Assembly (NCBI RefSeq): GCF_041320605.1
Contig: NZ_CP166679.1
Span: 3,210,001-3,274,000, forward strand
Direction: 5' to 3'
Source: Arenibacter antarcticus
GTDB taxonomy: Bacteria > Bacteroidota > Bacteroidia > Flavobacteriales > Flavobacteriaceae
Length of the DNA: 64,000 nt
Of the stretch, positions 1-64,000 are shown in pieces; position 1 is the first letter of the stretch, and each line of letters starts with the position of its first letter. A model generated the notes under the pieces. The model saw nothing but the letters and a program-made list of their open reading frames with translations, was not told the origin of the DNA and searched no databases. The translations under genes were made by a program, and so were the position numbers.

Positions 1-4
1 CGAG

Positions 5-376
5 ATGACCAATTCCATATTTGGGGGAGGTTTGGATATCCTTCACCAAGAAAGTAAGGAATGGCTAAATATTATTGCTTTTTGGAATGACGAGTCGAGG
101 TTTTTCGCAGATCTATTGGATAAAAAGGAGCGAAAAGATTCTGAAAAAACACAAATGCTCCTATATTTAGATAAGGTTCACAATGCTCTTTTTCATTATT
201 TGGCCGAGGATATTATGGCTCATGAAAAACATTTGTCAAGATTGGTTAAGGGTGAAAAAGGAATCACTACGGGAGAATATGTTGAAAAACACACGGATTT
301 ACGCGAACAAATTCATCTGTTTACAATGGATTTCAAGGAATTCAAAAAAATGATCTTTACCTATGCCAAGGAATAA
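5..376 (+). CDS. Hypothetical helical protein, possibly 5'-incomplete
   Basis: The frame gives 123 residues, rich in Lys, Glu and Leu with several His, and looks all-helical. There is no signal peptide or membrane segment. The visible ATG is only four bases from the window edge and the frame is open upstream of it, so the true start may lie outside. The spacing of histidines and acidic residues in the helices loosely recalls hemerythrin-like bundles, but I do not see a diagnostic motif and do not assign a function. It is convergent with the exonuclease III gene and separated from it by a hairpin. Confidence 0.6.
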   Translation: MTNSIFGGGLDILHQESKEWLNIIAFWNDESRFFADLLDKKERKDSEKTQMLLYLDKVHNALFHYLAEDIMAHEKHLSRLVKGEKGITTGEYVEKHTDLREQIHLFTMDFKEFKKMIFTYAKE

Positions 377-415
377 CAATAACGACATAAAACCTATTTC
401 TGAATAGTTTCTAAA

Positions 416-441
416 TGGTCCCATATTTTGTTATGGGGCCA
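416..441. terminator. Hairpin between convergent genes
   Basis: A 9-bp stem with one G-T pair (416-424 with 433-441) and an 8-base loop lies between the ends of two convergent genes. It could terminate both. No strong U tract is present, so the call is tentative. Confidence 0.4.
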
Positions 442-451
442 ATGTATTTAA

Positions 452-1216
452 TTAAAGATCAATCTCCAAACCTACTGGACAATGGTCGGACCCCAATATT
501 TCACCATATATTTTCACCGATTTAATTTTTTCTTTTAAAGACTTGCTTACCAAAAAGTAATCTATTCGCCATCCGGTATTTCGTTCCCTAGCTTTAAATC
601 TATAACTCCAATAGGTGTAGGCAACCGTATCGGGATGTAAGAGACGAAAAGAATCCAGAAACCCAGAATTTAGGAAATTGTCCATACCGTCTATTTCAAC
701 TTGAGTATATCCAGCTGTTTTGTTGTAGTTAGCCTTGTCATTCTTTAAATCGATGGGTTTATGGGCCACATTAAAATCCCCACAGGCAATTACCGGTTTG
801 GTCTTTTCTAAATTCTTTAAATAGGCCAGGAAATCGGCATCCCACTGTTTACGATAATCCAATCGGTCCAATTTTTGCCCTGAATTGGGTACATATACAT
901 TCACCACATAGAAATCGGGATATTCTGCACATTGAACCCTTCCTTCCATATCGTGTTCCTCAATACCCATATCTTGGGTCGTGTTAATAGATGTTGTCTT
1001 GGATAGTAATGCTGTTCCCGAATATCCTTTTTTTACCCCAGAATTAATATTTATCTGATAGTTAGTCAGTGGTAATAATGCCTCCGCTACCTCTTGGTCC
1101 TGAGCTTTGGTTTCTTGTAAACAGAGAATGTCTGGGTCGAGGTTAGAAATCGACTCAAAAAAATCCTTTTTAACCGCGGCCCTAATACCGTTAACGTTCC
1201 ATGTTATAATATTCAT
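452..1216 (-). CDS. xth: Exodeoxyribonuclease III (AP endonuclease)
   Basis: This is a 254-residue protein of the ExoIII/EEP nuclease family, which cuts DNA 5' to abasic sites and degrades 3' ends in base excision repair. The family signatures are all present: ITWNVNGIRA at the N terminus, the metal-binding Glu in CLQETKA (E35), the GDFNVAH loop near the middle, and GSDHCPV near the C terminus with D244 and H245. The length matches bacterial ExoIII (about 250-270 residues). It has no signal peptide, so it acts in the cytoplasm. It appears monocistronic. Confidence 0.95.
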   Translation of the reverse strand: MNIITWNVNGIRAAVKKDFFESISNLDPDILCLQETKAQDQEVAEALLPLTNYQININSGVKKGYSGTALLSKTTSINTTQDMGIEEHDMEGRVQCAEYPDFYVVNVYVPNSGQKLDRLDYRKQWDADFLAYLKNLEKTKPVIACGDFNVAHKPIDLKNDKANYNKTAGYTQVEIDGMDNFLNSGFLDSFRLLHPDTVAYTYWSYRFKARERNTGWRIDYFLVSKSLKEKIKSVKIYGEILGSDHCPVGLEIDL

Positions 1217-1639
1217 AAAATTGAAATTTGTATTTATTTAATATTTGGGCAGAGATCGATTTTATACTTCACAAAATCCATTAATCAGTGCTTTCTTATT
1301 CAGAATATAACGCGATGAAATTACGGATTTGCTAGGGTTTTAAAAAATATTAGGAGGCTACTTATTTTATAGGGATGGACATTAGTGGGAGTATAATCGA
1401 GAGTATGGGGTAGGAATAATTAGTTCCGAATTTTTGAGGGAAACATCATCCCTTTGCTAACTATTGATTTTACTATGTTGTTTTCTATTAACTTTGACAG
1501 CTTAAAAGATAACTATTGGTAACCTAAAAATTCCATGGTTTTTATCGTCCCTTAAAATATGGAGGTTAAAAATTAACGACACTTGGATGGGTTTGAAAGG
1601 TGAAATTGGAATATCCATTAGAAACACTGGCATTTACAC
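1217..1639. other. Intergenic region, nothing recognised
   Basis: This 423-bp gap lies between the divergent exonuclease III and SBF transporter genes, so it should hold both promoters. I see no RNA gene, repeat or convincing gene remnant in it. Confidence 0.5.
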
Positions 1640-2626
1640 ATGAAAATTAAGATCGATAAGTTTGTCCTGTCCATTATGGCGGTGGTTGGGATTGCCTATT
1701 TTTTTCCACAATGGGGCGCGCAAGAAAGTAAAATTCCCATAGATACCATAAGTAATATCGGTATCTCCCTGATTTTCTTTTTTTATGGATTAAAATTGAG
1801 TCCAGATAAATTAAAGGCGGGGTTAAAGAATTGGAAGTTGCACGTGCTGGTACATGTTTCTACTTTTTTGCTTTTTCCGTTATTGGTATTGGTTTTTAGA
1901 CCCATGTTGCAAACTGAGGAGCAAGAATTATTGTGGCTGGCATTCTTTTTTTTAGCGGCCTTACCGTCAACCGTTTCATCTTCTGTAGTAATGGTTTCCA
2001 TGGCCAAGGGAAATGTTCCTGCTGCAATTTTTAATGCCAGTATTTCCGGAATCATTGGCATAGTCCTTACTCCGTTTTGGATGGGGCTTTTTATACAAGA
2101 CACCCAAGTAGATTTTGATTTCACCGAAATATATGCCAAACTTATTCTTCAGATCATTCTACCGGTTGTTATTGGGCTTTTTTTACAGCGATTTTGGGGA
2201 CACTGGGCCCAAAAATATAATAGCAAGCTCACTTTATTTGATAAAGCCATTATTTTGCTAATCATCTATAAAAGTTTTGCAGCATCGTTTGAGGATAATG
2301 TTTTTGGATCGGTAACTGTATTGGATTTATTGCTTATTTCTCTAGCGGTACTGGTATTGTTCATTATTGTATATTTCCTTACTGGTTTTGCTGCTATAAA
2401 ACTTGGATTTAATAAGGAAGATCAAATTGCCGCTCAATTCTGTGGCACCAAAAAATCCTTGGTACACGGCACTGTTTTTTCTAAAATTTTATTTGGGCAT
2501 ATGACGTCTATGGGAGTAATCTTGTTGCCGTTAATGCTATACCATGCCCTTCAAATTTTGATACTAAGTGTTATTGCATCAAAGTTGGCAAATAGGGGAG
2601 TGGTGGAACCTAAAAATATGGGATGA
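1640..2626 (+). CDS. SBF-like bile acid:sodium symporter family transporter
   Basis: The 328-residue protein is almost entirely hydrophobic, with about nine or ten membrane segments. It resembles the SBF-like (YfeH/Rch1 type) branch of the bile acid:sodium symporter superfamily. Features that fit are the N-terminal GISLIFFFYGLKLSP segment, ALPSTVSSSVVMVSMAKGN in the middle and CGTKKSLVHG near residue 270; the last two are the conserved regions that form the crossed-helix core. The substrate cannot be read from sequence. It stands alone between a divergent and a codirectional gene. Confidence 0.85.
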   Translation: MKIKIDKFVLSIMAVVGIAYFFPQWGAQESKIPIDTISNIGISLIFFFYGLKLSPDKLKAGLKNWKLHVLVHVSTFLLFPLLVLVFRPMLQTEEQELLWLAFFFLAALPSTVSSSVVMVSMAKGNVPAAIFNASISGIIGIVLTPFWMGLFIQDTQVDFDFTEIYAKLILQIILPVVIGLFLQRFWGHWAQKYNSKLTLFDKAIILLIIYKSFAASFEDNVFGSVTVLDLLLISLAVLVLFIIVYFLTGFAAIKLGFNKEDQIAAQFCGTKKSLVHGTVFSKILFGHMTSMGVILLPLMLYHALQILILSVIASKLANRGVVEPKNMG

Positions 2627-2954
2627 GTTCATGTACACCGATTTGGTATGGTTTACACTTCTTTGGTAAGCAGAAAATTTGAATTAGAAAATGCTTAGCT
2701 TCCATAACAACTAATAATCAATATTATTTTTAGCGAAATCTAATAATTTAAGTTGGTAAGAAATGGAGAATATTTAACAAATAATTGCATATATAGATAC
2801 TACTAATTGCGCTAATTTTGTCAATTATTTTTTAGTCGATATTGTAGATGTTATAGAATGGAGTCGATAAGGCCCAGATGTTATGTGATAGTGATTCGGA
2901 GGGTTTTCTTTAAGACCGAGGTTTTGCCCGAATAAAAACAATTATTAGTAAGAG
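2627..2954. other. Intergenic region with a possible promoter
   Basis: This 328-bp AT-rich gap separates two transporter genes. The only signal I can support is an exact -7 box match at 2813-2820. No RNA gene or gene remnant was recognised. Confidence 0.45.
2813..2820 (+). promoter_or_regulatory. Bacteroidetes -7 box candidate
   Basis: TAATTTTG matches the Bacteroidetes sigma-70 -7 consensus TAnnTTTG exactly. A TTG lies about 25 bases upstream, a little far for the -33 element. It would give a leader of roughly 125 bases before the DMT transporter gene. Confidence 0.3.
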
Positions 2955-3854
2955 ATGAACAAAGCGAGGATTGCATTGGCGATAGGGGTGATCTGTATTT
3001 CCATTTTCCCCATTTTAGTAAAATTGAACCTTACCCCAGGGGTGATTTCTGCGTTTTATAGAATGGCAATAGCTTCTTCGCTCATAGTACCTTATGTGCT
3101 TATCTCCAAAAAGTTTAATATGCCTTCCAAAAAGCTGTTGTTCTCTGCTATTTTATGTGGAGTTATTTTTGGGGCCGATGTTGCAGTTTGGAACGTTGCA
3201 ATTCAAGAATCTACAGCTACACAAGCAACACTCCTTACCAATTTATCCCCTGTTTGGGTTGGGATTGGGGCATTTTTCTTTTTAAAGGACAAGCCAACTT
3301 CCAATTTTTGGATCGGAACTGTTGTGGCTATTATCGGAATGATTCTGTTGGTTGGACTAAATACCTTTATTAATTTGGACTTTGACCTGGCCTTTTGTTT
3401 GGCCATTTTATCGGGGATGCTATACGCTGTTTATATGTTATTGAGTAAAAAGATTTTAAATGAAGTGGATGTAGTCACTTTTTTAACCATCAGCGTAGTG
3501 TCATCTGCTGTTGGATTAGGAGTTTTAAGCTACCTTATTGGGGAACCTTTTGGAGGTTTTTCCAATGCTGGATGGTTGGTATTGGTGGTGCAAGGAGTAG
3601 TCTGCCAGCTTTTAGCATGGTTGCTAATTAGTTATGCCACCAAATATATGCGGGCAACTAGGGTTTCTGTAAGTCTATTGGGACAAGCAGTCATTGCATC
3701 CCTATTGGCATGGTTATTTTTAGAGGAATCCATATCCTTGCAAATGATTGTTGGAGGTTTCTTTTTGTTATTTGGTATTCGGATTACTTTTTATCAGAAA
3801 CAATTGCTCTCCAAAAAAAGGGCGATTAAAGGCGCCTATTCCATTAAACATTAA
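2955..3854 (+). CDS. EamA/DMT family transporter
   Basis: The 299-residue protein has ten predicted membrane segments arranged as two EamA halves (roughly residues 5-130 and 145-285), the hallmark of drug/metabolite transporters. The typical ISAFYRMAIAS and VWVGIGAFFFLKDKPT segments of the first half are present, and the second half repeats the pattern (QAVIASLLAWLFLEE). It probably exports a small metabolite from the cytoplasm, but the substrate is not predictable. A strong hairpin follows the gene. Confidence 0.88.
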   Translation: MNKARIALAIGVICISIFPILVKLNLTPGVISAFYRMAIASSLIVPYVLISKKFNMPSKKLLFSAILCGVIFGADVAVWNVAIQESTATQATLLTNLSPVWVGIGAFFFLKDKPTSNFWIGTVVAIIGMILLVGLNTFINLDFDLAFCLAILSGMLYAVYMLLSKKILNEVDVVTFLTISVVSSAVGLGVLSYLIGEPFGGFSNAGWLVLVVQGVVCQLLAWLLISYATKYMRATRVSVSLLGQAVIASLLAWLFLEESISLQMIVGGFFLLFGIRITFYQKQLLSKKRAIKGAYSIKH

Positions 3855-3931
3855 ATAAGGTTGTTCCCCTTTTTAGGGTAAACTGCGAGCGGTAATAGTT
3901 GAAACAAATTCAAGTATAATGTTGAAATTAG

Positions 3932-3960
3932 TACGGGAAGCTTTTTACAAACTTCCCGTA
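3932..3960. terminator. Bidirectional terminator between DMT and TlpA genes
   Basis: A perfect 9-bp stem (TACGGGAAG at 3932-3940 with its complement at 3952-3960) is followed by TTAATTTT on the plus side. It sits between convergent genes. Confidence 0.65.
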
Positions 3961-3977
3961 TTAATTTTAATTCGAGC

Positions 3978-4571
3978 TTACTGTAAATCGCGCATAAACT
4001 CTGTGAACTTTTTCGTGCTATAATTACCCATTCCTTTATGGGTCAACACCAAATTTCCCTTGGCATCAATTATATAAGTGGTGGGGATACTGTTGGAGTG
4101 GTACATTTGAGGAAGAGGGCCATTTGGCGTATAAATTTCAAAATCGTATCCTTTCCTTTCGCTAAAGGATTTTGCTTTTTCAAAACTATCGTCAACAGAT
4201 AACATGATAAACTCAACATTGTCATCCTTAAGCTCATTATACAATTCATTTATATTGGGCATCTCTGCAATACATGGCGGACACCAAGTGGCCCATACAT
4301 TGATAAATATGGCTTTTCCTCGAAATTTCTCCAAGGATAAGGATTCTCCTTTGCTATTCACCAAATTTAAACCGAAATCTGCACTCGGGTAGGACGTATC
4401 GTTCGAGGCTAAATCCTTTTTATCCACATTAGGATTCATTATTCCCGTAGCTAAAATTCCGCGTTGTGCAAATCCAATAACTTCAGTATGTAGCCCTGTA
4501 GTATATAGAATAAGACCCACTGCAATTATTCCGACCCATTGCAATATTTCCTTTTTAATTTTTTTGTTCAT
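3978..4571 (-). CDS. TlpA-like membrane-anchored thiol:disulfide oxidoreductase
   Basis: The protein has 197 residues. Residues 10-28 form an N-terminal membrane anchor, followed by a periplasmic thioredoxin fold with the redox motif WATWCPPC (C97 and C100). This places it in the TlpA/ResA group, which reduces disulfides in the cell envelope. It is the last gene of a minus-strand cluster with two DsrE-like proteins and DoxX, so it may supply reducing power to their sulfur chemistry; that role is inferred from context. It lies 47 bp after the upstream DsrE-like gene. Confidence 0.9.
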   Translation of the reverse strand: MNKKIKKEILQWVGIIAVGLILYTTGLHTEVIGFAQRGILATGIMNPNVDKKDLASNDTSYPSADFGLNLVNSKGESLSLEKFRGKAIFINVWATWCPPCIAEMPNINELYNELKDDNVEFIMLSVDDSFEKAKSFSERKGYDFEIYTPNGPLPQMYHSNSIPTTYIIDAKGNLVLTHKGMGNYSTKKFTEFMRDLQ

Positions 4572-4618
4572 GTTTTCTTATTTAGCTATTATGCGCTTTT
4601 AGTAATGTATTACTTCAA

Positions 4619-5035
4619 TTAAAGGCTTAATCCCATAACTCCTTTTTTCTGAAGTTGTAAATAATAGGTGAAAGCGTTGGGAACAACTTTAAACTCTTTT
4701 GGGATATCCTTTACAGATACATTATAATGATCCAGTGCCATTTTACAGACCACTAGGGTAACATTTGCCTTCTTGGCCTCCATTAAATAGGATTTCATCA
4801 ACTTTTTATCAGTTAAGGATACTACCTCTTTGCCGTAGATAATAGTTTCGAAACTCCCGAATAAATTCCCATCTTCCTTTAGCAAGGAGGCAGCAGCAAG
4901 GGTAATGGGCTTTAATTGTTGAATTTTCGTAGTCAATACAGCATAGTCATTCGCTTTGTTTTCTTGAGCGTTTACAGTGCCACTAAAAATTAAGGTAAGG
5001 ACTATTAATGATGTTTTTAAGAATGTTGCTTTCAT
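4619..5035 (-). CDS. Exported DsrE-like protein (second copy)
   Basis: The protein starts at the ATG at 5035, because the frame upstream (to 5077) is basic and would bury the signal peptide. From 5035 there is a clear Sec signal ending near NAQENK, giving 138 residues. The fold pattern matches DsrE/DsrF-like sulfur-relay proteins: an alternating alpha/beta protein with a conserved Cys in VTLVVCKMALDHYNV near the C terminus. It is a diverged paralogue of the next gene upstream. Export to the periplasm is unusual for classical cytoplasmic DsrE but common in Bacteroidetes members. Substrate unknown. Confidence 0.75.
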   Translation of the reverse strand: MKATFLKTSLIVLTLIFSGTVNAQENKANDYAVLTTKIQQLKPITLAAASLLKEDGNLFGSFETIIYGKEVVSLTDKKLMKSYLMEAKKANVTLVVCKMALDHYNVSVKDIPKEFKVVPNAFTYYLQLQKKGVMGLSL

Positions 5036-5100
5036 TTGTTTTTGTTTTTTATTCGCGTGCAATTTTATGCGAGACATTAGATAATTATGGATTAATAAAT

Positions 5101-5517
5101 TTATAGGTCTAGGTTTAAATAGCCTTTCTTTAAAAGTTGGAACTGATGTAAGATTCCGTTTTCTACGGTAGTGATTTCCTGAGGAATTTTAGTGCGGTCT
5201 ACTTTAAATTTGTTAAGAGAAAATCCACAGGCAATCACTTTTATGGGCTTAGATCCAATGCGTTTTAAAATGGGGTCCATGATGTTGGCCTCGGTAATTT
5301 CGTGGATAGATTTACCACAGAAAACGATCTGAAATTCTCCGAAATTTTGTGGGTCAGCGATCATTAGCTCCTCTGCGGTTTCTAACGCGCCCGTTAGGGA
5401 TTTGCTATTTTTTATCAATGCCGTATAATTTGTATTAGGCAATTTGTGCTGGCCCTTTACTTGCAAGGGTAGTATTAGAAATAAACAGACAAGTATCAAC
5501 AGGGATTTTATCTTCAT
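5101..5517 (-). CDS. Exported DsrE-like protein (first copy)
   Basis: This is a 138-residue protein with an N-terminal signal peptide (cleavage near VKGQHK) and the DsrE-like alpha/beta pattern, with a single conserved Cys in IKVIACGFSLNKFKV. It aligns along its length with the downstream neighbour, including the C-terminal Q-L-x-K-K-G motif, so the two are ancient tandem duplicates. Its ATG overlaps the DoxX stop codon as ATGA (5514-5517), which indicates translational coupling. Confidence 0.75.
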   Translation of the reverse strand: MKIKSLLILVCLFLILPLQVKGQHKLPNTNYTALIKNSKSLTGALETAEELMIADPQNFGEFQIVFCGKSIHEITEANIMDPILKRIGSKPIKVIACGFSLNKFKVDRTKIPQEITTVENGILHQFQLLKKGYLNLDL

Positions 5518-5924
5518 AATTTTATTTTTTTATTGAATTTATTGGTGTCGTTAAGAATAAAAAAAAGCAAGCCACCAAAAATGGTTATGTTCTTAAATAA
5601 GGGGCCTAAAGTACTGGTCTGACCAATTTGAACCGTTATTGTAATGGGAATTAGAATGGCAATAAGTAGTATTGCCGCCCATTTGGTCTTGTAACCGATA
5701 AGGAAGACAGCACCTGCAAGAATCATTACTATTCCTGACAATAGGACCAATAGGGTAGGGTCGCCAAAAAAATAGGCGAAGTTTTTAGAGCTCGCTAAGG
5801 CTATTCGGTTTACCACCTTATCAGTCTGTAGTAGGTGGTTGAGGCCAGCGATTAAAAATATTCCGCTTACAGTTATTCGCAATAGCTGAATAGAGCGATA
5901 ATCGACTTCAATCTTATGTTTCAT
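5514..5924 (-). CDS. DoxX family membrane protein
   Basis: The protein has 136 residues and four predicted membrane segments. The first carries the LRITVSGIFLIAGLNHLL pattern of the DoxX/DoxD family. Relatives are linked to thiosulfate:quinone oxidoreduction or to redox-stress membrane complexes. The stop codon overlaps the next DsrE-like gene, so it belongs to the same transcript. The specific reaction here is not established. Confidence 0.8.
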   Translation of the reverse strand: MKHKIEVDYRSIQLLRITVSGIFLIAGLNHLLQTDKVVNRIALASSKNFAYFFGDPTLLVLLSGIVMILAGAVFLIGYKTKWAAILLIAILIPITITVQIGQTSTLGPLFKNITIFGGLLFFILNDTNKFNKKIKL

Positions 5925-6041
5925 TTAGTTTTTAATAAAAGTGATAAAATAGAGTTGTGTACCGTATTGTTTGATAGATTTTGTGATCAATGGCCAATAG
6001 GGATATTTCTAAATATGATTCCAGAAATTTAATGTATGTTT

Positions 6042-6395
6042 TTAGGCAACTCTTGGAGGAGGGTAATTTTGGCCATGATAAAGACCTTCAATTAAAGGTA
6101 TACCAAAATTTAATACGGTAGAGAGTGGCTCATATACTACTGGTGCCCAATGGGAAGTCTTAAATTGAAAAGCGGTAACACATGGGGCCACCAAATATAT
6201 GACTTCGGATATTGATGAGGCTATAATCAACTCAGCTGAATCGAAATTTAAATGTTTATTTTTTTCGCAAAATGGATTCACGTATACTACCTGGTCATTT
6301 TCCGCTATCATGGAAAGCATTTTAGCATCCACAACAAGAAATTTTGTCAGGAACAGCATCAGGAGAAAAACAGATATGTATTGGTTTATTTTCAT
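6042..6395 (-). CDS. Hypothetical exported protein heading the DoxX/DsrE cluster
   Basis: I place the start at the ATG at 6395, where a Lys followed by a hydrophobic stretch (ISVFLLMLFLTKFLVV) looks like a signal peptide; the longer frame to 6440 would put 15 non-signal residues in front. The 117-residue product ends in a Pro-rich tail. It has two Cys in the mature part. I do not recognise a family. It is 117 bp upstream of doxX in the same direction and may share its promoter. Confidence 0.55.
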   Translation of the reverse strand: MKINQYISVFLLMLFLTKFLVVDAKMLSMIAENDQVVYVNPFCEKNKHLNFDSAELIIASSISEVIYLVAPCVTAFQFKTSHWAPVVYEPLSTVLNFGIPLIEGLYHGQNYPPPRVA

Positions 6396-6440
6396 TGAAG
6401 AATCAAAAATAGCGAAAACAATAGATCCTAATTGCAACAT

Positions 6441-6969
6441 TTGTTACTTATACGGGTAATCCTTAAAACTTTATGATTTTGCTAACGTATCTGGGGGTGT
6501 GGCAGCGCTTTATTAAGTTTATAGCGGTAACTTTTAACAGCTACCACTGTGACCCCTTCAGAAATAAAATTCTACAAGTACTTGCTTTTTAATACTTGTT
6601 CGCAGGGAAATTTAAAACTAAGGGACAATACCAATTGTGGAATTATAGGAATCTTGTTTTTGTGAAAATGACTTTAATTGTGGTATATGGTGGATTCGTT
6701 TTTAGAACAATATACATTTTTCTATTTTAAACAAAAAACAATAAAAGTAGGTGAAAGTGTTGGGTGTAAATCAATTGCGTTACAAAAAAGAGTGTATGGG
6801 TTAACAAAAATGGTGATTTTGCCATGGGTTTCTTTAAGGTTTGTATATATTTAATTTCTATTATTTCGCCAAGAACTTGTATTGGGCCAGTATACAGGAT
6901 TTTTAGATTATCTCATCTTGTAATAATGGCCCATCAGCATATCTAAATAAAGGGAATAGTGAAATTTAC
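6441..6969. other. Intergenic region, nothing recognised
   Basis: This gap of about 530 bp between divergent genes must contain promoters for the DoxX cluster and the SDR gene. It is AT-rich, with poly-A/T runs, and I see no RNA gene or gene remnant. Confidence 0.45.
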
Positions 6970-8391
6970 ATGAAAATACTCGTTACAGGTGCAACAGGTT
7001 ATATTGGAAAACGATTAATTCCGTTATTGGTGCAGGATGGGCATCATGTGGTTTGTGCAGTTCGGGATAAACTGCGAGGTGTGAGTAGTTTTCGTGACGA
7101 GGAGCATGTTGAGGTTATTGAATCTGATTTTCTTAAACCGGAAACGCTTAGCAATATTCCCAATGATATTGAGGTTGCCTATTATTTAATCCATTCCATG
7201 TCCAATGCCTCCAGTGATTTTGAAAAGCTTGAGGAAGAATGTGCACTTAATTTTAAAGCGAGAATTGAAGGTACACAGGTGAAACAGGTGGTGTATTTAA
7301 GCGGAATTACCAACGAAAAACAGCTTTCCAAACACCTTCGGTCTAGAAAAAATGTTGAGGATTCCTTAAGCTCTCCCCACTACGGTCTTACTATTTTTAA
7401 AGCTGGAATAATTGTGGGTTCCGGAAGCTCATCCTTTGAAATTATTAGGGATTTGGTAGAAAAATTACCGGTAATGATTGCGCCAAAATGGTTGAATACC
7501 AAAACCCAACCCTTGGCAGTTAGGGATGTCTTGTCTTTTTTATCCAAAGCTGTCGGTAATAAGCAATTATTTAATGAGACCTATGATATTTTTGGTCCCG
7601 AGATATTAACCTATAAGCAAATGTTATTACAGTTTGCGGAGGTGAGGAAATTAAAACGCTATATACTAACGGTTCCAGTGATGACCCCCAAGCTGTCCTC
7701 TTACTGGTTGTATTTTGTAACCTCTACTTCTTACAAATTGGCTTCTAATTTGGTTGATAGTATGGGGGTACAGATTGTTGGAAGCCCTAGTAATATCAAT
7801 GAACTATTAAAGGTAGCACCAATGACTTATAAGGAGGCCGTTGCCTTAGCTTTTGAAAAAATAGAACAGAATAGTATTATTTCTAGTTGGAAAGATTCAT
7901 TTGTGAGCAGTGGCCGATTAAAAGGTCATTCCCATAAATATGTAAACGTCCCAAAATATGGCTGCTTTACTGATTATAAAGAACGAAAAGTATCCGATGT
8001 GCTGAAAACAACCGATAAAATATGGGCTATAGGAGGGTCTACAGGCTGGTATTATGGTACTTTTTTATGGAAAATTCGTGGGTATATAGATAAACTTGTG
8101 GGTGGAATTGGCCTACGTAGAGGAAGAACAAGTGAAACCGATTTGGAAGTAGGAGATGCCTTGGATTTTTGGCGGGTTATTTTTGCTGATAGAGCGCAAA
8201 GGAAATTGCTTTTATATGCCGAAATGAAATTACCAGGAGAGGCCTGGCTCGAATTTAAAATTGAAGATAATATTCTAAAACAGACCGCAACTTTTAGACC
8301 AAGGGGTTTGGCTGGTAGATTCTATTGGTATAGTGTATTACCATTCCACGGATTTATTTTTAAAGGGATGATAGAACGATTGGCATCTTAA
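6970..8391 (+). CDS. Atypical SDR (NAD(P)-binding) protein with C-terminal DUF2867 domain
   Basis: The 473-residue protein starts with the Rossmann motif VTGATGYIGKRL (TGxxGxxG, residues 6-14), typical of extended/atypical SDRs such as YbjT and complex I assembly-like proteins. The second half, from about residue 330 to the end, matches the DUF2867 region that follows this SDR type (IWAIGGSTGWYYGTFLWKIR, then GDALDFWRVI). Such two-part proteins are usually 470-490 residues, so this one looks complete. The reaction is unknown. Confidence 0.88.
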   Translation: MKILVTGATGYIGKRLIPLLVQDGHHVVCAVRDKLRGVSSFRDEEHVEVIESDFLKPETLSNIPNDIEVAYYLIHSMSNASSDFEKLEEECALNFKARIEGTQVKQVVYLSGITNEKQLSKHLRSRKNVEDSLSSPHYGLTIFKAGIIVGSGSSSFEIIRDLVEKLPVMIAPKWLNTKTQPLAVRDVLSFLSKAVGNKQLFNETYDIFGPEILTYKQMLLQFAEVRKLKRYILTVPVMTPKLSSYWLYFVTSTSYKLASNLVDSMGVQIVGSPSNINELLKVAPMTYKEAVALAFEKIEQNSIISSWKDSFVSSGRLKGHSHKYVNVPKYGCFTDYKERKVSDVLKTTDKIWAIGGSTGWYYGTFLWKIRGYIDKLVGGIGLRRGRTSETDLEVGDALDFWRVIFADRAQRKLLLYAEMKLPGEAWLEFKIEDNILKQTATFRPRGLAGRFYWYSVLPFHGFIFKGMIERLAS

Positions 8392-8730
8392 AACGGCAGC
8401 TAATTAAAATAGAGGGCTTTTGAAATTCCTAAAAGTTGACATATAAGTTATTTTTAACTTAGATTGATAGGATATTATGTTAAATTATAATTAATTACTA
8501 CATAGAGATGCAAAACCAATTGTAAATTTGGGGGTTTTAGGAAATGTATTTCCTACATTCTTAGGTAAATAGGGATAATGAGTTCCAATTTAGAAATATT
8601 GATAAACTGCCAAGGAGATTCAATGAGTTGAACAAGTTATATAGATTTTGGCTTCCTATGGAGTTTTTTTATCGACAAATGGAATTAAACAAAAAATAAA
8701 AGATTACTGAATTATTTAAATTGTGATAGT
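8392..8730. other. Intergenic region, nothing recognised
   Basis: This 339-bp AT-rich gap lies between the SDR gene and a small ORF. I see no RNA gene or clear hairpin. Confidence 0.4.
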
Positions 8731-8946
8731 ATGGAATTAATTGATAGAGCACTAGAGTTTGAACAAAGAAAAATGAGATCCCTTTCTACAAGCGATCGTG
8801 TGGCCTTGTCTCGAGAGGCTAAAGAATTGATTTTGGGATTAAATGAGATTTACAAGAAAGAAAAGGACGCTAGAATAATGGATATTATGAAGCGGTTGAC
8901 GGTTATAAAACGAAAAATAGAAAAGCGTTTAAAAATTAGAATGTAA
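8731..8946 (+). CDS. Small basic helical protein, unknown function
   Basis: This 71-residue protein is rich in Arg, Lys and Glu and looks like one or two long helices (residues 5-35 and 40-70). The sequence is regular enough to be real coding (MELIDRALEFEQRKMRSL at the start). There are no Cys, no signal and no recognised motif. It stands alone beside a decayed gene. Confidence 0.55.
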   Translation: MELIDRALEFEQRKMRSLSTSDRVALSREAKELILGLNEIYKKEKDARIMDIMKRLTVIKRKIEKRLKIRM

Positions 8947-8959
8947 GTACTAAAAGGAT

Positions 8960-9700
8960 ATATCGGGAGTTGTGGGCGATAAAGAGACAAGCTCGACACT
9001 TCGTGACAAATCCCGATATTTTCTCTTAGGTAAATGAAATCTAGGTCACCGTCCCAATCAAAGTCGGACATATTAGAACTGGGATTCTGCTAGAGGTCTA
9101 TTGGTTGAATGTAGGCTAATATTTTCTCTTTATTCACGCATTACGTCCTCATTAGAAATAAATGAAGATAGCCACATAGATCTCAATTGGACCAGTACCC
9201 CATATCCTTAAAGGCATTATTCCCATCCGTATTCTTTTCAACTGCTTATACTAACTATAAGGTCTTCATCCCTATCGTCAGCATTATACACCTATTTCCA
9301 ATGGTTAAATCGCTCTTTGTATTTGTCTAGTTTTTCTGAAGCAATATAGATACCGGTTAGACAGATATACTCGAATTTCCTCAATCGATGCTCGATCTCA
9401 AGACATTCGGTTCTCCTTTCATTTAGAAAACTTAAATATTATGTATCCCATCCTCAATTTCTATGGGTTTATTCAAAATGGGGTTAAGGGATTCATTTCC
9501 AGTTATATTCTCAAAAAATTTGTTTCGTAAATAAACTCGTCCGTAAAGGGCCTTGATTTCTATGTCACTGTCCAAGTCGTAATCCTTTAGAATCTGATTT
9601 GCCCATAAATAGGGTAGCGGCTAGGTCCGTAGTTTGTATGGTGTCTTTATGATTTAGTCTAATTCGTTGTTCCTGACTGCCTTAACCTTGTGTGTTTCAA
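8960..9700 (-). pseudogene. Decayed FG-GAP/VCBS repeat protein gene
   Basis: On the minus strand several separate frames show the calcium-binding FG-GAP signature DxDxDGDxD. Examples are KDYDLDSDIEIKALYG near 9540-9590, followed by YLRNKFFENITGNESLNP; DDRDEDLIVSI near 9250-9280; and SDFDWDGDLDFIYLRENIG near 9010-9070. Stop codons and frame changes separate them, so no long reading frame survives. Intact relatives are secreted or surface beta-propeller proteins. The decayed gene lies directly upstream of the tRNA that was used as an integration site. Confidence 0.6.
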
Positions 9701-9947
9701 GATAAAAAAGGATAGTAGGGGGAAATAATACCTTTCAATTTTGATTTTCTGTTTATTGTTTAAACTGGGTATTTTTATTCAATTGGCGGTTAGGAGGGGT
9801 TATTTTAGGATTTTAAGAGAATCTGATAAGCCTTTAATAGAGAAGATATTCAAGGTTTATTTTAATTGTTTGTGTTGAAATTGAGTCGGTTACAATAGAA
9901 AGCTTAATTTTTCCTCAGATTCTCTGGTAATTATCATTGAACTTTGT

Positions 9948-9955
9948 TATTTTTG
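9948..9955 (+). promoter_or_regulatory. -7 box of the tRNA-Pro promoter
   Basis: TATTTTTG matches TAnnTTTG exactly and ends 12 bases before the first base of the tRNA. A -33 TTTG at the expected distance is not obvious. Confidence 0.45.
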
Positions 9956-9967
9956 CAGTCGGATTTT

Positions 9968-10045
<78 letters not shown>

Positions 10046-10066
10046 ACATTTTCATGTAATTGCATT

Positions 10067-10097
10067 AAGCTGTTAATCGACTGATTAGCAGCTTTTT
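10067..10097 (+). terminator. Rho-independent terminator after tRNA-Pro
   Basis: An inverted repeat (AAGCTG.TAATC with GATTA.CAGCTT and a 4-base loop) is followed by TTTTT. It lies inside the integrated element, so the element supplies a terminator to the tRNA it entered. Confidence 0.7.
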
Positions 10098-10266
10098 GCG
10101 TTTTCAGGGGTATCATGAGAAATCACATGAAACCACCTAAAAACTACCGAAACGTGTTGAATACGGGATTTTTTATACCTCCTAAATGTCGTATCTTGAA
10201 GTAGCTTCTGAGGGTATTTACTGCGTGTTTTTACTTTCTAATTTCACTAATCTAAAGCTACCTATC

Positions 10267-11493
10267 ATGTTGGAAAACAGTAGATTATATGTTTTGTTCT
10301 TCACTAGAAAACACAATAGAGAAAGCGATAAATTAAAATTATATGCACGTGTAACAGTAGGTGGAACACGGTGTGAATACAGTTTAAATCGGGATTTAAA
10401 AGCCAGTTTATGGGATAATAACCGGAAAAGAGGGAAGGGATTTTCTAAATATGTGCTGTCACTGAACAATTATTTAGATCAGATTTTCGCCGGATTATAT
10501 GAGGCGCATCGTCAACTTTTAGATGAAGGCAAGGTTATTTCTTCTGCCTTGGTAAAGGCCAGGTATTATGGGGAAGAGGAGGAGGAGGGAAAAACCTTGC
10601 TCGATTTGATTACCTATCATAACTCCACTATGCATACTTCCCTAAAGCCGGGGACCATGAAAAATTATTATAGTACGGAGCGGTGTATAAAAAAATTCCT
10701 TGAGGACGAATATCGGATGGAAGACATTCCGCTTAAAAAATTGAATTATCGTTTTATTGTGGATTTTGAGCAGTATGTACGGGAATATAAACCTGCTACA
10801 CGCATGGGCTGTGCTAATAACGGAGCCATGAAGCATATGGAGCGATTGAAAAAGATGTCGAGGCTGGGGGTACGATTGGAATGGTTGGACAAGGATCCAT
10901 TCATCAACTTTAAACTTAAATTTAATAAAACAGAACGCCATTTTCTAACAGAACGGGAGATAAAACTAATCCAAGAAACCACTTTTAAGGAGCCTAGCTA
11001 TGAGATGATCAAGGACCTTTTTGTTTTTGCCTGTTATACGGGGCTCTCCTATATTGATGTAAAGGAACTGAAGACAAATCATTTGGTCATTGGTCGTGAT
11101 GGGGGAGACTGGTTATTTACCAAAAGGGAGAAGACCGATGAACCTTTAAAAATCCCCTTGCTGCCAATAGCAAAGAAAATTATAGAAAAGTATAAGGAGA
11201 TTCCTGACATTAAGGCCAATGGTCAACTGCTACCTATTTATAGTAATCATATGATCAATCGGACTTTGAAAGATATTGCCAAGGCCTGTGGTATTCGAAA
11301 AAACTTGACATTTCATGTTGCACGGCACACCTTTGCCACTGCAATTACACTATCCAATGGAGTACCCCTTGAAACGGTTTCTAAACTTTTGGGGCATTCC
11401 AAACTGTCTACCACCCAAATTTACGCAAGGGTACTCGAAAAGAAGATAGGAGAGGATATGCAGAATTTGATGGTGCGTTTAAAGGAGAGGTAG
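10267..11493 (+). CDS. Tyrosine recombinase/integrase, CTnDOT-like
   Basis: I prefer the ATG at 10267, since the family typically starts just before the arm-binding segment SRLYVLFFTRKHNRESDKLK; the frame is open back to 10186. The 408-residue product has the usual arm-binding, SAM-like core-binding (about residues 110-210) and catalytic domains. The catalytic motifs HVARHTFAT (His, Arg), LGHSKLSTTQIYARV (His and the Tyr nucleophile) are present. The first catalytic Arg is replaced by Ser in CYTGLSYIDVKEL, as in Bacteroidetes CTnDOT-type integrases. It sits next to the tRNA-Pro attachment site and should catalyse integration and excision. Confidence 0.93.
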   Translation: MLENSRLYVLFFTRKHNRESDKLKLYARVTVGGTRCEYSLNRDLKASLWDNNRKRGKGFSKYVLSLNNYLDQIFAGLYEAHRQLLDEGKVISSALVKARYYGEEEEEGKTLLDLITYHNSTMHTSLKPGTMKNYYSTERCIKKFLEDEYRMEDIPLKKLNYRFIVDFEQYVREYKPATRMGCANNGAMKHMERLKKMSRLGVRLEWLDKDPFINFKLKFNKTERHFLTEREIKLIQETTFKEPSYEMIKDLFVFACYTGLSYIDVKELKTNHLVIGRDGGDWLFTKREKTDEPLKIPLLPIAKKIIEKYKEIPDIKANGQLLPIYSNHMINRTLKDIAKACGIRKNLTFHVARHTFATAITLSNGVPLETVSKLLGHSKLSTTQIYARVLEKKIGEDMQNLMVRLKER

Positions 11494-11853
11494 AATCAAA
11501 GTGCTATTGAAAAAAGAATAAATGTAAGTAGCATGTGGTAGGATAAATTAACCCCCCAAATCTTACCCAAGAACTTTGCGCCTGGATCCTGTTCGATTTT
11601 TATAGCGTTCGGGAAGATAAGGGTAAAGCAAAAATCGAGCAGGGCGCATTTGCTTACGTTTATTTGGGACAATATCTCTTTATGTCCATGGTAATTAACT
11701 GTGCGCTGGCAAGGATAATGGCTTGGGCGTTTTTTCTACGCTCCATGCTTTTATGAGTGGTCCTGAGGAGGTTTAAAAATCCAGCGATTTTTCAACTTCC
11801 GCAGGGACTGGATTTATTTTTCGATATCATCCAATAGCGTTATCCTAGTGCAC
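11494..11853. other. Gap between integrase and mobilisation gene
   Basis: This 360-bp stretch separates convergent genes. It contains an open but start-less plus-strand frame of 69 codons (11547-11756) and a near-perfect 14-bp inverted repeat (11588-11601 with 11630-11643, one G-T pair, 28-base spacer). In related elements a relaxase gene often follows bfmA at this position; none is visible. Confidence 0.4.
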
Positions 11854-12387
11854 TTATTTTTCTATCTTAATTTTAAGCTTTTCAAAATCTTTAGGGTCTA
11901 TATCCAATTGCACCTTGTTTAGCAGGGCTTTTAATTCTGCCCTATTTTGTTTTAGGCCACGCTTAAGATTGGTGTTCTCCCGCTCCAGGATCAAGGCTTG
12001 ATCTACCTTTTTATAAAACACATCCATTTCCGGGTCATGATCATGACTCCCGATCAGCAAGGGTGCTTGTTCCGGCTTCTTTTGGTGCGAATGTTCAAAG
12101 AGAAGTTCGAGCATTGATTTTGTGGGCTTGGTCTGATTTTTTTCGATCTCACGGATAATGGCTATTACCGCTTCCGTTCGTCTCCTATTCTTTAGGATTT
12201 CCTTGCTAATACTCTTTTCAAATTTTTCCGATGGTAAAAATCCGTGCCATTCAAAAAAGTTAATGACCATCTCCATCGACTCCGAATAGGAGTTGGACAC
12301 TTTTTTGGAAAAACGTTTGAACCGTTGGGCGGTATTCCGTCTAAACCGTATCGTATAAAAATTATCCATTGGGTCATATTTTTTCAA
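11854..12387 (-). CDS. BfmA/BtgA family accessory mobilisation protein
   Basis: The 177-residue protein matches the Bacteroidetes BfmA/BtgA pattern: an N-terminal ribbon-helix-helix-like region (FYTIRFRRNTAQRFKRFSKK, residues 11-30), then SESMEMVINFFEWHGFLP, and a C-terminal coiled coil (residues 130-177). Known members bind oriT DNA beside a relaxase in mobilisable elements. No relaxase gene is seen here, so transfer would need one supplied in trans. The frame is terminated before the island's convergent integrase. Confidence 0.75.
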   Translation of the reverse strand: MKKYDPMDNFYTIRFRRNTAQRFKRFSKKVSNSYSESMEMVINFFEWHGFLPSEKFEKSISKEILKNRRRTEAVIAIIREIEKNQTKPTKSMLELLFEHSHQKKPEQAPLLIGSHDHDPEMDVFYKKVDQALILERENTNLKRGLKQNRAELKALLNKVQLDIDPKDFEKLKIKIEK

Positions 12388-12616
12388 TGTTCTTAGGGGC
12401 TATCGATGGTTTTGACCCATTGAACAGGATTCTTATAAAAATTAAAAACTCACCCAATCCCTATAAACAAAGGCCTTGCGAAGCAAAATATCATAGTAAC
12501 GTCGCTTTAGCGCGTTACCCTCTTGCTATTCCCCCTTCTTTGTTTCATCTCGGTCTGGAATACCTTTGTTAGAACCAAAACATTGATCCAATTGAATATT
12601 CCTTTTCTTTGACCAG
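12388..12616. promoter_or_regulatory. Candidate oriT/regulatory region with hairpin
   Basis: The gap upstream of bfmA contains a hairpin: GTAACG (12496-12501), a bulged T, CGC, a TTTA loop, GCG and CGTTAC (12513-12518). Accessory mobilisation proteins usually bind near their own gene, so this is a reasonable place for oriT. No nick site can be identified by eye. Confidence 0.3.
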
Positions 12617-13279
12617 CTATTTTCTTCGACTAGGACCGTCCAATTTTAACTGGTTGAACATTCTGATAAACCGATCCGAAATTTGTGTTCCGTACCGGTT
12701 TTCTATCTGGGCAAAACTCAGGTTGGTTGTTACATGTGTCTTTGTGCCCAAACTTTCAAAGTTGCGATAACGGTTCAATAGGATCCGGACAAATATTTCC
12801 TCCTTTCCGTACTGGTACACATTGTTTCCCACGGTTTCAGTTCCCAGGTCATCGAAGAGAAATGTCCCCTTGGAATAATAATCAATTACCTCGTCCTTGT
12901 TTCTTACGGCATTGTATTTCGCAACCACCTCTTGTGCCCCGATGATGGGAAACCACAATTCAGGTATCCGATATTGTTTGGACATGTTCTGGATGATCTT
13001 AAAGCTCGATGTCTTGCCTGTTCCGTAGGATCCAAAGACCAACAATCCTTTTCTAAGCGATATGTTATCCAGAACTTCGAATTTGGGATCACCGTTCCAA
13101 TACTTACAGAAATGCCCTAAGAAGTTCTTATTGGTAGCGTCTACCTCGAAATGGAGCTCCATAAGGGCGTAAAACTCTACTGCCGACTTAAAAAAAACTT
13201 TTTTAAAGAGCTCTAGGTTGCATAGCGGTTTGCGGGCTGTTTGTTTTTCCGATAATTGATCTAACCATCCCTTTTCCAT
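12617..13279 (-). CDS. DnaC/IstB-like AAA+ ATPase (helicase loader)
   Basis: The protein has 220 residues with Walker A GSYGTGKTS (83-91), Walker B FLFDDLGTE (140-148) and a sensor region THVTTNLSFAQIENRYG. This is the architecture of DnaC-like loaders and IstB-type ATPases. No transposase partner is present; instead it follows an HTH protein, as in replication modules of Bacteroidetes plasmids and integrative elements. The two genes are 5 bp apart and probably form one transcript with the excisionase gene. Confidence 0.8.
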   Translation of the reverse strand: MEKGWLDQLSEKQTARKPLCNLELFKKVFFKSAVEFYALMELHFEVDATNKNFLGHFCKYWNGDPKFEVLDNISLRKGLLVFGSYGTGKTSSFKIIQNMSKQYRIPELWFPIIGAQEVVAKYNAVRNKDEVIDYYSKGTFLFDDLGTETVGNNVYQYGKEEIFVRILLNRYRNFESLGTKTHVTTNLSFAQIENRYGTQISDRFIRMFNQLKLDGPSRRK

Positions 13280-13284
13280 ATCGC

Positions 13285-13743
13285 TTATTCTAAGATTGGA
13301 CTTCTATTTTCTTTCTCTTCTTTTAAAAAGGTAAATTGTTTTGTTTCTTGTTTTTTAACTTGTTTATTATGTTGGACACTTTTGTCGATGCTGCCCCGAC
13401 AGAAACGTCTAGGCTGTCCAGACACTTTTGTCCTGTCAGGCTCGCCAGTATTGACACTGAAACGCAGCAAACTTTTCAGATAGCGCTTCCTGCCATTAAA
13501 GGAGGTTTCTTCTATCCAGCCCAAATTCTTTAGCTCGGATATGTACCTGCTGACCTGACGTTCGGAAATATGCAGAAATGAAGCGATGTGCTTGTTAGAC
13601 ATATAGCATTCCCTCCCATTTTCGGTGAAGCTGTGTATCTCCAAAAACAAGATCTTTGCATACCAGTTTGCCTCCGAATTCAAGTAGATCGATCTCGGTA
13701 TCCAGATTCCTTTAAAATTTCTATCTGATTTTTCCGTAACCAT
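13285..13743 (-). CDS. Winged-helix replication initiator-like protein
   Basis: This is a 152-residue protein. Residues 14-95 resemble the N-terminal winged helix of RepA/DnaD-type initiators: GIWIPRSIYLN, then AKILFLEIHSF, and the recognition helix region ISERQVSRYISELKNLGWIEE. The C-terminal part is basic and low in complexity. It lies directly upstream of the DnaC-like loader, which supports a replication role for the excised element. It could instead be a regulator. Confidence 0.65.
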   Translation of the reverse strand: MVTEKSDRNFKGIWIPRSIYLNSEANWYAKILFLEIHSFTENGRECYMSNKHIASFLHISERQVSRYISELKNLGWIEETSFNGRKRYLKSLLRFSVNTGEPDRTKVSGQPRRFCRGSIDKSVQHNKQVKKQETKQFTFLKEEKENRSPILE

Positions 13744-13753
13744 GGGGATTCAA

Positions 13754-14044
13754 TTATTTCCTGTTCTTCAACAGGGACTCATTGAACTGGTGCTCCAAGG
13801 TCTCATCAGAAAGATGGGGTTCCCCCAATAGCCAAGCGTCAATGGCATCTTTGTCAAAGAATTTCTGACGGATATGGGGATTGTTGCCCATGGGGATCAA
13901 CTTTAGTTGGGTCAGTTTGTAGATCTTGCTTTTGGAGAGTCCTGTATACAGTGCCAGGTCTTCCACGTTCATTGTTTTCTTGTTGTGGGAAAGTAGGCCC
14001 TTGATATCCGTTAAGAGGTCCACCACTTTTTCTTGTTCTTCCAT
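13754..14044 (-). CDS. Excisionase-like HTH protein (copy 1)
   Basis: The 96-residue protein has a MerR/excisionase-type HTH (MNVEDLALYTGLSKSKIYKL, residues 25-44), followed by a wing region with GNNPHIRQKFFDKDAIDAWL. Such proteins assist excision or regulate the element. It is a near-duplicate of the protein at 23740-24033: about ten differences in 96 positions. It heads the minus-strand replication/mobilisation operon. Confidence 0.85.
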   Translation of the reverse strand: MEEQEKVVDLLTDIKGLLSHNKKTMNVEDLALYTGLSKSKIYKLTQLKLIPMGNNPHIRQKFFDKDAIDAWLLGEPHLSDETLEHQFNESLLKNRK

Positions 14045-14059
14045 GATATTTGCTTTATG

Positions 14060-14085
14060 GTTTCCTTCAAATTAGAGAAGGAAAC
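14060..14085. promoter_or_regulatory. Operator palindrome upstream of excisionase copy 1
   Basis: A perfect 9-bp inverted repeat (GTTTCCTTC at 14060-14068 and GAAGGAAAC at 14077-14085) with an 8-base spacer lies 15 bases upstream of the start codon. The second excisionase gene has the same palindrome at nearly the same distance, which makes autoregulation likely. Confidence 0.6.
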
Positions 14086-14280
14086 AGCCCCAAAAGAAAC
14101 TGGGTAAAACTTTAACTAATAAAAACGATGGTTTTTGAGGGATTGACAACGATTTTTAAAAATCGGTTCGAATAACGCAACACGCAATTGTCATGTGATA
14201 CTGTTTGATGGAAGAAAGGGCTTATTATTAATTGAAGCAAGATTTAAGTATTCCCATTGAGGCGGCACCAATAACTTATC

Positions 14281-14372
14281 TAAACAACCCTTGAAGTAAA
14301 CGATTGGGGATTTTTTGAAAGTCTAATTGAACGTGGGGTTAAATAAACTTTAGAGGATCGGAATTTTGTCCC
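14281..14372 (+). repeat. Repeat A, left of the mer module
   Basis: About 92 bp aligns in the same orientation with 15870-15962; the first 25 bases differ at one position, and the rest is roughly three-quarters identical. The two copies bracket the arsR-merTP-GDCCVxC genes. Confidence 0.7.
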
Positions 14373-14395
14373 ATAAAACGAAACTTTTATGGGAC
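14368..14395. terminator. Perfect hairpin after the mer module
   Basis: An 11-bp perfect stem (GTCCCATAAAA at 14368-14378 with TTTTATGGGAC at 14385-14395) and a 6-base loop follow the last gene of the minus-strand mer module. A U tract is lacking. A related weaker hairpin lies at 22891-22919. Confidence 0.5.
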
Positions 14396-14418
14396 TACCG
14401 TTAGATTAGTTTCCTTAG

Positions 14419-14628
14419 CTAATTACAGCAACCTGACCCTTCCTGAATTGGTGGACAAGCAACAGTTCCATAGGAGCAATAAACACAACAATCGCCTTCT
14501 TTTGGCTTTAGCAATGTTTTACAATTTTTACATTCGTAGAAGAACTGGCAGGCAGTTGTGGGCATCTTCTCTGTTGCTCGATGACCGCACTTAGGGCAGG
14601 TGATTGTGGATTCTAACTTTATTTCCAT
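14419..14628 (-). CDS. GDCCVxC domain protein (mercury-resistance associated)
   Basis: This 69-residue Cys-rich protein carries the family signature GDCCVYCSYGT (residues 46-56), followed by CPPIQ, plus an N-terminal zinc-ribbon-like CPKCGH...CKNCK. It ends with CC. In some homologues a Cys of the signature is selenocysteine; here all are Cys codons. The family commonly sits beside merTP. It overlaps the merTP stop by one base. Its role is unknown but metal or mercury binding is likely. Confidence 0.85.
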   Translation of the reverse strand: MEIKLESTITCPKCGHRATEKMPTTACQFFYECKNCKTLLKPKEGDCCVYCSYGTVACPPIQEGSGCCN

Positions 14629-15236
14629 TATTTAATTATTTTGTATCCTGTGCTCAGGATGGCGGTTTCTATTTCTTCAAGGTTCACCTTGGTTTCATCG
14701 TATTTTACGATTGTATTAGCTGCCTCATAATCTGCCTTAACATGGAGTATTCCATCAAGTTTGCTAACTTCACTTTCAATATGTGCTTCGCAACCTTCAC
14801 AGGTCATTCCTGCTATGGTTACCCTTATTTCTTTAACCTTCGATTGATCCGTGTATAAGATTTCCTTACTAGAATCTGGACTGAAATAAAAAATATGGGA
14901 ATAGGATGGAAATGTTAACATCAACCCCGCAAATACCGTAATTATAAATAGGAAGGATTTGGATTGCCAAAAAGATGGTTTTGCATCATCCTCACAAGCA
15001 CAGTCGATTTCCTCCTGGGTTTTTGGTCGAAGTTTCTGATACCAGGCAAAAACCAATACAACGATTGTTAGGCCGAATAGATAAGGCCGATACGGTTCCA
15101 CCCAAGAAAAGGTGGATGCAATGCCGCTTGTTCCTGCTATCAATGCCAGAACTGGGGTGATACAACATATTGATGCAGCTATGGCCGTAAATATTCCAGC
15201 GTAAGCTGCCCTGTTCGAAGTTTTTCCTGTTTCCAT
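14628..15236 (-). CDS. MerTP: fused mercuric ion transporter
   Basis: The 202-residue protein joins a MerT-like membrane part to a MerP-like heavy-metal-associated domain. MerT features are the Cys pair in the first helix (SICCITPVLA, C24/C25) and a cytoplasmic Cys pair (C79, C81). The C-terminal HMA domain has GMTCEGCEAH (C146, C149). Such fusions import Hg(II) to the cytoplasm. The start is 1 bp after the arsR stop, so the genes are cotranscribed. No merA reductase or merB lyase is present in the window. Confidence 0.9.
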   Translation of the reverse strand: METGKTSNRAAYAGIFTAIAASICCITPVLALIAGTSGIASTFSWVEPYRPYLFGLTIVVLVFAWYQKLRPKTQEEIDCACEDDAKPSFWQSKSFLFIITVFAGLMLTFPSYSHIFYFSPDSSKEILYTDQSKVKEIRVTIAGMTCEGCEAHIESEVSKLDGILHVKADYEAANTIVKYDETKVNLEEIETAILSTGYKIIK

Positions 15237-15237
15237 A

Positions 15238-15609
15238 TTATGCTATTTTTCGATTGCTGTCAATTGTTGAGAGGGCATTATTCAACACAGTGGTGTTTTC
15301 CTTGACCAAAGAGTAATAAAGTGTTTGGCCATCACGCCTCATTCGGATGACCCCTGCATCTTTCATCTTACGGATATGCTGGGAAACCGCAGGAGCGCTC
15401 ATTTCTAGTATATCCGCAATATCACAAGGGCAAAGCTCTTCTTCCATATTTAAAAGGAAAAGAATTTTCAAGCGCACCTCACTTCCCGCCAATGCAAATA
15501 TTCTGCTTATCTCCTGAAAACCGGAGGATGAGTTTTGTATGGTTTCTTTACATCTTGTGAGCTGCTTATGGTCAGCCTCTTTACGGGTACAGGATATTTC
15601 TAGTTTCAT
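15238..15609 (-). CDS. ArsR/SmtB family metal-responsive repressor
   Basis: The 123-residue protein has a winged HTH (APAVSQHIRKMKDAGVIRMR) and the metal-sensing ELCPCD motif on helix 3 (C60, C62), like ArsR and CadC-type sensors. It heads the minus-strand arsR-merTP-GDCCVxC unit and probably represses it until metal binds. A small leader reading frame ends exactly 10 bases upstream; the same leader precedes fabF at 41.4 kb. Confidence 0.92.
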   Translation of the reverse strand: MKLEISCTRKEADHKQLTRCKETIQNSSSGFQEISRIFALAGSEVRLKILFLLNMEEELCPCDIADILEMSAPAVSQHIRKMKDAGVIRMRRDGQTLYYSLVKENTTVLNNALSTIDSNRKIA

Positions 15610-15619
15610 ATGTAGCTAT

Positions 15620-15739
15620 TTATTGCTTTTTAACGGTCATACTTCGGCTGCACCTGCCTACGGCAGGTAAACTAGCCTGACGGCAGTCAGGTTCACATAT
15701 CTTCATTCGGAATTGCGAGCAGTTTTCGGTTTTACTCAT
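15620..15739 (-). CDS. Leader small ORF upstream of arsR (39 codons, palindrome-bearing)
   Basis: The frame begins MSKTENCSQFRMKICE, continues with 17 residues encoded by a palindromic insertion (CCTGAC...GTCAGG and ACCTGCC...GGCAGGT), and ends MTVKKQ. Outside the insertion it matches the leader at 41325-41399 at the DNA and peptide level, including the preceding ATGAAATGAG (15735-15744) and the 10-base gap to the next start codon. It may be a translated leader peptide or a non-coding cis element. Confidence 0.45.
   Translation of the reverse strand: MSKTENCSQFRMKICEPDCRQASLPAVGRCSRSMTVKKQ
15652..15691. repeat. Pair of short palindromes inserted in the arsR leader
   Basis: Two small hairpins, ACCTGCC/GGCAGGT with a 3-base loop (15652-15668) and CCTGAC/GTCAGG with a 4-base loop (15676-15691), lie in tandem. 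They are absent from the otherwise matching leader of fabF. Such CCTGCC-type palindromes look like dispersed REP-like elements. Confidence 0.6.
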
Positions 15740-15850
15740 TTCATAGTAAGGTTTTTGTCGGCCAATAAAATATCACCTTACGTAATTAAGCAAATACTTA
15801 AATATAAATATTTGTTAAGATAGATTTTGTTCAGTAATAAAGCCGGCTTT

Positions 15851-15962
15851 CGGAACTTAAAAGTATATTTAAACGACCCTTGAAGTAAACGATTTGGAAA
15901 TTATTCGAAAGTCTAAATAAATCCGGGGTTAAGTAAACCATAAAGGTGAGGTGTTTTGTTCC
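15851..15962 (+). repeat. Repeat B, between the mer and czc modules
   Basis: Bases 15870-15962 match repeat A (14281-14372) in direct orientation. Bases 15851-15880 also match repeat C (22998-23028). Copies A, B and C thus separate the mobility, mer, czc and right-end segments of the island. Confidence 0.7.
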
Positions 15963-16149
15963 ACCGTAAAACCTTCGTTTTGATCTTAGAAAGGTTATAA
16001 GTCCAAAAATTTTAATTGGATCAATGCAATGTCTACAGTGATTCTTAAATTAGGCCAATACTCCGAGCCAAATAGACCTTGGCAAACAATTTGTTGCGCA
16101 AGGTCTGATATGGTTCAGGTATTTGATCCAAGAAAATTTTTAATTTCAT

Positions 16150-19100
16150 TTATATTACTTCCGGGGTATCGGGAACCGTTGGCGGTCTTTTCAATACCAA
16201 CTGATACACACAAGGGATAACGACCAAATTTAAAATGGTCGCAGATAACAATCCCCCCAAAATAACCACTGCCATGGGGCTTTGTATTTCACTCCCTGGT
16301 TCGCCTCCTTTAAGGGCCAATGGTATTAATGCCAAGCCTGTTGTAAAAGCCGTCATCAAGATAGGGTTCAACCTATCCAATGCCCCTGTTTTGATGAGCT
16401 CAAAACCTTGGATACCTTCCTTTCGCAAATCCTCATATCTGGATACCAATAGGATTCCATTTCGGGTTGCGATACCGAAAAGGCTAATAAAACCTATGGT
16501 CACTGCGATACTGATAATTCCGGAAGTGAAGTACACGATCAATATACCACCGATTAAGGCCAAAGGCAGATTGATCAATACTACAAATGCCAGTTTCACC
16601 TCTTTAAATTCATAATACAATAATAGGAAAATGATAGCTATTGCGATGATTGCAGTGAACATAAGTAATTGTGATGCTTTGGACTCGCTTTCAAACTGTC
16701 CGCCATATTCCACCCGGTAGCCTTCCGGCATAATTACATTATTGGCGACAACTTCCTTTATTTCATTTACGGCACTTCGCAAATCCCTGCCTTGTACATT
16801 GGCGGCGACTACAATTTTACGTTGTACATCTTCACGATTAATGGTGTTCGGACTGCTCACGGATTGAACGGTTGCCAATTCTCCCAATATTGTGTGTCCG
16901 CCATTTGGAAGGCTTACCAACGTTTTGTTGATGTTCTCAATGTCGTTCCTATATGGTTTTTCGTAGCGCACAACCAGATCGAAATATTGTTGTCCTTCAT
17001 AAATTTCACCCGCCTCTTCACCGGCAAAAGCAATATCTACCTGCTCCATCAAATTTCCGACCGTCATTCCATAGGCCGCCAAAATTTGACGTTTAGGTTT
17101 GATGCGTATCTGCGGAACTTCGACTTGCTGGTCTACCGCTACATCTACCAAGCCTTCAATATCTTTGATGTTCTGCTCTACGCTCTTGCCTACTTCAAAC
17201 AAGCGTTGCAGATCCGGACCAAAAATTTTGATGGCGATATTGGCACGTGTACCTGATAGCATATGGTCTATACGGTGCGCGATGGGTTGCCCCAAGGTAA
17301 TATTTACCCCTGGGGCAATGCTTAATTTGGTACGGACTTCTTCAAAAAATTCTTCCTTGGTTTTTCCGTCGAGAACAAAAGGCACATCAATTTCTGAAGC
17401 ATTTACACCTTGTGCATGTTCATCCAGTTCTGCTCTCCCTTGTCTTCGGGTAACTACTTCAACTTCGGGCAGCTCCAATAATACCGTCTCTATCAGTTTT
17501 CCTGTTTTGTTGCTCTCTTCCAAGGACATTCCCGGTGGTCCTACCACACTAATGACTAAGGAACCTTCATTGAATTCTGGAAGAAAACTTCTTCCCAATT
17601 GCGTTAAAACTAAAAGACTAACCATAAAGGCAATGACCGTTATGCCAATAACAGTTTTTGGAACTTTTGTGGCACGTTCCAATATATTTCCATAATGTTT
17701 CTGTAACCAACGTTCCACCCGTGTGCCCTCTGCTTGTTTGGTTAAAAGCTTTTCGTTATCCAACAAGTAGGAACATAATATTGGGGTTACCGTTACAGCA
17801 ACGATCAATGAAGTTAAAACAGATGTTACAAAAGCTATTCCCAGCGGTTGCAATAAACGACCTTCCATCCCGCTCAAAAAGAACAGCGGTATAAATGATA
17901 CGATGATAATCAAGGTTGCAATAACGATAGAACTCCTAATTTCTACCGATGCTACACGCACTACGGTCAAGGTAGACTCGCGTTCGGCCTTTGGTTTTCT
18001 GATATTTTCACGCAAGCGTTTATAGACATTCTCTACATCAATAATGGCATCATCCACCAAGGCGCCAATAGCGATTGCCATCCCGCCCAAGCTCATTGTA
18101 TTAATGGTATACCCCAGCCATTTTAGGATGATTATGGACACCAATAAGGAAATAGGAATGGCCAACAAGGATATTAAAGTGGTTCTCCAATTCATTAAAA
18201 ATATGAAAAGGATAATCATTACAAAAAATGCACCTTCCAACAAGGTCTGATTCAAATTGCTGATGGAAGCATCGATAAAATCAGACTGTCTAAAGATTTG
18301 ACTTTTGATGTTTACCCCTTTTGGCAAAGTTTTTTCCAGATCAGCAATTGCTTCATCCAATCTTTCTGTCAGTTCCAATGTGTTGACATCAGGTTGTTTT
18401 GCAATGGTTAAAATAACGGCTGGCTTAGCATTTAATGATCCATCGCCAATCTTATCTGCAGCTCCAATTTGTACCGTGGCCACATCCTTAATTTTTAAAG
18501 TTTGACCATTGACCTGTTTTAATACCGCTTCTTTTAAATCCTCCAGAGCATACGCTCTACCACTTCCTTTGATGATGTATTGATTGCCATATTGGTTGAT
18601 TACACCACCCGGTGCATTTATGTTCGCTTCCTTCACCTTCTCTACCAGTTCAGAAAGGCTCACATCATAATGTTTCAACTTTTCAGGATTCGCAAATATT
18701 TGGTATTGCTTATAATCGCCACCAATAACCACCACGTTGGCAATGCCGCCAATAGCTTTAATCCGTGGGCGTATCGTCCAATCGGAAAGGGTCCGTAATT
18801 CCATTGGGGACAAAGTATCCGAGGTGACGCCCAAAAGCATTATTTCGCCCATAATGGATGAAATAGGAGCCATAGTCGGCGCACCAATTCCTTCAGGTAA
18901 ATTCTCTCTTACCATTGGGATCCGTTCACTCACAATTTGGCGTGCGCGATAAATATCGGTTCCCCAATCAAATTCTACCCAAACAATGGATATGCCTGCT
19001 GCCGATGAAGAACGGATTCTTCGAACATTTGGCGAGCCGTTCAAGGCTGTCTCCAGCTGATAGCTTACTAATTTTTCGATTTCTTCAGATTCCATTCCAT

Positions 19101-19260
19101 GCGCCTCGGTAAGTATCGTTACCGTAGGTGCCGTAAGATCTGGGAATACATCGACGTTCATTGTCCGGGCGTAATAAATACCCAACACGCTCAATGCAAC
19201 CGCTCCCAACAGAATGAGTAATCTATTTTGAAGTGAAATTGATAATATTTTGTTTAACAT
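16150..19260 (-). CDS. CzcA/CusA-type RND heavy-metal efflux pump
   Basis: The 1036-residue inner-membrane proton antiporter has the HME-RND layout: a first membrane helix, large periplasmic domain (about 40-330), helices 2-6, second periplasmic domain (about 560-860), helices 7-12. N-terminal DVFPDLTAPTVTILTEAHG is the hallmark of this branch. Helix 4 reads GGMAIAIGALVDDAIIDVEN, with acidic residues for proton relay. It forms a tripartite pump with the adaptor and outer-membrane genes upstream. Metal specificity cannot be read with certainty. It is the last gene of the operon, 14 bp after the adaptor. Confidence 0.92.
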   Translation of the reverse strand: MLNKILSISLQNRLLILLGAVALSVLGIYYARTMNVDVFPDLTAPTVTILTEAHGMESEEIEKLVSYQLETALNGSPNVRRIRSSSAAGISIVWVEFDWGTDIYRARQIVSERIPMVRENLPEGIGAPTMAPISSIMGEIMLLGVTSDTLSPMELRTLSDWTIRPRIKAIGGIANVVVIGGDYKQYQIFANPEKLKHYDVSLSELVEKVKEANINAPGGVINQYGNQYIIKGSGRAYALEDLKEAVLKQVNGQTLKIKDVATVQIGAADKIGDGSLNAKPAVILTIAKQPDVNTLELTERLDEAIADLEKTLPKGVNIKSQIFRQSDFIDASISNLNQTLLEGAFFVMIILFIFLMNWRTTLISLLAIPISLLVSIIILKWLGYTINTMSLGGMAIAIGALVDDAIIDVENVYKRLRENIRKPKAERESTLTVVRVASVEIRSSIVIATLIIIVSFIPLFFLSGMEGRLLQPLGIAFVTSVLTSLIVAVTVTPILCSYLLDNEKLLTKQAEGTRVERWLQKHYGNILERATKVPKTVIGITVIAFMVSLLVLTQLGRSFLPEFNEGSLVISVVGPPGMSLEESNKTGKLIETVLLELPEVEVVTRRQGRAELDEHAQGVNASEIDVPFVLDGKTKEEFFEEVRTKLSIAPGVNITLGQPIAHRIDHMLSGTRANIAIKIFGPDLQRLFEVGKSVEQNIKDIEGLVDVAVDQQVEVPQIRIKPKRQILAAYGMTVGNLMEQVDIAFAGEEAGEIYEGQQYFDLVVRYEKPYRNDIENINKTLVSLPNGGHTILGELATVQSVSSPNTINREDVQRKIVVAANVQGRDLRSAVNEIKEVVANNVIMPEGYRVEYGGQFESESKASQLLMFTAIIAIAIIFLLLYYEFKEVKLAFVVLINLPLALIGGILIVYFTSGIISIAVTIGFISLFGIATRNGILLVSRYEDLRKEGIQGFELIKTGALDRLNPILMTAFTTGLALIPLALKGGEPGSEIQSPMAVVILGGLLSATILNLVVIPCVYQLVLKRPPTVPDTPEVI

Positions 19261-19274
19261 TTCTCTTCGATTTT

Positions 19275-20777
19275 TTAATGTTCGTGACCGTGTGCAGGTG
19301 TTGAACCGGACATTGAAGCCATTTTAACCTGATATGCTCCTGTGGTAACTACCACTTCGCCAATTTCCAGACCTTGGAGTATTTCTACATTTTCCCCGTT
19401 GCGCTTACCAATTTTTACAGGTCGTCTTTCAAAACTTTCTCCCGAAAGTTGTACCATAACGGAATAACTACCATAATCTTCCAACAAAGCATTTATAGGG
19501 ATCATGGTGTTTTGGGTTGCGTTGCCCATTGCAATTTGAACCTGGGTCAAGCTCCCTTCCGGCATTTCAATATCGTCATTGACCTGGGCAAATACTGAAA
19601 TTAGCGGTCTGTTGTTATCTACATCTTTAGCAATGGAGAGGATCGAACCTCCAGACGATGCCACATTTCGCCATAGCCCTTCCTTGGTTTGATACCAAAT
19701 GCTTTGTGCGTTCTCCATGGTAAGACCATAAGAAGGCGCAATTTGTGATTTTAATATTCTGGATCGATGCGTTCCTACCGTTACCATTGCAGCACCTTGG
19801 TCCACATAATCCCCATTGGCAACATTTATCGCCGTGATGTAACCATCAAAAGGTGCCCGTATTTGCTTCCCTCCACCTGAGACTCCAGCCGTAAGGCCTT
19901 GATAATTGGATCGTGCGATATTGAAATTGCTTTCTACTTTTTCAAACTCTGCTTTAGGAACAATTTTCGATTCGAACAATTGCTTTTTCCGCTCATATTC
20001 TGCCTTTGCTTGTTCAAAATTGGAACGTGCCTTGGCAATTTCTGTACTCAAATTATTGGAAGCCAAACCTTGACTGCTTACATCGATCAATAACTGGCCC
20101 CGTTTCACAGGCATACCTTCCGTGAGATTGCCAACTGCTAAATTCACGACACCGTTAGATTTGGCTACCAGCGTCTTTACCGAGCTTGGAGAAGGCATCC
20201 AAACACCTGATGAATTGATGATATCATAGACTTCACCATTGACCGCAGCTGCTGTCTGAAAGTCGATTTTCCAAGCCTGTTCTTTTAAAAACGATATGCT
20301 GCCGTCATCCTGGGCCGTACCTAAAGCTTTTATGGCTTCATCTACATTTGCATATACAGTAACATCATCAATTGTGATCTTATCTGAATATCCGGGCGTA
20401 GTTAATTCAAAAACCAACTGATAGTTCCCTGCTTCTTTGGGTTGGATGGCAGGTGAAAATATCCCAGGTGATGAAGGTGCATCTGCCGTATTCCTGATGC
20501 CCTTCCCATCTTTTATTAAGCTTACGGTTACCGAACCTTCCCTAACAGGCTGGTGTTTGTCCATTTCGGTAAAATGAGCGGCGAATCTACTTCCTTGGCC
20601 CACTATTAGTGCCGGAAACTCAACAAATAATTCTGTTTTGTCCGTCCAAATCGTATGGTCCAAGCGGGGAATTTCTTCCCCAACGTGACTACCATCGGCA
20701 TTATGTGCATGTGCATCTTCTGCCTTGTTATTACAAGACATAGCCAAAAAGGCAAGCACTATAATTATATATTTCAT
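19275..20777 (-). CDS. RND efflux periplasmic adaptor (CzcB/CusB type), lipoprotein
   Basis: The 500-residue membrane fusion protein starts with a lipoprotein signal (FLAMSC, Cys at 15), followed by a His-rich stretch (DAHAHNADGSH) and an extra N-terminal beta domain (about 35-145) seen in Bacteroidetes heavy-metal adaptors. The coiled coil (about 235-290), lipoyl half-motifs (GVVNLAVGNLTEGMPVKRGQ; IRAPFDGYITAINVANGDYV) and C-terminal membrane-proximal domain follow. It ends with GHEH. It links the RND pump with the TolC-like channel. Confidence 0.92.
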   Translation of the reverse strand: MKYIIIVLAFLAMSCNNKAEDAHAHNADGSHVGEEIPRLDHTIWTDKTELFVEFPALIVGQGSRFAAHFTEMDKHQPVREGSVTVSLIKDGKGIRNTADAPSSPGIFSPAIQPKEAGNYQLVFELTTPGYSDKITIDDVTVYANVDEAIKALGTAQDDGSISFLKEQAWKIDFQTAAAVNGEVYDIINSSGVWMPSPSSVKTLVAKSNGVVNLAVGNLTEGMPVKRGQLLIDVSSQGLASNNLSTEIAKARSNFEQAKAEYERKKQLFESKIVPKAEFEKVESNFNIARSNYQGLTAGVSGGGKQIRAPFDGYITAINVANGDYVDQGAAMVTVGTHRSRILKSQIAPSYGLTMENAQSIWYQTKEGLWRNVASSGGSILSIAKDVDNNRPLISVFAQVNDDIEMPEGSLTQVQIAMGNATQNTMIPINALLEDYGSYSVMVQLSGESFERRPVKIGKRNGENVEILQGLEIGEVVVTTGAYQVKMASMSGSTPAHGHEH

Positions 20778-20797
20778 TTGTTATAATTATTTATATT

Positions 20798-21040
20798 TTA
20801 ATGATTGTGGTGTTCAGCACCATCATCATGTTTATGGGTTTCAGGTTTATTTTCCATAGAGTCCTGATCGACATGGAACTCTTCCTGCTCTATAGTTTCC
20901 TCGTGCATATGACCTCCATCTGCATCGTGTTCATGACCGTGCTCTTCTGTACTTTCTGTCTTTGATTTTGTGTCTCTACAAGAAGTTAGGGCAACTGTTG
21001 AAATTAAAGCTACTGCGAATACTATTTTAGAAATTTTCAT
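20798..21040 (-). CDS. Small His-rich lipoprotein of the czc operon
   Basis: The product has 80 residues: a lipoprotein signal (VALTSC, Cys at 21) and then an acidic, His-rich tail with many HxH pairs, ending DDGAEHHNH. It has no fold outside the metal-binding tail. Its place between the channel and adaptor genes suggests a periplasmic metal buffer or sensor for the pump. The function is inferred from composition and context only. Confidence 0.75.
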   Translation of the reverse strand: MKISKIVFAVALISTVALTSCRDTKSKTESTEEHGHEHDADGGHMHEETIEQEEFHVDQDSMENKPETHKHDDGAEHHNH

Positions 21041-21059
21041 AATGTTTTTGTCTTAATAT

Positions 21060-22244
21060 TTATAATTGATGTCTTAATAATTGTGCCTGAAGCAAATGCA
21101 ACTCTTTTTCCATTTGCAGCATTTTATCGGATGCATTTCGGTAAAACTGGAGCTCTACGTAATAATCCATAAATGAATATTCGCCCAACATATATGCTTT
21201 AAAAAGTAATTTCTCACTTTCCAAATTGCCCATCGTAATTTGATACTCACTGTACTTGGAACGCATTAATTGGTAGCGTGTAAATACTTCTTCAAATCGC
21301 GTATTAATGGCAGTGGTAATTACTTGGGTATTGGATTGCTGATACTCATGGTTTACCTGTGCGGCTTTTACTTTATTCTTACTGCTCCACAATGGGATAG
21401 TAAGTCCACCAAAAAATCCTGAATTAAAATTCCCTTTAACACCCTGATGGTTGTAGCCCAGTGAAACGTTTGGAAAGACCTTGTTTTGCTCCAATTTCAT
21501 TTTTTGCAAGGAAGCAGCCTCATTTGTCTTTAATTCCTGTAAGGAAGGGTCTTCGGCCAGTTTTTCCAGCCAGAGGTCGTCCTTGCTTCCAATTTCTACG
21601 GGCAAATCGATTTGCGTTGAAAGTCCATCCAAAGGATTGTCGCCATTTAAGGTTTTAAGTTTGGATACCAGAATTTGGATATCATTTTCGATCTGTTCCA
21701 CCACAAATTGTTCCTGAATCCAGGCAATCTTGGCTTTATTCAGATCTAAAATACCCACCTGCTCTTTATTATAGAGCTCTTGGATCTGATCATATACCTG
21801 TTTACCTTGGGATCTTCTTTCGGATTCAATGGCTTTTTGTCTCTGGAAGTAAGCCAGTTCTATTAGGAACTCCTTTGCATTCAATAGTATTGCCTGTCTC
21901 CTCTTGGCATATGCAGATTGGAGTTGCACCGATTTTATATCGTTCCATTTACTACGTGCAGCATATACTGTTGGGAATTCAAAGGATTGTGCTATTTGAT
22001 ATTCCGAATAGGTGTCTGTTATATTATCTCCAAATGGTAAATAATATCCAGTGAGCTGGGGGTCCGGCAAATTGTTAGCGCTCTTGTTTTCGAGCTGTTG
22101 ACTTTCAATATAGGATTGATAGCCTTTTAACTCGGTATTGTTCTGTTCTATTTCATTGAGCAATCTCTCCAAATTTTTGGTTTGAGAAAAACCACCAACA
22201 AAAAACAGGCATCCGCAAATTGCGAATACGATTTGTTTATACAT
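21060..22244 (-). CDS. TolC-family outer membrane channel (CzcC type)
   Basis: This 394-residue protein has a signal peptide ending near GGFSQTK and two outer-membrane efflux repeats with long alpha-helical hairpins (about 90-190 and 270-380). NLPDPQLTGYYLPFGDNI and SLGYNHQGVKGNFNSGFFGG are typical beta/hinge segments. It completes a CzcCBA tripartite pump. It is followed after 19 bp by the small His-rich lipoprotein gene. Confidence 0.88.
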   Translation of the reverse strand: MYKQIVFAICGCLFFVGGFSQTKNLERLLNEIEQNNTELKGYQSYIESQQLENKSANNLPDPQLTGYYLPFGDNITDTYSEYQIAQSFEFPTVYAARSKWNDIKSVQLQSAYAKRRQAILLNAKEFLIELAYFQRQKAIESERRSQGKQVYDQIQELYNKEQVGILDLNKAKIAWIQEQFVVEQIENDIQILVSKLKTLNGDNPLDGLSTQIDLPVEIGSKDDLWLEKLAEDPSLQELKTNEAASLQKMKLEQNKVFPNVSLGYNHQGVKGNFNSGFFGGLTIPLWSSKNKVKAAQVNHEYQQSNTQVITTAINTRFEEVFTRYQLMRSKYSEYQITMGNLESEKLLFKAYMLGEYSFMDYYVELQFYRNASDKMLQMEKELHLLQAQLLRHQL

Positions 22245-22340
22245 TTTTCGTGAATTTTAGGTTTAATCATGCCTGTCGGTAGACAGATCTGAAGTTTTAA
22301 AAAGGACTATTGCGCCATTCTGGCAAATATTCCTAAACGA

Positions 22341-22778
22341 TTAACCTAAAGATGGGGGGCCTCGTGATTCGAGGAGTGAGAGATAGGGGTTAAAATAAGT
22401 ATTCGGTGGACGATAAATAGGCGGTACGGTATATCGCCCATAATCAATTAAAAACCTTTGATAGTCAGAAGCAGCATTGGCAATCTCTTTGCCAATATTG
22501 GTCTGTTCCTCAACGATATCCCTTTTAAATATTTCAATATCAATTGACACCGAGGAGTGTACGTGCATATCCATAAAGGATCCAAATAAACCAAGAGGTG
22601 AATTTGTGTTTTCTTGGGAATGATCATCGTTATGGTCGTGCCCACCCGTATGTGCAATATCTGAATGTGAATGAGAATCCTCGTGCTGATGATGCAGATG
22701 AGGAAAGGCTTGATGCAGCATCATAAAGCTGAACAGGCCTAAAAAGAAAAATGCTTTTATGTGATTGTACTTCTGCAT
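22341..22778 (-). CDS. His-rich exported protein heading the czc operon
   Basis: The 145-residue protein has an N-terminal membrane/signal segment (FFFLGLFSFMMLHQAF), then a very His-rich stretch (residues 26-60, with several HxH and HHxH), then a variable tail ending in ESRGPPSLG. It resembles small His-rich proteins often encoded with Bacteroidetes metal-efflux operons. It precedes the tolC-like gene by 97 bp. A metal-binding or sensing role is inferred. Confidence 0.65.
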   Translation of the reverse strand: MQKYNHIKAFFFLGLFSFMMLHQAFPHLHHQHEDSHSHSDIAHTGGHDHNDDHSQENTNSPLGLFGSFMDMHVHSSVSIDIEIFKRDIVEEQTNIGKEIANAASDYQRFLIDYGRYTVPPIYRPPNTYFNPYLSLLESRGPPSLG

Positions 22779-23473
22779 CTGGCGTAAATATATTAATTAT
22801 TAACTACCTATGCTATAGTTCTTCCAATAGTTAGCCAATCGCCATTGGTTAGAAAAAAGATTTTCACCTATTGAAAATTAAAACTGCAGTAGTCCCCGAA
22901 AACGTTATTTTATGGGACTATTTAAATATCTTGGAAGAATATTTGTTCCGATTTTCATAGGTCTTTCCTCTTAATAGTTCCGGTAATTCACCTTTTACGG
23001 AACTTACAAAGTATATCTCAACGACCCTATTATACATTTATACAGCTAATGAGACTGTCATGAATCGTTTTGATAAATGGCGTTAAAAATTGTTTGGACA
23101 GCATATGCAAACCTCATTTTAGGCTCCTATATATGTGTCGCTCAAATACTATAGTGCCCAACGAATAGTCATTTGTCCTGTCGTTTATTTCCTATCTAAA
23201 AATTACTTGGAAGGCAAAGCCTAAAGTTTTTACTCTACAGTGAGAACTATAAAAAATTCCATATTTTAATCAGAATTTTTCTCCCTTTTTTAATGATATA
23301 ATATTCTTTTAATTTTAGATTGAATTTTCTTTGTAACTTAGAGGTAGTAAAACCGAGTATAATTATAAGCTCACTGGTTACTTTTTTGATTAACATGTCA
23401 ATAACGGGATTTTACATTAATTAAAATAATGTAAAATATTGATAATCAATTACTTGAACTTGCTTAGCGGATG
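22779..23473. other. Right end of the first element, non-coding
   Basis: This stretch of nearly 700 bp has no supported gene. It contains a weak hairpin (22891-22919), repeat C (22998-23028) and a perfect 11-bp inverted repeat (23409-23419 with 23427-23437) 37 bp before the att core, possibly a recombinase or host-factor site. Confidence 0.5.
22998..23028 (+). repeat. Repeat C, partial copy
   Basis: This 31-bp stretch aligns with 15851-15880 with few differences (both begin CGGAACTTA and end CGACCCT). It marks the right side of the czc module. Confidence 0.55.
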
Positions 23474-23486
23474 CTGTCATCCCGAC
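23474..23486 (+). other. attR core of the integrative element
   Basis: CTGTCATCCCGAC is an exact copy of the tRNA-Pro 3' end at 10030-10042. The bases after it read CAG, so the original tRNA probably had an encoded CCA end (discriminator A, then CCA); the element's own end, used at the tRNA, reads CTT instead. Confidence 0.75.
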
Positions 23487-23498
23487 CAGTAAACACGG

Positions 23499-23531
23499 GG
23501 CTTTCAAGAGATTGGAAGCCTTTTGTTTTTT
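23499..23531 (+). terminator. Terminator just beyond attR
   Basis: A 7-bp stem (GGCTTTC with GGAAGCC, one wobble, 8-base loop) is followed by TTTTGTTTTTT. Its position 13 bp after the att core suits the terminator that once followed the uninterrupted tRNA-Pro gene. Confidence 0.65.
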
Positions 23532-23535
23532 CATC

Positions 23536-23555
23536 CGTACAACATACGTACAACA
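23536..23555 (+). repeat. Two 9-bp direct repeats with 11-bp period
   Basis: CGTACAACA occurs twice with a 2-base spacer. One-turn spacing near an att site and an excisionase gene resembles recombinase or Xis binding arms. This is an inference from position. Confidence 0.35.
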
Positions 23556-23699
23556 AATTGCCCTTTTATTTTCTACCATAGGGGAACTGATGAAAATTAA
23601 CTATTGCGGTATTTTAGCCAATTTCAACGAATTCTTATTGATTCCACAAACAATTTTAATTTTATTAGTTAAAGTTTTCGATTGTTCCTTTTTGGGTTT

Positions 23700-23723
23700 T
23701 TTCCTTCCATAAATTGAAGGAAA
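23700..23723. promoter_or_regulatory. Operator palindrome upstream of excisionase copy 2
   Basis: TTTCCTTC (23700-23707) and GAAGGAAA (23716-23723) form an 8-bp inverted repeat with an 8-base spacer, 16 bases before the start codon. Arms, spacer length and distance match the operator of copy 1. Confidence 0.6.
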
Positions 23724-23739
23724 CCTTAAAATAACTATT

Positions 23740-24033
23740 ATGGAAGAGCAAGAAAAAGTGGTAGACCTTTTATCAGATATTAAGGGGTTACTTGCCCACA
23801 ACAAGAAAACAATGAACATAGATGACTTGGCATTATATACAGGTCTGTCCAAGAGCAAAATCTATAAGCTTACTCAATTTAAGCTCATTCCCACTGGCAA
23901 TAATCCCCACATCCGCCAGAAATTCTTTGACAAAGATGCGATTGATGCCTGGCTATTGGGTGAACCTGATCTTTCAGATGAGACTTTGGAACACCGTTTT
24001 AATCAACAATTGTTAAAGAACCGGAAGAGGTGA
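23740..24033 (+). CDS. Excisionase-like HTH protein (copy 2)
   Basis: The protein has 97 residues with the same HTH (MNIDDLALYTGLSKSKIYKL) and wing (GNNPHIRQKFFDKDAIDAWL) as the protein at 13754-14044. Only about ten substitutions separate them, many conservative. It is transcribed in the opposite direction and is followed by the restriction operon instead of a replication module. It is best read as part of a second, related element whose other mobility genes are missing or lie elsewhere. Confidence 0.85.
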   Translation: MEEQEKVVDLLSDIKGLLAHNKKTMNIDDLALYTGLSKSKIYKLTQFKLIPTGNNPHIRQKFFDKDAIDAWLLGEPDLSDETLEHRFNQQLLKNRKR

Positions 24034-24319
24034 GGTTGATGAGTGTGATGTTCCTAGGGTTTGATTACCAAAAGCCTACTATTTGTGCTCAGAGTGTACC
24101 GATATGGCAGCCTTTTTTGCAGATTCACGGCCGATGGGAGTAGAGGGTGATCTTCGCAATGGAATAAATGATGGTGTTTGATATGGTTTGGTTGGAGGTT
24201 TAGGGTTTCTTAAACGGGCTAGGGTTTAATAGGCTGTATATAATGAAGGGCGTTTGATTTCACCTTCAATTCAAAATTTGTGCTAACTTTAGCTGTTCCA
24301 TACCGACCAAAATTAGCTA

Positions 24320-27300
24320 ATGATTTTTAACGAAGATTCAAGAGTAAAAATCCCTTCCATTTTACACTTAATGCAATTGGGGTATAAGTACTTGTCCTTA
24401 AAGGATAGTGCCTGGGATGCGGGAACCAATATATTCACTGAAATATTTCAAAAGCAAATTGCTGCAATTAACTTCGGCATAACTCCGACCGATATCAAAA
24501 AAGTATATGATGAAGTTACTTTGTCATTGGAAAATGAAGATTTAGGTCGTGCTTTTTACAACAAACTTATAGACCAATCGGGAATTAAATTAATCGACTT
24601 CGAAAACTTTGAGGAGAATAACTCCTTTCATGTAGTAACTGAATTGCCCTATCAAAAAGATGATGAGACTTTTAGGCCGGATATTATACTATTGATTAAT
24701 GGTATGCCGTTGGTTTTTTTAGAAGTTAAAAAGCCGAACAATAGAAATGGAGTTCAGGACGAACATAGACGCATGAAAACGCGTTTCCAAAATAAAAAGT
24801 TCCTAAAGTTCATCAACCTTACCCAACTCATGGTGTTTTCCAACAACATGAAGTATAGTGACGATGATTCCCAAATGTTGGAAGGAGCCTTTTATAGTAC
24901 CACCAACTATTATAAACCCAGCTTCAACTATTTCAGGGAAGAAGAAACTTTTGACTTACATGCTATCCTTCAGCCTATCACAGAGAACGAGGAGAACTTT
25001 GTTCTAAAGGATACCAACTTATTGAGCATAAAGAACTCACAAGAGTATATATCCAATAAACATCCGAATACACCGACCAACTCTATTTCCACTTCCCTAT
25101 TCCAAAAAGAGCGTTTAAAATTCATTTTACAATATGCTTTTGCTTATGTAGAGGAAGAAAAAGGTTTGGAAAAGCATGTGATGCGTTATCCACAACTTTT
25201 TGCAACCAAGGCAATCGAAAAAAAGCTAGAGAAAGGAGTTAAAAAAGGAATAATTTGGCACACCCAAGGTTCCGGTAAAACGGCATTGGCTTTTTTCAAT
25301 GTAAAATATCTTACGGATTATTATCAGAAGAAGAACATCATCCCTAAGTTTTATTTTATAGTAGACCGTCTGGATTTATTAACTCAAGCAGCAAAGGAAT
25401 TTACAGCTCGTGGACTTGTGGTGCATAAAATAGATTCAAGGGAGGCATTTACTAAAGACATTAAATCTACCGAGGTAATCCATAATAGTTCGGGTAAGGC
25501 AGAAATTACCGTAGTTAACATTCAGAAGTTTAAGGACGACCCTGATGTTATAAAAAATAACGATTACAACTTAAGTGTACAGCGGATATTCTTTTTGGAT
25601 GAAGTGCATCGCAGTTATAACCCTAAAGGCAGTTTTTTAGCAAATCTGGAACTGGCCGATACCCATTCCATAAAGATTGGACTAACCGGCACCCCCCTTT
25701 TGGGAACGGAATACAATTCCAAAACCTTATTTGGTGACTATATCCATAAATACTACTACAACCTTTCCATAAAGGATGGCTATACCTTACGGTTGATTCG
25801 AGAAGAAATAGAGACCAATTATAAGCTTGCCCTGCAGAAAACCTTGGAAGAGATTAAAATACTCCAGGGTAATACAGACAAAAAGAAGGTCTTTGCCCAC
25901 TATAAGTTTGTGGAACCCATGCTAGACTATATTGTAAAAGATATGGAGCAAGCAAGAATCGCTATGAACGACAATAGCATTGGAGGTATGGTGGTCTGTG
26001 ACTCTTCGGATCAAGCCAAGATGATGTATGACATCTTTCTGGAGAATTACGCTGATAAGACTGAACCGAATTTGAATCTGGCCGCCGAGGAACCCATTAC
26101 CTACACCACTAAAAAGAAAGAAGCCAGCGACGTTAAAACTGCTAAGGTTATTCTGCATGATATTGGCACCAAACAAGAGCGTAAAGACTGGGTGTCCGAC
26201 TTTAAGGTCGGTAAATTGGATCTCCTGTTTGTGTATAACATGCTCTTAACCGGTTTTGATGCGAAACGGCTAAAGAAGCTCTACATAGGGCGTAAAATAA
26301 AGTCGCACAATTTGCTGCAAACCCTTACCCGTGTCAACAGAACTTACAAGAATCATAAATACGGTTTTGTGGTGGACTTTGCAGATATTCAAAAAGAGTT
26401 CGATAAGACCAATCAGGATTACTTTAACGAGCTGCAATCGGAACTAGGGGATGAAATGCAGCATTATTCCAACCTCTTCAAATCTCCGGAAGAAATAAAG
26501 GAGGAGATAGAAGAAATAAAGGATATTCTTTTCAAATTCAATACCGTTAATGCCACCGTTTTCGGGGAGCAGATTTCTGAAATAAACGAGCGTACCGAAA
26601 TACGGCTTATAGCCAAAGCTTTAAACAATGCGAAAGAACTATACAATCTTATTCGTCTTTCCGGTAATTTTGAATTGCTGGAAAAACTGGATTTCAGAAA
26701 ATTATCGGTACTTTCCAGACTAACCAATGATAGGTTGGCACTTATCAATACCAAAATTGCCTTAGAGAATAATGTAGGGACAGATAATATTTTAAACACC
26801 GCCTTAGAAGATGTTATTTTTGCTTTCACAAAGGTGAAGGAAGAAGAAATGGTCTTGGCGGACGAGTTAAAAAACACCTTGCAGCGTACTAGAGAAATGT
26901 TGGGTGGTAACTTTGACCAGAAGGACCCTGTTTTTGTGTCTTTAAAAGAAGAGTTGGAACGACTGTTCAAAAAGAAAAATTTAAGTGAGGTAACCAAAGA
27001 AGAAATGGAAGCCAATATTAAGGCCTTAAACGATATTTATGATAAGGCCAAAAAACTGGAGCGAGAAAACCAATTGCTAAAAGCGAAATATGATTATGAC
27101 GCCAAATATGCCCGCATTCATAAACGCCTAATCGAAAAGGATCCTTTGACCGAAAGTGAGCGTAAATTGTTTGATGCCTTAATGGGTTTAAAAACTGCGG
27201 TAGATAAGGAAATTATGCAAAACTCTAAAATATTGGAGAATGAGAGTTATGTGGAACGAATGGTAATGCGCCTGGTGGTGAACCAGTTTAAAAAAGAACA

Positions 27301-27391
27301 ACATATAGACATCAATACAACCGATGTAAAACGCATTAATAGTATAATAGTTAGAGAATATATGAACGAATACAACGGTTACGTTGCGTAA
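24320..27391 (+). CDS. hsdR: Type I restriction enzyme, R subunit
   Basis: The 1023-residue HsdR has the expected order: an N-terminal PD-(D/E)xK nuclease (FRPDIILLINGMPLVFLEVK, about residues 118-137), a superfamily 2 motor with Walker A HTQGSGKTALA (about 313-323) and a DEVH box (about 425), then LTGTPL and a C-terminal helical domain. It translocates and cuts DNA lacking the cognate methylation, in complex with HsdM and HsdS. Length and motifs look intact. It starts an operon with rhuM-doc, hsdM and a broken hsdS. Confidence 0.95.
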   Translation: MIFNEDSRVKIPSILHLMQLGYKYLSLKDSAWDAGTNIFTEIFQKQIAAINFGITPTDIKKVYDEVTLSLENEDLGRAFYNKLIDQSGIKLIDFENFEENNSFHVVTELPYQKDDETFRPDIILLINGMPLVFLEVKKPNNRNGVQDEHRRMKTRFQNKKFLKFINLTQLMVFSNNMKYSDDDSQMLEGAFYSTTNYYKPSFNYFREEETFDLHAILQPITENEENFVLKDTNLLSIKNSQEYISNKHPNTPTNSISTSLFQKERLKFILQYAFAYVEEEKGLEKHVMRYPQLFATKAIEKKLEKGVKKGIIWHTQGSGKTALAFFNVKYLTDYYQKKNIIPKFYFIVDRLDLLTQAAKEFTARGLVVHKIDSREAFTKDIKSTEVIHNSSGKAEITVVNIQKFKDDPDVIKNNDYNLSVQRIFFLDEVHRSYNPKGSFLANLELADTHSIKIGLTGTPLLGTEYNSKTLFGDYIHKYYYNLSIKDGYTLRLIREEIETNYKLALQKTLEEIKILQGNTDKKKVFAHYKFVEPMLDYIVKDMEQARIAMNDNSIGGMVVCDSSDQAKMMYDIFLENYADKTEPNLNLAAEEPITYTTKKKEASDVKTAKVILHDIGTKQERKDWVSDFKVGKLDLLFVYNMLLTGFDAKRLKKLYIGRKIKSHNLLQTLTRVNRTYKNHKYGFVVDFADIQKEFDKTNQDYFNELQSELGDEMQHYSNLFKSPEEIKEEIEEIKDILFKFNTVNATVFGEQISEINERTEIRLIAKALNNAKELYNLIRLSGNFELLEKLDFRKLSVLSRLTNDRLALINTKIALENNVGTDNILNTALEDVIFAFTKVKEEEMVLADELKNTLQRTREMLGGNFDQKDPVFVSLKEELERLFKKKNLSEVTKEEMEANIKALNDIYDKAKKLERENQLLKAKYDYDAKYARIHKRLIEKDPLTESERKLFDALMGLKTAVDKEIMQNSKILENESYVERMVMRLVVNQFKKEQHIDINTTDVKRINSIIVREYMNEYNGYVA

Positions 27392-27446
27392 GGACCAAAT
27401 AAGCAACTGTCGCAAAATTGGCGTTAGTTGAAAAGTAAAATTTAAA

Positions 27447-28424
27447 ATGAAAGAACAAAACCAAATCGTAATATATCAGTCTGATGATGGAGCAACCCAA
27501 CTTCAAGTTAATCTTCAAGATGATACTATTTGGTTAACACAGGCTCAAATTGTAGAAGTTTTTAATTCTAGTAAAGCTAATATTAGTGAGCATATAAAAA
27601 ATATTTTTTTATCTGGTGAATTAACGGAAACGGCAACTGTTCGGAAATTCCGAACAGTTCAACAAGAAGGTGAAAGAACAGTAACTAGAAATAGAGTTCA
27701 TTATAATTTAGATGTCATAATTTCTGTTGGTTATCGTGTAAACTCAAAAAGAGGTACACAATTCCGTATATGGGCGAATCAAGTATTAAAAGATTATTTG
27801 GTTCAGGGTTATGCGGTAAACCAAAAACGTTTAGAACAAAAAGAACAAGAAGTAAAGTTATTAAAAGATGGTATTCATATTTTAAGTAGGGCTATTGAAG
27901 AAAAAATTGAAGACAATCAATGGCTTACAGTTTTCACTAAGGGCTTAAGTTTATTAGATGATTATGATCATGAACAATTAGACACCAAAGGATTAACTAT
28001 AAAGAAAGTAGATTACCCAAGTTTAACAGATTATCAAGAACTCATCAACCAAATGTTAAGCGAGTTTGATTCGGATGTTTTTGGTAAGGAAAAAGATAAA
28101 AGCTTTCAAAGCTCAATTGCTCAAATTGGAAAAGGATTTGGAGAAGCTGATTTTTACCCAACACTAGAGGAAAAAGCAGCCATGCTCTTATATCTAGTGG
28201 TAAAGAACCATTCTTTTGTAGATGGAAACAAACGAATAGCAGCAGCATGTTTTCTTAAATTTTTACAACAGAACGACATGCTTTTCAATAGTCAACAACA
28301 ACCTATTATAAGCAACGATACTTTAGCGAGTTTAACGTTGTTCATTGCTTCAAGTAAACCAGAAGAAATGCAAACCGTAACCCGTTTAGTAATTAGCGTG
28401 TTAAACAGAAATAATAGTAAATAA
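27447..28424 (+). CDS. RhuM-like protein with C-terminal Fic/Doc domain
   Basis: The protein has 325 residues. The N-terminal half (about 5-130) matches the RhuM family (IVIYQSDDGATQLQVNL, then TIWLTQAQIVEVF). The C-terminal half (about 175-325) is a Fic/Doc fold with HSFVDGNKR near residue 255, closer to the Doc signature (HxFxDGNKR) than to AMPylating Fic (HxFxxGNGR). Doc enzymes modify or inactivate host targets and act as toxins. Its place between hsdR and hsdM is recurrent in Bacteroidetes type I loci and suggests a phage-defence or addiction role. No separate antitoxin is visible. Confidence 0.88.
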   Translation: MKEQNQIVIYQSDDGATQLQVNLQDDTIWLTQAQIVEVFNSSKANISEHIKNIFLSGELTETATVRKFRTVQQEGERTVTRNRVHYNLDVIISVGYRVNSKRGTQFRIWANQVLKDYLVQGYAVNQKRLEQKEQEVKLLKDGIHILSRAIEEKIEDNQWLTVFTKGLSLLDDYDHEQLDTKGLTIKKVDYPSLTDYQELINQMLSEFDSDVFGKEKDKSFQSSIAQIGKGFGEADFYPTLEEKAAMLLYLVVKNHSFVDGNKRIAAACFLKFLQQNDMLFNSQQQPIISNDTLASLTLFIASSKPEEMQTVTRLVISVLNRNNSK

Positions 28425-28445
28425 AAAAACAGGGAAAATAAAATA

Positions 28446-30077
28446 ATGACAAGCACAGCAAAATTTGAAACCCAGACCAAAGCACTAATAGACGACCTTA
28501 AAAGCGTTTGTGCCAACTACGGTTTGGGAAATGACGGAAATGAATTTAAAATCATTACCCAGGTATTTTTATATAAGTTCTTGAACGATAAATATGTTTA
28601 TGAACTAAAACAGTTAGAGCCAGCTCTAGCCAAAGCAGAAGACTTTGACGCCGCCTTAAAGAAGTATTCCGATGATGAATTGGAGCTGTTGAGCATGCAG
28701 ATAAACGAGAATACGGCCCGTATTGCACCCCAAAACTTTTTGTCTCGTTTATTCGAACAACAAAATCAACCAAAGTTTGCCGATATTTTTGACCAGACGT
28801 TGATGGATGTGGCCAAGGCTAACAGTGATATTTTCTCAGTGCTTACCCAAGGAGGTGAAAAAATAGTCTTGTTTGAAAACATAAGTAAATATGTTTCCGA
28901 TAATAGGGATGCGTTTTGCAAGGCACTAGTGAATAAACTTGTGGGTTTTAGTTTTGAGCATATTTTCACCCAAAAGTTCGACTTCTTCGCTACCATATTT
29001 GAGTATTTGATAAAAGACTACAACTCCAATAGCGGTGGTAAATATGCGGAGTATTTTACACCACATGCCGTTGCCAAAATCATGGCCGCCTGTTTGGTCA
29101 CGGATGAAAATGTAAACAACGTAACCTGTTATGATCCGGGTGCGGGATCGGGTACCTTATTGATGAATTTGGCCCACGCCATTGGCGAAGACAAGTGTAC
29201 CATTTACTCCCAGGACATCTCCCAAAAGTCATCTGCCTTGTTGCGTTTGAATCTTATATTGAACAATCTGGTACACTCCATACAGAATATTATTCAGGGA
29301 AATACCATTTTAACGCCCTACCATAAGCAGGAGAACGGACAATTGGAGCAGTTTGATTATATCGTTTCCAACCCGCCGTTTAAATTGGATTTTAGTGATT
29401 ATAGTGCAGATTTGGACAGCAAGGCCAATAAAGAACGCTTTTTTGCGGGCATACCAAAAGTACCGGCCAAAAAGAAGGAGTCAATGGCCATTTATTTGCT
29501 GTTCATACAGCATATCATGCACTCTTTAAGGGATAAAACAGGGAAGGCTGCCATTGTAGTTCCCACTGGTTTTATTACGGCACAAAGCGGCATAGATAAA
29601 AAGATTAGGGAAAAATTGGTGGATAGTAAAATGTTGGCAGGAGTAGTTAGTATGCCATCTAACATTTTCGCCACTACGGGTACCAATGTTAGTATTTTGT
29701 TCTTGGACAAGGCAAATAAAGGGGATTTGATTTTGATTGATGCCTCCAATTTGGGTACCAAAGTAAAAGAGGGCAAGAACCAAAAAACGGTATTAAGCGA
29801 TACCGAAGAGCAGCAAATAATAGACATTTTTAACGTCAAGGAAGCTAAAGACGAATTATCGGTTGTGGTGTCTTATGCCGATATTAAAGCTAAAAACTAT
29901 AGCCTTAGTGCTGGGCAATATTTTGAGGTAAAGATTGACTATGTTGATATTACTGCACAGGAGTTTGATGCTAAATTGAGAAACTTTGAAAGCAATTTAG
30001 AAGACCTATTTTCTGAATCTAAAAGATTAGAAAGGGATGTTCAGAAGAATTTTTTAACCTTAAAATTTGAAAATTAA
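28446..30077 (+). CDS. hsdM: Type I restriction-modification methyltransferase, M subunit
   Basis: The 543-residue HsdM has an N-terminal helical domain (about 10-160) and an adenine N6-methyltransferase domain with the SAM motif CYDPGAGSGTLLMNL (about 236-250) and the catalytic motif NPPF (about 309-312). The stop codon overlaps the hsdS start as TAATG. It appears complete, so adenine methylation would require a working HsdS, which the operon no longer encodes in full. Confidence 0.95.
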   Translation: MTSTAKFETQTKALIDDLKSVCANYGLGNDGNEFKIITQVFLYKFLNDKYVYELKQLEPALAKAEDFDAALKKYSDDELELLSMQINENTARIAPQNFLSRLFEQQNQPKFADIFDQTLMDVAKANSDIFSVLTQGGEKIVLFENISKYVSDNRDAFCKALVNKLVGFSFEHIFTQKFDFFATIFEYLIKDYNSNSGGKYAEYFTPHAVAKIMAACLVTDENVNNVTCYDPGAGSGTLLMNLAHAIGEDKCTIYSQDISQKSSALLRLNLILNNLVHSIQNIIQGNTILTPYHKQENGQLEQFDYIVSNPPFKLDFSDYSADLDSKANKERFFAGIPKVPAKKKESMAIYLLFIQHIMHSLRDKTGKAAIVVPTGFITAQSGIDKKIREKLVDSKMLAGVVSMPSNIFATTGTNVSILFLDKANKGDLILIDASNLGTKVKEGKNQKTVLSDTEEQQIIDIFNVKEAKDELSVVVSYADIKAKNYSLSAGQYFEVKIDYVDITAQEFDAKLRNFESNLEDLFSESKRLERDVQKNFLTLKFEN

Positions 30078-30586
30078 TGTTAAGGAAGGAATGGAAAAAA
30101 TATAGTGTTGAGGAAATAATACATGATTTATTTGATGGACCACATGCTACGCCTAAATCCTCTAATTCTGGACCTGTATTTTTAGGGATTAGGAATATTT
30201 CTGAGGACAATCGTATAGATTTATCAGAAATAAGACATATTTCAGAAGAAGACTTTGCTAAATGGACAAAAAGGGTTTTACCCCAAAAAGATGATTTAGT
30301 TTTTATTTATGAAGCAACCTTAGACAGGTATGCCTTAATCCCAGCTGATTTAAAGTGTTGTTTAGGAAGGAGAATGGCTTTACTTCGTTTGAATACATTA
30401 AAAGTTAATCCAAGTTTTCTTTTATATTATTTTGGAAGCTCCGAATGGAAACAAACTGTCTCCCAAAATTTAATTGTCGGTGCTACAGTAAATAATACTT
30501 GCGAAAACGATTGTGTATTGCTGTTAATAAGTGATTTATTTTTGAATTTTTATTTTTGCTCTGTTTCGCAAAGTCCTCCGACTTAG
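30077..30586 (+). pseudogene. hsdS: Truncated type I specificity subunit
   Basis: The first 140 or so residues look like the first target recognition domain of HsdS (WKKYSVEEIIHDLFDGPHAT..., ending at IVGATVNNT). At about 30495, where the central conserved helices should begin, the reading changes to an unrelated low-complexity tail and stops at 169 residues, against about 400 for a full HsdS. The second recognition domain and both coiled coils are gone. Followed by a scrap of a dispersed repeat (about 30563-30584). Confidence 0.8.
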
Positions 30587-30788
30587 AGACTATTTTTTCC
30601 TTCTAGATTTCTTGTCAACACCTAGTTTATTTTGTTTCTGTATCCGTTGAATTTATATACATAATTTTTCTTTTTACGTGTTGTGCACGACCTTAAATAA
30701 AACCCTACATGAACTGTACTGAATGCGGTATGTTTTGAGTTGAATTTCGGATAGAGTTTAGTAATTTAGATATACCAAATTAGTCCAA

Positions 30789-31148
30789 TTGAAAGCGATA
30801 ATATTATATATATCGATTTCTGTTTATGCATTGGTTGTGGCTGCGCAGGCTCCCGGACCAAAGCGGTACAATTTTGCGCATTATACAGAAGAGTCAGGAC
30901 TAAACTCGTATCAGGTTAACGCTACCGTCCAAGATGATGATGGATACATTTGGATCGCTACAAACGAGGGTCTTCAGCGTTATGATGGGTTGCGCTACAA
31001 AAGTTTTGGTCATGTACACAACGATTCCACGTCAATCCCATCCAAAAGTATATTACAATTGCTGATTGATAAGAACAAAAATTTATGGATACTTACCAGA
31101 GAGGGGAAAGTGGGAATATTCAACACTAAAAAGTTTACTTTCAATGAG
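30789..31148 (+). pseudogene. 5' fragment of a two-component regulator propeller sensor
   Basis: From a TTG start, a signal peptide (LYISISVYALVVAAQAPGP) is followed by the first Reg_prop blades: GLNSYQVNATVQDDDGYIWI, then TNEGLQRYDG and KNKNLWILTREG. These head very large hybrid sensor kinases (usually over 1000 residues). Here the frame stops after about 120 residues because it runs into the truncated kinase on the other strand. It is therefore only an N-terminal remnant. Confidence 0.8.
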
Positions 31149-32012
31149 TAATTGAAGGGTAAGTGGTGCCAGTAATTTGGTTTTATCTTCCTCTGACGCC
31201 GTCATTTTTAACTGTAACCCATTGCCAAACCTCGCTTTCAGCAAAAACATATAGGAATCGGCAAATTTTAATTCCGTATCCAGTGTCACCAATTGTACTT
31301 CATCACTGCTCAACATATAGCAATATACCTTACTCATTTCATCCAAAAATCTTTCTGCCATTTCTTTATCGCATTGTATTAAACTGGATAGTGAATTTAG
31401 ACTGTTAAACAGAAAATGGGGATTTACCTGACTCTTTAGACCTTGTAGCTGGCTTTTTTTATAGACCTGGTTCAGTTTTTCGGTTGCTTGTCGGTTTAAC
31501 TGCCATTCTTTGTACCGGGAAATTCCCTCCATTAAAAAGGTGATAAAAATACTAATGATACCTAATACTAGATAACTCCAAGCAAAGGCCTTCTCGTTGA
31601 AGCGGTATTCAAAATATGCTATTGACTCGAATATGTTGAATAGTGCGGATAGGAATAATCCGGTGGTTATGAGTAATGCGACTATCATGAACGACAATCG
31701 TTTGGCCAATTCAGCTTCCGATGGAAATCTTTGCTTTAACAAAACCGCAATGACTCCGCAGCTAATAAAAACAGGACAGAACCAAAAAAACGTAAGCAAG
31801 CTAACAGATATAAAAAACCAAAATCCTGAAAAATATTGAGTACCGAAAATAATACAATTGAGAAAAAATATAAATATAGGTGTAACAATCAGCATCACCT
31901 TATTGTCCAACCCATTATATTGTGGCAAATCTACTCGCATTTGGCTTCCAAATAATCTGTAATCAGTTGTTTGCTCCTCTTTTCTCTCACTGGGATAGGG
32001 TACAGTATTCAT
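31140..32012 (-). pseudogene. LytS/YehU-type histidine kinase, 3'-truncated
   Basis: Residues up to about 290 show four membrane helices and the His_kinase region with QVNPHFLFNSLNSLSSL (phosphoacceptor His). The protein should continue with the N box (LLIENAIKHN) and ATP-binding domain, but after LQLLIE it reads into the antisense of the propeller fragment and ends about 20 residues later. It lacks ATP binding and cannot be an active kinase. It overlaps the upstream cytochrome stop by ATGA, so it was part of that operon. Confidence 0.85.
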
Positions 32013-32617
32013 TCCAAGTCTGATAAAGGTTTTGGAGCAGGCACAATATTGTTTACAGGGGTTGTGGTTTTTAAAAAATAATAGAGAGATTTAATATCTT
32101 CATCGTTCAAATTTTTATACACCTCCCAAGGCATGGGGGGCAATATGTTTCGGGAGTTTTCCAGTCCTTTGTATTTTCCTTCTCGAATGGCCCGCATAAA
32201 ATTTTCTTCGCTCCAATTTCCGATTCCCGAAGGGTCACTGGTGATATTTGCCGAGAAGGACTGGCCCCAGGGACCGATAGAAGTCGTTAGATCTGACGCA
32301 AACAGCACCCAACCATTTTTTAAGACAGAGGTATTAATAGGGGGTACCTGCCCATTTTGAGGGAATCCGGATAAATGAAGTTCCGGTATTATTTCTGGGC
32401 CTTGGGGTCCCATACGTTTGGGTGAGTGACAATCTGCACAACCAATGGAGTTGACCAAGTATTCCCCACGCTTTACCAATGCATTGGAATCCAGGTATTT
32501 GGTCGGAATTACTGTAGCAAAATTCTCATGGGATTTTGCAGAGGCATGTTTACAAGCAGCGACACTAAAGGCAGTTAAAATTGACACGGCCAATAAAGAT
32601 AGAGTGGAGTTACGCAT
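32009..32617 (-). CDS. Mono-heme cytochrome c lipoprotein
   Basis: The 202-residue exported protein has a lipoprotein-type signal (FSVAAC, Cys at 22) and one heme site IGCADCHSPK, with a likely distal Met in ILPPMPWEVY. It resembles c-type cytochromes fused to or paired with periplasmic oxidoreductases. Its partner enzyme is not visible nearby. The ATGA overlap with the broken kinase indicates former cotranscription. Confidence 0.85.
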   Translation of the reverse strand: MRNSTLSLLAVSILTAFSVAACKHASAKSHENFATVIPTKYLDSNALVKRGEYLVNSIGCADCHSPKRMGPQGPEIIPELHLSGFPQNGQVPPINTSVLKNGWVLFASDLTTSIGPWGQSFSANITSDPSGIGNWSEENFMRAIREGKYKGLENSRNILPPMPWEVYKNLNDEDIKSLYYFLKTTTPVNNIVPAPKPLSDLE

Positions 32618-32831
32618 AATTGACAGAGTTTAAAGATTAATAATGGAGTTAAAAGTTGATCCAATTTATTTTGAGAATAATCAAAAAACAATATTCTAAT
32701 GTTTGAATTGAGGAAATTGGCGCATGAGTTGAGTAAAGACCATAATGAGGAGTCTTCATTTTTAACAATACTCCAATTTTTTTGTTGCTAAATGCACTAT
32801 AAATACCTGAAATAATTACTCTACCCTATAC

Positions 32832-33101
32832 CTAAGGATTTATTTGCATGGATACTGTAATGGGGTCAAGTACGGTATGTTTGGTTTTTATATCCTTGTT
32901 CGAGGGATCATTTATAATAGCTTCAAATTTCTCCATATCGGTCACTTCAATGATCATGACCACAGAATTTGGATCATCGGCATCCTGAAAGGTTTTAAGG
33001 TCTGACATTGCTGGACCAAATAAATCGAGCCGGTCCTGATGACCTTTGATCCACGTGTTAAAATCCCCTACTTTGTGTCTCGTAATGATTGTTTTTTTCA
33101 T
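32832..33101 (-). CDS. Small ferredoxin-like (ABM/DUF3764-type) protein
   Basis: The 89-residue cytoplasmic protein has the beta-alpha-beta pattern of dimeric alpha/beta-barrel proteins (VGDFNTWIKGHQDR, then VVMIIEVTDMEKFEAIIND). It resembles antibiotic-biosynthesis-monooxygenase-like or DUF3764 proteins. Function unknown. It precedes no close partner, but the methyltransferase gene 155 bp upstream runs the same way. Confidence 0.55.
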   Translation of the reverse strand: MKKTIITRHKVGDFNTWIKGHQDRLDLFGPAMSDLKTFQDADDPNSVVMIIEVTDMEKFEAIINDPSNKDIKTKHTVLDPITVSMQINP

Positions 33102-33256
33102 GATATTTATTTTTAGATTAATAGTTGTTAAAGGAATTGAACTTAGTTTATTTCCCTTATAACCTTACTTTCCATCCAACCGCGGTCTAAATACTTAGGC
33201 GATTGAACTTTCAATCATCTTTTAATTGACCTAGGGAGAAAAGTTTTACTGCTTAC

Positions 33257-34294
33257 TCACTTTATTGCAAGTGCGGCACTTGTTGGGCCTGTAAGTGGCA
33301 TAATTGAAATTTGCCCAAAACCCACTTCTTTGGTTAGTTCTTCAAAATCTGATATTGAAAAATCATAACCCTCTGGGGTTTCTATCAGCATGTTAAGGGA
33401 CATCAGCAGGCCAAAGGCATTCTTTTTTCGACCTGCATCAATAATATTTTCAATAACCACGAATGCACCCCCTTTTGGTAAAGCGTCATATGCCTTTTTG
33501 ATCAGCATTTTCTTATTAGCTGTTCCCCAATCGTGCAATATGTTGCCCATGGTAATCACATCTGCCTTTGGAAAATCATCGGTAAAAAAGTCGCCGGCTG
33601 CCACTTTAACCTTTTCGCCCAGCCCCATGACATCCATATTTTCTTGGGCGATGGGTGACACTGCGGGCAGATCAAAGGTGGTGCATTCCATATGTGGGTT
33701 GTTAATCACCACTTGGGCCGATAGGATCCCCCCCGAACCTCCAATATCACAGAGCGTTTTATAGTTGGAGAAATCGAATTGTTTCCCAAAGGCTATAAAA
33801 TTTCCCATTTGAACGCCCGTCATGGCTCTTATAAATTCTCGAAGTCTCGCAGGATCGGCATAGATGGCATCAAAAGGGGATTTGCCATTATTTTTGGTCT
33901 CATTTTGTGGCAAGCCTGTTTTTAGGCCTACTTCCAGATTATTCCAAAAGGGATATAGGCGGTTGTTTGCCATTTCCAAGATTCCGCCCATATAACTAGG
34001 CTTATTTTTGTCTAGGAATAGGTCGCTGTCCGCTGCATTGCTATAGACCGATGTTTTCTTGATCCCAGTCCGATTTAAAAACCCTAGTGCTACCAAGGCA
34101 TCTAGAAAATCGTAAAGGCTTCTAGGATGAAGTCCCAGTTTCTCTTTTATATCCTCGCCGGAATGCTGGCCTTGTCCCAAGAGGGTAAATAGCCCCATAT
34201 TGACTGCTGTGAGCAAGGTTTTAGTGGCAAAAAATCCCGTTCCGACCTGCATAATCTTGGCGGGATCTACTTGCGTTGTTGAGGTTGTTTCCAT
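33257..34294 (-). CDS. SAM-dependent O-methyltransferase (AOMT family)
   Basis: The 345-residue protein has an N-terminal winged dimerisation domain (ATKTLLTAVNMGLFTLLG) and a Rossmann domain with CDIGGSGGILS (SAM motif I) and ITMGNILHDWG (His of the catalytic region), as in acetylserotonin/hydroxyneurosporene-type small-molecule O-methyltransferases. The substrate is unknown. No biosynthetic cluster surrounds it. Confidence 0.85.
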   Translation of the reverse strand: METTSTTQVDPAKIMQVGTGFFATKTLLTAVNMGLFTLLGQGQHSGEDIKEKLGLHPRSLYDFLDALVALGFLNRTGIKKTSVYSNAADSDLFLDKNKPSYMGGILEMANNRLYPFWNNLEVGLKTGLPQNETKNNGKSPFDAIYADPARLREFIRAMTGVQMGNFIAFGKQFDFSNYKTLCDIGGSGGILSAQVVINNPHMECTTFDLPAVSPIAQENMDVMGLGEKVKVAAGDFFTDDFPKADVITMGNILHDWGTANKKMLIKKAYDALPKGGAFVVIENIIDAGRKKNAFGLLMSLNMLIETPEGYDFSISDFEELTKEVGFGQISIMPLTGPTSAALAIK

Positions 34295-34473
34295 TACTAG
34301 TTGTATTTAAAGATGTAAATTAAATTTATCCTGATTTCTTTTATTACTAGACTTCCCCTAGACATAAGTGTTGCTCCCCCTGTGGAAAAGTTGGTCAGGT
34401 CAGCTGCAACAGCCTGTCCTTCATGTGAATATCAAATCTACGATAGGTAAGATAACAGCTTAGGCTTGTGAGG

Positions 34474-35439
34474 TTAGTTACTGGCTAATTTTGATGGTTG
34501 CTCCAATAAGCTTTCGTTATAATAAGCGGCCTCCCGGACAATCTTTCCCTCCTCGTTAAAATCATCGATAAAAAAAACGGGAAGCACTACCGCCATTTTA
34601 TCTGATTTTCGAATTAAGTGAAAGTTCCACCACGATTGAACCACACGTCCATTACCCATCTCATATTCTAAATAATCTGGATAGCCGGACATCTCGATAT
34701 TGACCACCTCATATTTTTCTAAAAATGCCTTGTCCTGGTCCTTTTGGTCCGCCAAAGAAATCCCTCGGGTTTTAAACGAGTTGAGGTCACCAAACGTAAC
34801 GTCTTCATCATAAAAACTATAGGCTTTTTCCATATCTCCATTTTCTAGGGCATAGATCATTTTTCTGACCGTGTTTATATTCTCATGATGGTTATAGATG
34901 GTGCCGTTTGTCCTATCTACAAAACTGGCTCGTATCTCATCTATTACGCTCCCATTACTGTAGTTAATTATGGTTTTAATTTTATTGTCTTTGGTAAGCG
35001 TATATAATCGGTGGGCAGCAGCGTCTATTTTAACTCCTGAACCTTTGTCCACTCCTTTTAACTCTACCCAGGTCTGTACCCAGACTTCCCCCTTGTCATT
35101 ATCTTTCTTGTACTCAATGGCATCAGGATAAGCACCAGGAAAAGGAGTTACGGAGTAATAATCCAACCGATTAAAATAAATCATTTGGTTTCCAAGAAAT
35201 CCGGTTTTGTCCAATCCCTGATTCTTTGGTTCGTTTGAGGTGCCCGAATAGCCTTTAAAATCGTCGGTCAAATAACTTGCCATTTTAATAGAGTCGCCCG
35301 CCACTGAGGCTTTAACAAATTCGTCTACTACCTGTATGGCTGGATGTTCTATATAGACATTTCCGTTTGTTTTCTTTTGTCCAAATGTGGCCGTTATGCT
35401 TAAAAAAGCGAGTACAAAGAGTGTGGTTTTTGTTTTCAT
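34474..35439 (-). CDS. Exported tandem NTF2/SnoaL-like protein
   Basis: The 321-residue protein has a signal peptide (FLSITATFGQ) and two NTF2-like units (about 35-165 and 185-315). The second begins RKMIYALENGDMEKAYSFYD, the usual start of a SnoaL-like cone fold. Function unknown; such proteins often bind small ligands. No catalytic residues can be assigned. Confidence 0.75.
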   Translation of the reverse strand: MKTKTTLFVLAFLSITATFGQKKTNGNVYIEHPAIQVVDEFVKASVAGDSIKMASYLTDDFKGYSGTSNEPKNQGLDKTGFLGNQMIYFNRLDYYSVTPFPGAYPDAIEYKKDNDKGEVWVQTWVELKGVDKGSGVKIDAAAHRLYTLTKDNKIKTIINYSNGSVIDEIRASFVDRTNGTIYNHHENINTVRKMIYALENGDMEKAYSFYDEDVTFGDLNSFKTRGISLADQKDQDKAFLEKYEVVNIEMSGYPDYLEYEMGNGRVVQSWWNFHLIRKSDKMAVVLPVFFIDDFNEEGKIVREAAYYNESLLEQPSKLASN

Positions 35440-36321
35440 CGTATTTATCTATTTATTGGTTTCCTACAAGTATAATTTTATTGGTTGTTTCTTACTTTTG
35501 GTATTCAACCCAAGCAATGTTACACTTCAGGTAAATTAGAATATCATTACCATGGCTTGGTAACCGTAAAACATTAGGCCTATTTTAGAATTGTGGGGGG
35601 GGAATGCGTTTGGGGGAACTAGTGTGAAAGGAAATGATTTCCTATCTAACTTAAATTCCAATCAGGACGAATGAATGGTTTAACTGTCCGAAGACATATT
35701 TTTTTTTATCCAATAAAAATTAGAATTCGAGTGGCAAATTCAAGGACCAATATGGCTTTATCCTATATGATTTCGCAGCAGCAATGTCTTTGTGAATACT
35801 AGCTGCCAGTTGACTATTTACAAATAGGAAAGGTTATTAAGACCTAACTGGGTATTTTCTTGTTAGTGAATTTTGTAAGCATAAAATCCATGGGAGGCTA
35901 GATGGTCTTTACATAGCTTAAAAAAGATGAACTCCCTTGTTCATGGGTTATCTGAATTAAACATCCAAAAGAATGGTATATAGGAAATAATCATTTTAAA
36001 GAATATACAATTTATGAGGGTCAATATATAATCTGTATTCGGTAAAATATAGGCTATATATCACTTATGATATACGCTATATTTGTAAAGAGCACCTTAT
36101 CCTCCAATGAAAATTGGATTAGGTTTCTTTGATTAATGAAGTGAAAAAGTTGCAGAAAGAGAAGGAATACAAAACTGTATTTAATTTCAAATCAGTCCAT
36201 TTTTAATTTAGTAGTAATGGTCGAGTTACCCCCATAGAGACCCAATAATTTGGTAGCTTTCTTAAAAAAGGTACTCGATTAATGTGTTGGATACATAAAA
36301 TTTCACACTAAACAATAACCA
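35440..36321. other. Long intergenic region with one dyad
   Basis: This gap of 882 bp lies between divergent genes and is AT-rich apart from a run of G near 35596. A dyad TATATCA-CTTA-TGATATA lies around 36057-36074. I recognise no gene remnant or RNA gene. Confidence 0.45.
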
Positions 36322-37134
36322 ATGACAATCAGCCTTAAGCAGAAACTACGTAACAATCAAATTATTTACGGGACATGTATACTATCTACCTCCCCTATAT
36401 GGTCTAAGGTTGTAAAAGGCAGCGGATTGGATTTCGTTTTTTTGGATACGGAACACATTCCTATGGACAGAACGGAACTCACTTTTTTGTGCCAAGTGTA
36501 TAGTGCTCATGGTCTGTCTCCAATTGTCCGTATACCTAGCCCCGATCCTTATGCAGCGTGTATGGCCAAGGATGCTGGTGCTGTGGGAGTATTGGCACCC
36601 TATATTGAGAGCGTATCTCAAATTCAACAAATGGTGGGAGCCACCAAATACAGGCCATTGAAAGGCGATCGATTACAAAATATACTAACAGGGAAGGAAG
36701 CGTTATCTGTTGAAATGAAAACCTATTTGGAGCAGTTCAATTTGGACAGTTTGTGTTTAATAAATATTGAAAGTACCGTTGCGGTGGAGCGTTTGGACGA
36801 ACTCCTTAGTATTCCTGGATTAGATGGTATTGTGATAGGTCCCCATGATTTATCCATTAATATGGGATTGCCAGAGCAATATGATGATCCTGATTTTGAA
36901 AGGACGGTCAAGCAAATCATAAACAAGGCGAGAAGTAAGGGGATTGCTGCTGGAATACATTTTCCGGCCCATCCAAATTATCAGATTAAATGGATTAAGG
37001 AAGGCGCTAATATAGTATTGCACAGTTCGGACTTGCAACTTTTCAGTAAAAAACTCTCCGAGGACATGAATACTATAAAAAATGCCGTGGGAGATGGTCA
37101 TGATATATCCGATGGAAATACACTGGCTATATGA
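36322..37134 (+). CDS. HpcH/HpaI family aldolase
   Basis: The 270-residue TIM-barrel protein matches class II pyruvate aldolases: VFLDTEHIPMD near the start, GVLAPYIES, and GLDGIVIGPHDLSINMG, with the metal-binding Glu of CLINIES. Such enzymes split 2-keto-3-deoxy sugar acids into pyruvate and an aldehyde. It is followed after 57 bp by a glycoside-hydrolase-like gene, which suggests a shared role in uronic or deoxy-sugar breakdown; that link is inference. Confidence 0.88.
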   Translation: MTISLKQKLRNNQIIYGTCILSTSPIWSKVVKGSGLDFVFLDTEHIPMDRTELTFLCQVYSAHGLSPIVRIPSPDPYAACMAKDAGAVGVLAPYIESVSQIQQMVGATKYRPLKGDRLQNILTGKEALSVEMKTYLEQFNLDSLCLINIESTVAVERLDELLSIPGLDGIVIGPHDLSINMGLPEQYDDPDFERTVKQIINKARSKGIAAGIHFPAHPNYQIKWIKEGANIVLHSSDLQLFSKKLSEDMNTIKNAVGDGHDISDGNTLAI

Positions 37135-37191
37135 CAAGAGTTAGAGTCCTACACGAGATCAATTGATTACTAAGCAATTTAAAGACTTCAT

Positions 37192-39657
37192 ATGAATACC
37201 ATCCTTAAACCGTTTTTGATATTACTTTGCATGATCGGGCTAAATCCAACCACCTTATTTGGGCAGATGATAGATTTGAGTAAATCGAAAATTATCTGTC
37301 TAGAAAAAAAAGATCCGCTTGTATTGAACGCTATTTCTGTTTTACAGGAAGAAATAGGTAAAAGAAGTGGTATTATATTAAACAAGGGAAGCAAATTTCC
37401 AAAACAACTTCATAGTACTATAGTTGTAGGGCTAGAAGGAAGGTTAAATAAATTCCCAATGGAGTATCAGCAGCTGATTGCATCAATGCCCGTAATAAAA
37501 GCTGAGGGATATAAAATAGCAGTGATACCCAAAGAAAATGTAGTTCTGGTGGTAGGCCACGATTCAAGGGGAGTGTTATACGGCATTGGAAAACTATTAA
37601 GGAAATTGGAAGTTTATCCGGGACAAATTTTACTGTCCGACGATGTACATATCGCATCTACCCCTAAATTTCCTATTAGGGGTCATCAAATGGGCTACAG
37701 ACCTAAAACTAATGCTTATGATGCTTTTTCGGTGCAGCAATTTGACGACTACATCCGTGATATGGCCATTTTTGGCGCCAATAGCATTGAAATAGTGCCT
37801 CCTCGTACCGATGATGATTTCACGAATGTACACATGAAAATCCCGGCCATTGAAATGATTGTGGAACAATCAAAGATCTGCGATCGTTATGGCATGGACG
37901 TGTGGATGTGGTATCCCAATATGGGTTCGGATTATACCCATCCAGACTCCCTAAAAGTAGAAATTGAAGAGCGACGCCAGGTATTTAAAGTCATTCCCCG
38001 TTTGGACGCTCTCTTTGTTCCTGGGGGAGATCCCGGGGATTTGGAGCCGGATGAATTGTTTAATTGGTTAAAAATTCAAGCAGAAGTGCTAAACGAATAC
38101 CATCCCAATGCCAAAATATGGGTTTCCCCACAGGTTTTCAGACCTACCAAAGCTTGGTTTGACGCCTTTTATGAGCATATAAACAAAGAGTACTCTTGGC
38201 TTGGAGGGGTTGTCTTCGGTCCTTGGATAAAAACTCCTATTAAAGAAATCGCAGATCGTATTAATCCTGGTATTCCTATAAGGCGATATCCCGATATCAC
38301 CCATAATTTAAGCAGTCAATACCCTATCCCCCATTGGGATTTAGCTTATGCAATTACCCTGGGGAGAGAATCGATCAACCCACGACCACAAGACCAGAAA
38401 TTAATACATAATGCCTTTGACCAATTTGGACAGGGAAGCATTAGTTATTCCGAAGGAACTAACGATGACGTAAATAAAATAATTTGGAGTGATCAGGATT
38501 GGGATCCAGAAACTCCGGTTATGGAAACATTGCGCGATTATACGCGCTATTTTATTGGATCCAAATATACCGAAACCGTATCCCAAGGATTAATGGCACT
38601 GGAAAACAATTTACAAGGTCCACTACTCAATAACGATGGTGTAATTAGAACCCTGCAGCAATGGCAGGATATGGAAAAACAGGCCTCTGAGGAAGTACTA
38701 GGTAATTTTCGTTTTCAAATGGGGCTTATTAGGGCCTATTTTGATGCTTATCAATATAGAAGGTTGCTTTATGAGACCGAATTGGAGCAGCAGGCACGAG
38801 AAATATTGTCTTCGGCAAAGTCTATAGGCCCAATTAACGCTATAGAAAAAGCAAAGGAGATCTTGTATTTGGCCAAACAAGAACCTATTATGCCCCAATG
38901 GAAATATAAATGCCTTTCCTTGGCCGATGATTTGTTTAACAGTATTGGTGCCCAGCTGACCGTAGAAAAACATTTCGCTGCCGGGGGCCGTGGAAATTTT
39001 ATTGATAATATAGATGTGCCATTGAATGATGGGATGTGGTTGATAGATCAACTTGCAACCATTGAGGAAAATGGAAGCGAAACGGATAAATTGGTCGCTA
39101 TAAACCAATTATTGGAGCGAAATAATCCTGGACCGGGGGGGTACTATGATAATTTTGGAACGCCAAGGAGTTGGAATAGGGTAGTTTCCAATTATAGTTA
39201 TAAGGAGGACCCAGGTGGATTGAAATCGCCCAGAGTCAGTTTTGGTGTAGGTTTAAAAGGAGAGGAATGGGTACATGAAATTACGGCCATAGGCTTTGAC
39301 GGACATACAACACCATTATCGTGGATGAATCAGGTAACCTCCTTATATGATGAGCCTTTGAAGATGGTCTACAATAATTTGGACCCTAAAGGTTCCTATA
39401 TCATTAAAGTGGCGTATACGGGACGCTTTCTTTCAAAAATAAAATTGACCGCGGAGAATACGCTTGTGCACGACTTTATAACGACCGGAGTTCAACCTAT
39501 TTATGAGTTTAAAATTCCAACTGCTGCATTGCAGGATGGTGTGCTGGAGCTGGAATGGACATGTGGCGAAGGAGAACGGGGAGCTCAGGTATCCGAAATA
39601 TGGATCGTTAACCAAGATGAATTAAAAAAAGAGGAGTCCTTGAGGCAAAAGCCTTAA
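37192..39657 (+). CDS. Secreted glycoside-hydrolase-like protein
   Basis: The 821-residue protein has a signal peptide (ILLCMIGLNPTTLFGQ) and a GH20/GH67-type N-terminal alpha/beta domain ending in GHDSRGVLYGIGKLLRKLE (about 115-145). A TIM-barrel region follows (about 160-440), with FGANSIEIVPPRTDDD and VWMWYPNMGSDY, and then helical and C-terminal beta domains. This resembles alpha-glucuronidase-like and hexosaminidase-like hydrolases, but I cannot fix the family or substrate. Acidic residues in the barrel are plausible catalysts. Confidence 0.7.
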   Translation: MNTILKPFLILLCMIGLNPTTLFGQMIDLSKSKIICLEKKDPLVLNAISVLQEEIGKRSGIILNKGSKFPKQLHSTIVVGLEGRLNKFPMEYQQLIASMPVIKAEGYKIAVIPKENVVLVVGHDSRGVLYGIGKLLRKLEVYPGQILLSDDVHIASTPKFPIRGHQMGYRPKTNAYDAFSVQQFDDYIRDMAIFGANSIEIVPPRTDDDFTNVHMKIPAIEMIVEQSKICDRYGMDVWMWYPNMGSDYTHPDSLKVEIEERRQVFKVIPRLDALFVPGGDPGDLEPDELFNWLKIQAEVLNEYHPNAKIWVSPQVFRPTKAWFDAFYEHINKEYSWLGGVVFGPWIKTPIKEIADRINPGIPIRRYPDITHNLSSQYPIPHWDLAYAITLGRESINPRPQDQKLIHNAFDQFGQGSISYSEGTNDDVNKIIWSDQDWDPETPVMETLRDYTRYFIGSKYTETVSQGLMALENNLQGPLLNNDGVIRTLQQWQDMEKQASEEVLGNFRFQMGLIRAYFDAYQYRRLLYETELEQQAREILSSAKSIGPINAIEKAKEILYLAKQEPIMPQWKYKCLSLADDLFNSIGAQLTVEKHFAAGGRGNFIDNIDVPLNDGMWLIDQLATIEENGSETDKLVAINQLLERNNPGPGGYYDNFGTPRSWNRVVSNYSYKEDPGGLKSPRVSFGVGLKGEEWVHEITAIGFDGHTTPLSWMNQVTSLYDEPLKMVYNNLDPKGSYIIKVAYTGRFLSKIKLTAENTLVHDFITTGVQPIYEFKIPTAALQDGVLELEWTCGEGERGAQVSEIWIVNQDELKKEESLRQKP

Positions 39658-39729
39658 CGAACTTTAGAAAACCAAATATTTTTATAATTTCAGTTTTTAA
39701 AACTTAAAAAATGTTAAATATTAGCACAT

Positions 39730-39749
39730 AACTAACCGATAGTTTAGTT
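39730..39749. promoter_or_regulatory. TetR operator candidate at its own promoter
   Basis: AACTAA-N8-TTAGTT overlaps an exact -7 box TAGTTTTG at 39745-39752, 18 bases before the tetR start. The same half-sites with the same N8 spacing recur before the next gene (40352-40371). Confidence 0.6.
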
Positions 39750-39769
39750 TTGTCTTGTAACTATAAATA

Positions 39770-40333
39770 ATGGCACGAAAAAAAGAATATATAGAAGAAG
39801 AAGTTATTGATAAAGCAATGCATTTGTTTTGGCAAAATGGCTACGAAAATACGTCGATGAATATGCTGGAGAAAGAAATGGGTATCAATAAGTTTTCTAT
39901 CTATTCCAGTTTTGGAAGTAAACATGGCGTTTTTATAAGGAGTTTAAAAGCCTACAAAGCGAAGGTGAATTTTATGTTTGAAGAATTTAAGAATGCTTCT
40001 AATGGAGTTGAGGACATTAAGAAATTTTTCTATGATTCAATTGCTATTAGTGCTCTTGAAGGAAATTATAAAGGCTGTTTAGTAACCAATACCTATAATG
40101 AGTTTTCTGAAAGTGAGGACAAACTTATAAAAGAAGAAATGGCTTCATTTATGAGGAACCTGAAGGGTTTGTTTATAGAAAAATTAAAAATGGACACAGC
40201 AAAGGATGAAGAAACGATACTAAAACAAGCTAATTTTTTGTTGTTGGCAAAGCATGGTTTAGCAGCGGCAGCAAGAGTTAACAGTAAAGAGGAAATTGAA
40301 GATTATATTGAATTGACATTCAGAAACATATAA
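39770..40333 (+). CDS. TetR/AcrR family transcriptional repressor
   Basis: The 187-residue protein has an N-terminal HTH (KAMHLFWQNGYENTSMNMLE, recognition helix through NKFSIYSSFGSK) and a helical ligand-binding C-terminal domain. It precedes the AhpD-like gene, and matching palindromes flank it, so it probably represses both itself and that gene in response to an unknown ligand. Confidence 0.9.
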   Translation: MARKKEYIEEEVIDKAMHLFWQNGYENTSMNMLEKEMGINKFSIYSSFGSKHGVFIRSLKAYKAKVNFMFEEFKNASNGVEDIKKFFYDSIAISALEGNYKGCLVTNTYNEFSESEDKLIKEEMASFMRNLKGLFIEKLKMDTAKDEETILKQANFLLLAKHGLAAAARVNSKEEIEDYIELTFRNI

Positions 40334-40344
40334 AACTTTTTTTT

Positions 40345-40378
40345 ATTAAATAACTAAACTATTATTTAGTTATTTAAT
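40345..40378. promoter_or_regulatory. Perfect 34-bp palindrome, TetR operator candidate
   Basis: Arms of 14 bp (40345-40358 and 40365-40378) with a 6-base centre contain AACTAA-N8-TTAGTT, the same element as upstream of tetR. It lies 28 bases before the AhpD-like start codon. Confidence 0.65.
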
Positions 40379-40406
40379 AATACTTATATATTTAAAAACA
40401 GAAATT

Positions 40407-40970
40407 ATGACAACATTGAAAGTACACAATATGGAAACTGCCCCTGAAGACAGCAAAGCATTATTGGAAAATTCTCAAAAAGCATATGGTGCAATACCTG
40501 GATTACACGGTGTATTGGCAGGAGCACCAGGAATTCTTGAAGCGTATCAAACAATACATGGGTTATTTGTTAACTCATCATTCAATAATGAAGAATTAAC
40601 AGTGGTTTGGCAAACTATAAACGTAGAAAACGCTTGTCATTACTGCGTGCCCGCACACACTGGTATTGCAAAAATGATGAAGGTAGATGATACTATAACA
40701 GAAGCTTTACGCAACGAAACTCCTCTGGAGAATTCTAAATTGGAGGCGTTACGTACTTTGACATTAACTATTGTTCGTAATCGTGGGCATGTAACACAGG
40801 AAGACTTAGAGACATTTTATGCTGTTGGATATGACGAAAGACAGGTATTGGAGATTATTTTAGGTCTGTCTCAAAAAATAATGAGTAATTATGTTAATCA
40901 TATTGCCAATACCCCGGTGGATGCGGCATTTAAAAAATTCGCTTGGACTAAAGGGAATGAGGTTTCTTAA
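40407..40970 (+). CDS. Carboxymuconolactone decarboxylase/AhpD-like protein
   Basis: The 187-residue all-helical protein has the AhpD-type redox motif ENACHYCVPAHTG (E-x2-C-x2-C-x3-H) in the middle. Members act as alkylhydroperoxidases or decarboxylases. Control by the upstream TetR protein fits a stress response. The gene's own frame stays open after its stop into a remnant (40983-41225). Confidence 0.88.
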   Translation: MTTLKVHNMETAPEDSKALLENSQKAYGAIPGLHGVLAGAPGILEAYQTIHGLFVNSSFNNEELTVVWQTINVENACHYCVPAHTGIAKMMKVDDTITEALRNETPLENSKLEALRTLTLTIVRNRGHVTQEDLETFYAVGYDERQVLEIILGLSQKIMSNYVNHIANTPVDAAFKKFAWTKGNEVS

Positions 40971-40982
40971 TTTCTAAAAATC

Positions 40983-41225
40983 GCAGGTTTTTATAATGGT
41001 TCATCTACATTTGTTATTACGGAAGGTATTGTAAGTTCATTAAAAGCTAGAGATTTTCATTTATTCCCAGTATACATGACTAAACAAAGTGAAGGTGCTT
41101 ACCAAAATTTTTTAGTTTATAATAACTATGATACAGGGCACCCCAGACAATTACTCACAGCTTTGTTGGGCGAGGCTATTGTTTCATCTGGTGTAAGTCC
41201 TGAACAAGCTGCAGCTTGTATTTAA
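40983..41225 (+). pseudogene. Gene remnant, unknown family
   Basis: About 80 codons without a proper start read as convincing protein: FYNGSSTFVITEGIVSS, ARDFHLFPVYMTKQSEGAYQ and NNYDTGHPRQLLTALLGEA, ending in QAAACI and a stop. The first ATG (41076) would give only 49 residues. It may be the 3' end of a gene whose 5' part was lost. I do not recognise the family. Confidence 0.5.
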
Positions 41226-41409
41226 ACAGATACTTACTGAAGTTTTTGTATAATAGGGATAAGAGGGGTTAAAGTGAGTTGAAATTAGCATTAACGGTTC
41301 CAATTAAGAAATAGAACCTATGAAATGAGCATGACCGAAAACTGGTCGCAAACACGAATGAAGATATGTGAATTACATATGACCGTTAAAAAACAATAAA
41401 TATCTACAT
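41226..41409. promoter_or_regulatory. fabF leader region
   Basis: The region from 41320 to the fabF start closely matches the arsR leader on the other strand (15609-15744): the shared blocks are ATGAAATGAG, CGAATGAAGATATGTGAA, ATGACCGTTAAAAA and CAATAAATA.CTACATATG. Confidence 0.65.
41325..41399 (+). CDS. Leader small ORF upstream of fabF (24 codons)
   Basis: It encodes MSMTENWSQTRMKICE, then LH, then MTVKKQ and a stop 10 bases before the fabF ATG. The arsR leader has the same peptide with a 17-residue insertion in place of LH. Conservation of frame, spacing and both ends suggests a translated leader peptide or a conserved cis-acting RNA; which one is unknown. Confidence 0.45.
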   Translation: MSMTENWSQTRMKICELHMTVKKQ

Positions 41410-42651
41410 ATGAAAAGAGTAGTAATAACAGGTTTGGGAGCGTTGACTCCAATAGGAAATTCAGTAGATGAATTATGGAAAAGTGCTATTAGTGGCAAAA
41501 GCGGTGTGTCCAAAATCACCAAGTTCGACCCATCATTGTTCAAAACAACTTTTGCAGGTGAGTTAAAGGATTTTACCCCTGAAAAACACCTTGTTCGGAA
41601 CGAGATAAAACGAAGTGATCGCTTTACGCAATATGCCCTCTATTCTGCAACTGAAGCAATCGATGATAGCGGCCTAGATATAAAGACCCTTTCTCCCTTT
41701 GATATCGGTGTTATTTGGGGATCAGGTCAAGGAGGAATGCAGACCTTTGAAAATGAGGTGATGAACTATACTCTGGAGGGGAAGCAGCCACGTTTCAATC
41801 CATTTTTTATTCCAAAGATGCTTGTGAATATGGCTTCGGGAATGATCGCTATGAAATTTGGATTGATGGGAATCAACTATACGGCAGTATCCGCTTGTGC
41901 CTCTTCAAACTCAGCGATTATGGATGCTTTTAATTACATACGTTTAAACAAAGCAAAAGTAATGATTACTGGAGGGTCGGAAGCTCCCATTACCGAAGCT
42001 TCTATTGGAGGTTTTAATGCCATGAAAGCGTTATCGACCAGAAATAACGATCCACAACAGGCCTCTAGACCTTTTGACGTGGACAGGGACGGATTTGTAA
42101 TGGGAGAAGGAGCGGGCACTTTGGTCCTTGAAGAATATGAACATGCCAAAAAACGTGGCGCAAAAATCTATGCCGAAATAGTAGGTGCTGCAATGACCGA
42201 CGATGCCTACCACATCTCCACAACGCACCCTGAAGGTATTGGTGCAATAAAAGCGATGGAATTGGCGATGGAAGAAGCAAAATTGAATCCAGAAGAGGTC
42301 AACTATTTAAACGCCCATGCTACCTCTACTAATGTGGGGGATTTAAGCGAGATGAAAGCCGTGGAGAAAGCATTTAAAAATAACTTCAATAACCTTAAGA
42401 TTAGTGCAACAAAATCAATGACGGGACATTTAATGGGGGCTGCAGGGGCTATTGAAGCAATTCTGTCGATTAAGGCGATAGAAAACAATATAATCCCCCC
42501 AACCATCAACACCGTTAAAATTGATTCCGAAATTCCCAAATCAATGCCTATAGTTATTAAAGATGCAGTTGAGAGTAAAGTTAATGTTGCCATGAGCAAC
42601 ACCTTTGGTTTTGGCGGGCATAACGCAACAGTAATTTTTAAGGGTATCTAA
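41410..42651 (+). CDS. fabF: Beta-ketoacyl-ACP synthase II-like enzyme
   Basis: The 413-residue thiolase-fold enzyme condenses malonyl-ACP with acyl-ACP. The Cys-His-His triad is present: SACASSN (about C163), NAHATSTNVGD (about H301) and KSMTGHLMGAAG (about H340). The C-terminal GFGGHNATVIF is typical. There is no acpP or other fatty-acid gene nearby, so it is probably an accessory paralogue rather than the housekeeping copy. It has a conserved leader shared with arsR of the metal island. Confidence 0.9.
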   Translation: MKRVVITGLGALTPIGNSVDELWKSAISGKSGVSKITKFDPSLFKTTFAGELKDFTPEKHLVRNEIKRSDRFTQYALYSATEAIDDSGLDIKTLSPFDIGVIWGSGQGGMQTFENEVMNYTLEGKQPRFNPFFIPKMLVNMASGMIAMKFGLMGINYTAVSACASSNSAIMDAFNYIRLNKAKVMITGGSEAPITEASIGGFNAMKALSTRNNDPQQASRPFDVDRDGFVMGEGAGTLVLEEYEHAKKRGAKIYAEIVGAAMTDDAYHISTTHPEGIGAIKAMELAMEEAKLNPEEVNYLNAHATSTNVGDLSEMKAVEKAFKNNFNNLKISATKSMTGHLMGAAGAIEAILSIKAIENNIIPPTINTVKIDSEIPKSMPIVIKDAVESKVNVAMSNTFGFGGHNATVIFKGI

Positions 42652-42819
42652 AAAATGTTGAACTGTACTATTTTAAAATGGATGTAGCTTACCGTTGCTA
42701 CCCTTCTTCATGCTAATATTCCAGCGGGATTAGTACCAGTGGAGTATAAACTACCAGTATTTATAGCCTATAACGACGTTTAGGTAGGAGTTAACGTGAA
42801 TTAAAAAAATCACTTTCAA
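42652..42819. other. Short gap with possible gene scrap
   Basis: About 168 bp. A start-less frame reads LLHANIPAGLVPVEY, then KLPVFIAYNDV and a stop (ending near 42783), which looks like the 3' end of a lost gene. The evidence is weak. Confidence 0.3.
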
Positions 42820-43509
42820 ATGGAAACTATAATCAGGCCCAAAGTTTTGTTCTTTGACGTAAATGAAACACTTCTAGACCTAACTCCTATGAAAAAAAAA
42901 ATAGGTGACGTATTAGGCGGAAGAGAAGATCTATTATCCTTATGGTTTACAACCATGCTGCAGTATTCTTTAGTTGCCTCTGCTAGTGGACAATACGAAC
43001 ATTTTGGTGCTATTGGAGCAGCTACGCTACAAATGGTAGCAGCAAATAATGGGATTACCATTCCTGAGCAAGAGGCACGAAAAACCATTGATGAATCTTT
43101 AGGAGGTTTGCTAGCTCATCCCGATGTAAAACCTGCTTTATCCTCATTAAGAGAGGCTGGTTATAAATTAGTCGCTTTTACAAATTCATCCAACGAAGGA
43201 GTTGAAAAACAGTTTGAAAGTGCTGGCCTGACAACATATTTTGAGGAACGATTAAGTGTAGAAGATGTTGGGAAATTTAAACCATTTAGGGAAACCTATG
43301 ATTGGGGAGCTCGTAAAATGAAAGTAAAACCCCAAGAATGTATGCTTATTGCAGCTCATGGTTGGGATGTTGCCGGCGCACTTTGGGCTGGTTGGCGTGC
43401 TGCATTTGTTAGCAGACTAGGACAACAAATTTTTCCGCTAGCACCAAAAACAGAAATTTCAGTACCCGATTTAAAACAAGTAGCAGACATTTTAATAACT
43501 TATAAATAA
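42820..43509 (+). CDS. Haloacid dehalogenase, type II
   Basis: The 229-residue HAD-superfamily protein has motif I FFDVNETLLDL (nucleophile Asp), motif II FTNSSN, motif III Lys in GKFKPFRETYDWG, and motif IV-like AAHGWDVAGALWAGWRAAFV, which is characteristic of L-2-haloacid dehalogenases. It hydrolyses 2-haloacids to hydroxy acids; the natural substrate here may differ. It lies 31 bp before a lipoprotein gene. Confidence 0.9.
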   Translation: METIIRPKVLFFDVNETLLDLTPMKKKIGDVLGGREDLLSLWFTTMLQYSLVASASGQYEHFGAIGAATLQMVAANNGITIPEQEARKTIDESLGGLLAHPDVKPALSSLREAGYKLVAFTNSSNEGVEKQFESAGLTTYFEERLSVEDVGKFKPFRETYDWGARKMKVKPQECMLIAAHGWDVAGALWAGWRAAFVSRLGQQIFPLAPKTEISVPDLKQVADILITYK

Positions 43510-43540
43510 ACCATAGTACCCACTTATTTAAAAAACTTAT

Positions 43541-44353
43541 ATGAAAATTAATTTATTCGCTATTATTCTAAGTTTATCGTTAGTGTCCTGTGGCAGTAAT
43601 GACAAAAAGCAATCGCAAAATGAGGCCGCCCCGGAATTCCAAAATAAAGGCCATCAGTTGGTGTATGACATGGCGCAGAAAGTAGGGAATTACAGTAAAC
43701 TTATGGGCAAAAAAGATGTTGTATATACCTACACGTACGAAACCCCAGATGGAAAAAAGGATGTAGTTACAGAAAAGTACCTTTTTAAAGGGGAGCTTTC
43801 TTATGGTGCATATCATACACATGAGAGAACCCTTCCCCAACTTCAAGGTTTAATTGAGCAAGGTTTTGACGGTAGTGAATTCTGGCTAAAGCACAATGGA
43901 AAAATCTTAAATGATGAAAACCTTTTAAAAGGGGTAGTCTTTAATAGACCCACTAACTTCTATTGGTTTGCCATGATGCAAAAGCTATTGGATAAAGGTT
44001 TAAAATACGAGTATTTAGGTGATAAAAAGATAGAAGGTATTGAATATGACATTGTAAAAGTGACCTTTGATATAGCGGGAAAGAAAACCTCAGATACGTA
44101 TCAGCTGTACATAAACAAGGAGACAGCATTAGTAGATCAATTTCTTTTTACCGTAGCTGATTTTGATGTCATTGAAAATCCTTATTTGATGAAACTCGAA
44201 TACGAAAGTATAGATGGGCTTTTATTACCGACAAAACGAAAATATAAAATATCTACTTGGAATGCTGAAGTAACCAATGAGCCCTGGATAAAGGTGACTT
44301 GGTCCAATATTAAATTTCGTAACAGCCTAGCAAAAGAAGATTTTAAAAAATAG
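43541..44353 (+). CDS. DUF6503-like lipoprotein
   Basis: The 270-residue protein has a lipoprotein signal (SLSLVSC, Cys at 17) and a beta-rich body (YTYTYETPDGKKDVVTEKYL, then ESIDGLLLPTKRKYKIS). This resembles the DUF6503 family, found widely in Flavobacteriia and related to LolA-like folds. Function unknown. It lies between the dehalogenase and a hypothetical gene in one direction. Confidence 0.7.
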   Translation: MKINLFAIILSLSLVSCGSNDKKQSQNEAAPEFQNKGHQLVYDMAQKVGNYSKLMGKKDVVYTYTYETPDGKKDVVTEKYLFKGELSYGAYHTHERTLPQLQGLIEQGFDGSEFWLKHNGKILNDENLLKGVVFNRPTNFYWFAMMQKLLDKGLKYEYLGDKKIEGIEYDIVKVTFDIAGKKTSDTYQLYINKETALVDQFLFTVADFDVIENPYLMKLEYESIDGLLLPTKRKYKISTWNAEVTNEPWIKVTWSNIKFRNSLAKEDFKK

Positions 44354-44371
44354 AATATCGTTTAAATAAAA

Positions 44372-45040
44372 ATGGAAATAAAAGAGATTAACATAAAGGA
44401 TATCGCGCAATTTTGTATAGAAAATGTATTTAGGACAAAAACCAATAAGCCGGGTTTTGTCCATCTAGATTTTGGGAAAAATATAGATTCCTATCAACTT
44501 AGGACCATTATGGTAGCCCTAAAAAAAGAACTATCAAAATTCACACTTGAACAATTCAATAAAAAATTATCCTATCATTGGCTTGTCCGTTTTAACCAAC
44601 AAGTTGATACCCCCTATCATTTAGATAATGCTGGAGACCAATCATTTTTGATGTTAGGATACGAACCTAGTGAAATAAAAAGTGAGTTGTACTTAGCAGA
44701 TTATGTGAAGTATGCAAATGATAGTGCTACTGCTCCCAAAGATTATCTTAAAAAGTTTACTCCAATATTTGAAGACGGGGAATCATTACTTGAACCTTAT
44801 ACTACCAAGGTAAAACCATTTAAAAACGATACCTACAAAATTGTTTTGATCAATAATAGCAAGCCAATGTCTGGACAAGAAACGCTAGGTGTCTTTCATA
44901 AAGCACGGATTTTTGAACCGGACTTAAACAAGGATAGGATAGTTAACTCGATGCTCATAAATTTGGTGCCTGAGGATGAAGTCAATGAAGAAGGAAGAAA
45001 CGAAGAGGAATTTTTAATCACTGACGTTATAAGTAAATAG
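44372..45040 (+). CDS. Hypothetical protein with possible 2OG-Fe(II) dioxygenase signature
   Basis: The 222-residue cytoplasmic protein contains YHLDNAGDQSFLMLGYEP (H83, D85) and later LGVFHKARIF (H176, R179). The HxD...H pattern within a likely beta-rich region is compatible with an iron-binding jelly roll, but the spacing and lack of other motifs leave this open. It follows the DUF6503-like gene by 18 bp. No family name can be given with confidence. Confidence 0.6.
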   Translation: MEIKEINIKDIAQFCIENVFRTKTNKPGFVHLDFGKNIDSYQLRTIMVALKKELSKFTLEQFNKKLSYHWLVRFNQQVDTPYHLDNAGDQSFLMLGYEPSEIKSELYLADYVKYANDSATAPKDYLKKFTPIFEDGESLLEPYTTKVKPFKNDTYKIVLINNSKPMSGQETLGVFHKARIFEPDLNKDRIVNSMLINLVPEDEVNEEGRNEEEFLITDVISK

Positions 45041-45186
45041 GATATCATTACTACCCGTATACAAAAAGTAATAGCAGCAGCAAGTAAGGCTTTCCCCTAT
45101 AGAATTGGCAGAAGAATTCTTAGGCATTCCGCTGCCATCACCTCCAACACTTTTCTATTTGTAGGATTTTAATCGAAACTATATAA
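45041..45186. other. Short gap with possible gene scrap
   Basis: The plus strand shows start-less frames such as LAEEFLGIPLPSPPTLFYL followed by a stop near 45163. It may be the tail of a lost gene. Evidence is weak. Confidence 0.25.
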
Positions 45187-45498
45187 TCAATTTTGACAAT
45201 CGTTTAAACCCCATTGATCTAAACTTCTTAATATTTTCTCAAGTGATTTTCCCCTGTCGCTTAGTGTGTATTCCACTTTAGGAGGAACTACGGGGAAAAT
45301 TTTTCTAGAAATAAGACCATCTTTTTCTAACTCTCTTACAGTTTGGGTAAACATTTTATTTGATATGCCAGGAATTTTCTTTTGCAATATTCCTGAACGC
45401 ATACTGCCTTCCAATAAATGAAATAGAATTAAAGGCTTCCATTTTGTTCCTATTAAATTCATCGTGTAATTTAATGGACAGGTACTATTTTTTTTCAA
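45187..45498 (-). CDS. HxlR family transcriptional regulator
   Basis: This 103-residue winged-helix protein starts with the HxlR signature CPLNYTMNLIGTKWKPLILFH and contains FTQTVRELEKDGLISR. The N-terminal Cys can sense electrophiles or redox in this family. It is divergent from the VOC gene, which it probably regulates through the 120-bp spacer. Confidence 0.9.
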   Translation of the reverse strand: MKKNSTCPLNYTMNLIGTKWKPLILFHLLEGSMRSGILQKKIPGISNKMFTQTVRELEKDGLISRKIFPVVPPKVEYTLSDRGKSLEKILRSLDQWGLNDCQN

Positions 45499-45538
45499 AA
45501 TTATAATTATATAGTATTGATAATCATCTTTATACTCG

Positions 45539-45575
45539 TTTGGGTAACTATGCCACTTTTTGGTAAGTTATTGCC
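45539..45575. promoter_or_regulatory. Possible HxlR operator
   Basis: Two related blocks, TTTGGGTAACTATGCC (45539-45554) and TTTTGGTAAGTTATTGCC (about 45557-45575), stand as imperfect direct repeats in the spacer between hxlR and the VOC gene. Operator function is inferred. Confidence 0.35.
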
Positions 45576-45619
45576 TATACCGCAAATATAAATTAATTTC
45601 GCATTCTAAATTAATTCGT

Positions 45620-46132
45620 ATGTCTACAAGTAAAAATTATCCAAAATCATTTTCACATATTGGAATTACAGTGCCTAATATAAAGGAAGCTGTAAAGTTC
45701 TATTCAGAAGTTATGGGTTGGTATATAATTATGGAACCATCCACAGTGAAAAAAGAAAAGGAAACTGCTATTGGTCAGATGTGCATTGACGTTTTCGGAA
45801 ATGATTGGAACGAATTTGAAATTGCTCATTTAGCAACTTCAGACGGAATTGGAATTGAATTATTTTCTTTTCCACACGGTATTAAAGAAGCCCCTGAATT
45901 TAATCCATTCAATACAGGTCTTTTTCATTTTTGTATACAAGACCCAAATATTGAAGAACTCATTGATAAAATTGTGTCCTACGGAGGAAAACAAAGAATG
46001 CCTATTAGGGAATATTACCCAAATGATAAGCCTTTTAAAATGTGCTATGTGGAAGATCCCTTCGGAATTGTTTTCGAGATCTACACGCATAGTTATGAAT
46101 TGACCTATTCTTCGGGGGCTTATTCAAAGTAA
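45620..46132 (+). CDS. VOC family (glyoxalase/dioxygenase superfamily) protein
   Basis: I use the ATG at 45620 (MSTSKNYPKSFSHIGIT); the frame to 45560 lacks a good start. The 170-residue protein has paired beta-alpha-beta-beta-beta units with metal-site candidates: His in FSHIGITVPNI, His in GLFHFCIQDP and Glu in IVFEIYTHSYE. It is likely a detoxification enzyme under HxlR control. Confidence 0.85.
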   Translation: MSTSKNYPKSFSHIGITVPNIKEAVKFYSEVMGWYIIMEPSTVKKEKETAIGQMCIDVFGNDWNEFEIAHLATSDGIGIELFSFPHGIKEAPEFNPFNTGLFHFCIQDPNIEELIDKIVSYGGKQRMPIREYYPNDKPFKMCYVEDPFGIVFEIYTHSYELTYSSGAYSK

Positions 46133-46143
46133 AACTCAGTGAG

Positions 46144-46166
46144 TAGCATTCTCATAAGAGATGCTA
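46144..46166. terminator. Hairpin between VOC and SRAP genes
   Basis: TAGCAT.CTC pairs with GAGATGCTA around an ATAA loop between two convergent genes. No long U run. Confidence 0.35.
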
Positions 46167-46178
46167 TTATCCTAACAA

Positions 46179-46922
46179 TCAATATTCAATCTCCAATTCT
46201 CTGTAAGGCACCTCGTCTATAATATCGGGTCTGTTAGAATCTACCTTGGGACTGTATAGATCCTTACTGATGGGGTAGGCATGGAGTACGGCATCGTCCA
46301 TATCCTCATGCATTACGCTTAGAATGTCATTCTGAGAAAGATCAGAACTCAACCAAACCTCCACATCCTCATCATTTAAGATTACAGGTCTTCTATTTTT
46401 GGTATTGTGTATTTTTTTAAAGAGGGGAGTAGCCTCTTTGGTAAGAATGGTAAAGGTGTTAAATCCGTCCCTTGTCGTGGTGTAGAGTCCGGCCAAACTA
46501 ATTAGGGTCTTGTTCTTTCGTTCGAAGTAAAATGGAATCTTAAAATTTTTTGGAGCGGTATGGGGTTCAAAGAATCCATCAACTGGAATGATACAGCGTT
46601 TGGTAAAGGCACTGTTCTTATAGATATAATGATCAAAGAGTTTTTCAGACCGTGCATTTAATCCCGCTCCAAACCTTGCGGCCTCCTTATAATAATTTTG
46701 ATAATCGGCGCCCATGTCGGTAGGGGGCATAATACCCCACATAGAAGGGGTAATATGCTTGCTGCTTTCTTGGGGGATAATCCACATTAGGGGATGGGCC
46801 CAACCATTGGCATGATGATATACCAAATTATTGTTAACAGCTGTTTTGCCAATCAACTTGGAGACATTATAGAATTTTTGCAGTTCTTTTACGGAGGAAG
46901 TTACCCTAGTGCCAAAACACAT
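46179..46922 (-). CDS. SOS response-associated peptidase (SRAP/HMCES/YedK)
   Basis: The start must be the ATG at 46922, because Cys2 is the catalytic nucleophile (MCFGTRVTSS); the frame upstream to 46979 would bury it. The 247-residue enzyme crosslinks to abasic sites in single-stranded DNA and protects them. Other family motifs are present: VDGFFEPH with the catalytic Glu, LAGLYTT, and NTKNRRPVIL close to the expected active-site His. It is divergent from a small hypothetical gene. Confidence 0.92.
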   Translation of the reverse strand: MCFGTRVTSSVKELQKFYNVSKLIGKTAVNNNLVYHHANGWAHPLMWIIPQESSKHITPSMWGIMPPTDMGADYQNYYKEAARFGAGLNARSEKLFDHYIYKNSAFTKRCIIPVDGFFEPHTAPKNFKIPFYFERKNKTLISLAGLYTTTRDGFNTFTILTKEATPLFKKIHNTKNRRPVILNDEDVEVWLSSDLSQNDILSVMHEDMDDAVLHAYPISKDLYSPKVDSNRPDIIDEVPYRELEIEY

Positions 46923-46987
46923 AACAATAGTTTTTGTCGAATTTAAGAATTTAACTTTTATAGGGAACACCCAAGACATAAAATCAG

Positions 46988-46995
46988 TAATTTTG
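46988..46995 (+). promoter_or_regulatory. -7 box candidate for the gene at 47029
   Basis: TAATTTTG is an exact TAnnTTTG match about 33 bases before the ATG. No good -33 element is seen. Confidence 0.35.
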
Positions 46996-47028
46996 GAAAA
47001 TATCCATAAATAAGGATTATATCCAAAA

Positions 47029-47286
47029 ATGAAGAATATTGTATACCGAAATCATGATCGCTATGCCATAAAGCGACTCCTTATGGAAATAGGGGCACAT
47101 CAATTGACCAAGGAATGTGAGCAGATGCGTCTACCATTCCCAAAAAGGTTGGGTCTGTTCTATATAGAGAGCACAGATGCCTGTGTTTATCTGGTATATA
47201 AATACTATGAAGGCGAAAGAAAAGTAATGAAATTAGATCGGTACGAGCTTCCCGAAGCAGGGTGGGAAAGGGTAATCCTAGAATAA
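47029..47286 (+). CDS. Small hypothetical cytoplasmic protein
   Basis: The 85-residue basic protein (HDRYAIKRLLMEIGAHQLTK at the start; LGLFYIESTDACVYLVYKYY later) has an alpha plus beta look. No known motif. It is divergent from the SRAP gene and ends before a strong terminator. Confidence 0.6.
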   Translation: MKNIVYRNHDRYAIKRLLMEIGAHQLTKECEQMRLPFPKRLGLFYIESTDACVYLVYKYYEGERKVMKLDRYELPEAGWERVILE

Positions 47287-47656
47287 TAAAAGCCTATTAA
47301 ATGGTCCGTTTCCAATGGAGCTTTTAGAGAAAATAGCGCAGAAATATTGTAAAAAAAAAGGGCGCTCCCGAAATTGCACGCCCTCTTTTTGCTTCTTTCA
47401 TTATTCACTGTAAAACAGCAAACTATGACCTACAAAACTATCTAACAAAAAGAGACCCTGAAAACTTTTAACGCTTCCGATTCATTTTTTAACATTCCAT
47501 TGGTGGGGACTAATTCTGAGTATGTATTAATCACCTGATAATCAAGGGTTAGTAGATTTTGATCGTTTTTACAATATCTGCTTGATGCTGTAATGGCGTA
47601 CCCTTGGAAGATGTGAAAAAAAATTCACCAAATTATGTTAGCATCACTCTTGAGCT
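47287..47656. other. Intergenic region with terminator
   Basis: This 370-bp gap lies between convergent genes. It contains the terminator at 47351-47390 and no recognisable gene. Confidence 0.5.
47351..47390. terminator. Bidirectional rho-independent terminator
   Basis: AGGGCG (47359-47364) pairs with CGCCCT (47379-47384), with an A run before and CTTTTT after. It can serve both convergent genes. Confidence 0.7.
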
Positions 47657-48901
47657 TCAGAAACTTTCCAGCATTATATATGCCGTCTTAATTCGTGTTA
47701 CTTCGTCCGTTACGTCGGTCCAAGCAAAATGTACTTTATTTTTTACCAGACCCATTTGAGGAAAACCGGATCTTCTGGAAGCACCCAAACTGTCAACTAC
47801 TATAGGTGCCGATATTTTACCAGATTTAGTTACCTTCATCGCCAACAACCGGGCATCATTTTTAGTAGCTTCCATCCAGCTTACAATGGCATTGTCGGTA
47901 TCGACCATTACTATATCTACCCTACCTAGAGGGCCTTGATCACTTATCAGTATAGGTGCATCAAAATGCGCTCCGCCATCGGAAGAAAAAGCTATTTTTA
48001 CCTTAGGTTCGTTATTTGCCGCTGTAAACCAAGTTACGCCAAGTACATTGCCCATTACATCCGCTTTGGGACCATTAACAGGACATCCCTTAATTTTCCA
48101 TCCGTCATCATAAATAGATTCAGGGGAAGTCCATTCTCCATTTACCATTCGTGTGATGGAAATATCCCTTATTTCATCATCGGACCTATCCCTATAGAGT
48201 ACCACTGGGCCATTATTAGTTATGGCAGCGGTCGTCTGGCAGCAATCGCAACTGCGATCGTCCAACATAACCTCATGGCTTACCGTACCATCGGGAGCTA
48301 CTTCAGCGGCTCTTAGGCTCATAGCTCCTCCATGTTCATTTCCGTGCCCAGCTCCCCCAGTATTCCTACCATCTAGCCAAGTAATAAAAAATGAACTTTC
48401 CCTGTAGGGCATTGCGGTAACAAAACCGTGTTCGGACTCGGTGCCATCGGTGTGTAAGGGTAGGTCCCTGCTCCATTGCAATTCTCCTTTTGGTAGCACG
48501 TTCATTTTAATATCATAGGAATATGTACCCTTGGTCGACTTCTTTAAAATATGCGATAATAAATTCCCGTTGCTTTCTGTAATCATAGGGAAATCGGCCC
48601 AATTTACAAACCAATCTGCGCCCTGGATTATTTCTTTTGGCTGCTGCCAAACGCCATCGATGAGGTGGGAATAATTTAATCGTGCCATAGAGTCATTAAC
48701 CTTGTCTACCCAGGATAGAATTGCCTTGTCCTTGTCCGTAAATAAAGAGGGTAAAGAACTTTCCGTACCCGCCGGAGAAGTAATGTAATGTACCAATTCC
48801 TTTTTCTCCGCTGTAGGTTGCTTTATTTTCTTATCACCGAAGTTGCAAGAAGCAGATAGAATAATTAGGGCTAGGAAAGTAGTTAATTTAGTACAGCACA
48901 T
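47657..48901 (-). CDS. Beta-propeller lipoprotein, exo-sialidase-like fold
   Basis: This is a 414-residue protein with a lipoprotein signal (LIILSASC, Cys at 19) and repeated beta-propeller blades with Asp-box-like turns (SSDGGAHF; LAWDGR-type TWLDGR). It carries an unusual Cys cluster RSCDCCQTTA near residue 220. The catalytic residues of sialidases are not evident, so the name describes the fold only. It begins directly after the TlpA-like gene stop, so the two are coupled. Confidence 0.7.
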   Translation of the reverse strand: MCCTKLTTFLALIILSASCNFGDKKIKQPTAEKKELVHYITSPAGTESSLPSLFTDKDKAILSWVDKVNDSMARLNYSHLIDGVWQQPKEIIQGADWFVNWADFPMITESNGNLLSHILKKSTKGTYSYDIKMNVLPKGELQWSRDLPLHTDGTESEHGFVTAMPYRESSFFITWLDGRNTGGAGHGNEHGGAMSLRAAEVAPDGTVSHEVMLDDRSCDCCQTTAAITNNGPVVLYRDRSDDEIRDISITRMVNGEWTSPESIYDDGWKIKGCPVNGPKADVMGNVLGVTWFTAANNEPKVKIAFSSDGGAHFDAPILISDQGPLGRVDIVMVDTDNAIVSWMEATKNDARLLAMKVTKSGKISAPIVVDSLGASRRSGFPQMGLVKNKVHFAWTDVTDEVTRIKTAYIMLESF

Positions 48902-49420
48902 TTATTGGACACTTTTTAGTTTGGTAATGATTGGTTCCGAATCCCATTCTACGGCTCCGGTTATTTCATCTACTTTTTCCCCTTTTTTATTGTATATAAA
49001 AGTGGTGGGTAGGGCGTAGATATTTAACTGGGAAAGCGCAGCGGTAGTCCTGATGAAATTAAAATCGTAATCGTTTTTATCTTTGAAATCACTTATTTTT
49101 TTGACCGATTGATCGGATACAAGAAGGAATATATAGTTCTCCTTTTCCAAAATGGCCTTGGACCTTAATAATGACGGCATTTCCTCTAAACAAGGTCTGC
49201 ACCAAGTAGCCCAAAAGTTGAGTAGTATATTCTTTCCTTTATAATCGGATAACGATATGGGATTGCCTTCTAAATCTTCATAAAGTGAAGTAGGGGTAGA
49301 AGCTTCTAAAGTAACCGTAGTAGTAGTAGTAGGTTTTAGATTTTTACTCTGTTTTGGTGACTGCTTGCACGAAGTGGCAAACATAATACTGATCATTAAA
49401 AAATAAACGGTTTTTTTCAT
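48902..49420 (-). CDS. TlpA-like thiol:disulfide oxidoreductase lipoprotein
   Basis: I use the ATG at 49420, which gives a proper lipoprotein signal (MKKTVYFLMISIMFATSC, Cys at 18). The 172-residue product has a thioredoxin fold with WATWCRPC (C74, C77). It is adjacent to the Cys-rich propeller lipoprotein gene, for which it may form or isomerise disulfides; that pairing is inferred. Confidence 0.88.
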   Translation of the reverse strand: MKKTVYFLMISIMFATSCKQSPKQSKNLKPTTTTTVTLEASTPTSLYEDLEGNPISLSDYKGKNILLNFWATWCRPCLEEMPSLLRSKAILEKENYIFLLVSDQSVKKISDFKDKNDYDFNFIRTTAALSQLNIYALPTTFIYNKKGEKVDEITGAVEWDSEPIITKLKSVQ

Positions 49421-49641
49421 CCTTATTCTGAAGTTCTGGAACAATCAAAGTTATGAAAATAAACGTACCAATAATTAAATGCAGGGGATTTAGAATTTAT
49501 GGCTAAATAAAGGTTTTGGAGAACAAGTTAAAGTTCACGCCATTCAACAATAGGTTTTCCGTTATGTTTAATTTGATTGGACTATGGAAAATTCTCAAAT
49601 TGATGATAGTTGATCTATCGAAAACGATTCAATCCTTTAAA

Positions 49642-50640
49642 TTAATAAAACTTACTGTAATTAGATCTTCTTCGTTCTTTGAATCGAGAAATATCGAATA
49701 CCAAAAACAATTCCAACGAATTGGGTATAAATTGTTTGGCTTCTGCCCCAAAAGGCAATCTGTAGTTCAACCCAAACTCAAACGTCTCCAAGGTTAAACT
49801 AGTGGCAAATCCTACTTCCGTAAAGGATACATTCTCCATAAAATTAAAATGTTCATTGATGCCGATACTGAAATTGCCCAAGGTTATATCTTGATAAAAA
49901 TCAAGCCTAGTATTGGGGCCTTGAACGGAAACCGCATTAAAAAGGTAGAGGTAAGAAAATTCAGGTAATTTGGATTGTCCATATTTATTGATGTCTAACT
50001 CGTACCCAAATTGCCCGGAGACAAGCGTATTTAAATTGACGTTGTTTTCGCTTTGTTTTGAGGATATTTTCGGCTGATTTAAATGCTTTAACGAAAGTCC
50101 AAAGAGCATATTAATATCGTTATGCATTAAAATTGAAGCGCCCATATCCAAATAACCAATATTTTCCGACGCCGTAATGGGGTCAATGGTGTTGGCACTG
50201 ATCTGTCCCGTAAATATATTGAGCTGATCCTGAAAGGTAAGGTTGTTAAAATCGTACCTATAGTTGCTATAGCCTGCTGTAATACCTGGATAGAACAGCC
50301 AATCGTTTGGTAGTCTCAATCGGTACATATAGCTAATGGCCGCCGAGGTATAATTAAATCCTTCGCTGTTAAGGTTGTTATTGAACAAATCTACCCCCAA
50401 TTGAAAGTTGTACTCTTCAAAAGCGGTGGATGCAAAAGCATATTTATGCTGAGATTGGGAGCCTTGGTTCTGACTGGCAAATTCTGCCAAGACCCCAACT
50501 CTGGTCTTATCTTTAAAAGCATGAAAACTAGGATTTAAAGAGGCGGGTACCTTACTGAGATTGTGTACAAATTTTTCCTGCGCATAAGTCCCCAGCGAAA
50601 AAACAATAAACAGAAGGGTTAAAAGATTATTTTTTTTCAT
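49642..50640 (-). CDS. PorP/SprF family type IX secretion partner
   Basis: The 332-residue protein has a signal peptide (FIVFSLGTYAQ) and an outer-membrane beta-barrel pattern typical of PorP/SprF (FVHNLSKVPASLNPSFHAF near the N terminus; LELFLVFDISRF near the C terminus). Such proteins sit next to type B CTD adhesins and are needed for their export or surface attachment. It starts 2 bp after the giant adhesin gene, in the same operon. Confidence 0.92.
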   Translation of the reverse strand: MKKNNLLTLLFIVFSLGTYAQEKFVHNLSKVPASLNPSFHAFKDKTRVGVLAEFASQNQGSQSQHKYAFASTAFEEYNFQLGVDLFNNNLNSEGFNYTSAAISYMYRLRLPNDWLFYPGITAGYSNYRYDFNNLTFQDQLNIFTGQISANTIDPITASENIGYLDMGASILMHNDINMLFGLSLKHLNQPKISSKQSENNVNLNTLVSGQFGYELDINKYGQSKLPEFSYLYLFNAVSVQGPNTRLDFYQDITLGNFSIGINEHFNFMENVSFTEVGFATSLTLETFEFGLNYRLPFGAEAKQFIPNSLELFLVFDISRFKERRRSNYSKFY

Positions 50641-50642
50641 CT

Positions 50643-53600
50643 CTATCTTAGTATGGAGGCTTCGCCAGTTTTCGTGATTTGATTATTTTCCTTGGTCGTT
50701 CCAACAAACAAGTATCGGAATGATTTATTTTTATAGGGTTTCCCTGAACTGTAATTACCGTTCCAGCCCCAGTTTACCGGCGTATTGCCAAAATCATAGG
50801 CCACACTGTAGACTAGGCCACCCCACATATCATAGATTTGAAAGGTAAAGGACGATATTCCTGTAAATTCCCCTTGGAAATAATCGTTTATTCCATCTGC
50901 ATTGGCAGAGAATACATTGGGAAACATTACATCATACCCCTTGCCTATCTGTAAGGTCTGCTGTACCGTCTTACTACATCCCTGTTCATTGAATAGGGTT
51001 AGGGTAGTGGTAAACTGACCAGGGTAGTTATACTTGTGAGAAGCTAATAAGCCTTCAATGTTGGGGTCTAGGTCAACAACGGGAGTACCGTCACCAAAAT
51101 CCCAACTAGCCCTAGAAAAGCCTTCACTGATAATGCTGAACCTAATGTCTTCTTTGGCCAATAATAGACCGGTTATTTCATATTCGGCGGAACTGTAGCC
51201 AAAGGCAGGCTCTGGTACTCCAGAACTTATTGGAAGAGTAAACCCACATCCCTGATCGTTTACCACGTTTAGAGAAGAATTCTCAATCGGATTTGCAATT
51301 TGTATGGAATAGGTGTCTGTACTAGTTTTTACAGATGGCATCAATGCATTATCATAATAGAAGCTTAAATCGCCTCCTTGGGTGTTAAAGATCGATACCG
51401 AAATACTTCCCGAGCTACCAAGACATAAGGACTCATCTAAATAGGGTCCGGCCAATAGTTGTAGGGATTCCGTCTTCTTTAAATGGATGATTTCTCGGTA
51501 GTAATAGGAGGGACTAGCATTTGTACATCCACTTATAGTACTGGTTACTGTAAGCCTGTACCTTCCTTCTTCGAGATTATTAAGTTGGGTTATGTTTTGT
51601 CCCAAAGGAGCAAATTGGGGGTTTGGGTTGTTTGTTGTTCCAGCTACCTCTTTTTCCCAAACTATAGAATAAGGTCTTAATCCACCCCTAACAGCGATAG
51701 AAATAGCGCCATCAGTAGTAGAACCACAGCTGACAGGGGTTATGTTCTTGTCTACCACTATAGGGGTATAGGTGGTTCCAAAGGTAAATTGAATTTGTTG
51801 TGAAGTACAATCCTTACTATCGGAAATGGTTAATGTATAGGTTCCCGGTACCGCCGTAAAGCTGGTAATGTCCTGCGCTAAAAAGTTGTTGGGGCCGCTC
51901 CAATCGTATAAGTAATACGAGTTGTTATTGGCATCCAAAAATGGAGTTCCACCCATAACCATATTGGTGTCTAGCACAAAGTCATACTCCACTTCACATG
52001 GGGCCAAGGTATAGTTTTTGGTACCGGCATATGCTAAGGCTTGATAAGCATTAATATTAAAGGTTTGTACCGTACATTGATTAGCATCCGTTACAGTAAT
52101 AACATGGCTATCGCTATTTAGTCCGTTGATGGTAGTTTCCATTGTGGTAAATAATACTGCTGTTCTGTTATCTAATTTATATTGATAGGGAGCAGTACCA
52201 CCCTGAACGGCTACGGTAAAAGACCTTCCCGAATTAGGGTCGAAACAACTTGCGCTTTGAGTATCTACTTTGGTAGCACTGAAAACCTCAGGGGCATTTA
52301 TAACAAAAGCTTGACGGATAGTACATGGTGCATTTGGATCACTATTGGTATCGGTTACCACAATCTCATAGGTTCCACCGCCTAGATTGGTAAGGCTGGT
52401 CGTATTGGTGGCATAGCTGGTTCCATTTTTGTACCAGCTTATTTGCAATTGACTGCTTGGGTCAGATTTTAACTGAATATTTATTTCAGCGTTGGTATCC
52501 CCAGCACACTGTAATTGTTCGTTTACCACCTGCATATTACTGAATTCCATTGCTGCTTTGGAAGCAATGTTGGCCGTATAGGTGGTAGAGCATCCAATTT
52601 GGTCAGTAACAGAAAGCACATAGACTCCCGGCGCCAAATTGCTTATATTTTCTGTGGCATAGATATTATTATTGGGCCCTTTCCAGCTAAAATTATAGGG
52701 AGGGAATCCACCAGTTACCGTGGTAGTGCCATTGTTAAAACTTATAGCACCATCATTTTGACCAAAACATGTTGTATTTTTTACCACCACGGAAGCCTGA
52801 TTAAATTGCAAGCCAATGGGCAAAGTAATAGATTCAGATACCGGAATAGAACAAGAAGCATCTTGAACAGTTATAGTATAATTTGCACCTCCAGTTAGGT
52901 TGGTATAGGTGACCTTCGGGTTGTTGGACGTCTGTACCAAAGTAGTGCCGTTAGGTCTATTCAGTGTAAAGGTAAAGGGAGCATTACCGCCGGTGCTATT
53001 CGCCGTAATTACCGTATTACAAGTATCTCCAATAGTTAAGGTCAGTTCCTCTGGTTCCGACACTAGGAAGGGCAAGGAAGTAGTTGGACAGTTTTCGTTG
53101 TAAACTGTTAATTGATACACTCCTGCAGTTAGGTTGTTAATACTAAGGGTAGTGGCGGAAAAACTGGTATTCCCAATTTTAGTCCACACATAGGTATTTG
53201 CAACCCCGTTCGCTTGGGTCAGAACATTGGATGCGCTTACATTGGAGTCGCTGCCTGTACTAGCATAGATTGTGAAACTGATGCCTTCTACTTTTGCGGT
53301 CAGGATAATTTCATTGAAATTGGTGGTTGCAATTACCGCGCTAAGGTTGGCACCCCTGGCACTGTTAACTTTTTGTGCAAGAGCAGCGGCAACTTCATTA
53401 TTGTTCTGAGGCTGGTTACTACTATTTAAGGTCACCTGATGCTCATAAACAATGCTGTTTATTATCAAACTGTACGTATTGGCTAAAATCGGAGTTCCAA
53501 AAAGTGAAATGGTATTGATTTGTTTTTGGGCAGTATTTCCTCCTGTAATCCTGTTATTTGGAATTACAATGCTACCATCATTTCCACCAAAGCAACTTAC

Positions 53601-56600
53601 ATTAGTTATGTCATTGGCCAAAATAAGCTCATTGTTAATAATAGGGTAGGGGATTACCGTTACTAGCCTAGGCGATGTTTCGTCGCTACAGGAGACTCCG
53701 TTTATAGTACTGGTTACTCGCCTTTTATAGTAGGTCGATTTTGTTAACGTAGTCGGGGGAGTGTAATTCTGTTGATTGGCATTTGCAACCGGATTATAGG
53801 TCTGGTTGTCTTCTGAGGACCACCACTGATAGGACAAATTGCCCGCTCCTGAAGCCGATACAAGTTCTACGATGGCTAAGGGCTGGTCACCTTCACAAAC
53901 CGATTGGTTATCAGTTATTATCCCGGCATAAGCTACATTATAGGTGATTTTTACGGGATTAGATTCTACGGTACAGGTTTGTTCTACTAAGGAAGTCCTA
54001 GTAATTGTTCTCTTATAGAATTTGGTTTCCGTAGGTATTGGTGGGGTATAGGTTGCGGTAGTTTCACCAGTATCGGTCCAGGTATTACCATCTATGGAAA
54101 CTAACCACTTATAGCTTTGGTCTACAAAGGTGCTTGCACCGGAAATGGTTAATGTGCTTGGAGTAGCTCCTTCACAAATGGTTTGATCGCTGGTGAGCAC
54201 TCCTGGTAAAATTTCGTCTGCTACTTGTACTACAATAGTATTACTATCGTTCGAACAAACTACTCCATTTAAAGTTGAGATAGCCTTTCTTTTAAAATAG
54301 GTGGTGGGGAAGCGACCTGCTTGGGGATCATAGGTGCTATTTACTGCACCATTAATAATGGCCCAATCGCTATTGTTTTCTGATGAAAACCACTGGTATC
54401 TTAAAACTCCGTCTGCAATTCCGATAGTGGTATTCCCTAGAATACCTGGATTATCTCCGAAGCATATTTTTTGATCTCCTGAAATAGTACCTCCATCCAC
54501 ATTATTTACGTAGACTCTAAGGATATTACTTTTAGAATAATTCGGTGGATTACATACATTCCCGTCTACCGTTGCCTGGTACTCACGACGGTAATATTTA
54601 TCGGTAGTTAAGGCTGTAGTAGGGGTATAGGTTGCAGCAGTTACTCCATTTATTTCTAAAAAATCGGTGCCATTATCGGATTCGAACCACTTGAAATTTA
54701 AATACGGAAGCCCTTCTATGGCGCTTGGATTGCCCAGAGTTGGAACCATGTCATTGGAACAAATAGTGATATCTGGCCCTAATCGGTTTGCTTGGGGAAC
54801 CAATACGGTTACAGGATTACTATTTACATTACACTCTAATCCATTAGAAGCTGTATTGGTAGTAGATCTTATGTAGGTGGTAGTACTGTTTACCGCATTA
54901 GTGGGAATGTAGTTTACATTAGTTGCTCCTAGTATCAAGCTGCCATTGGCAAACCATTGATAGGTTAAGGTATCATCCCCAGTGGATGCTGCCAATTCCT
55001 CAATTTCACTAGGAATGTCCCCTTTGCATATCACTTCTTCATTGGTGCCATTGGTACCATTATTGTTAGTAGTTCCAATTGTTCCCCCTGTGGCATTTCC
55101 ACCGTTTTTGATGTGCAGTGGGTTACTGGTAACACTGCATGCTATTCCATTTAAGGTAGAGGTAGTAATTCTTTTGTAGTAATTATCCTGGGTTACGGCC
55201 GGCGGATCGTAAGACCTACTGGTGGCTCCGGATATATCGGTAAAATTTATGTTATCATTAGAGATTTGCCATTGATAGCTTAATTCCCCGGAAGCAATGA
55301 GTTTAAAATTGGCGCCAAAAGGTTGTGGGTCACCACCGTTACAAACGGTTGTGGCTCCAGTTGCCCCAGTAGAAAACGTTATTCTATGATCACCCGGATT
55401 TTCAAACTTGTTTAAATAAACTAGAATAGGGGTGGTTATAGCCTCACAAGAGGCTGTCTCCAAGATACTGGTTGCTATTCTTCTGTAATAGGTTTGCAAT
55501 TCCCCAGAATTGTTAGGGGTATAGGTTGATTGATTTTCATTGACGATATCATTCCAAATCACCTTGTCAGCGGAGCTTTGCCAAGCATAACTTATGGTTC
55601 CATTTGAAGTTGCATCTGTGGTACTGGTAAGTGGGGGAATGTTTCCACTTCCACATACTGTCTGTGTTTGTGCTATCGTCCCAGCTGTTAAAGTAAGTAA
55701 GCTTACTAATGTGGGGGTACTAGATGCCTCGCATGCAAACCCGCCGTTGGTATTGGTTATATGTCTTTTAAAATAGGTAGAAGTGGATATACCATTGGAA
55801 AAATTTAGGTTTTCCCCGGTTTCACCATTAATTATTGAATAATTACTATCATCGGTAGAGGAATACCATTGGAAGTTTATTCCAGTTCCCACAGGAGTGC
55901 CATTAGCAACAGTTATACTGCTAGGATTCTCACCTTCACACACTACTTGGTTAGCAGACCCTTCTCCGCCAGAGATTGTCCCAGCTACGTTAATAGTGAC
56001 CTTATTGGTATATGCTGTACACTGCTTTCCGTTTAATATACTGGAATCCAGTCGCCTAAATCTAGTGGAAGCTGTGAGGATTCCGGGCGTATAGGTAGTG
56101 CCAGTAGCAGCGGGAAGGGAAGTCCAGCTAATACCGTTATCCGTAGAAGCTTCCCATGCATAGGTTAGAGTTCCGGGGGTTGTTGAATTGCTCAAGGCAA
56201 TAATGGTACCTGGTTGCTGTCCCTCACAGACATCTTGATTGTTACCGATGGTTCCAATACTTATACTGTTTAAAAGAACCGTGCTTTCCGTTGAGTTTTG
56301 GTAACAAACGTTTGCATTATTACTTATTATGGTCTGCCTTCTATATTTTGTGTTAGTAGTTGGAGCGCTGGTAAAGTTAAGGATAGCGTTGGTCTCCCCG
56401 TTTATATTGGTAAAACTTCCTGTGGTTCTAGATTGCCATTGATAGGTAATGTTAGGTCCATCCGGGGTACCATTGCTAACGGTAATTGACCCAGGAACTT
56501 CGCCTTGACAAATGGTTTGGTCTGTACTGGTATTTCCTCCTTGGATTTCTTGGAGAACGACAATTTCAATTTCATTAGTATAATCGTAACAGCTATGTCC

Positions 56601-58175
56601 GTTTAATTGTATGTTGTCTTGTCTTCTGTATCTTGTGGTTTGAGTTAGGGCGGTAGGTTGATATTCTGCATTGTTGGCTCCTGAAATAACCGTCCATGCA
56701 CTACCGTCAAATCGTTCCCATTGGTAGGAGATACTTCCCGATCCTGTTGCATAGGTGTTGGACGTCAAATTATTAGGAACTTGATTGTAACAAATGGTTT
56801 CGGAACCTGCTATACTTCCTACAATAAAATTGGTATTGGTGATAGTAGCTACGGTACTTGTGCCTTGGCAGCTTGCCCCAGAAATTGTGGTAATCCGTCT
56901 AAATTCCTGTACGCCAGGAATTAGATTTCCAGTGGCATTATAGTTACTTTGGGTCGCACCGTTAATGTCTTCCCAATTGTTCTCATTGCGTTTTTGCCAT
57001 TGATAACTACCATTGTTCTCCCCATTATTTATAGTTAACAATTGCAACTCGTTTAGGGTGCATATATTTTGATCGGTTGCGGTACCTCCTAATACAGTGG
57101 AATTCACATTAATGGTAGCTGCAGGCGTTTCCTTAAAACAACTAAGGCCGTTTAATATGTTGGTAATTCTTCTTTTGAACGCGGTAGATTTCTCTAAGGC
57201 TTGGGGTTGATAAAAATTTTCTGTGGCACCTGAAATTGGCTGCCAAGATCCCGATTCATATTTATACCATTGATAGGTATCTTCGCCACCCGGAGTAACC
57301 GCTACATCCCCAGCAGTGCTTATTTGTTGGGGTATTTCCCCTGAGCAGACATTTTGGGAGCTACCCTCTGTAATGCGTCCAGGGTTAATTTCGTTTACGG
57401 TGATAGTTGCGGGGGTACTAACTTGAGTACAACTCTGCCCATTTAGATCAATGGAGGTTAACCTTCTGTACTTACTTATTCCATTGGAAATATTGGACCG
57501 GTTAATAGGCAATGCCTCGAAATCGGAATTTGAAATAGCGGTCCATGTCCCGTTTATTTCTTTTTCCCAAGTAAAATTTCTGTTTTGGGTGATATTAGAC
57601 CCCGTAATACCGATAGCTTGTAACTCGGATAGGGAACATACTTGCTGATTTACTCCGGTTCCCCCAGATAGTGGAGCAAAGGAAACCGTTGCAATGGCAG
57701 CGCCATCCGTTAGACCATTTATAGTATTGGTATTACCATACAATATATATTTTAAATTTCCATCTGTAGCGGTTGCCGTGGGAATTAATATAATTCTAAC
57801 ATTTTCTATGGTAATTACGTCCAAAGAGGTTTGGGCATTAGTGGTAAGAGTTATTTCTAATCTAGAGGCATTAGCCGGGTCTTGGATTACGGAGACCGAT
57901 GTAAGATCGCTTCCCGTTGTTGCAGCGGAGTTGGCTGTAATGTTAAAGTTGGAAGGCGCGCCAATATAAAATTTATAGGTACCGATGCCTATATCTGTTG
58001 CTAAGGCTTCTGTAAGCACAAGGCTTCCAAGATTTAATTCGGATTTGGGCAGGGTGTTGCCGCAGGTATTAAAACTAGAATTTTGAATGCTAGAGGTAAT
58101 CTGCGCATTGCCAAACCATGCATAAAAAAAAATAACTATTATGGATAGGGCTTGTTGTATAGATTTTGTTATCAT
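50643..58175 (-). CDS. Giant surface adhesin with type IX type B sorting domain
   Basis: The 2510-residue protein has a signal peptide (IIVIFFYAWFGNAQ), then an N-terminal domain (about 25-190), then about fourteen Ig-like units of 85-90 residues. Each carries a Cys-Gly-Pro turn such as QTICQGEVPGSIT and a YQW...YYRR core. Next come several SprB-type units (NVSCFGGNDGSI, NTTCFGQNDGAI), a PKD domain (SWDFGDGTP) and a C-terminal type B sorting domain with FPNVFSANADGINDYF and QIYDMWGG. It is most like SprB-type gliding or adhesion proteins. Confidence 0.92.
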   Translation of the reverse strand: MITKSIQQALSIIVIFFYAWFGNAQITSSIQNSSFNTCGNTLPKSELNLGSLVLTEALATDIGIGTYKFYIGAPSNFNITANSAATTGSDLTSVSVIQDPANASRLEITLTTNAQTSLDVITIENVRIILIPTATATDGNLKYILYGNTNTINGLTDGAAIATVSFAPLSGGTGVNQQVCSLSELQAIGITGSNITQNRNFTWEKEINGTWTAISNSDFEALPINRSNISNGISKYRRLTSIDLNGQSCTQVSTPATITVNEINPGRITEGSSQNVCSGEIPQQISTAGDVAVTPGGEDTYQWYKYESGSWQPISGATENFYQPQALEKSTAFKRRITNILNGLSCFKETPAATINVNSTVLGGTATDQNICTLNELQLLTINNGENNGSYQWQKRNENNWEDINGATQSNYNATGNLIPGVQEFRRITTISGASCQGTSTVATITNTNFIVGSIAGSETICYNQVPNNLTSNTYATGSGSISYQWERFDGSAWTVISGANNAEYQPTALTQTTRYRRQDNIQLNGHSCYDYTNEIEIVVLQEIQGGNTSTDQTICQGEVPGSITVSNGTPDGPNITYQWQSRTTGSFTNINGETNAILNFTSAPTTNTKYRRQTIISNNANVCYQNSTESTVLLNSISIGTIGNNQDVCEGQQPGTIIALSNSTTPGTLTYAWEASTDNGISWTSLPAATGTTYTPGILTASTRFRRLDSSILNGKQCTAYTNKVTINVAGTISGGEGSANQVVCEGENPSSITVANGTPVGTGINFQWYSSTDDSNYSIINGETGENLNFSNGISTSTYFKRHITNTNGGFACEASSTPTLVSLLTLTAGTIAQTQTVCGSGNIPPLTSTTDATSNGTISYAWQSSADKVIWNDIVNENQSTYTPNNSGELQTYYRRIATSILETASCEAITTPILVYLNKFENPGDHRITFSTGATGATTVCNGGDPQPFGANFKLIASGELSYQWQISNDNINFTDISGATSRSYDPPAVTQDNYYKRITTSTLNGIACSVTSNPLHIKNGGNATGGTIGTTNNNGTNGTNEEVICKGDIPSEIEELAASTGDDTLTYQWFANGSLILGATNVNYIPTNAVNSTTTYIRSTTNTASNGLECNVNSNPVTVLVPQANRLGPDITICSNDMVPTLGNPSAIEGLPYLNFKWFESDNGTDFLEINGVTAATYTPTTALTTDKYYRREYQATVDGNVCNPPNYSKSNILRVYVNNVDGGTISGDQKICFGDNPGILGNTTIGIADGVLRYQWFSSENNSDWAIINGAVNSTYDPQAGRFPTTYFKRKAISTLNGVVCSNDSNTIVVQVADEILPGVLTSDQTICEGATPSTLTISGASTFVDQSYKWLVSIDGNTWTDTGETTATYTPPIPTETKFYKRTITRTSLVEQTCTVESNPVKITYNVAYAGIITDNQSVCEGDQPLAIVELVSASGAGNLSYQWWSSEDNQTYNPVANANQQNYTPPTTLTKSTYYKRRVTSTINGVSCSDETSPRLVTVIPYPIINNELILANDITNVSCFGGNDGSIVIPNNRITGGNTAQKQINTISLFGTPILANTYSLIINSIVYEHQVTLNSSNQPQNNNEVAAALAQKVNSARGANLSAVIATTNFNEIILTAKVEGISFTIYASTGSDSNVSASNVLTQANGVANTYVWTKIGNTSFSATTLSINNLTAGVYQLTVYNENCPTTSLPFLVSEPEELTLTIGDTCNTVITANSTGGNAPFTFTLNRPNGTTLVQTSNNPKVTYTNLTGGANYTITVQDASCSIPVSESITLPIGLQFNQASVVVKNTTCFGQNDGAISFNNGTTTVTGGFPPYNFSWKGPNNNIYATENISNLAPGVYVLSVTDQIGCSTTYTANIASKAAMEFSNMQVVNEQLQCAGDTNAEINIQLKSDPSSQLQISWYKNGTSYATNTTSLTNLGGGTYEIVVTDTNSDPNAPCTIRQAFVINAPEVFSATKVDTQSASCFDPNSGRSFTVAVQGGTAPYQYKLDNRTAVLFTTMETTINGLNSDSHVITVTDANQCTVQTFNINAYQALAYAGTKNYTLAPCEVEYDFVLDTNMVMGGTPFLDANNNSYYLYDWSGPNNFLAQDITSFTAVPGTYTLTISDSKDCTSQQIQFTFGTTYTPIVVDKNITPVSCGSTTDGAISIAVRGGLRPYSIVWEKEVAGTTNNPNPQFAPLGQNITQLNNLEEGRYRLTVTSTISGCTNASPSYYYREIIHLKKTESLQLLAGPYLDESLCLGSSGSISVSIFNTQGGDLSFYYDNALMPSVKTSTDTYSIQIANPIENSSLNVVNDQGCGFTLPISSGVPEPAFGYSSAEYEITGLLLAKEDIRFSIISEGFSRASWDFGDGTPVVDLDPNIEGLLASHKYNYPGQFTTTLTLFNEQGCSKTVQQTLQIGKGYDVMFPNVFSANADGINDYFQGEFTGISSFTFQIYDMWGGLVYSVAYDFGNTPVNWGWNGNYSSGKPYKNKSFRYLFVGTTKENNQITKTGEASILR

Positions 58176-58208
58176 GTTTATGGTCCCATTTATAGTATAA
58201 TTGCGCTA

Positions 58209-58216
58209 CAAAAGTA
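58209..58216 (-). promoter_or_regulatory. -7 box candidate of the adhesin operon
   Basis: Minus-strand TACTTTTG matches TAnnTTTG exactly, 33 bases before the adhesin ATG. A -33 TTTG at standard spacing is not clear. Confidence 0.4.
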
Positions 58217-58540
58217 CTGTTTTTCCCAACCGTAGGAAGAGTATTTATAACGGTAGTGTTGGTGAGTATATTGCTAGTATTTTTAGTATTATTACCCGCT
58301 TACTTTGTTTTGTTGTGAAATGGTAAATTAGTGTGGTGAACTATCAATTTTAACGGATGTTAAATTCTTGGATTTTCATTGTTTATAGGTGGAGTACCAA
58401 TATATATGGTTGCTTTGCTTTTATAGAGGATTCTCTATGAATCATTGAAAATATAATTCTTATATAGCGCTGCGATTCCATCCTGTTACCAACAGCTTAG
58501 AAGGTAGTAAAAACTTTTGAACACACCTCTCTTTTGGGGT

Positions 58541-58581
58541 AGATAAAATATTAAAATTTTTAAAATTTTAATATTTTATCT
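58541..58581. repeat. Perfect 41-bp AT-rich palindrome
   Basis: Arms of 20 bp (58541-58560 and 58562-58581) are exact complements around a single T. It lies 57 bp upstream of the GIY-YIG protein start. It may be a cruciform-forming element, an operator or a terminator. Confidence 0.75.
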
Positions 58582-58637
58582 AGTAACTTGCTTCACTTTT
58601 TCAAAATTAAACATGTTTTAAAAATCAGAATAATTCG

Positions 58638-60008
58638 GTGTACGCCATAATTCACATAGCTACTACAGGTCTGCAGGGGGAGAACAATAAGATGACAGAA
58701 ATCTGCATTTTGATCCACGACGGGACAAAGATCGTAAAGCGATTTTATTCGTTGGTAAATCCTGAAATCCCCTTAGGCTATAGTATATCCGGTAATTTGG
58801 ATGTTACGGAAGAGATGGTGTATTCTGCCCCAAAGTTTTATGAAATTGCCAAGCAGGTAGTGGAGTTAACGAAGAATTGTATTATTATTTCTCACTTTGT
58901 AAATTTCCACTATCAAGGTATAAGAAACGAGCTGATATCTCTTGGCGGGGAATATAAACGTCATAAAATTTGCACAGCTCGACTATCACGAAAATTGATC
59001 CCTGGGCAACTGAGTTATAGCTTAGGGGCAATGTGTAACCATATGGGAGTTAAGCTTTCCAAACGGCAAAGCGTCAAGGCAAGTGCTGAGGCGACCCTTG
59101 AATTACTGGAAAAATTATGGGAGCTAGATATGGCAGGGGTGTTCCAACTCTTGTCAAGGTCGCGTTCCGAAAAGGTGCTTGCCCCCCCATTATGGCCAAA
59201 ATCAGCGGTAACCGATCTACCCAATGCAACAGGCGTGTATTATTTTAAAAATTCTGAGGGGCAAATTATTTATGTTGGTAAGGCTAAGGACATAAAACAA
59301 CGTGTACTTAGCCATAGTTATAGCAAGGACCATAAAGAACTACGGCTGTGCTTTGAAACAACACAAATAACGTATACGGCAACGGGGAGCGAGTTGTTGG
59401 CCTTGTTGTTAGAGTCGGACGAAATAAAAAAACACTTCCCAAAATACAACCGAGCCCAAAAAAGGACCCGCTACCGATACGGTATTGGTACTTATATCGA
59501 CAAAAATGGGATTACCAACCTCAAATATGATCGATTAAGTAATTTAAAAACGCCTATTCTCAGCTTTTACAACCAAAATGAATGTCGTGTTTTTTTAGAT
59601 CAGTTATGCAATGATCATCAACTGTGTCCTAGGTATTGTAAACTACAGAACATATCCGGTGCCTGTTTCCATTACCATCTTAAAATTTGTAAGGGGATAT
59701 GTCAAGAGGAGGAGTCGGTTGAAACTTATAACGGAAGGGTAGAAAAAGCCCTAGCACAAAGTATATCGCCCAACACCACGTATATAATTAAAGAAGTGGG
59801 AAGGCACAAAGATGAAAGTGCTATTGTGGTAGTGGAAAACGGGGTCTATAAAGGTTTTGGATATATTCCTAAAAAAAATAAAATAGTAGATTTTGAGGAA
59901 TATGCCCAGCTCATAACGCGCATGCAAGACAATATTGATGTACATAAAATATTGAGAAGATATTTAAGCCAGGAGGTAAATAAAAGTATCATCCTCGAAC
60001 AAAAATAG
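58638..60008 (+). CDS. GIY-YIG nuclease with degenerate DEDDh exonuclease domain
   Basis: The 456-residue protein starts at a GTG. Residues 1-165 align with the DnaQ-like exonuclease of the family (MYAIIHIATTG where MYAILDIETTG is usual). All five catalytic positions are changed by my alignment: H6 for Asp, A8 for Glu, H91 for Asp, Q144 for His, S149 for Asp. Residues 195-275 form a UvrC-like GIY-YIG domain that looks intact: GVYYF, IIYVGKAKDIKQRV and TGSELLALLLES. The C-terminal part has a Cys cluster (CPRYCKL, CFHYHLKICKGIC). It may be a DNA structure or repair nuclease that lost 3' exonuclease activity. Confidence 0.85.
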   Translation: MYAIIHIATTGLQGENNKMTEICILIHDGTKIVKRFYSLVNPEIPLGYSISGNLDVTEEMVYSAPKFYEIAKQVVELTKNCIIISHFVNFHYQGIRNELISLGGEYKRHKICTARLSRKLIPGQLSYSLGAMCNHMGVKLSKRQSVKASAEATLELLEKLWELDMAGVFQLLSRSRSEKVLAPPLWPKSAVTDLPNATGVYYFKNSEGQIIYVGKAKDIKQRVLSHSYSKDHKELRLCFETTQITYTATGSELLALLLESDEIKKHFPKYNRAQKRTRYRYGIGTYIDKNGITNLKYDRLSNLKTPILSFYNQNECRVFLDQLCNDHQLCPRYCKLQNISGACFHYHLKICKGICQEEESVETYNGRVEKALAQSISPNTTYIIKEVGRHKDESAIVVVENGVYKGFGYIPKKNKIVDFEEYAQLITRMQDNIDVHKILRRYLSQEVNKSIILEQK

Positions 60009-60093
60009 TTTTATTTACCACTAGGTCTTTTCATTTTCTTAAACGGAAAACCTATTAGATTTTCTCCAATATTTTATGAGATCATTTTGGCCT

Positions 60094-60897
60094 TTAGGTC
60101 GATTTCATTAACCCAGGAAGGATGCCGCCATCCACAAGAATATCACTTCCGGTAATGAACTTTGCCTTATTACTGAGCAAAAATTGAACTACATCAGCAA
60201 TATCTTCAGGGGTCCCATTTCGCCTTAAGGGGGTTATTTTCTTCATTCTGTTCATTTCTTCTGGATGTTCTTCCGAAGCCTTAATGGCCATAGGGGTCAT
60301 AATAACACCTGGGGATATGGAGATAATACGAGCCCCATTTTCTCCATAGCGAAAAGCGTTGTCCTTGCAGAGTAATTGCACCCCTCTTTTGACAAAGTTG
60401 TACATAATGTCCGCATTGTTATCCACAAAGGATAACACGGTTTTGTAGGAGCCTTCTTGTTGCGGATTTCGCAAGGCCTCGTCATATTCTATATTTGGAG
60501 GTACCATATGACCCATAATGGAAGAGAAAAGGATCAATGCTGAACCTTCTTTGGCCACCTCATAAAAGGCATCAATAATAATATCGGTGCCTACCAAATC
60601 TATATCAAAAACTATTTTTGGATTTTGCCCGCTGCCACTTACCCCAGCGGTATGCACCAATCCACCAAAATCACCTTGTTTTAAAACGAATTTTTTGAGC
60701 TTCTCTACATCCGATTTCTTGCTAATGTCACATGCAATCCCCACTACATCAAAGCCTTGTTGCGTAAATTGGTCAGTAACCTTCTTTACTATTGATTCGG
60801 AATAATCGGTCATCACCAATTTATAATCTTTTAAAACTTCTCCGCAAGCCATTCCTATTCCCCCGCCAGCACCGGTAATTACAATTGTTTTTTTCAT
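60094..60897 (-). CDS. SDR family NAD(P)-dependent oxidoreductase
   Basis: The 267-residue classical SDR has the cofactor motif TGAGGGIG (residues 8-15), HTAGVSG, an active-site Tyr-x3-Lys in MYNFVKRG, and the C-terminal IADVVQFLLSNKAKFITGSDILVDGG. It reduces or oxidises an unknown alcohol or ketone. It appears monocistronic. Confidence 0.9.
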   Translation of the reverse strand: MKKTIVITGAGGGIGMACGEVLKDYKLVMTDYSESIVKKVTDQFTQQGFDVVGIACDISKKSDVEKLKKFVLKQGDFGGLVHTAGVSGSGQNPKIVFDIDLVGTDIIIDAFYEVAKEGSALILFSSIMGHMVPPNIEYDEALRNPQQEGSYKTVLSFVDNNADIMYNFVKRGVQLLCKDNAFRYGENGARIISISPGVIMTPMAIKASEEHPEEMNRMKKITPLRRNGTPEDIADVVQFLLSNKAKFITGSDILVDGGILPGLMKST

Positions 60898-61050
60898 GTT
60901 TACTGCTATTTATTTATGCTATTATGTTGTCTGGAAAATGAAATCCTTTATAAACATTCAGTCTTTAGATTAAAATAATTCTGTCGTTCCCCTTGCCTGC
61001 CGAAGGTAACATCTTGTTTAGATGTTTACCATGATAAAAGTCAGTCCGCT

Positions 61051-61165
61051 GCGCAAGGTCTGTTGCGCAAGGTCTGTTGCGCAAAGTCTCCCGACTTTGA
61101 GCCATGTTACACAAAGCTGCTGCACGAAGTCTGTTGCGCAAAGTCTCCCGACTTTGAACCATGTT
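61051..61165. repeat. Tandem repeat block based on GCGCAAGGTCTGTT
   Basis: GCGCAAGGTCTGTT occurs at 61051-61064 and 61065-61078, followed by GCGCAAAGTCTCCCGACTTT at 61079 and again at 61136 (57-bp period), with a variant unit at 61122-61135. Related single copies occur at 16093-16107 and about 30563-30584, so it is a dispersed repeat of this genome. Confidence 0.7.
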
Positions 61166-61187
61166 AGTAGATTTCTATCTAAAAAAA

Positions 61188-61225
61188 TACCCGGGATCTG
61201 AGATACATTCCAAGGCCCCCGGGTA
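61188..61225 (-). terminator. Rho-independent terminator of the di-heme cytochrome gene
   Basis: TACCCGGG pairs with CCCGGGTA around a 22-base loop, and the minus-strand transcript continues with TATTTTTTT. It lies 38 bp after the stop codon. Confidence 0.7.
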
Positions 61226-61263
61226 CTTCCGCTTCAACCAATAAACACAAATTACGACTGTTG

Positions 61264-62628
61264 TTAAATCGATTTTAAATATTCTTCCAGATCTATTTTG
61301 TCTTGGGCATTCAATTCTAGACCAAAATGGTTGTCATAATGGTTTATAACATCGTTAAGGGTAGCAAATCTTCCATCGTGATAGAATCCTCCCTTCATTC
61401 TAGCAAATAGTCCTCTCAAGGGAGTTGTCCTATACATCCCTGTGGGAGATCTTTTCGCCTCAAAGTCGTCTATCCCTATTTCCTCTGCACTGTGCAGGTT
61501 ATACCCAGCATCGGTATACATAGGAGCTATATGGCAGGTTGCACAGAGGGCACTTCCGTTGAATAAGGTTTTACCACGTGTTGCAGCTGCCATATCATAG
61601 CTTCCTTCGGGGGGAGTGGGGGCGTGTAACGATAATTGGTACGCTTGTAACCCCGGAAGTTTTGGGGTAATCAGATCTGGATCATTGGTAATATTTCCAA
61701 AATTGTTTTCTGCAGCAATAGGAAACTGAGCGGCGTCGTTTAAACGCGAATCGGTAAAGGAGCCCTGACCGTGCATTTCCAAATTGGCCACAAAGGCATT
61801 CCAATAAACAATATCTCCCCATCCGGTATAGGTAGCTAAATTTACCCCTTGTAATCCATATGCTGCCGGCAATAAATTGGCAGCAATACTACCATCGGGT
61901 TTAAGAGCGATACCATCGACCATTAAACCGGCATTGAATTTTCCTGCTCCCCAGCCTGTAAGCACTGCTTCTACCGTAGGTTCATCTACATGTAGCAGGT
62001 CTGCTAAAAATTTCTTGTTATCGGTCAGGTTAATAATGGCACCTACATTAAGATCTCTATTGGGGTATCCATCCAAACGTCTCCCTATGCCGTCAGCAAA
62101 AGAGTTGTCTACTGAGGAGTGACAAAGGGCGCAATTTATACCGACCGCGGTCATATTACCTTCTTCGTTAAAGGTTCCGGTAACACCTACAACGGCGTTC
62201 ATTTTTAAGAGCGCAATAGTAGTCGCCGGATCGTTGAGGTCTACTTCTCCAGCCTGAATAGCGGCTGCTACTTCCAAAGGTATCGCTTCGGCATCCACCT
62301 TCAAACCTACCGCCAAGGCAGTAGCTGGACTCACTCCATCTCCGTATCCATCCAAAGCATCACCCAAAATGGCCTTATCTATATGTAAGATATCGCTCCA
62401 AAAGGCTTCATCACCAAAGGTGTCATATCTAAAGATTTCTTTGCCCTCAGCAACTAGGGCAGGATCTAAATGTAAGGTAAGGGTATCTGTGACCGTTTCA
62501 ATTATAGTATCATTTACTATTTCTGTTATGGTTTCGGTAATGGTCCTAGTCTTGGTACAACTGAAAATAAAAATCATACTGACGATCAACAGTGTACCGA
62601 ACAATTTCAATGGATTAGCTGCTTTCAT
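61264..62628 (-). CDS. Di-heme cytochrome c peroxidase-like lipoprotein
   Basis: The 454-residue protein has a lipoprotein signal (MIFIFSC, Cys at 24), a Thr-rich linker (TKTRTITETITEIV) and two heme c sites, INCALCHSS and ALCATCHIA. Near the second heme it carries TTPLRGLFARMKGGFYHDGR and LNDVINHYD, as in bacterial cytochrome c peroxidase/MauG relatives. It may reduce peroxide or oxidise a protein in the periplasm; the partner is unknown. The cupredoxin gene upstream is a possible electron donor. Confidence 0.85.
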   Translation of the reverse strand: MKAANPLKLFGTLLIVSMIFIFSCTKTRTITETITEIVNDTIIETVTDTLTLHLDPALVAEGKEIFRYDTFGDEAFWSDILHIDKAILGDALDGYGDGVSPATALAVGLKVDAEAIPLEVAAAIQAGEVDLNDPATTIALLKMNAVVGVTGTFNEEGNMTAVGINCALCHSSVDNSFADGIGRRLDGYPNRDLNVGAIINLTDNKKFLADLLHVDEPTVEAVLTGWGAGKFNAGLMVDGIALKPDGSIAANLLPAAYGLQGVNLATYTGWGDIVYWNAFVANLEMHGQGSFTDSRLNDAAQFPIAAENNFGNITNDPDLITPKLPGLQAYQLSLHAPTPPEGSYDMAAATRGKTLFNGSALCATCHIAPMYTDAGYNLHSAEEIGIDDFEAKRSPTGMYRTTPLRGLFARMKGGFYHDGRFATLNDVINHYDNHFGLELNAQDKIDLEEYLKSI

Positions 62629-62772
62629 AATTCATTATTTGTTTTTATTCATGAGATTATTGACCTAACTCTATTCTCAATGTCAATCGGGCATTGGATG
62701 AGGAGGAAATTATTTTTCTAAGGGGGGAAGTGGTATTTAGGGGTGTCTATACCATGGGCTTGCCTATACGTT

Positions 62773-62806
62773 AAGAACTAGCCTAAAATGCTTTAGGCTA
62801 GTTCTT
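62773..62806. terminator. Perfect 15-bp hairpin after the cupredoxin gene
   Basis: AAGAACTAGCCTAAA (62773-62787) pairs fully with 62792-62806 around a 4-base loop. It ends the minus-strand cupredoxin operon and may also limit antisense transcription. Confidence 0.7.
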
Positions 62807-62838
62807 TTCAACCCTGTAAACACCTACTAAGAATCAAC

Positions 62839-63189
62839 CTAAGATTCAATTTTTATGGTCCCTTTCATCACTTTGTGCAGACTGCAGAAATACGCCTCGT
62901 CTTGTGTGATTACCTTGCTCCAACTTTCATTTTTGCCAAAGGGTTTAGAGGTCCATTTATCATTTTTTTCATCGGTAACGTCGTGCAGAATAAAATCCTT
63001 ATTGATCCAGATTACCTTATCCCCTTTTTTTACGATTAGGTTTTGCGGAACAAACTTCATTTTTATAATCTCTACCGTATGTACTTGGGGTTCTTGGGTA
63101 GTATTCTCCTTAAGTCCAAATCCCCATAGTAGTATAATGGATACCAGTATTACGGTCTGAAAGTGATAATGTTTTAAAAAAGGTTTCAT
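62839..63189 (-). CDS. Membrane-anchored cupredoxin (plastocyanin-like)
   Basis: The 116-residue protein has an N-terminal membrane anchor (about 12-25) and a cupredoxin domain with a full type 1 copper site: H69 (ILHDVT), C102, H105 and M108 (YFCSLHKVMKG). It carries electrons in the periplasm. The start overlaps the upstream DUF4142 stop as ATGA, so the two are coupled. Confidence 0.88.
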   Translation of the reverse strand: MKPFLKHYHFQTVILVSIILLWGFGLKENTTQEPQVHTVEIIKMKFVPQNLIVKKGDKVIWINKDFILHDVTDEKNDKWTSKPFGKNESWSKVITQDEAYFCSLHKVMKGTIKIES

Positions 63190-63731
63190 TTTTTTGAGGT
63201 CAATTTATTTTGTAACATCTGAGCATGTCCCAAGTGCGTTTCCAATGCAGGAACTACAGTCTCCAACAGTTCCTTAAGCTCTTGATTTTTAGTTTCGGGA
63301 ATCAAAAGGTCGTTCACCGCACCAATTACTTGTTTGTGATAAGCTACCTCATTGTCTACATAGTACTTGTCAAAATCGTTTTTCTTAGCTTTTTCCAAGT
63401 TGACTTTGGTATCTTCCGCTTGTTTCAATAATGATTGACTAACGGCGTTGTCTATAGGGGTTACCTTTAATTTTGTCACTAGTGCTACCGCTTGCTCTAT
63501 AACCGCAGTATGGTCTTCTATCATACGATTGGCAAAATCCTGCACCTCTTTATTTTTAGATTTTTGCAATGCGATCTTGGCAAAGTCAATATCAATCTGA
63601 TTTGCTACTACCGCAACCGATGCTATTTCGGGATCGGTAAGTTTGGGCGACTCTTGAGCCTGTAATGGGATTACCAATAATAACAATGATAAAAACCCAA
63701 ATACTTTGATGTGATTTGCATAATTTTTCAT
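63186..63731 (-). CDS. Exported DUF4142 family protein
   Basis: I use the ATG at 63731, which starts a signal peptide (VFGFLSLLLLVIPLQAQ); 12 residues of the longer frame would precede it. The 181-residue product has the DUF4142 pattern of ferritin-like helical bundles: QIDIDFAKIALQKSKNKEVQ, ANRMIEDHTA, and KKNDFDKYYVDNEVAYHKQV. Function unknown, often stress linked. It is coupled to the cupredoxin gene. Confidence 0.85.
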   Translation of the reverse strand: MKNYANHIKVFGFLSLLLLVIPLQAQESPKLTDPEIASVAVVANQIDIDFAKIALQKSKNKEVQDFANRMIEDHTAVIEQAVALVTKLKVTPIDNAVSQSLLKQAEDTKVNLEKAKKNDFDKYYVDNEVAYHKQVIGAVNDLLIPETKNQELKELLETVVPALETHLGHAQMLQNKLTSKK

Positions 63732-63795
63732 CTTATTGTGTGTATTTGTTTCCCATTGGATGCGCAAAAAAGGAAAAGGTTACAAATATTTAAAA

Positions 63796-64000
63796 TCAAG
63801 GAGTTAAGGCGGTTAGGAATTGATTTTGGACTTTCTTTTTTCTGAATTTCCCCGACAAAAAGCTTGTTTTAGTAAGGCTATTTGGGTCGTTTACGCCACG
63901 TGATGCGACACATAAATGTTTGGCTTCCGCTACTACGGCAATATCTTGAGTCGCAAGCAATTCCATCAACACCTTACCCACAGCTACTGTAAATTTTTCT
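63796..64000 (-). CDS. folE: GTP cyclohydrolase I, C-terminal part (continues beyond window)
   Basis: The minus-strand frame, open to the window edge, reads EKFTVAVGKVLMELL, IAVVAEAKHLCVASRGV (with the zinc-ligand Cys and conserved substrate residues), then SLTKTSFLSGKFRK and stop. It is the C-terminal end of FolE, which makes dihydroneopterin triphosphate for folate or pterin synthesis. The 5' part lies outside the window. Confidence 0.88.
   Translation of the reverse strand, partial: EKFTVAVGKVLMELLATQDIAVVAEAKHLCVASRGVNDPNSLTKTSFLSGKFRKKKVQNQFLTALTP

Follow-up and report, generated by a model that had tools for sequence, protein, structure and literature searches.

The leader that precedes arsR and fabF in the window (the whole stretch of 64,000 nucleotides of the Arenibacter antarcticus genome analysed here) is almost certainly a mobile element. 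The explanation that best accounts for the findings overall, and in which we are fairly confident, is a non-autonomous element of about 90 nt that is carried by many bacteria of the family. It inserts in one orientation directly 5' of ATGAAA (in Arenibacter mostly T/ATGAAA, the slash marking the junction) and leaves no target duplication beside this fixed short target, as in elements of the IS200/IS605 type. It looks like a small mobile element, undescribed so far, that lands at gene starts without breaking genes.

Both leader blocks, of 135 nt at arsR and 90 nt at fabF, lie where the original prediction had placed them, and they are near copies far beyond chance. The arsR copy (15610..15744, minus strand) is the long form and abuts the arsR ATG at 15609. 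It consists of a conserved 5' block that starts with the left end ATGAAATGAG (15692..15744, minus strand), a centre with the inserted palindromic modules CCTGAC..GTCAGG and CCTGCC..GGCAGG (15641..15691, minus strand), and a conserved 3' block (15610..15640, minus strand). The fabF copy (41320..41409, plus strand) is the basic form and abuts the ATG at 41410; its left end, ATGAAA (41320..41325, plus strand), is the same hexamer as the target. Its A-rich stretch AAAAAACAATAAATA (41388..41402, plus strand), strongly conserved between genera, probably serves as a translation initiation region. The downstream genes are indeed unrelated: an ArsR-type HTH_5 protein (PF01022; 15238..15609, minus strand) and a fabF-like beta-ketoacyl synthase (PF00109, PF02801; 41410..42651, plus strand). 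The predicted in-frame small ORFs were also recovered as MSKTENCSQFRMKICE...MTVKKQ and MSMTENWSQTRMKICELHMTVKKQ, each followed by a stop codon; they span 39 codons in the arsR copy (15620..15739, minus strand) and 24 codons in the fabF copy (41325..41399, plus strand), and belong to a peptide family that carries no selection signal. A spacing of 10 bases to the next gene had been attributed to the blocks. It holds for the stop codon of the small ORF, which ends 10 nt 5' of the fabF ATG, but not for the shared block, which runs into the ATGAAA of the gene. In agreement with the view that no described family matches the leader, an Rfam scan of the window placed tRNA alone above the gathering threshold and gave no match at the leader.

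The leader is a dispersed repeat. Searching the whole genome (one contig, 4,694,007 bases) with the fabF block yielded at least 59 matching pieces, a lower bound with 40 of 73 candidates scored, and the best other copy had E = 1.8e-43. Forty further places were fetched and read (L059 and L060, false pattern matches, were left out), and the repeat occupies at least 40 sites in the genome, two of them in the window. At 35 of these 40 sites an ORF of at least 43 codons begins with its ATG immediately after the block; the five sites away from a start are L032, L035, L036, L047 and L052. The ten target proteins scanned all have Pfam families and share no common theme. The proposed spread of the leader to several genes is therefore confirmed, with many unrelated genes carrying copies. 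Of two findings that the original prediction had named as speaking against it, a larger duplicated segment holding the blocks is not what we see, whereas further copies do lack frame conservation. Tandem pairs or triplets of units occupy some sites, the closing ATGAAA of one unit being the opening ATGAAA of the next; in three of these arrays, the unit next to the gene is both the most complete and the most similar to the query. We also observed remnants of an older unit directly to the left of a younger one at L081/L169 and L030, with the younger unit nearer the gene. At L260, L312 (G155) and L288 (G231), two or three units of 89-91 nt are lined up in tandem 5' of one gene. Units of 44-55 nt with both ends kept and the P1 region (see below) absent stand at start codons at L053 and L057 of the Arenibacter genome and at L320 (G353); these are internal deletions or mobile mini-forms. 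Apparent units of 51-52 nt among the order-wide loci were an artefact of the left-end rule and not mini-units. An autonomous long copy was likewise considered and rejected: in G000, the Arenibacter genome, 5' and 3' blocks without a partner proved to be decayed copies or copies away from a start, and no gene was seen between the ends.

Occupied and empty sites in related genomes bear on how the leader arrived. At engB, where the Arenibacter genome has two tandem units between the flank and the start codon, the site is empty in all 17 other genomes of the genus that were searched, the flank joining ATGAAAATAAAG or a close variant. Among other genomes of the genus, fabF is present in 12 and lacks a close match in five; of the 12, ten have an empty site, and G007 and G001 have a copy, that of G001 being seen in its 3' part. 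The left flank of fabF in G005 matches that of the Arenibacter genome as far as the ATG. The net insertion thus reads flank/ATGAAATGAG...CTACAT/ATGAAA-gene. The insertion at kdsB is older and common to the ten species in which it was found. Within this inherited copy, G017 and the Arenibacter genome have had palindromic modules added in place, which implies that the arsR copy and other long forms grew from basic units by later insertion. Short palindromes of different families in different genera were noted in the centre of the element (window positions 15641-15691; L076, L088, L115, L267, L280, L298 and L315). Over eight species the kdsB leader has a mean difference of 0.165 of sites, with 0.146 for the upstream neighbor and 0.476 for fourfold sites. 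Since it evolves more slowly than fourfold sites, the leader is constrained like the adjoining 5' region, which counts against a pure parasite. Judging from the kdsB sequences, single copies may have turned into working 5' leaders.

The junctions define the target. Among 134 unique copies, from loci mostly of the genus, 114 lie at ORF starts (an ORF of at least 50 codons or open to the locus end), 6 are tandem and 14 are other. The right junction is ATGAAA in 107 of the 114, versus 58 of 317 background ATG-start ORFs of the same DNA. A T occupies position -1 of the left flank in 54 of 74 Arenibacter copies after removal of tandems and repeated kdsB copies (75% of 85 units with these included), compared with 33% of 58 background starts. 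In the eight copies whose gene does not begin with ATGAAA, the left end is ATGAAA in four and a one-base variant in three; the left end is therefore part of the element, not a copied target. We asked how far ATGAAA itself is biased toward starts in 300 kb of the same genome, a null used in place of the window alone (18 at starts and 16 intergenic, two of the latter being left ends of elements). In the 300 kb, 48 occurrences of the hexamer fall at starts, 60 are intergenic and 278 intragenic. If only intragenic insertions were lost, 44% of sites would be expected at starts, against the 35 of 40 observed (p = 2e-8; 6e-6 at the upper confidence bound); with T/ATGAAA as the null the expectation is 60% (p = 1.4e-4; 0.04 at the upper bound). 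ATGAAA is thus the target, and starts are favored by mechanism, survival or both. Two copies miss the start, L328 and L278 standing 7 and 19 nt ahead of long ORFs.

The element extends well beyond Arenibacter. A 97-nt block search of 40 genomes, the Arenibacter genome included, matched 18, namely, 16 of the 18 genomes of the genus and two of other genera; a copy was also seen in G016, the seventeenth genome of the genus to show one. A sequence-only model of the 3' end that includes ATGAAA matched 169 of 397 family genomes at E <= 0.01, of which about four could be due to chance, in 122 of 237 genera; Flavobacterium, Lutibacter and Salegentibacter are among the named ones. Order-wide, 47 of 296 genomes matched at E <= 0.001, many of them from another family, f5. 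The share at starts in these wide searches is possibly inflated, as the 3' block that they use may survive better there: 81 of 104 copies, mostly of other genera and about ten of them from loci also in the 134-copy set, lie at ORFs, with 7 in tandem and 16 other. Some of these 16 are in tandem with another subfamily and some are upstream of a long ORF. All 28 order-wide loci fetched contain a copy at an ORF of at least 75 codons, although three of these places had already been seen and three represent the same gene in related genomes. The left part, which opens with ATGAAA or less often ATGAAC, is highly variable between genera, and the best-conserved part is the end of the element, AAAAAACAATAAATA plus about seven more bases, in an alignment of 26 chosen 3' ends and in one of 64 units. 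Viral contigs, searched with one pattern, and plasmids and phages, searched with blastn, gave no match to the element.

Two stems recur in the aligned units. P1 (alignment columns 5-11 with 55-61) closes the left half of the element and corresponds in the fabF copy to a left arm at 41324..41330 and a right arm at 41368..41374, both on the plus strand. P2 (columns 63-68 with 95-100) pairs an internal CATXTG with CAX' and the target ATG, columns 98-100 being the ATG of the gene. At fabF, its left strand is CATATG (41376..41381, plus strand), the CAT part of which pairs with the start codon, and its right strand joins the final three bases of the element to the fabF ATG (41407..41412, plus strand). 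Alignment A2 comprises 64 units of 88-95 nt (one of them, L074, from kdsB) and leaves out near-duplicates and module-bearing units. In it, both partners of a pair are changed in 103 cells versus 35.2 in shuffles, none of 500 being as high. Sliding the partners by one to three columns left at most 18 cells, a control flattered by P1 and P2 having been read from sequences that are also in A2. Over the 64 units, the X-X' pair (66/97) is G-C in 31, A-T in 13, C-G in 11 and T-A in 1, and pair 10/56 of P1 is G-C in 32 and C-G in 27. Pairs 8/58 and 9/57 are G.A and A.G in two subfamilies, Arenibacter among them, which we take to resemble tandem sheared G.A pairs. A check came from new rows, i.e., the 28 order-wide loci minus the three seen before and two of the remaining 25 that had no guide: 18 of 23 have a Watson-Crick X-X' pair (14.2 on average after shuffling, p 0.005), and P1, on the 17 rows with a recognizable left end, is paired in 65 of 85 cells (shuffled 49.6; 0 of 5,000 as high). 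RNAalifold predicted no consensus pair on A2, so the stems are weak on their own.

The fate of P2 over time speaks to what the fold is for. P2 is whole in 47 of 54 A2 units of other genera and in 2 of 10 of Arenibacter. Only one of nine kdsB copies inherited in place retains it, and the Fisher test of kdsB versus A2 partly compares genera. The better test is the gradient with age, which agrees with plain neutral decay: when Arenibacter units are ranked by likeness to the consensus, P2 is whole in 12 of 16 (at least 90%), 4 of 11 (86-90%) and 1 of 11 (below). Present in young copies and later not maintained, P2 favors a role in movement. We consider it probable that the fold serves movement; from its decay, P2 does not look as if it were kept for regulation in place.

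These decay data weigh on the reading of the leader as a cis-acting regulatory RNA, in which P2 would hide the start codon until a signal opened it and the sequence would have spread since the regulation was useful. Such a reading draws on the covarying P2 that includes the start codon, on the correct orientation of most copies at starts, and on the slow kdsB leader relative to fourfold sites. It is nonetheless quite unlikely: P2 decays with age and is broken in eight of the nine kdsB copies, no consensus RNA fold emerges from RNAalifold, the ten target genes share no theme, presence and absence differ by species, two copies stand 7 and 19 nt short of a long ORF, and the constant left ATGAAA is given no reason. 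Regulation by a cis-acting RNA, one of the two functions originally suggested, is probably not the driver, even though the kdsB leader is constrained. The other suggestion was a translated leader peptide; in the reading considered here, reinitiation 10 nt 5' of the gene would couple the two translations. It found encouragement in the frame open in both window copies, in 27 of 48 units longer than 95 nt having a length divisible by three, and in peaks of leader ORFs about 10 nt upstream that passages of one report describe, Bacteroidetes included (PMC4833913). Across copies, however, the frame is open to its stop 10 nt 5' of the gene in 33 of 111 units, the 154-nt class (five copies) is out of frame, and frame-shifting indels separate kdsB copies. 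In 38 units of 90 nt, one of which is merely 54% like the consensus, changes are distributed 105/132/108 over the codon positions, synonymous changes number 51 versus 56.8 expected, and stops number 25 versus 28.8 expected. The check for synonymous-site bias thus revealed no constraint, codon positions and stops gave no signal, and we regard a translated peptide as very improbable. Similarly far-fetched, and slightly more so, would be a spread in which short homologies recombine or undergo gene conversion with no dedicated enzyme. The shared ATGAAA could seed such exchange and tandem units exist, but homology of six or seven bases is too short for RecA, the junctions are exact, and the fold is conserved between genera. 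Integron attC sites, whose motif is GTTRRRY, were dropped by eye as a candidate, and the copies are scattered.

For the mobile element, a single-strand mechanism of HUH type with a layout close to IS200/IS605 is conceivable by analogy, a little short of an even bet. Read on the opposite strand, the order is TTTCAT^ in the flank, a linker of about 25 nt, ATGnAA, hairpin P1 and TTTCAT^ at the end of the element, where ^ would mark the cut. This would amount to two like cutting sites TTTCAT, the antisense of ATGAAA, and one complementary guide at the hairpin foot. An enzyme acting on single-stranded DNA would probably cut after TTTCAT at both ends, and the element would then be joined 3' of TTTCAT in the target. 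In IS200/IS605, a guide just 5' of the hairpin foot interacts both with the target beside the element and with its terminal bases, according to parts of two reports (PMC6006769, PMC8266576). A scheme of this kind would explain the identity of left end and target, the absence of duplication, the single orientation and tandem insertion. It leaves unexplained the pairing across the presumed cut by P2, which differs from the published guide geometry. For the guide ATGnAA versus TTTCAT, the CAT of columns 63-65 pairs with the ATG in 61-62 of 64 units, a geometry unlike that of IS608; T occupies columns 60 and 61 in 42 and 39 of 64 units, respectively. The idea that the guide predicts the base at -1 was rejected: it fits Arenibacter, but subfamilies ending in CAC or CAG show by eye no preference for C or G. 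With the origin near 1.5 Mb and the terminus near 3.5 Mb, as inferred from skew in 20 sampled stretches, 21 of the 40 sites are codirectional with replication and 19 are opposed, the latter being the predicted orientation, and no strand preference is seen.

A search for an enzyme tied no Y1 HUH transposase in or beside the element to it among 60 loci examined. Within the genus, a copy lies within about 1.5 kb in 3 of the 30 Y1 loci fetched (of 48 matches) and on both sides in none; outside the genus, the element is present in none of the 30 fetched (of 72 matches). G000 has one broken Y1 gene and one RAYT-like gene with its own repeat. At L062, the RAYT-like gene (712-1200 and 1198-1797) stands next to clustered copies of that repeat, which measures about 100 nt (GCTCCGCAAAGTCTCACGACT...) and is not related to the leader. 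These data also bear on the proposal that the leader is a REP-like sequence spread by TnpA-REP (RAYT), for instance, by genes of the Bacteroidetes TnpA subclass 2.6, which sections of one report describe as flanked by atypical structures (PMC6006769). The hairpin with its guide-like foot, the many copies and the presence of one RAYT-like gene in the Arenibacter genome fit this proposal, as do Y1 matches in 13 of 14 high-copy versus 4 of 11 copy-free genomes (Fisher p 0.007; all hand-chosen, with one of the four copy-free matches below the cutoff). Yet the RAYT gene of the Arenibacter genome is flanked by another repeat, the element does not enclose any of the Y1 loci fetched, and neither G010 (12 matching element pieces) nor G353 (14 matches) has a Y1 match, which makes this source rather unlikely. 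Like REP and REPIN sequences, the element is a short hairpin repeat with many copies outside genes; unlike them, it lacks GT[AG]G at the hairpin foot (folds and alignment, by eye), does not lie beside the RAYT genes examined, and inserts exactly at ATGAAA with about 90 nt.

Comparison with other known systems sharpens this picture. IS200/IS605 elements (IS608, ISDra2) share the absence of target duplication and the strict orientation, a fixed oligonucleotide that flanks one end with an identical one closing the other, and, as far as the pairing goes, a hairpin with a putative complementary guide at its foot; the layout of these elements is set out in sections of PMC6006769. The element described here differs from them in being about 90 nt and gene-free with one hairpin instead of two, in a P2 that spans the cut and a target that is the antisense of the start codon, and in having no linked Y1 gene and no replication-strand bias seen. 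With the MITEs of DDE transposons it shares small size, dispersal and lack of autonomy; in contrast to these, its ends, read by eye, show no terminal inverted repeats or target-site duplication, and a left end that differs from the target is not copied from it. Rickettsia palindromic elements are repeats that insert without killing the gene, inside reading frames. The gene survives here as well, with the element preceding reading frames instead. In the open-licence literature we came upon no account of a repeat that targets start codons in these bacteria, the nearest being the statement on atypical structures beside subclass 2.6 TnpA genes (PMC6006769); a description may exist elsewhere.

Mobile elements usually avoid or break genes. 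Here, the start codon appears to be a safe landing place, by which the 5' leaders of unrelated genes are exchanged, and core genes (engB, kdsB, GAPDH and fabF) are among the targets. Insertions may survive because translation of the gene behind the element can initiate from its A-rich end; if that end is able to start translation of any gene, an insertion 5' of the ATG would do little harm. Bacteroidetes lack Shine-Dalgarno sequences, as stated in passages of one report (PMC6847099). In a fuller and still more tentative scenario, the element would find starts through CAT:ATG pairing, an enzyme would insert it exactly before the ATG, and the A-rich end would take over initiation and leave genes unsilenced, in at least two families of one order. 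The element also sets a trap for annotation, being readable as a conserved regulatory leader or a small protein, and it opens a concrete search for an enzyme of these bacteria that reads TTTCAT. If true, this would exemplify, in nature, insertion guided to gene starts by base pairing, and would offer a route to the rewriting of leaders across a whole bacterial family.
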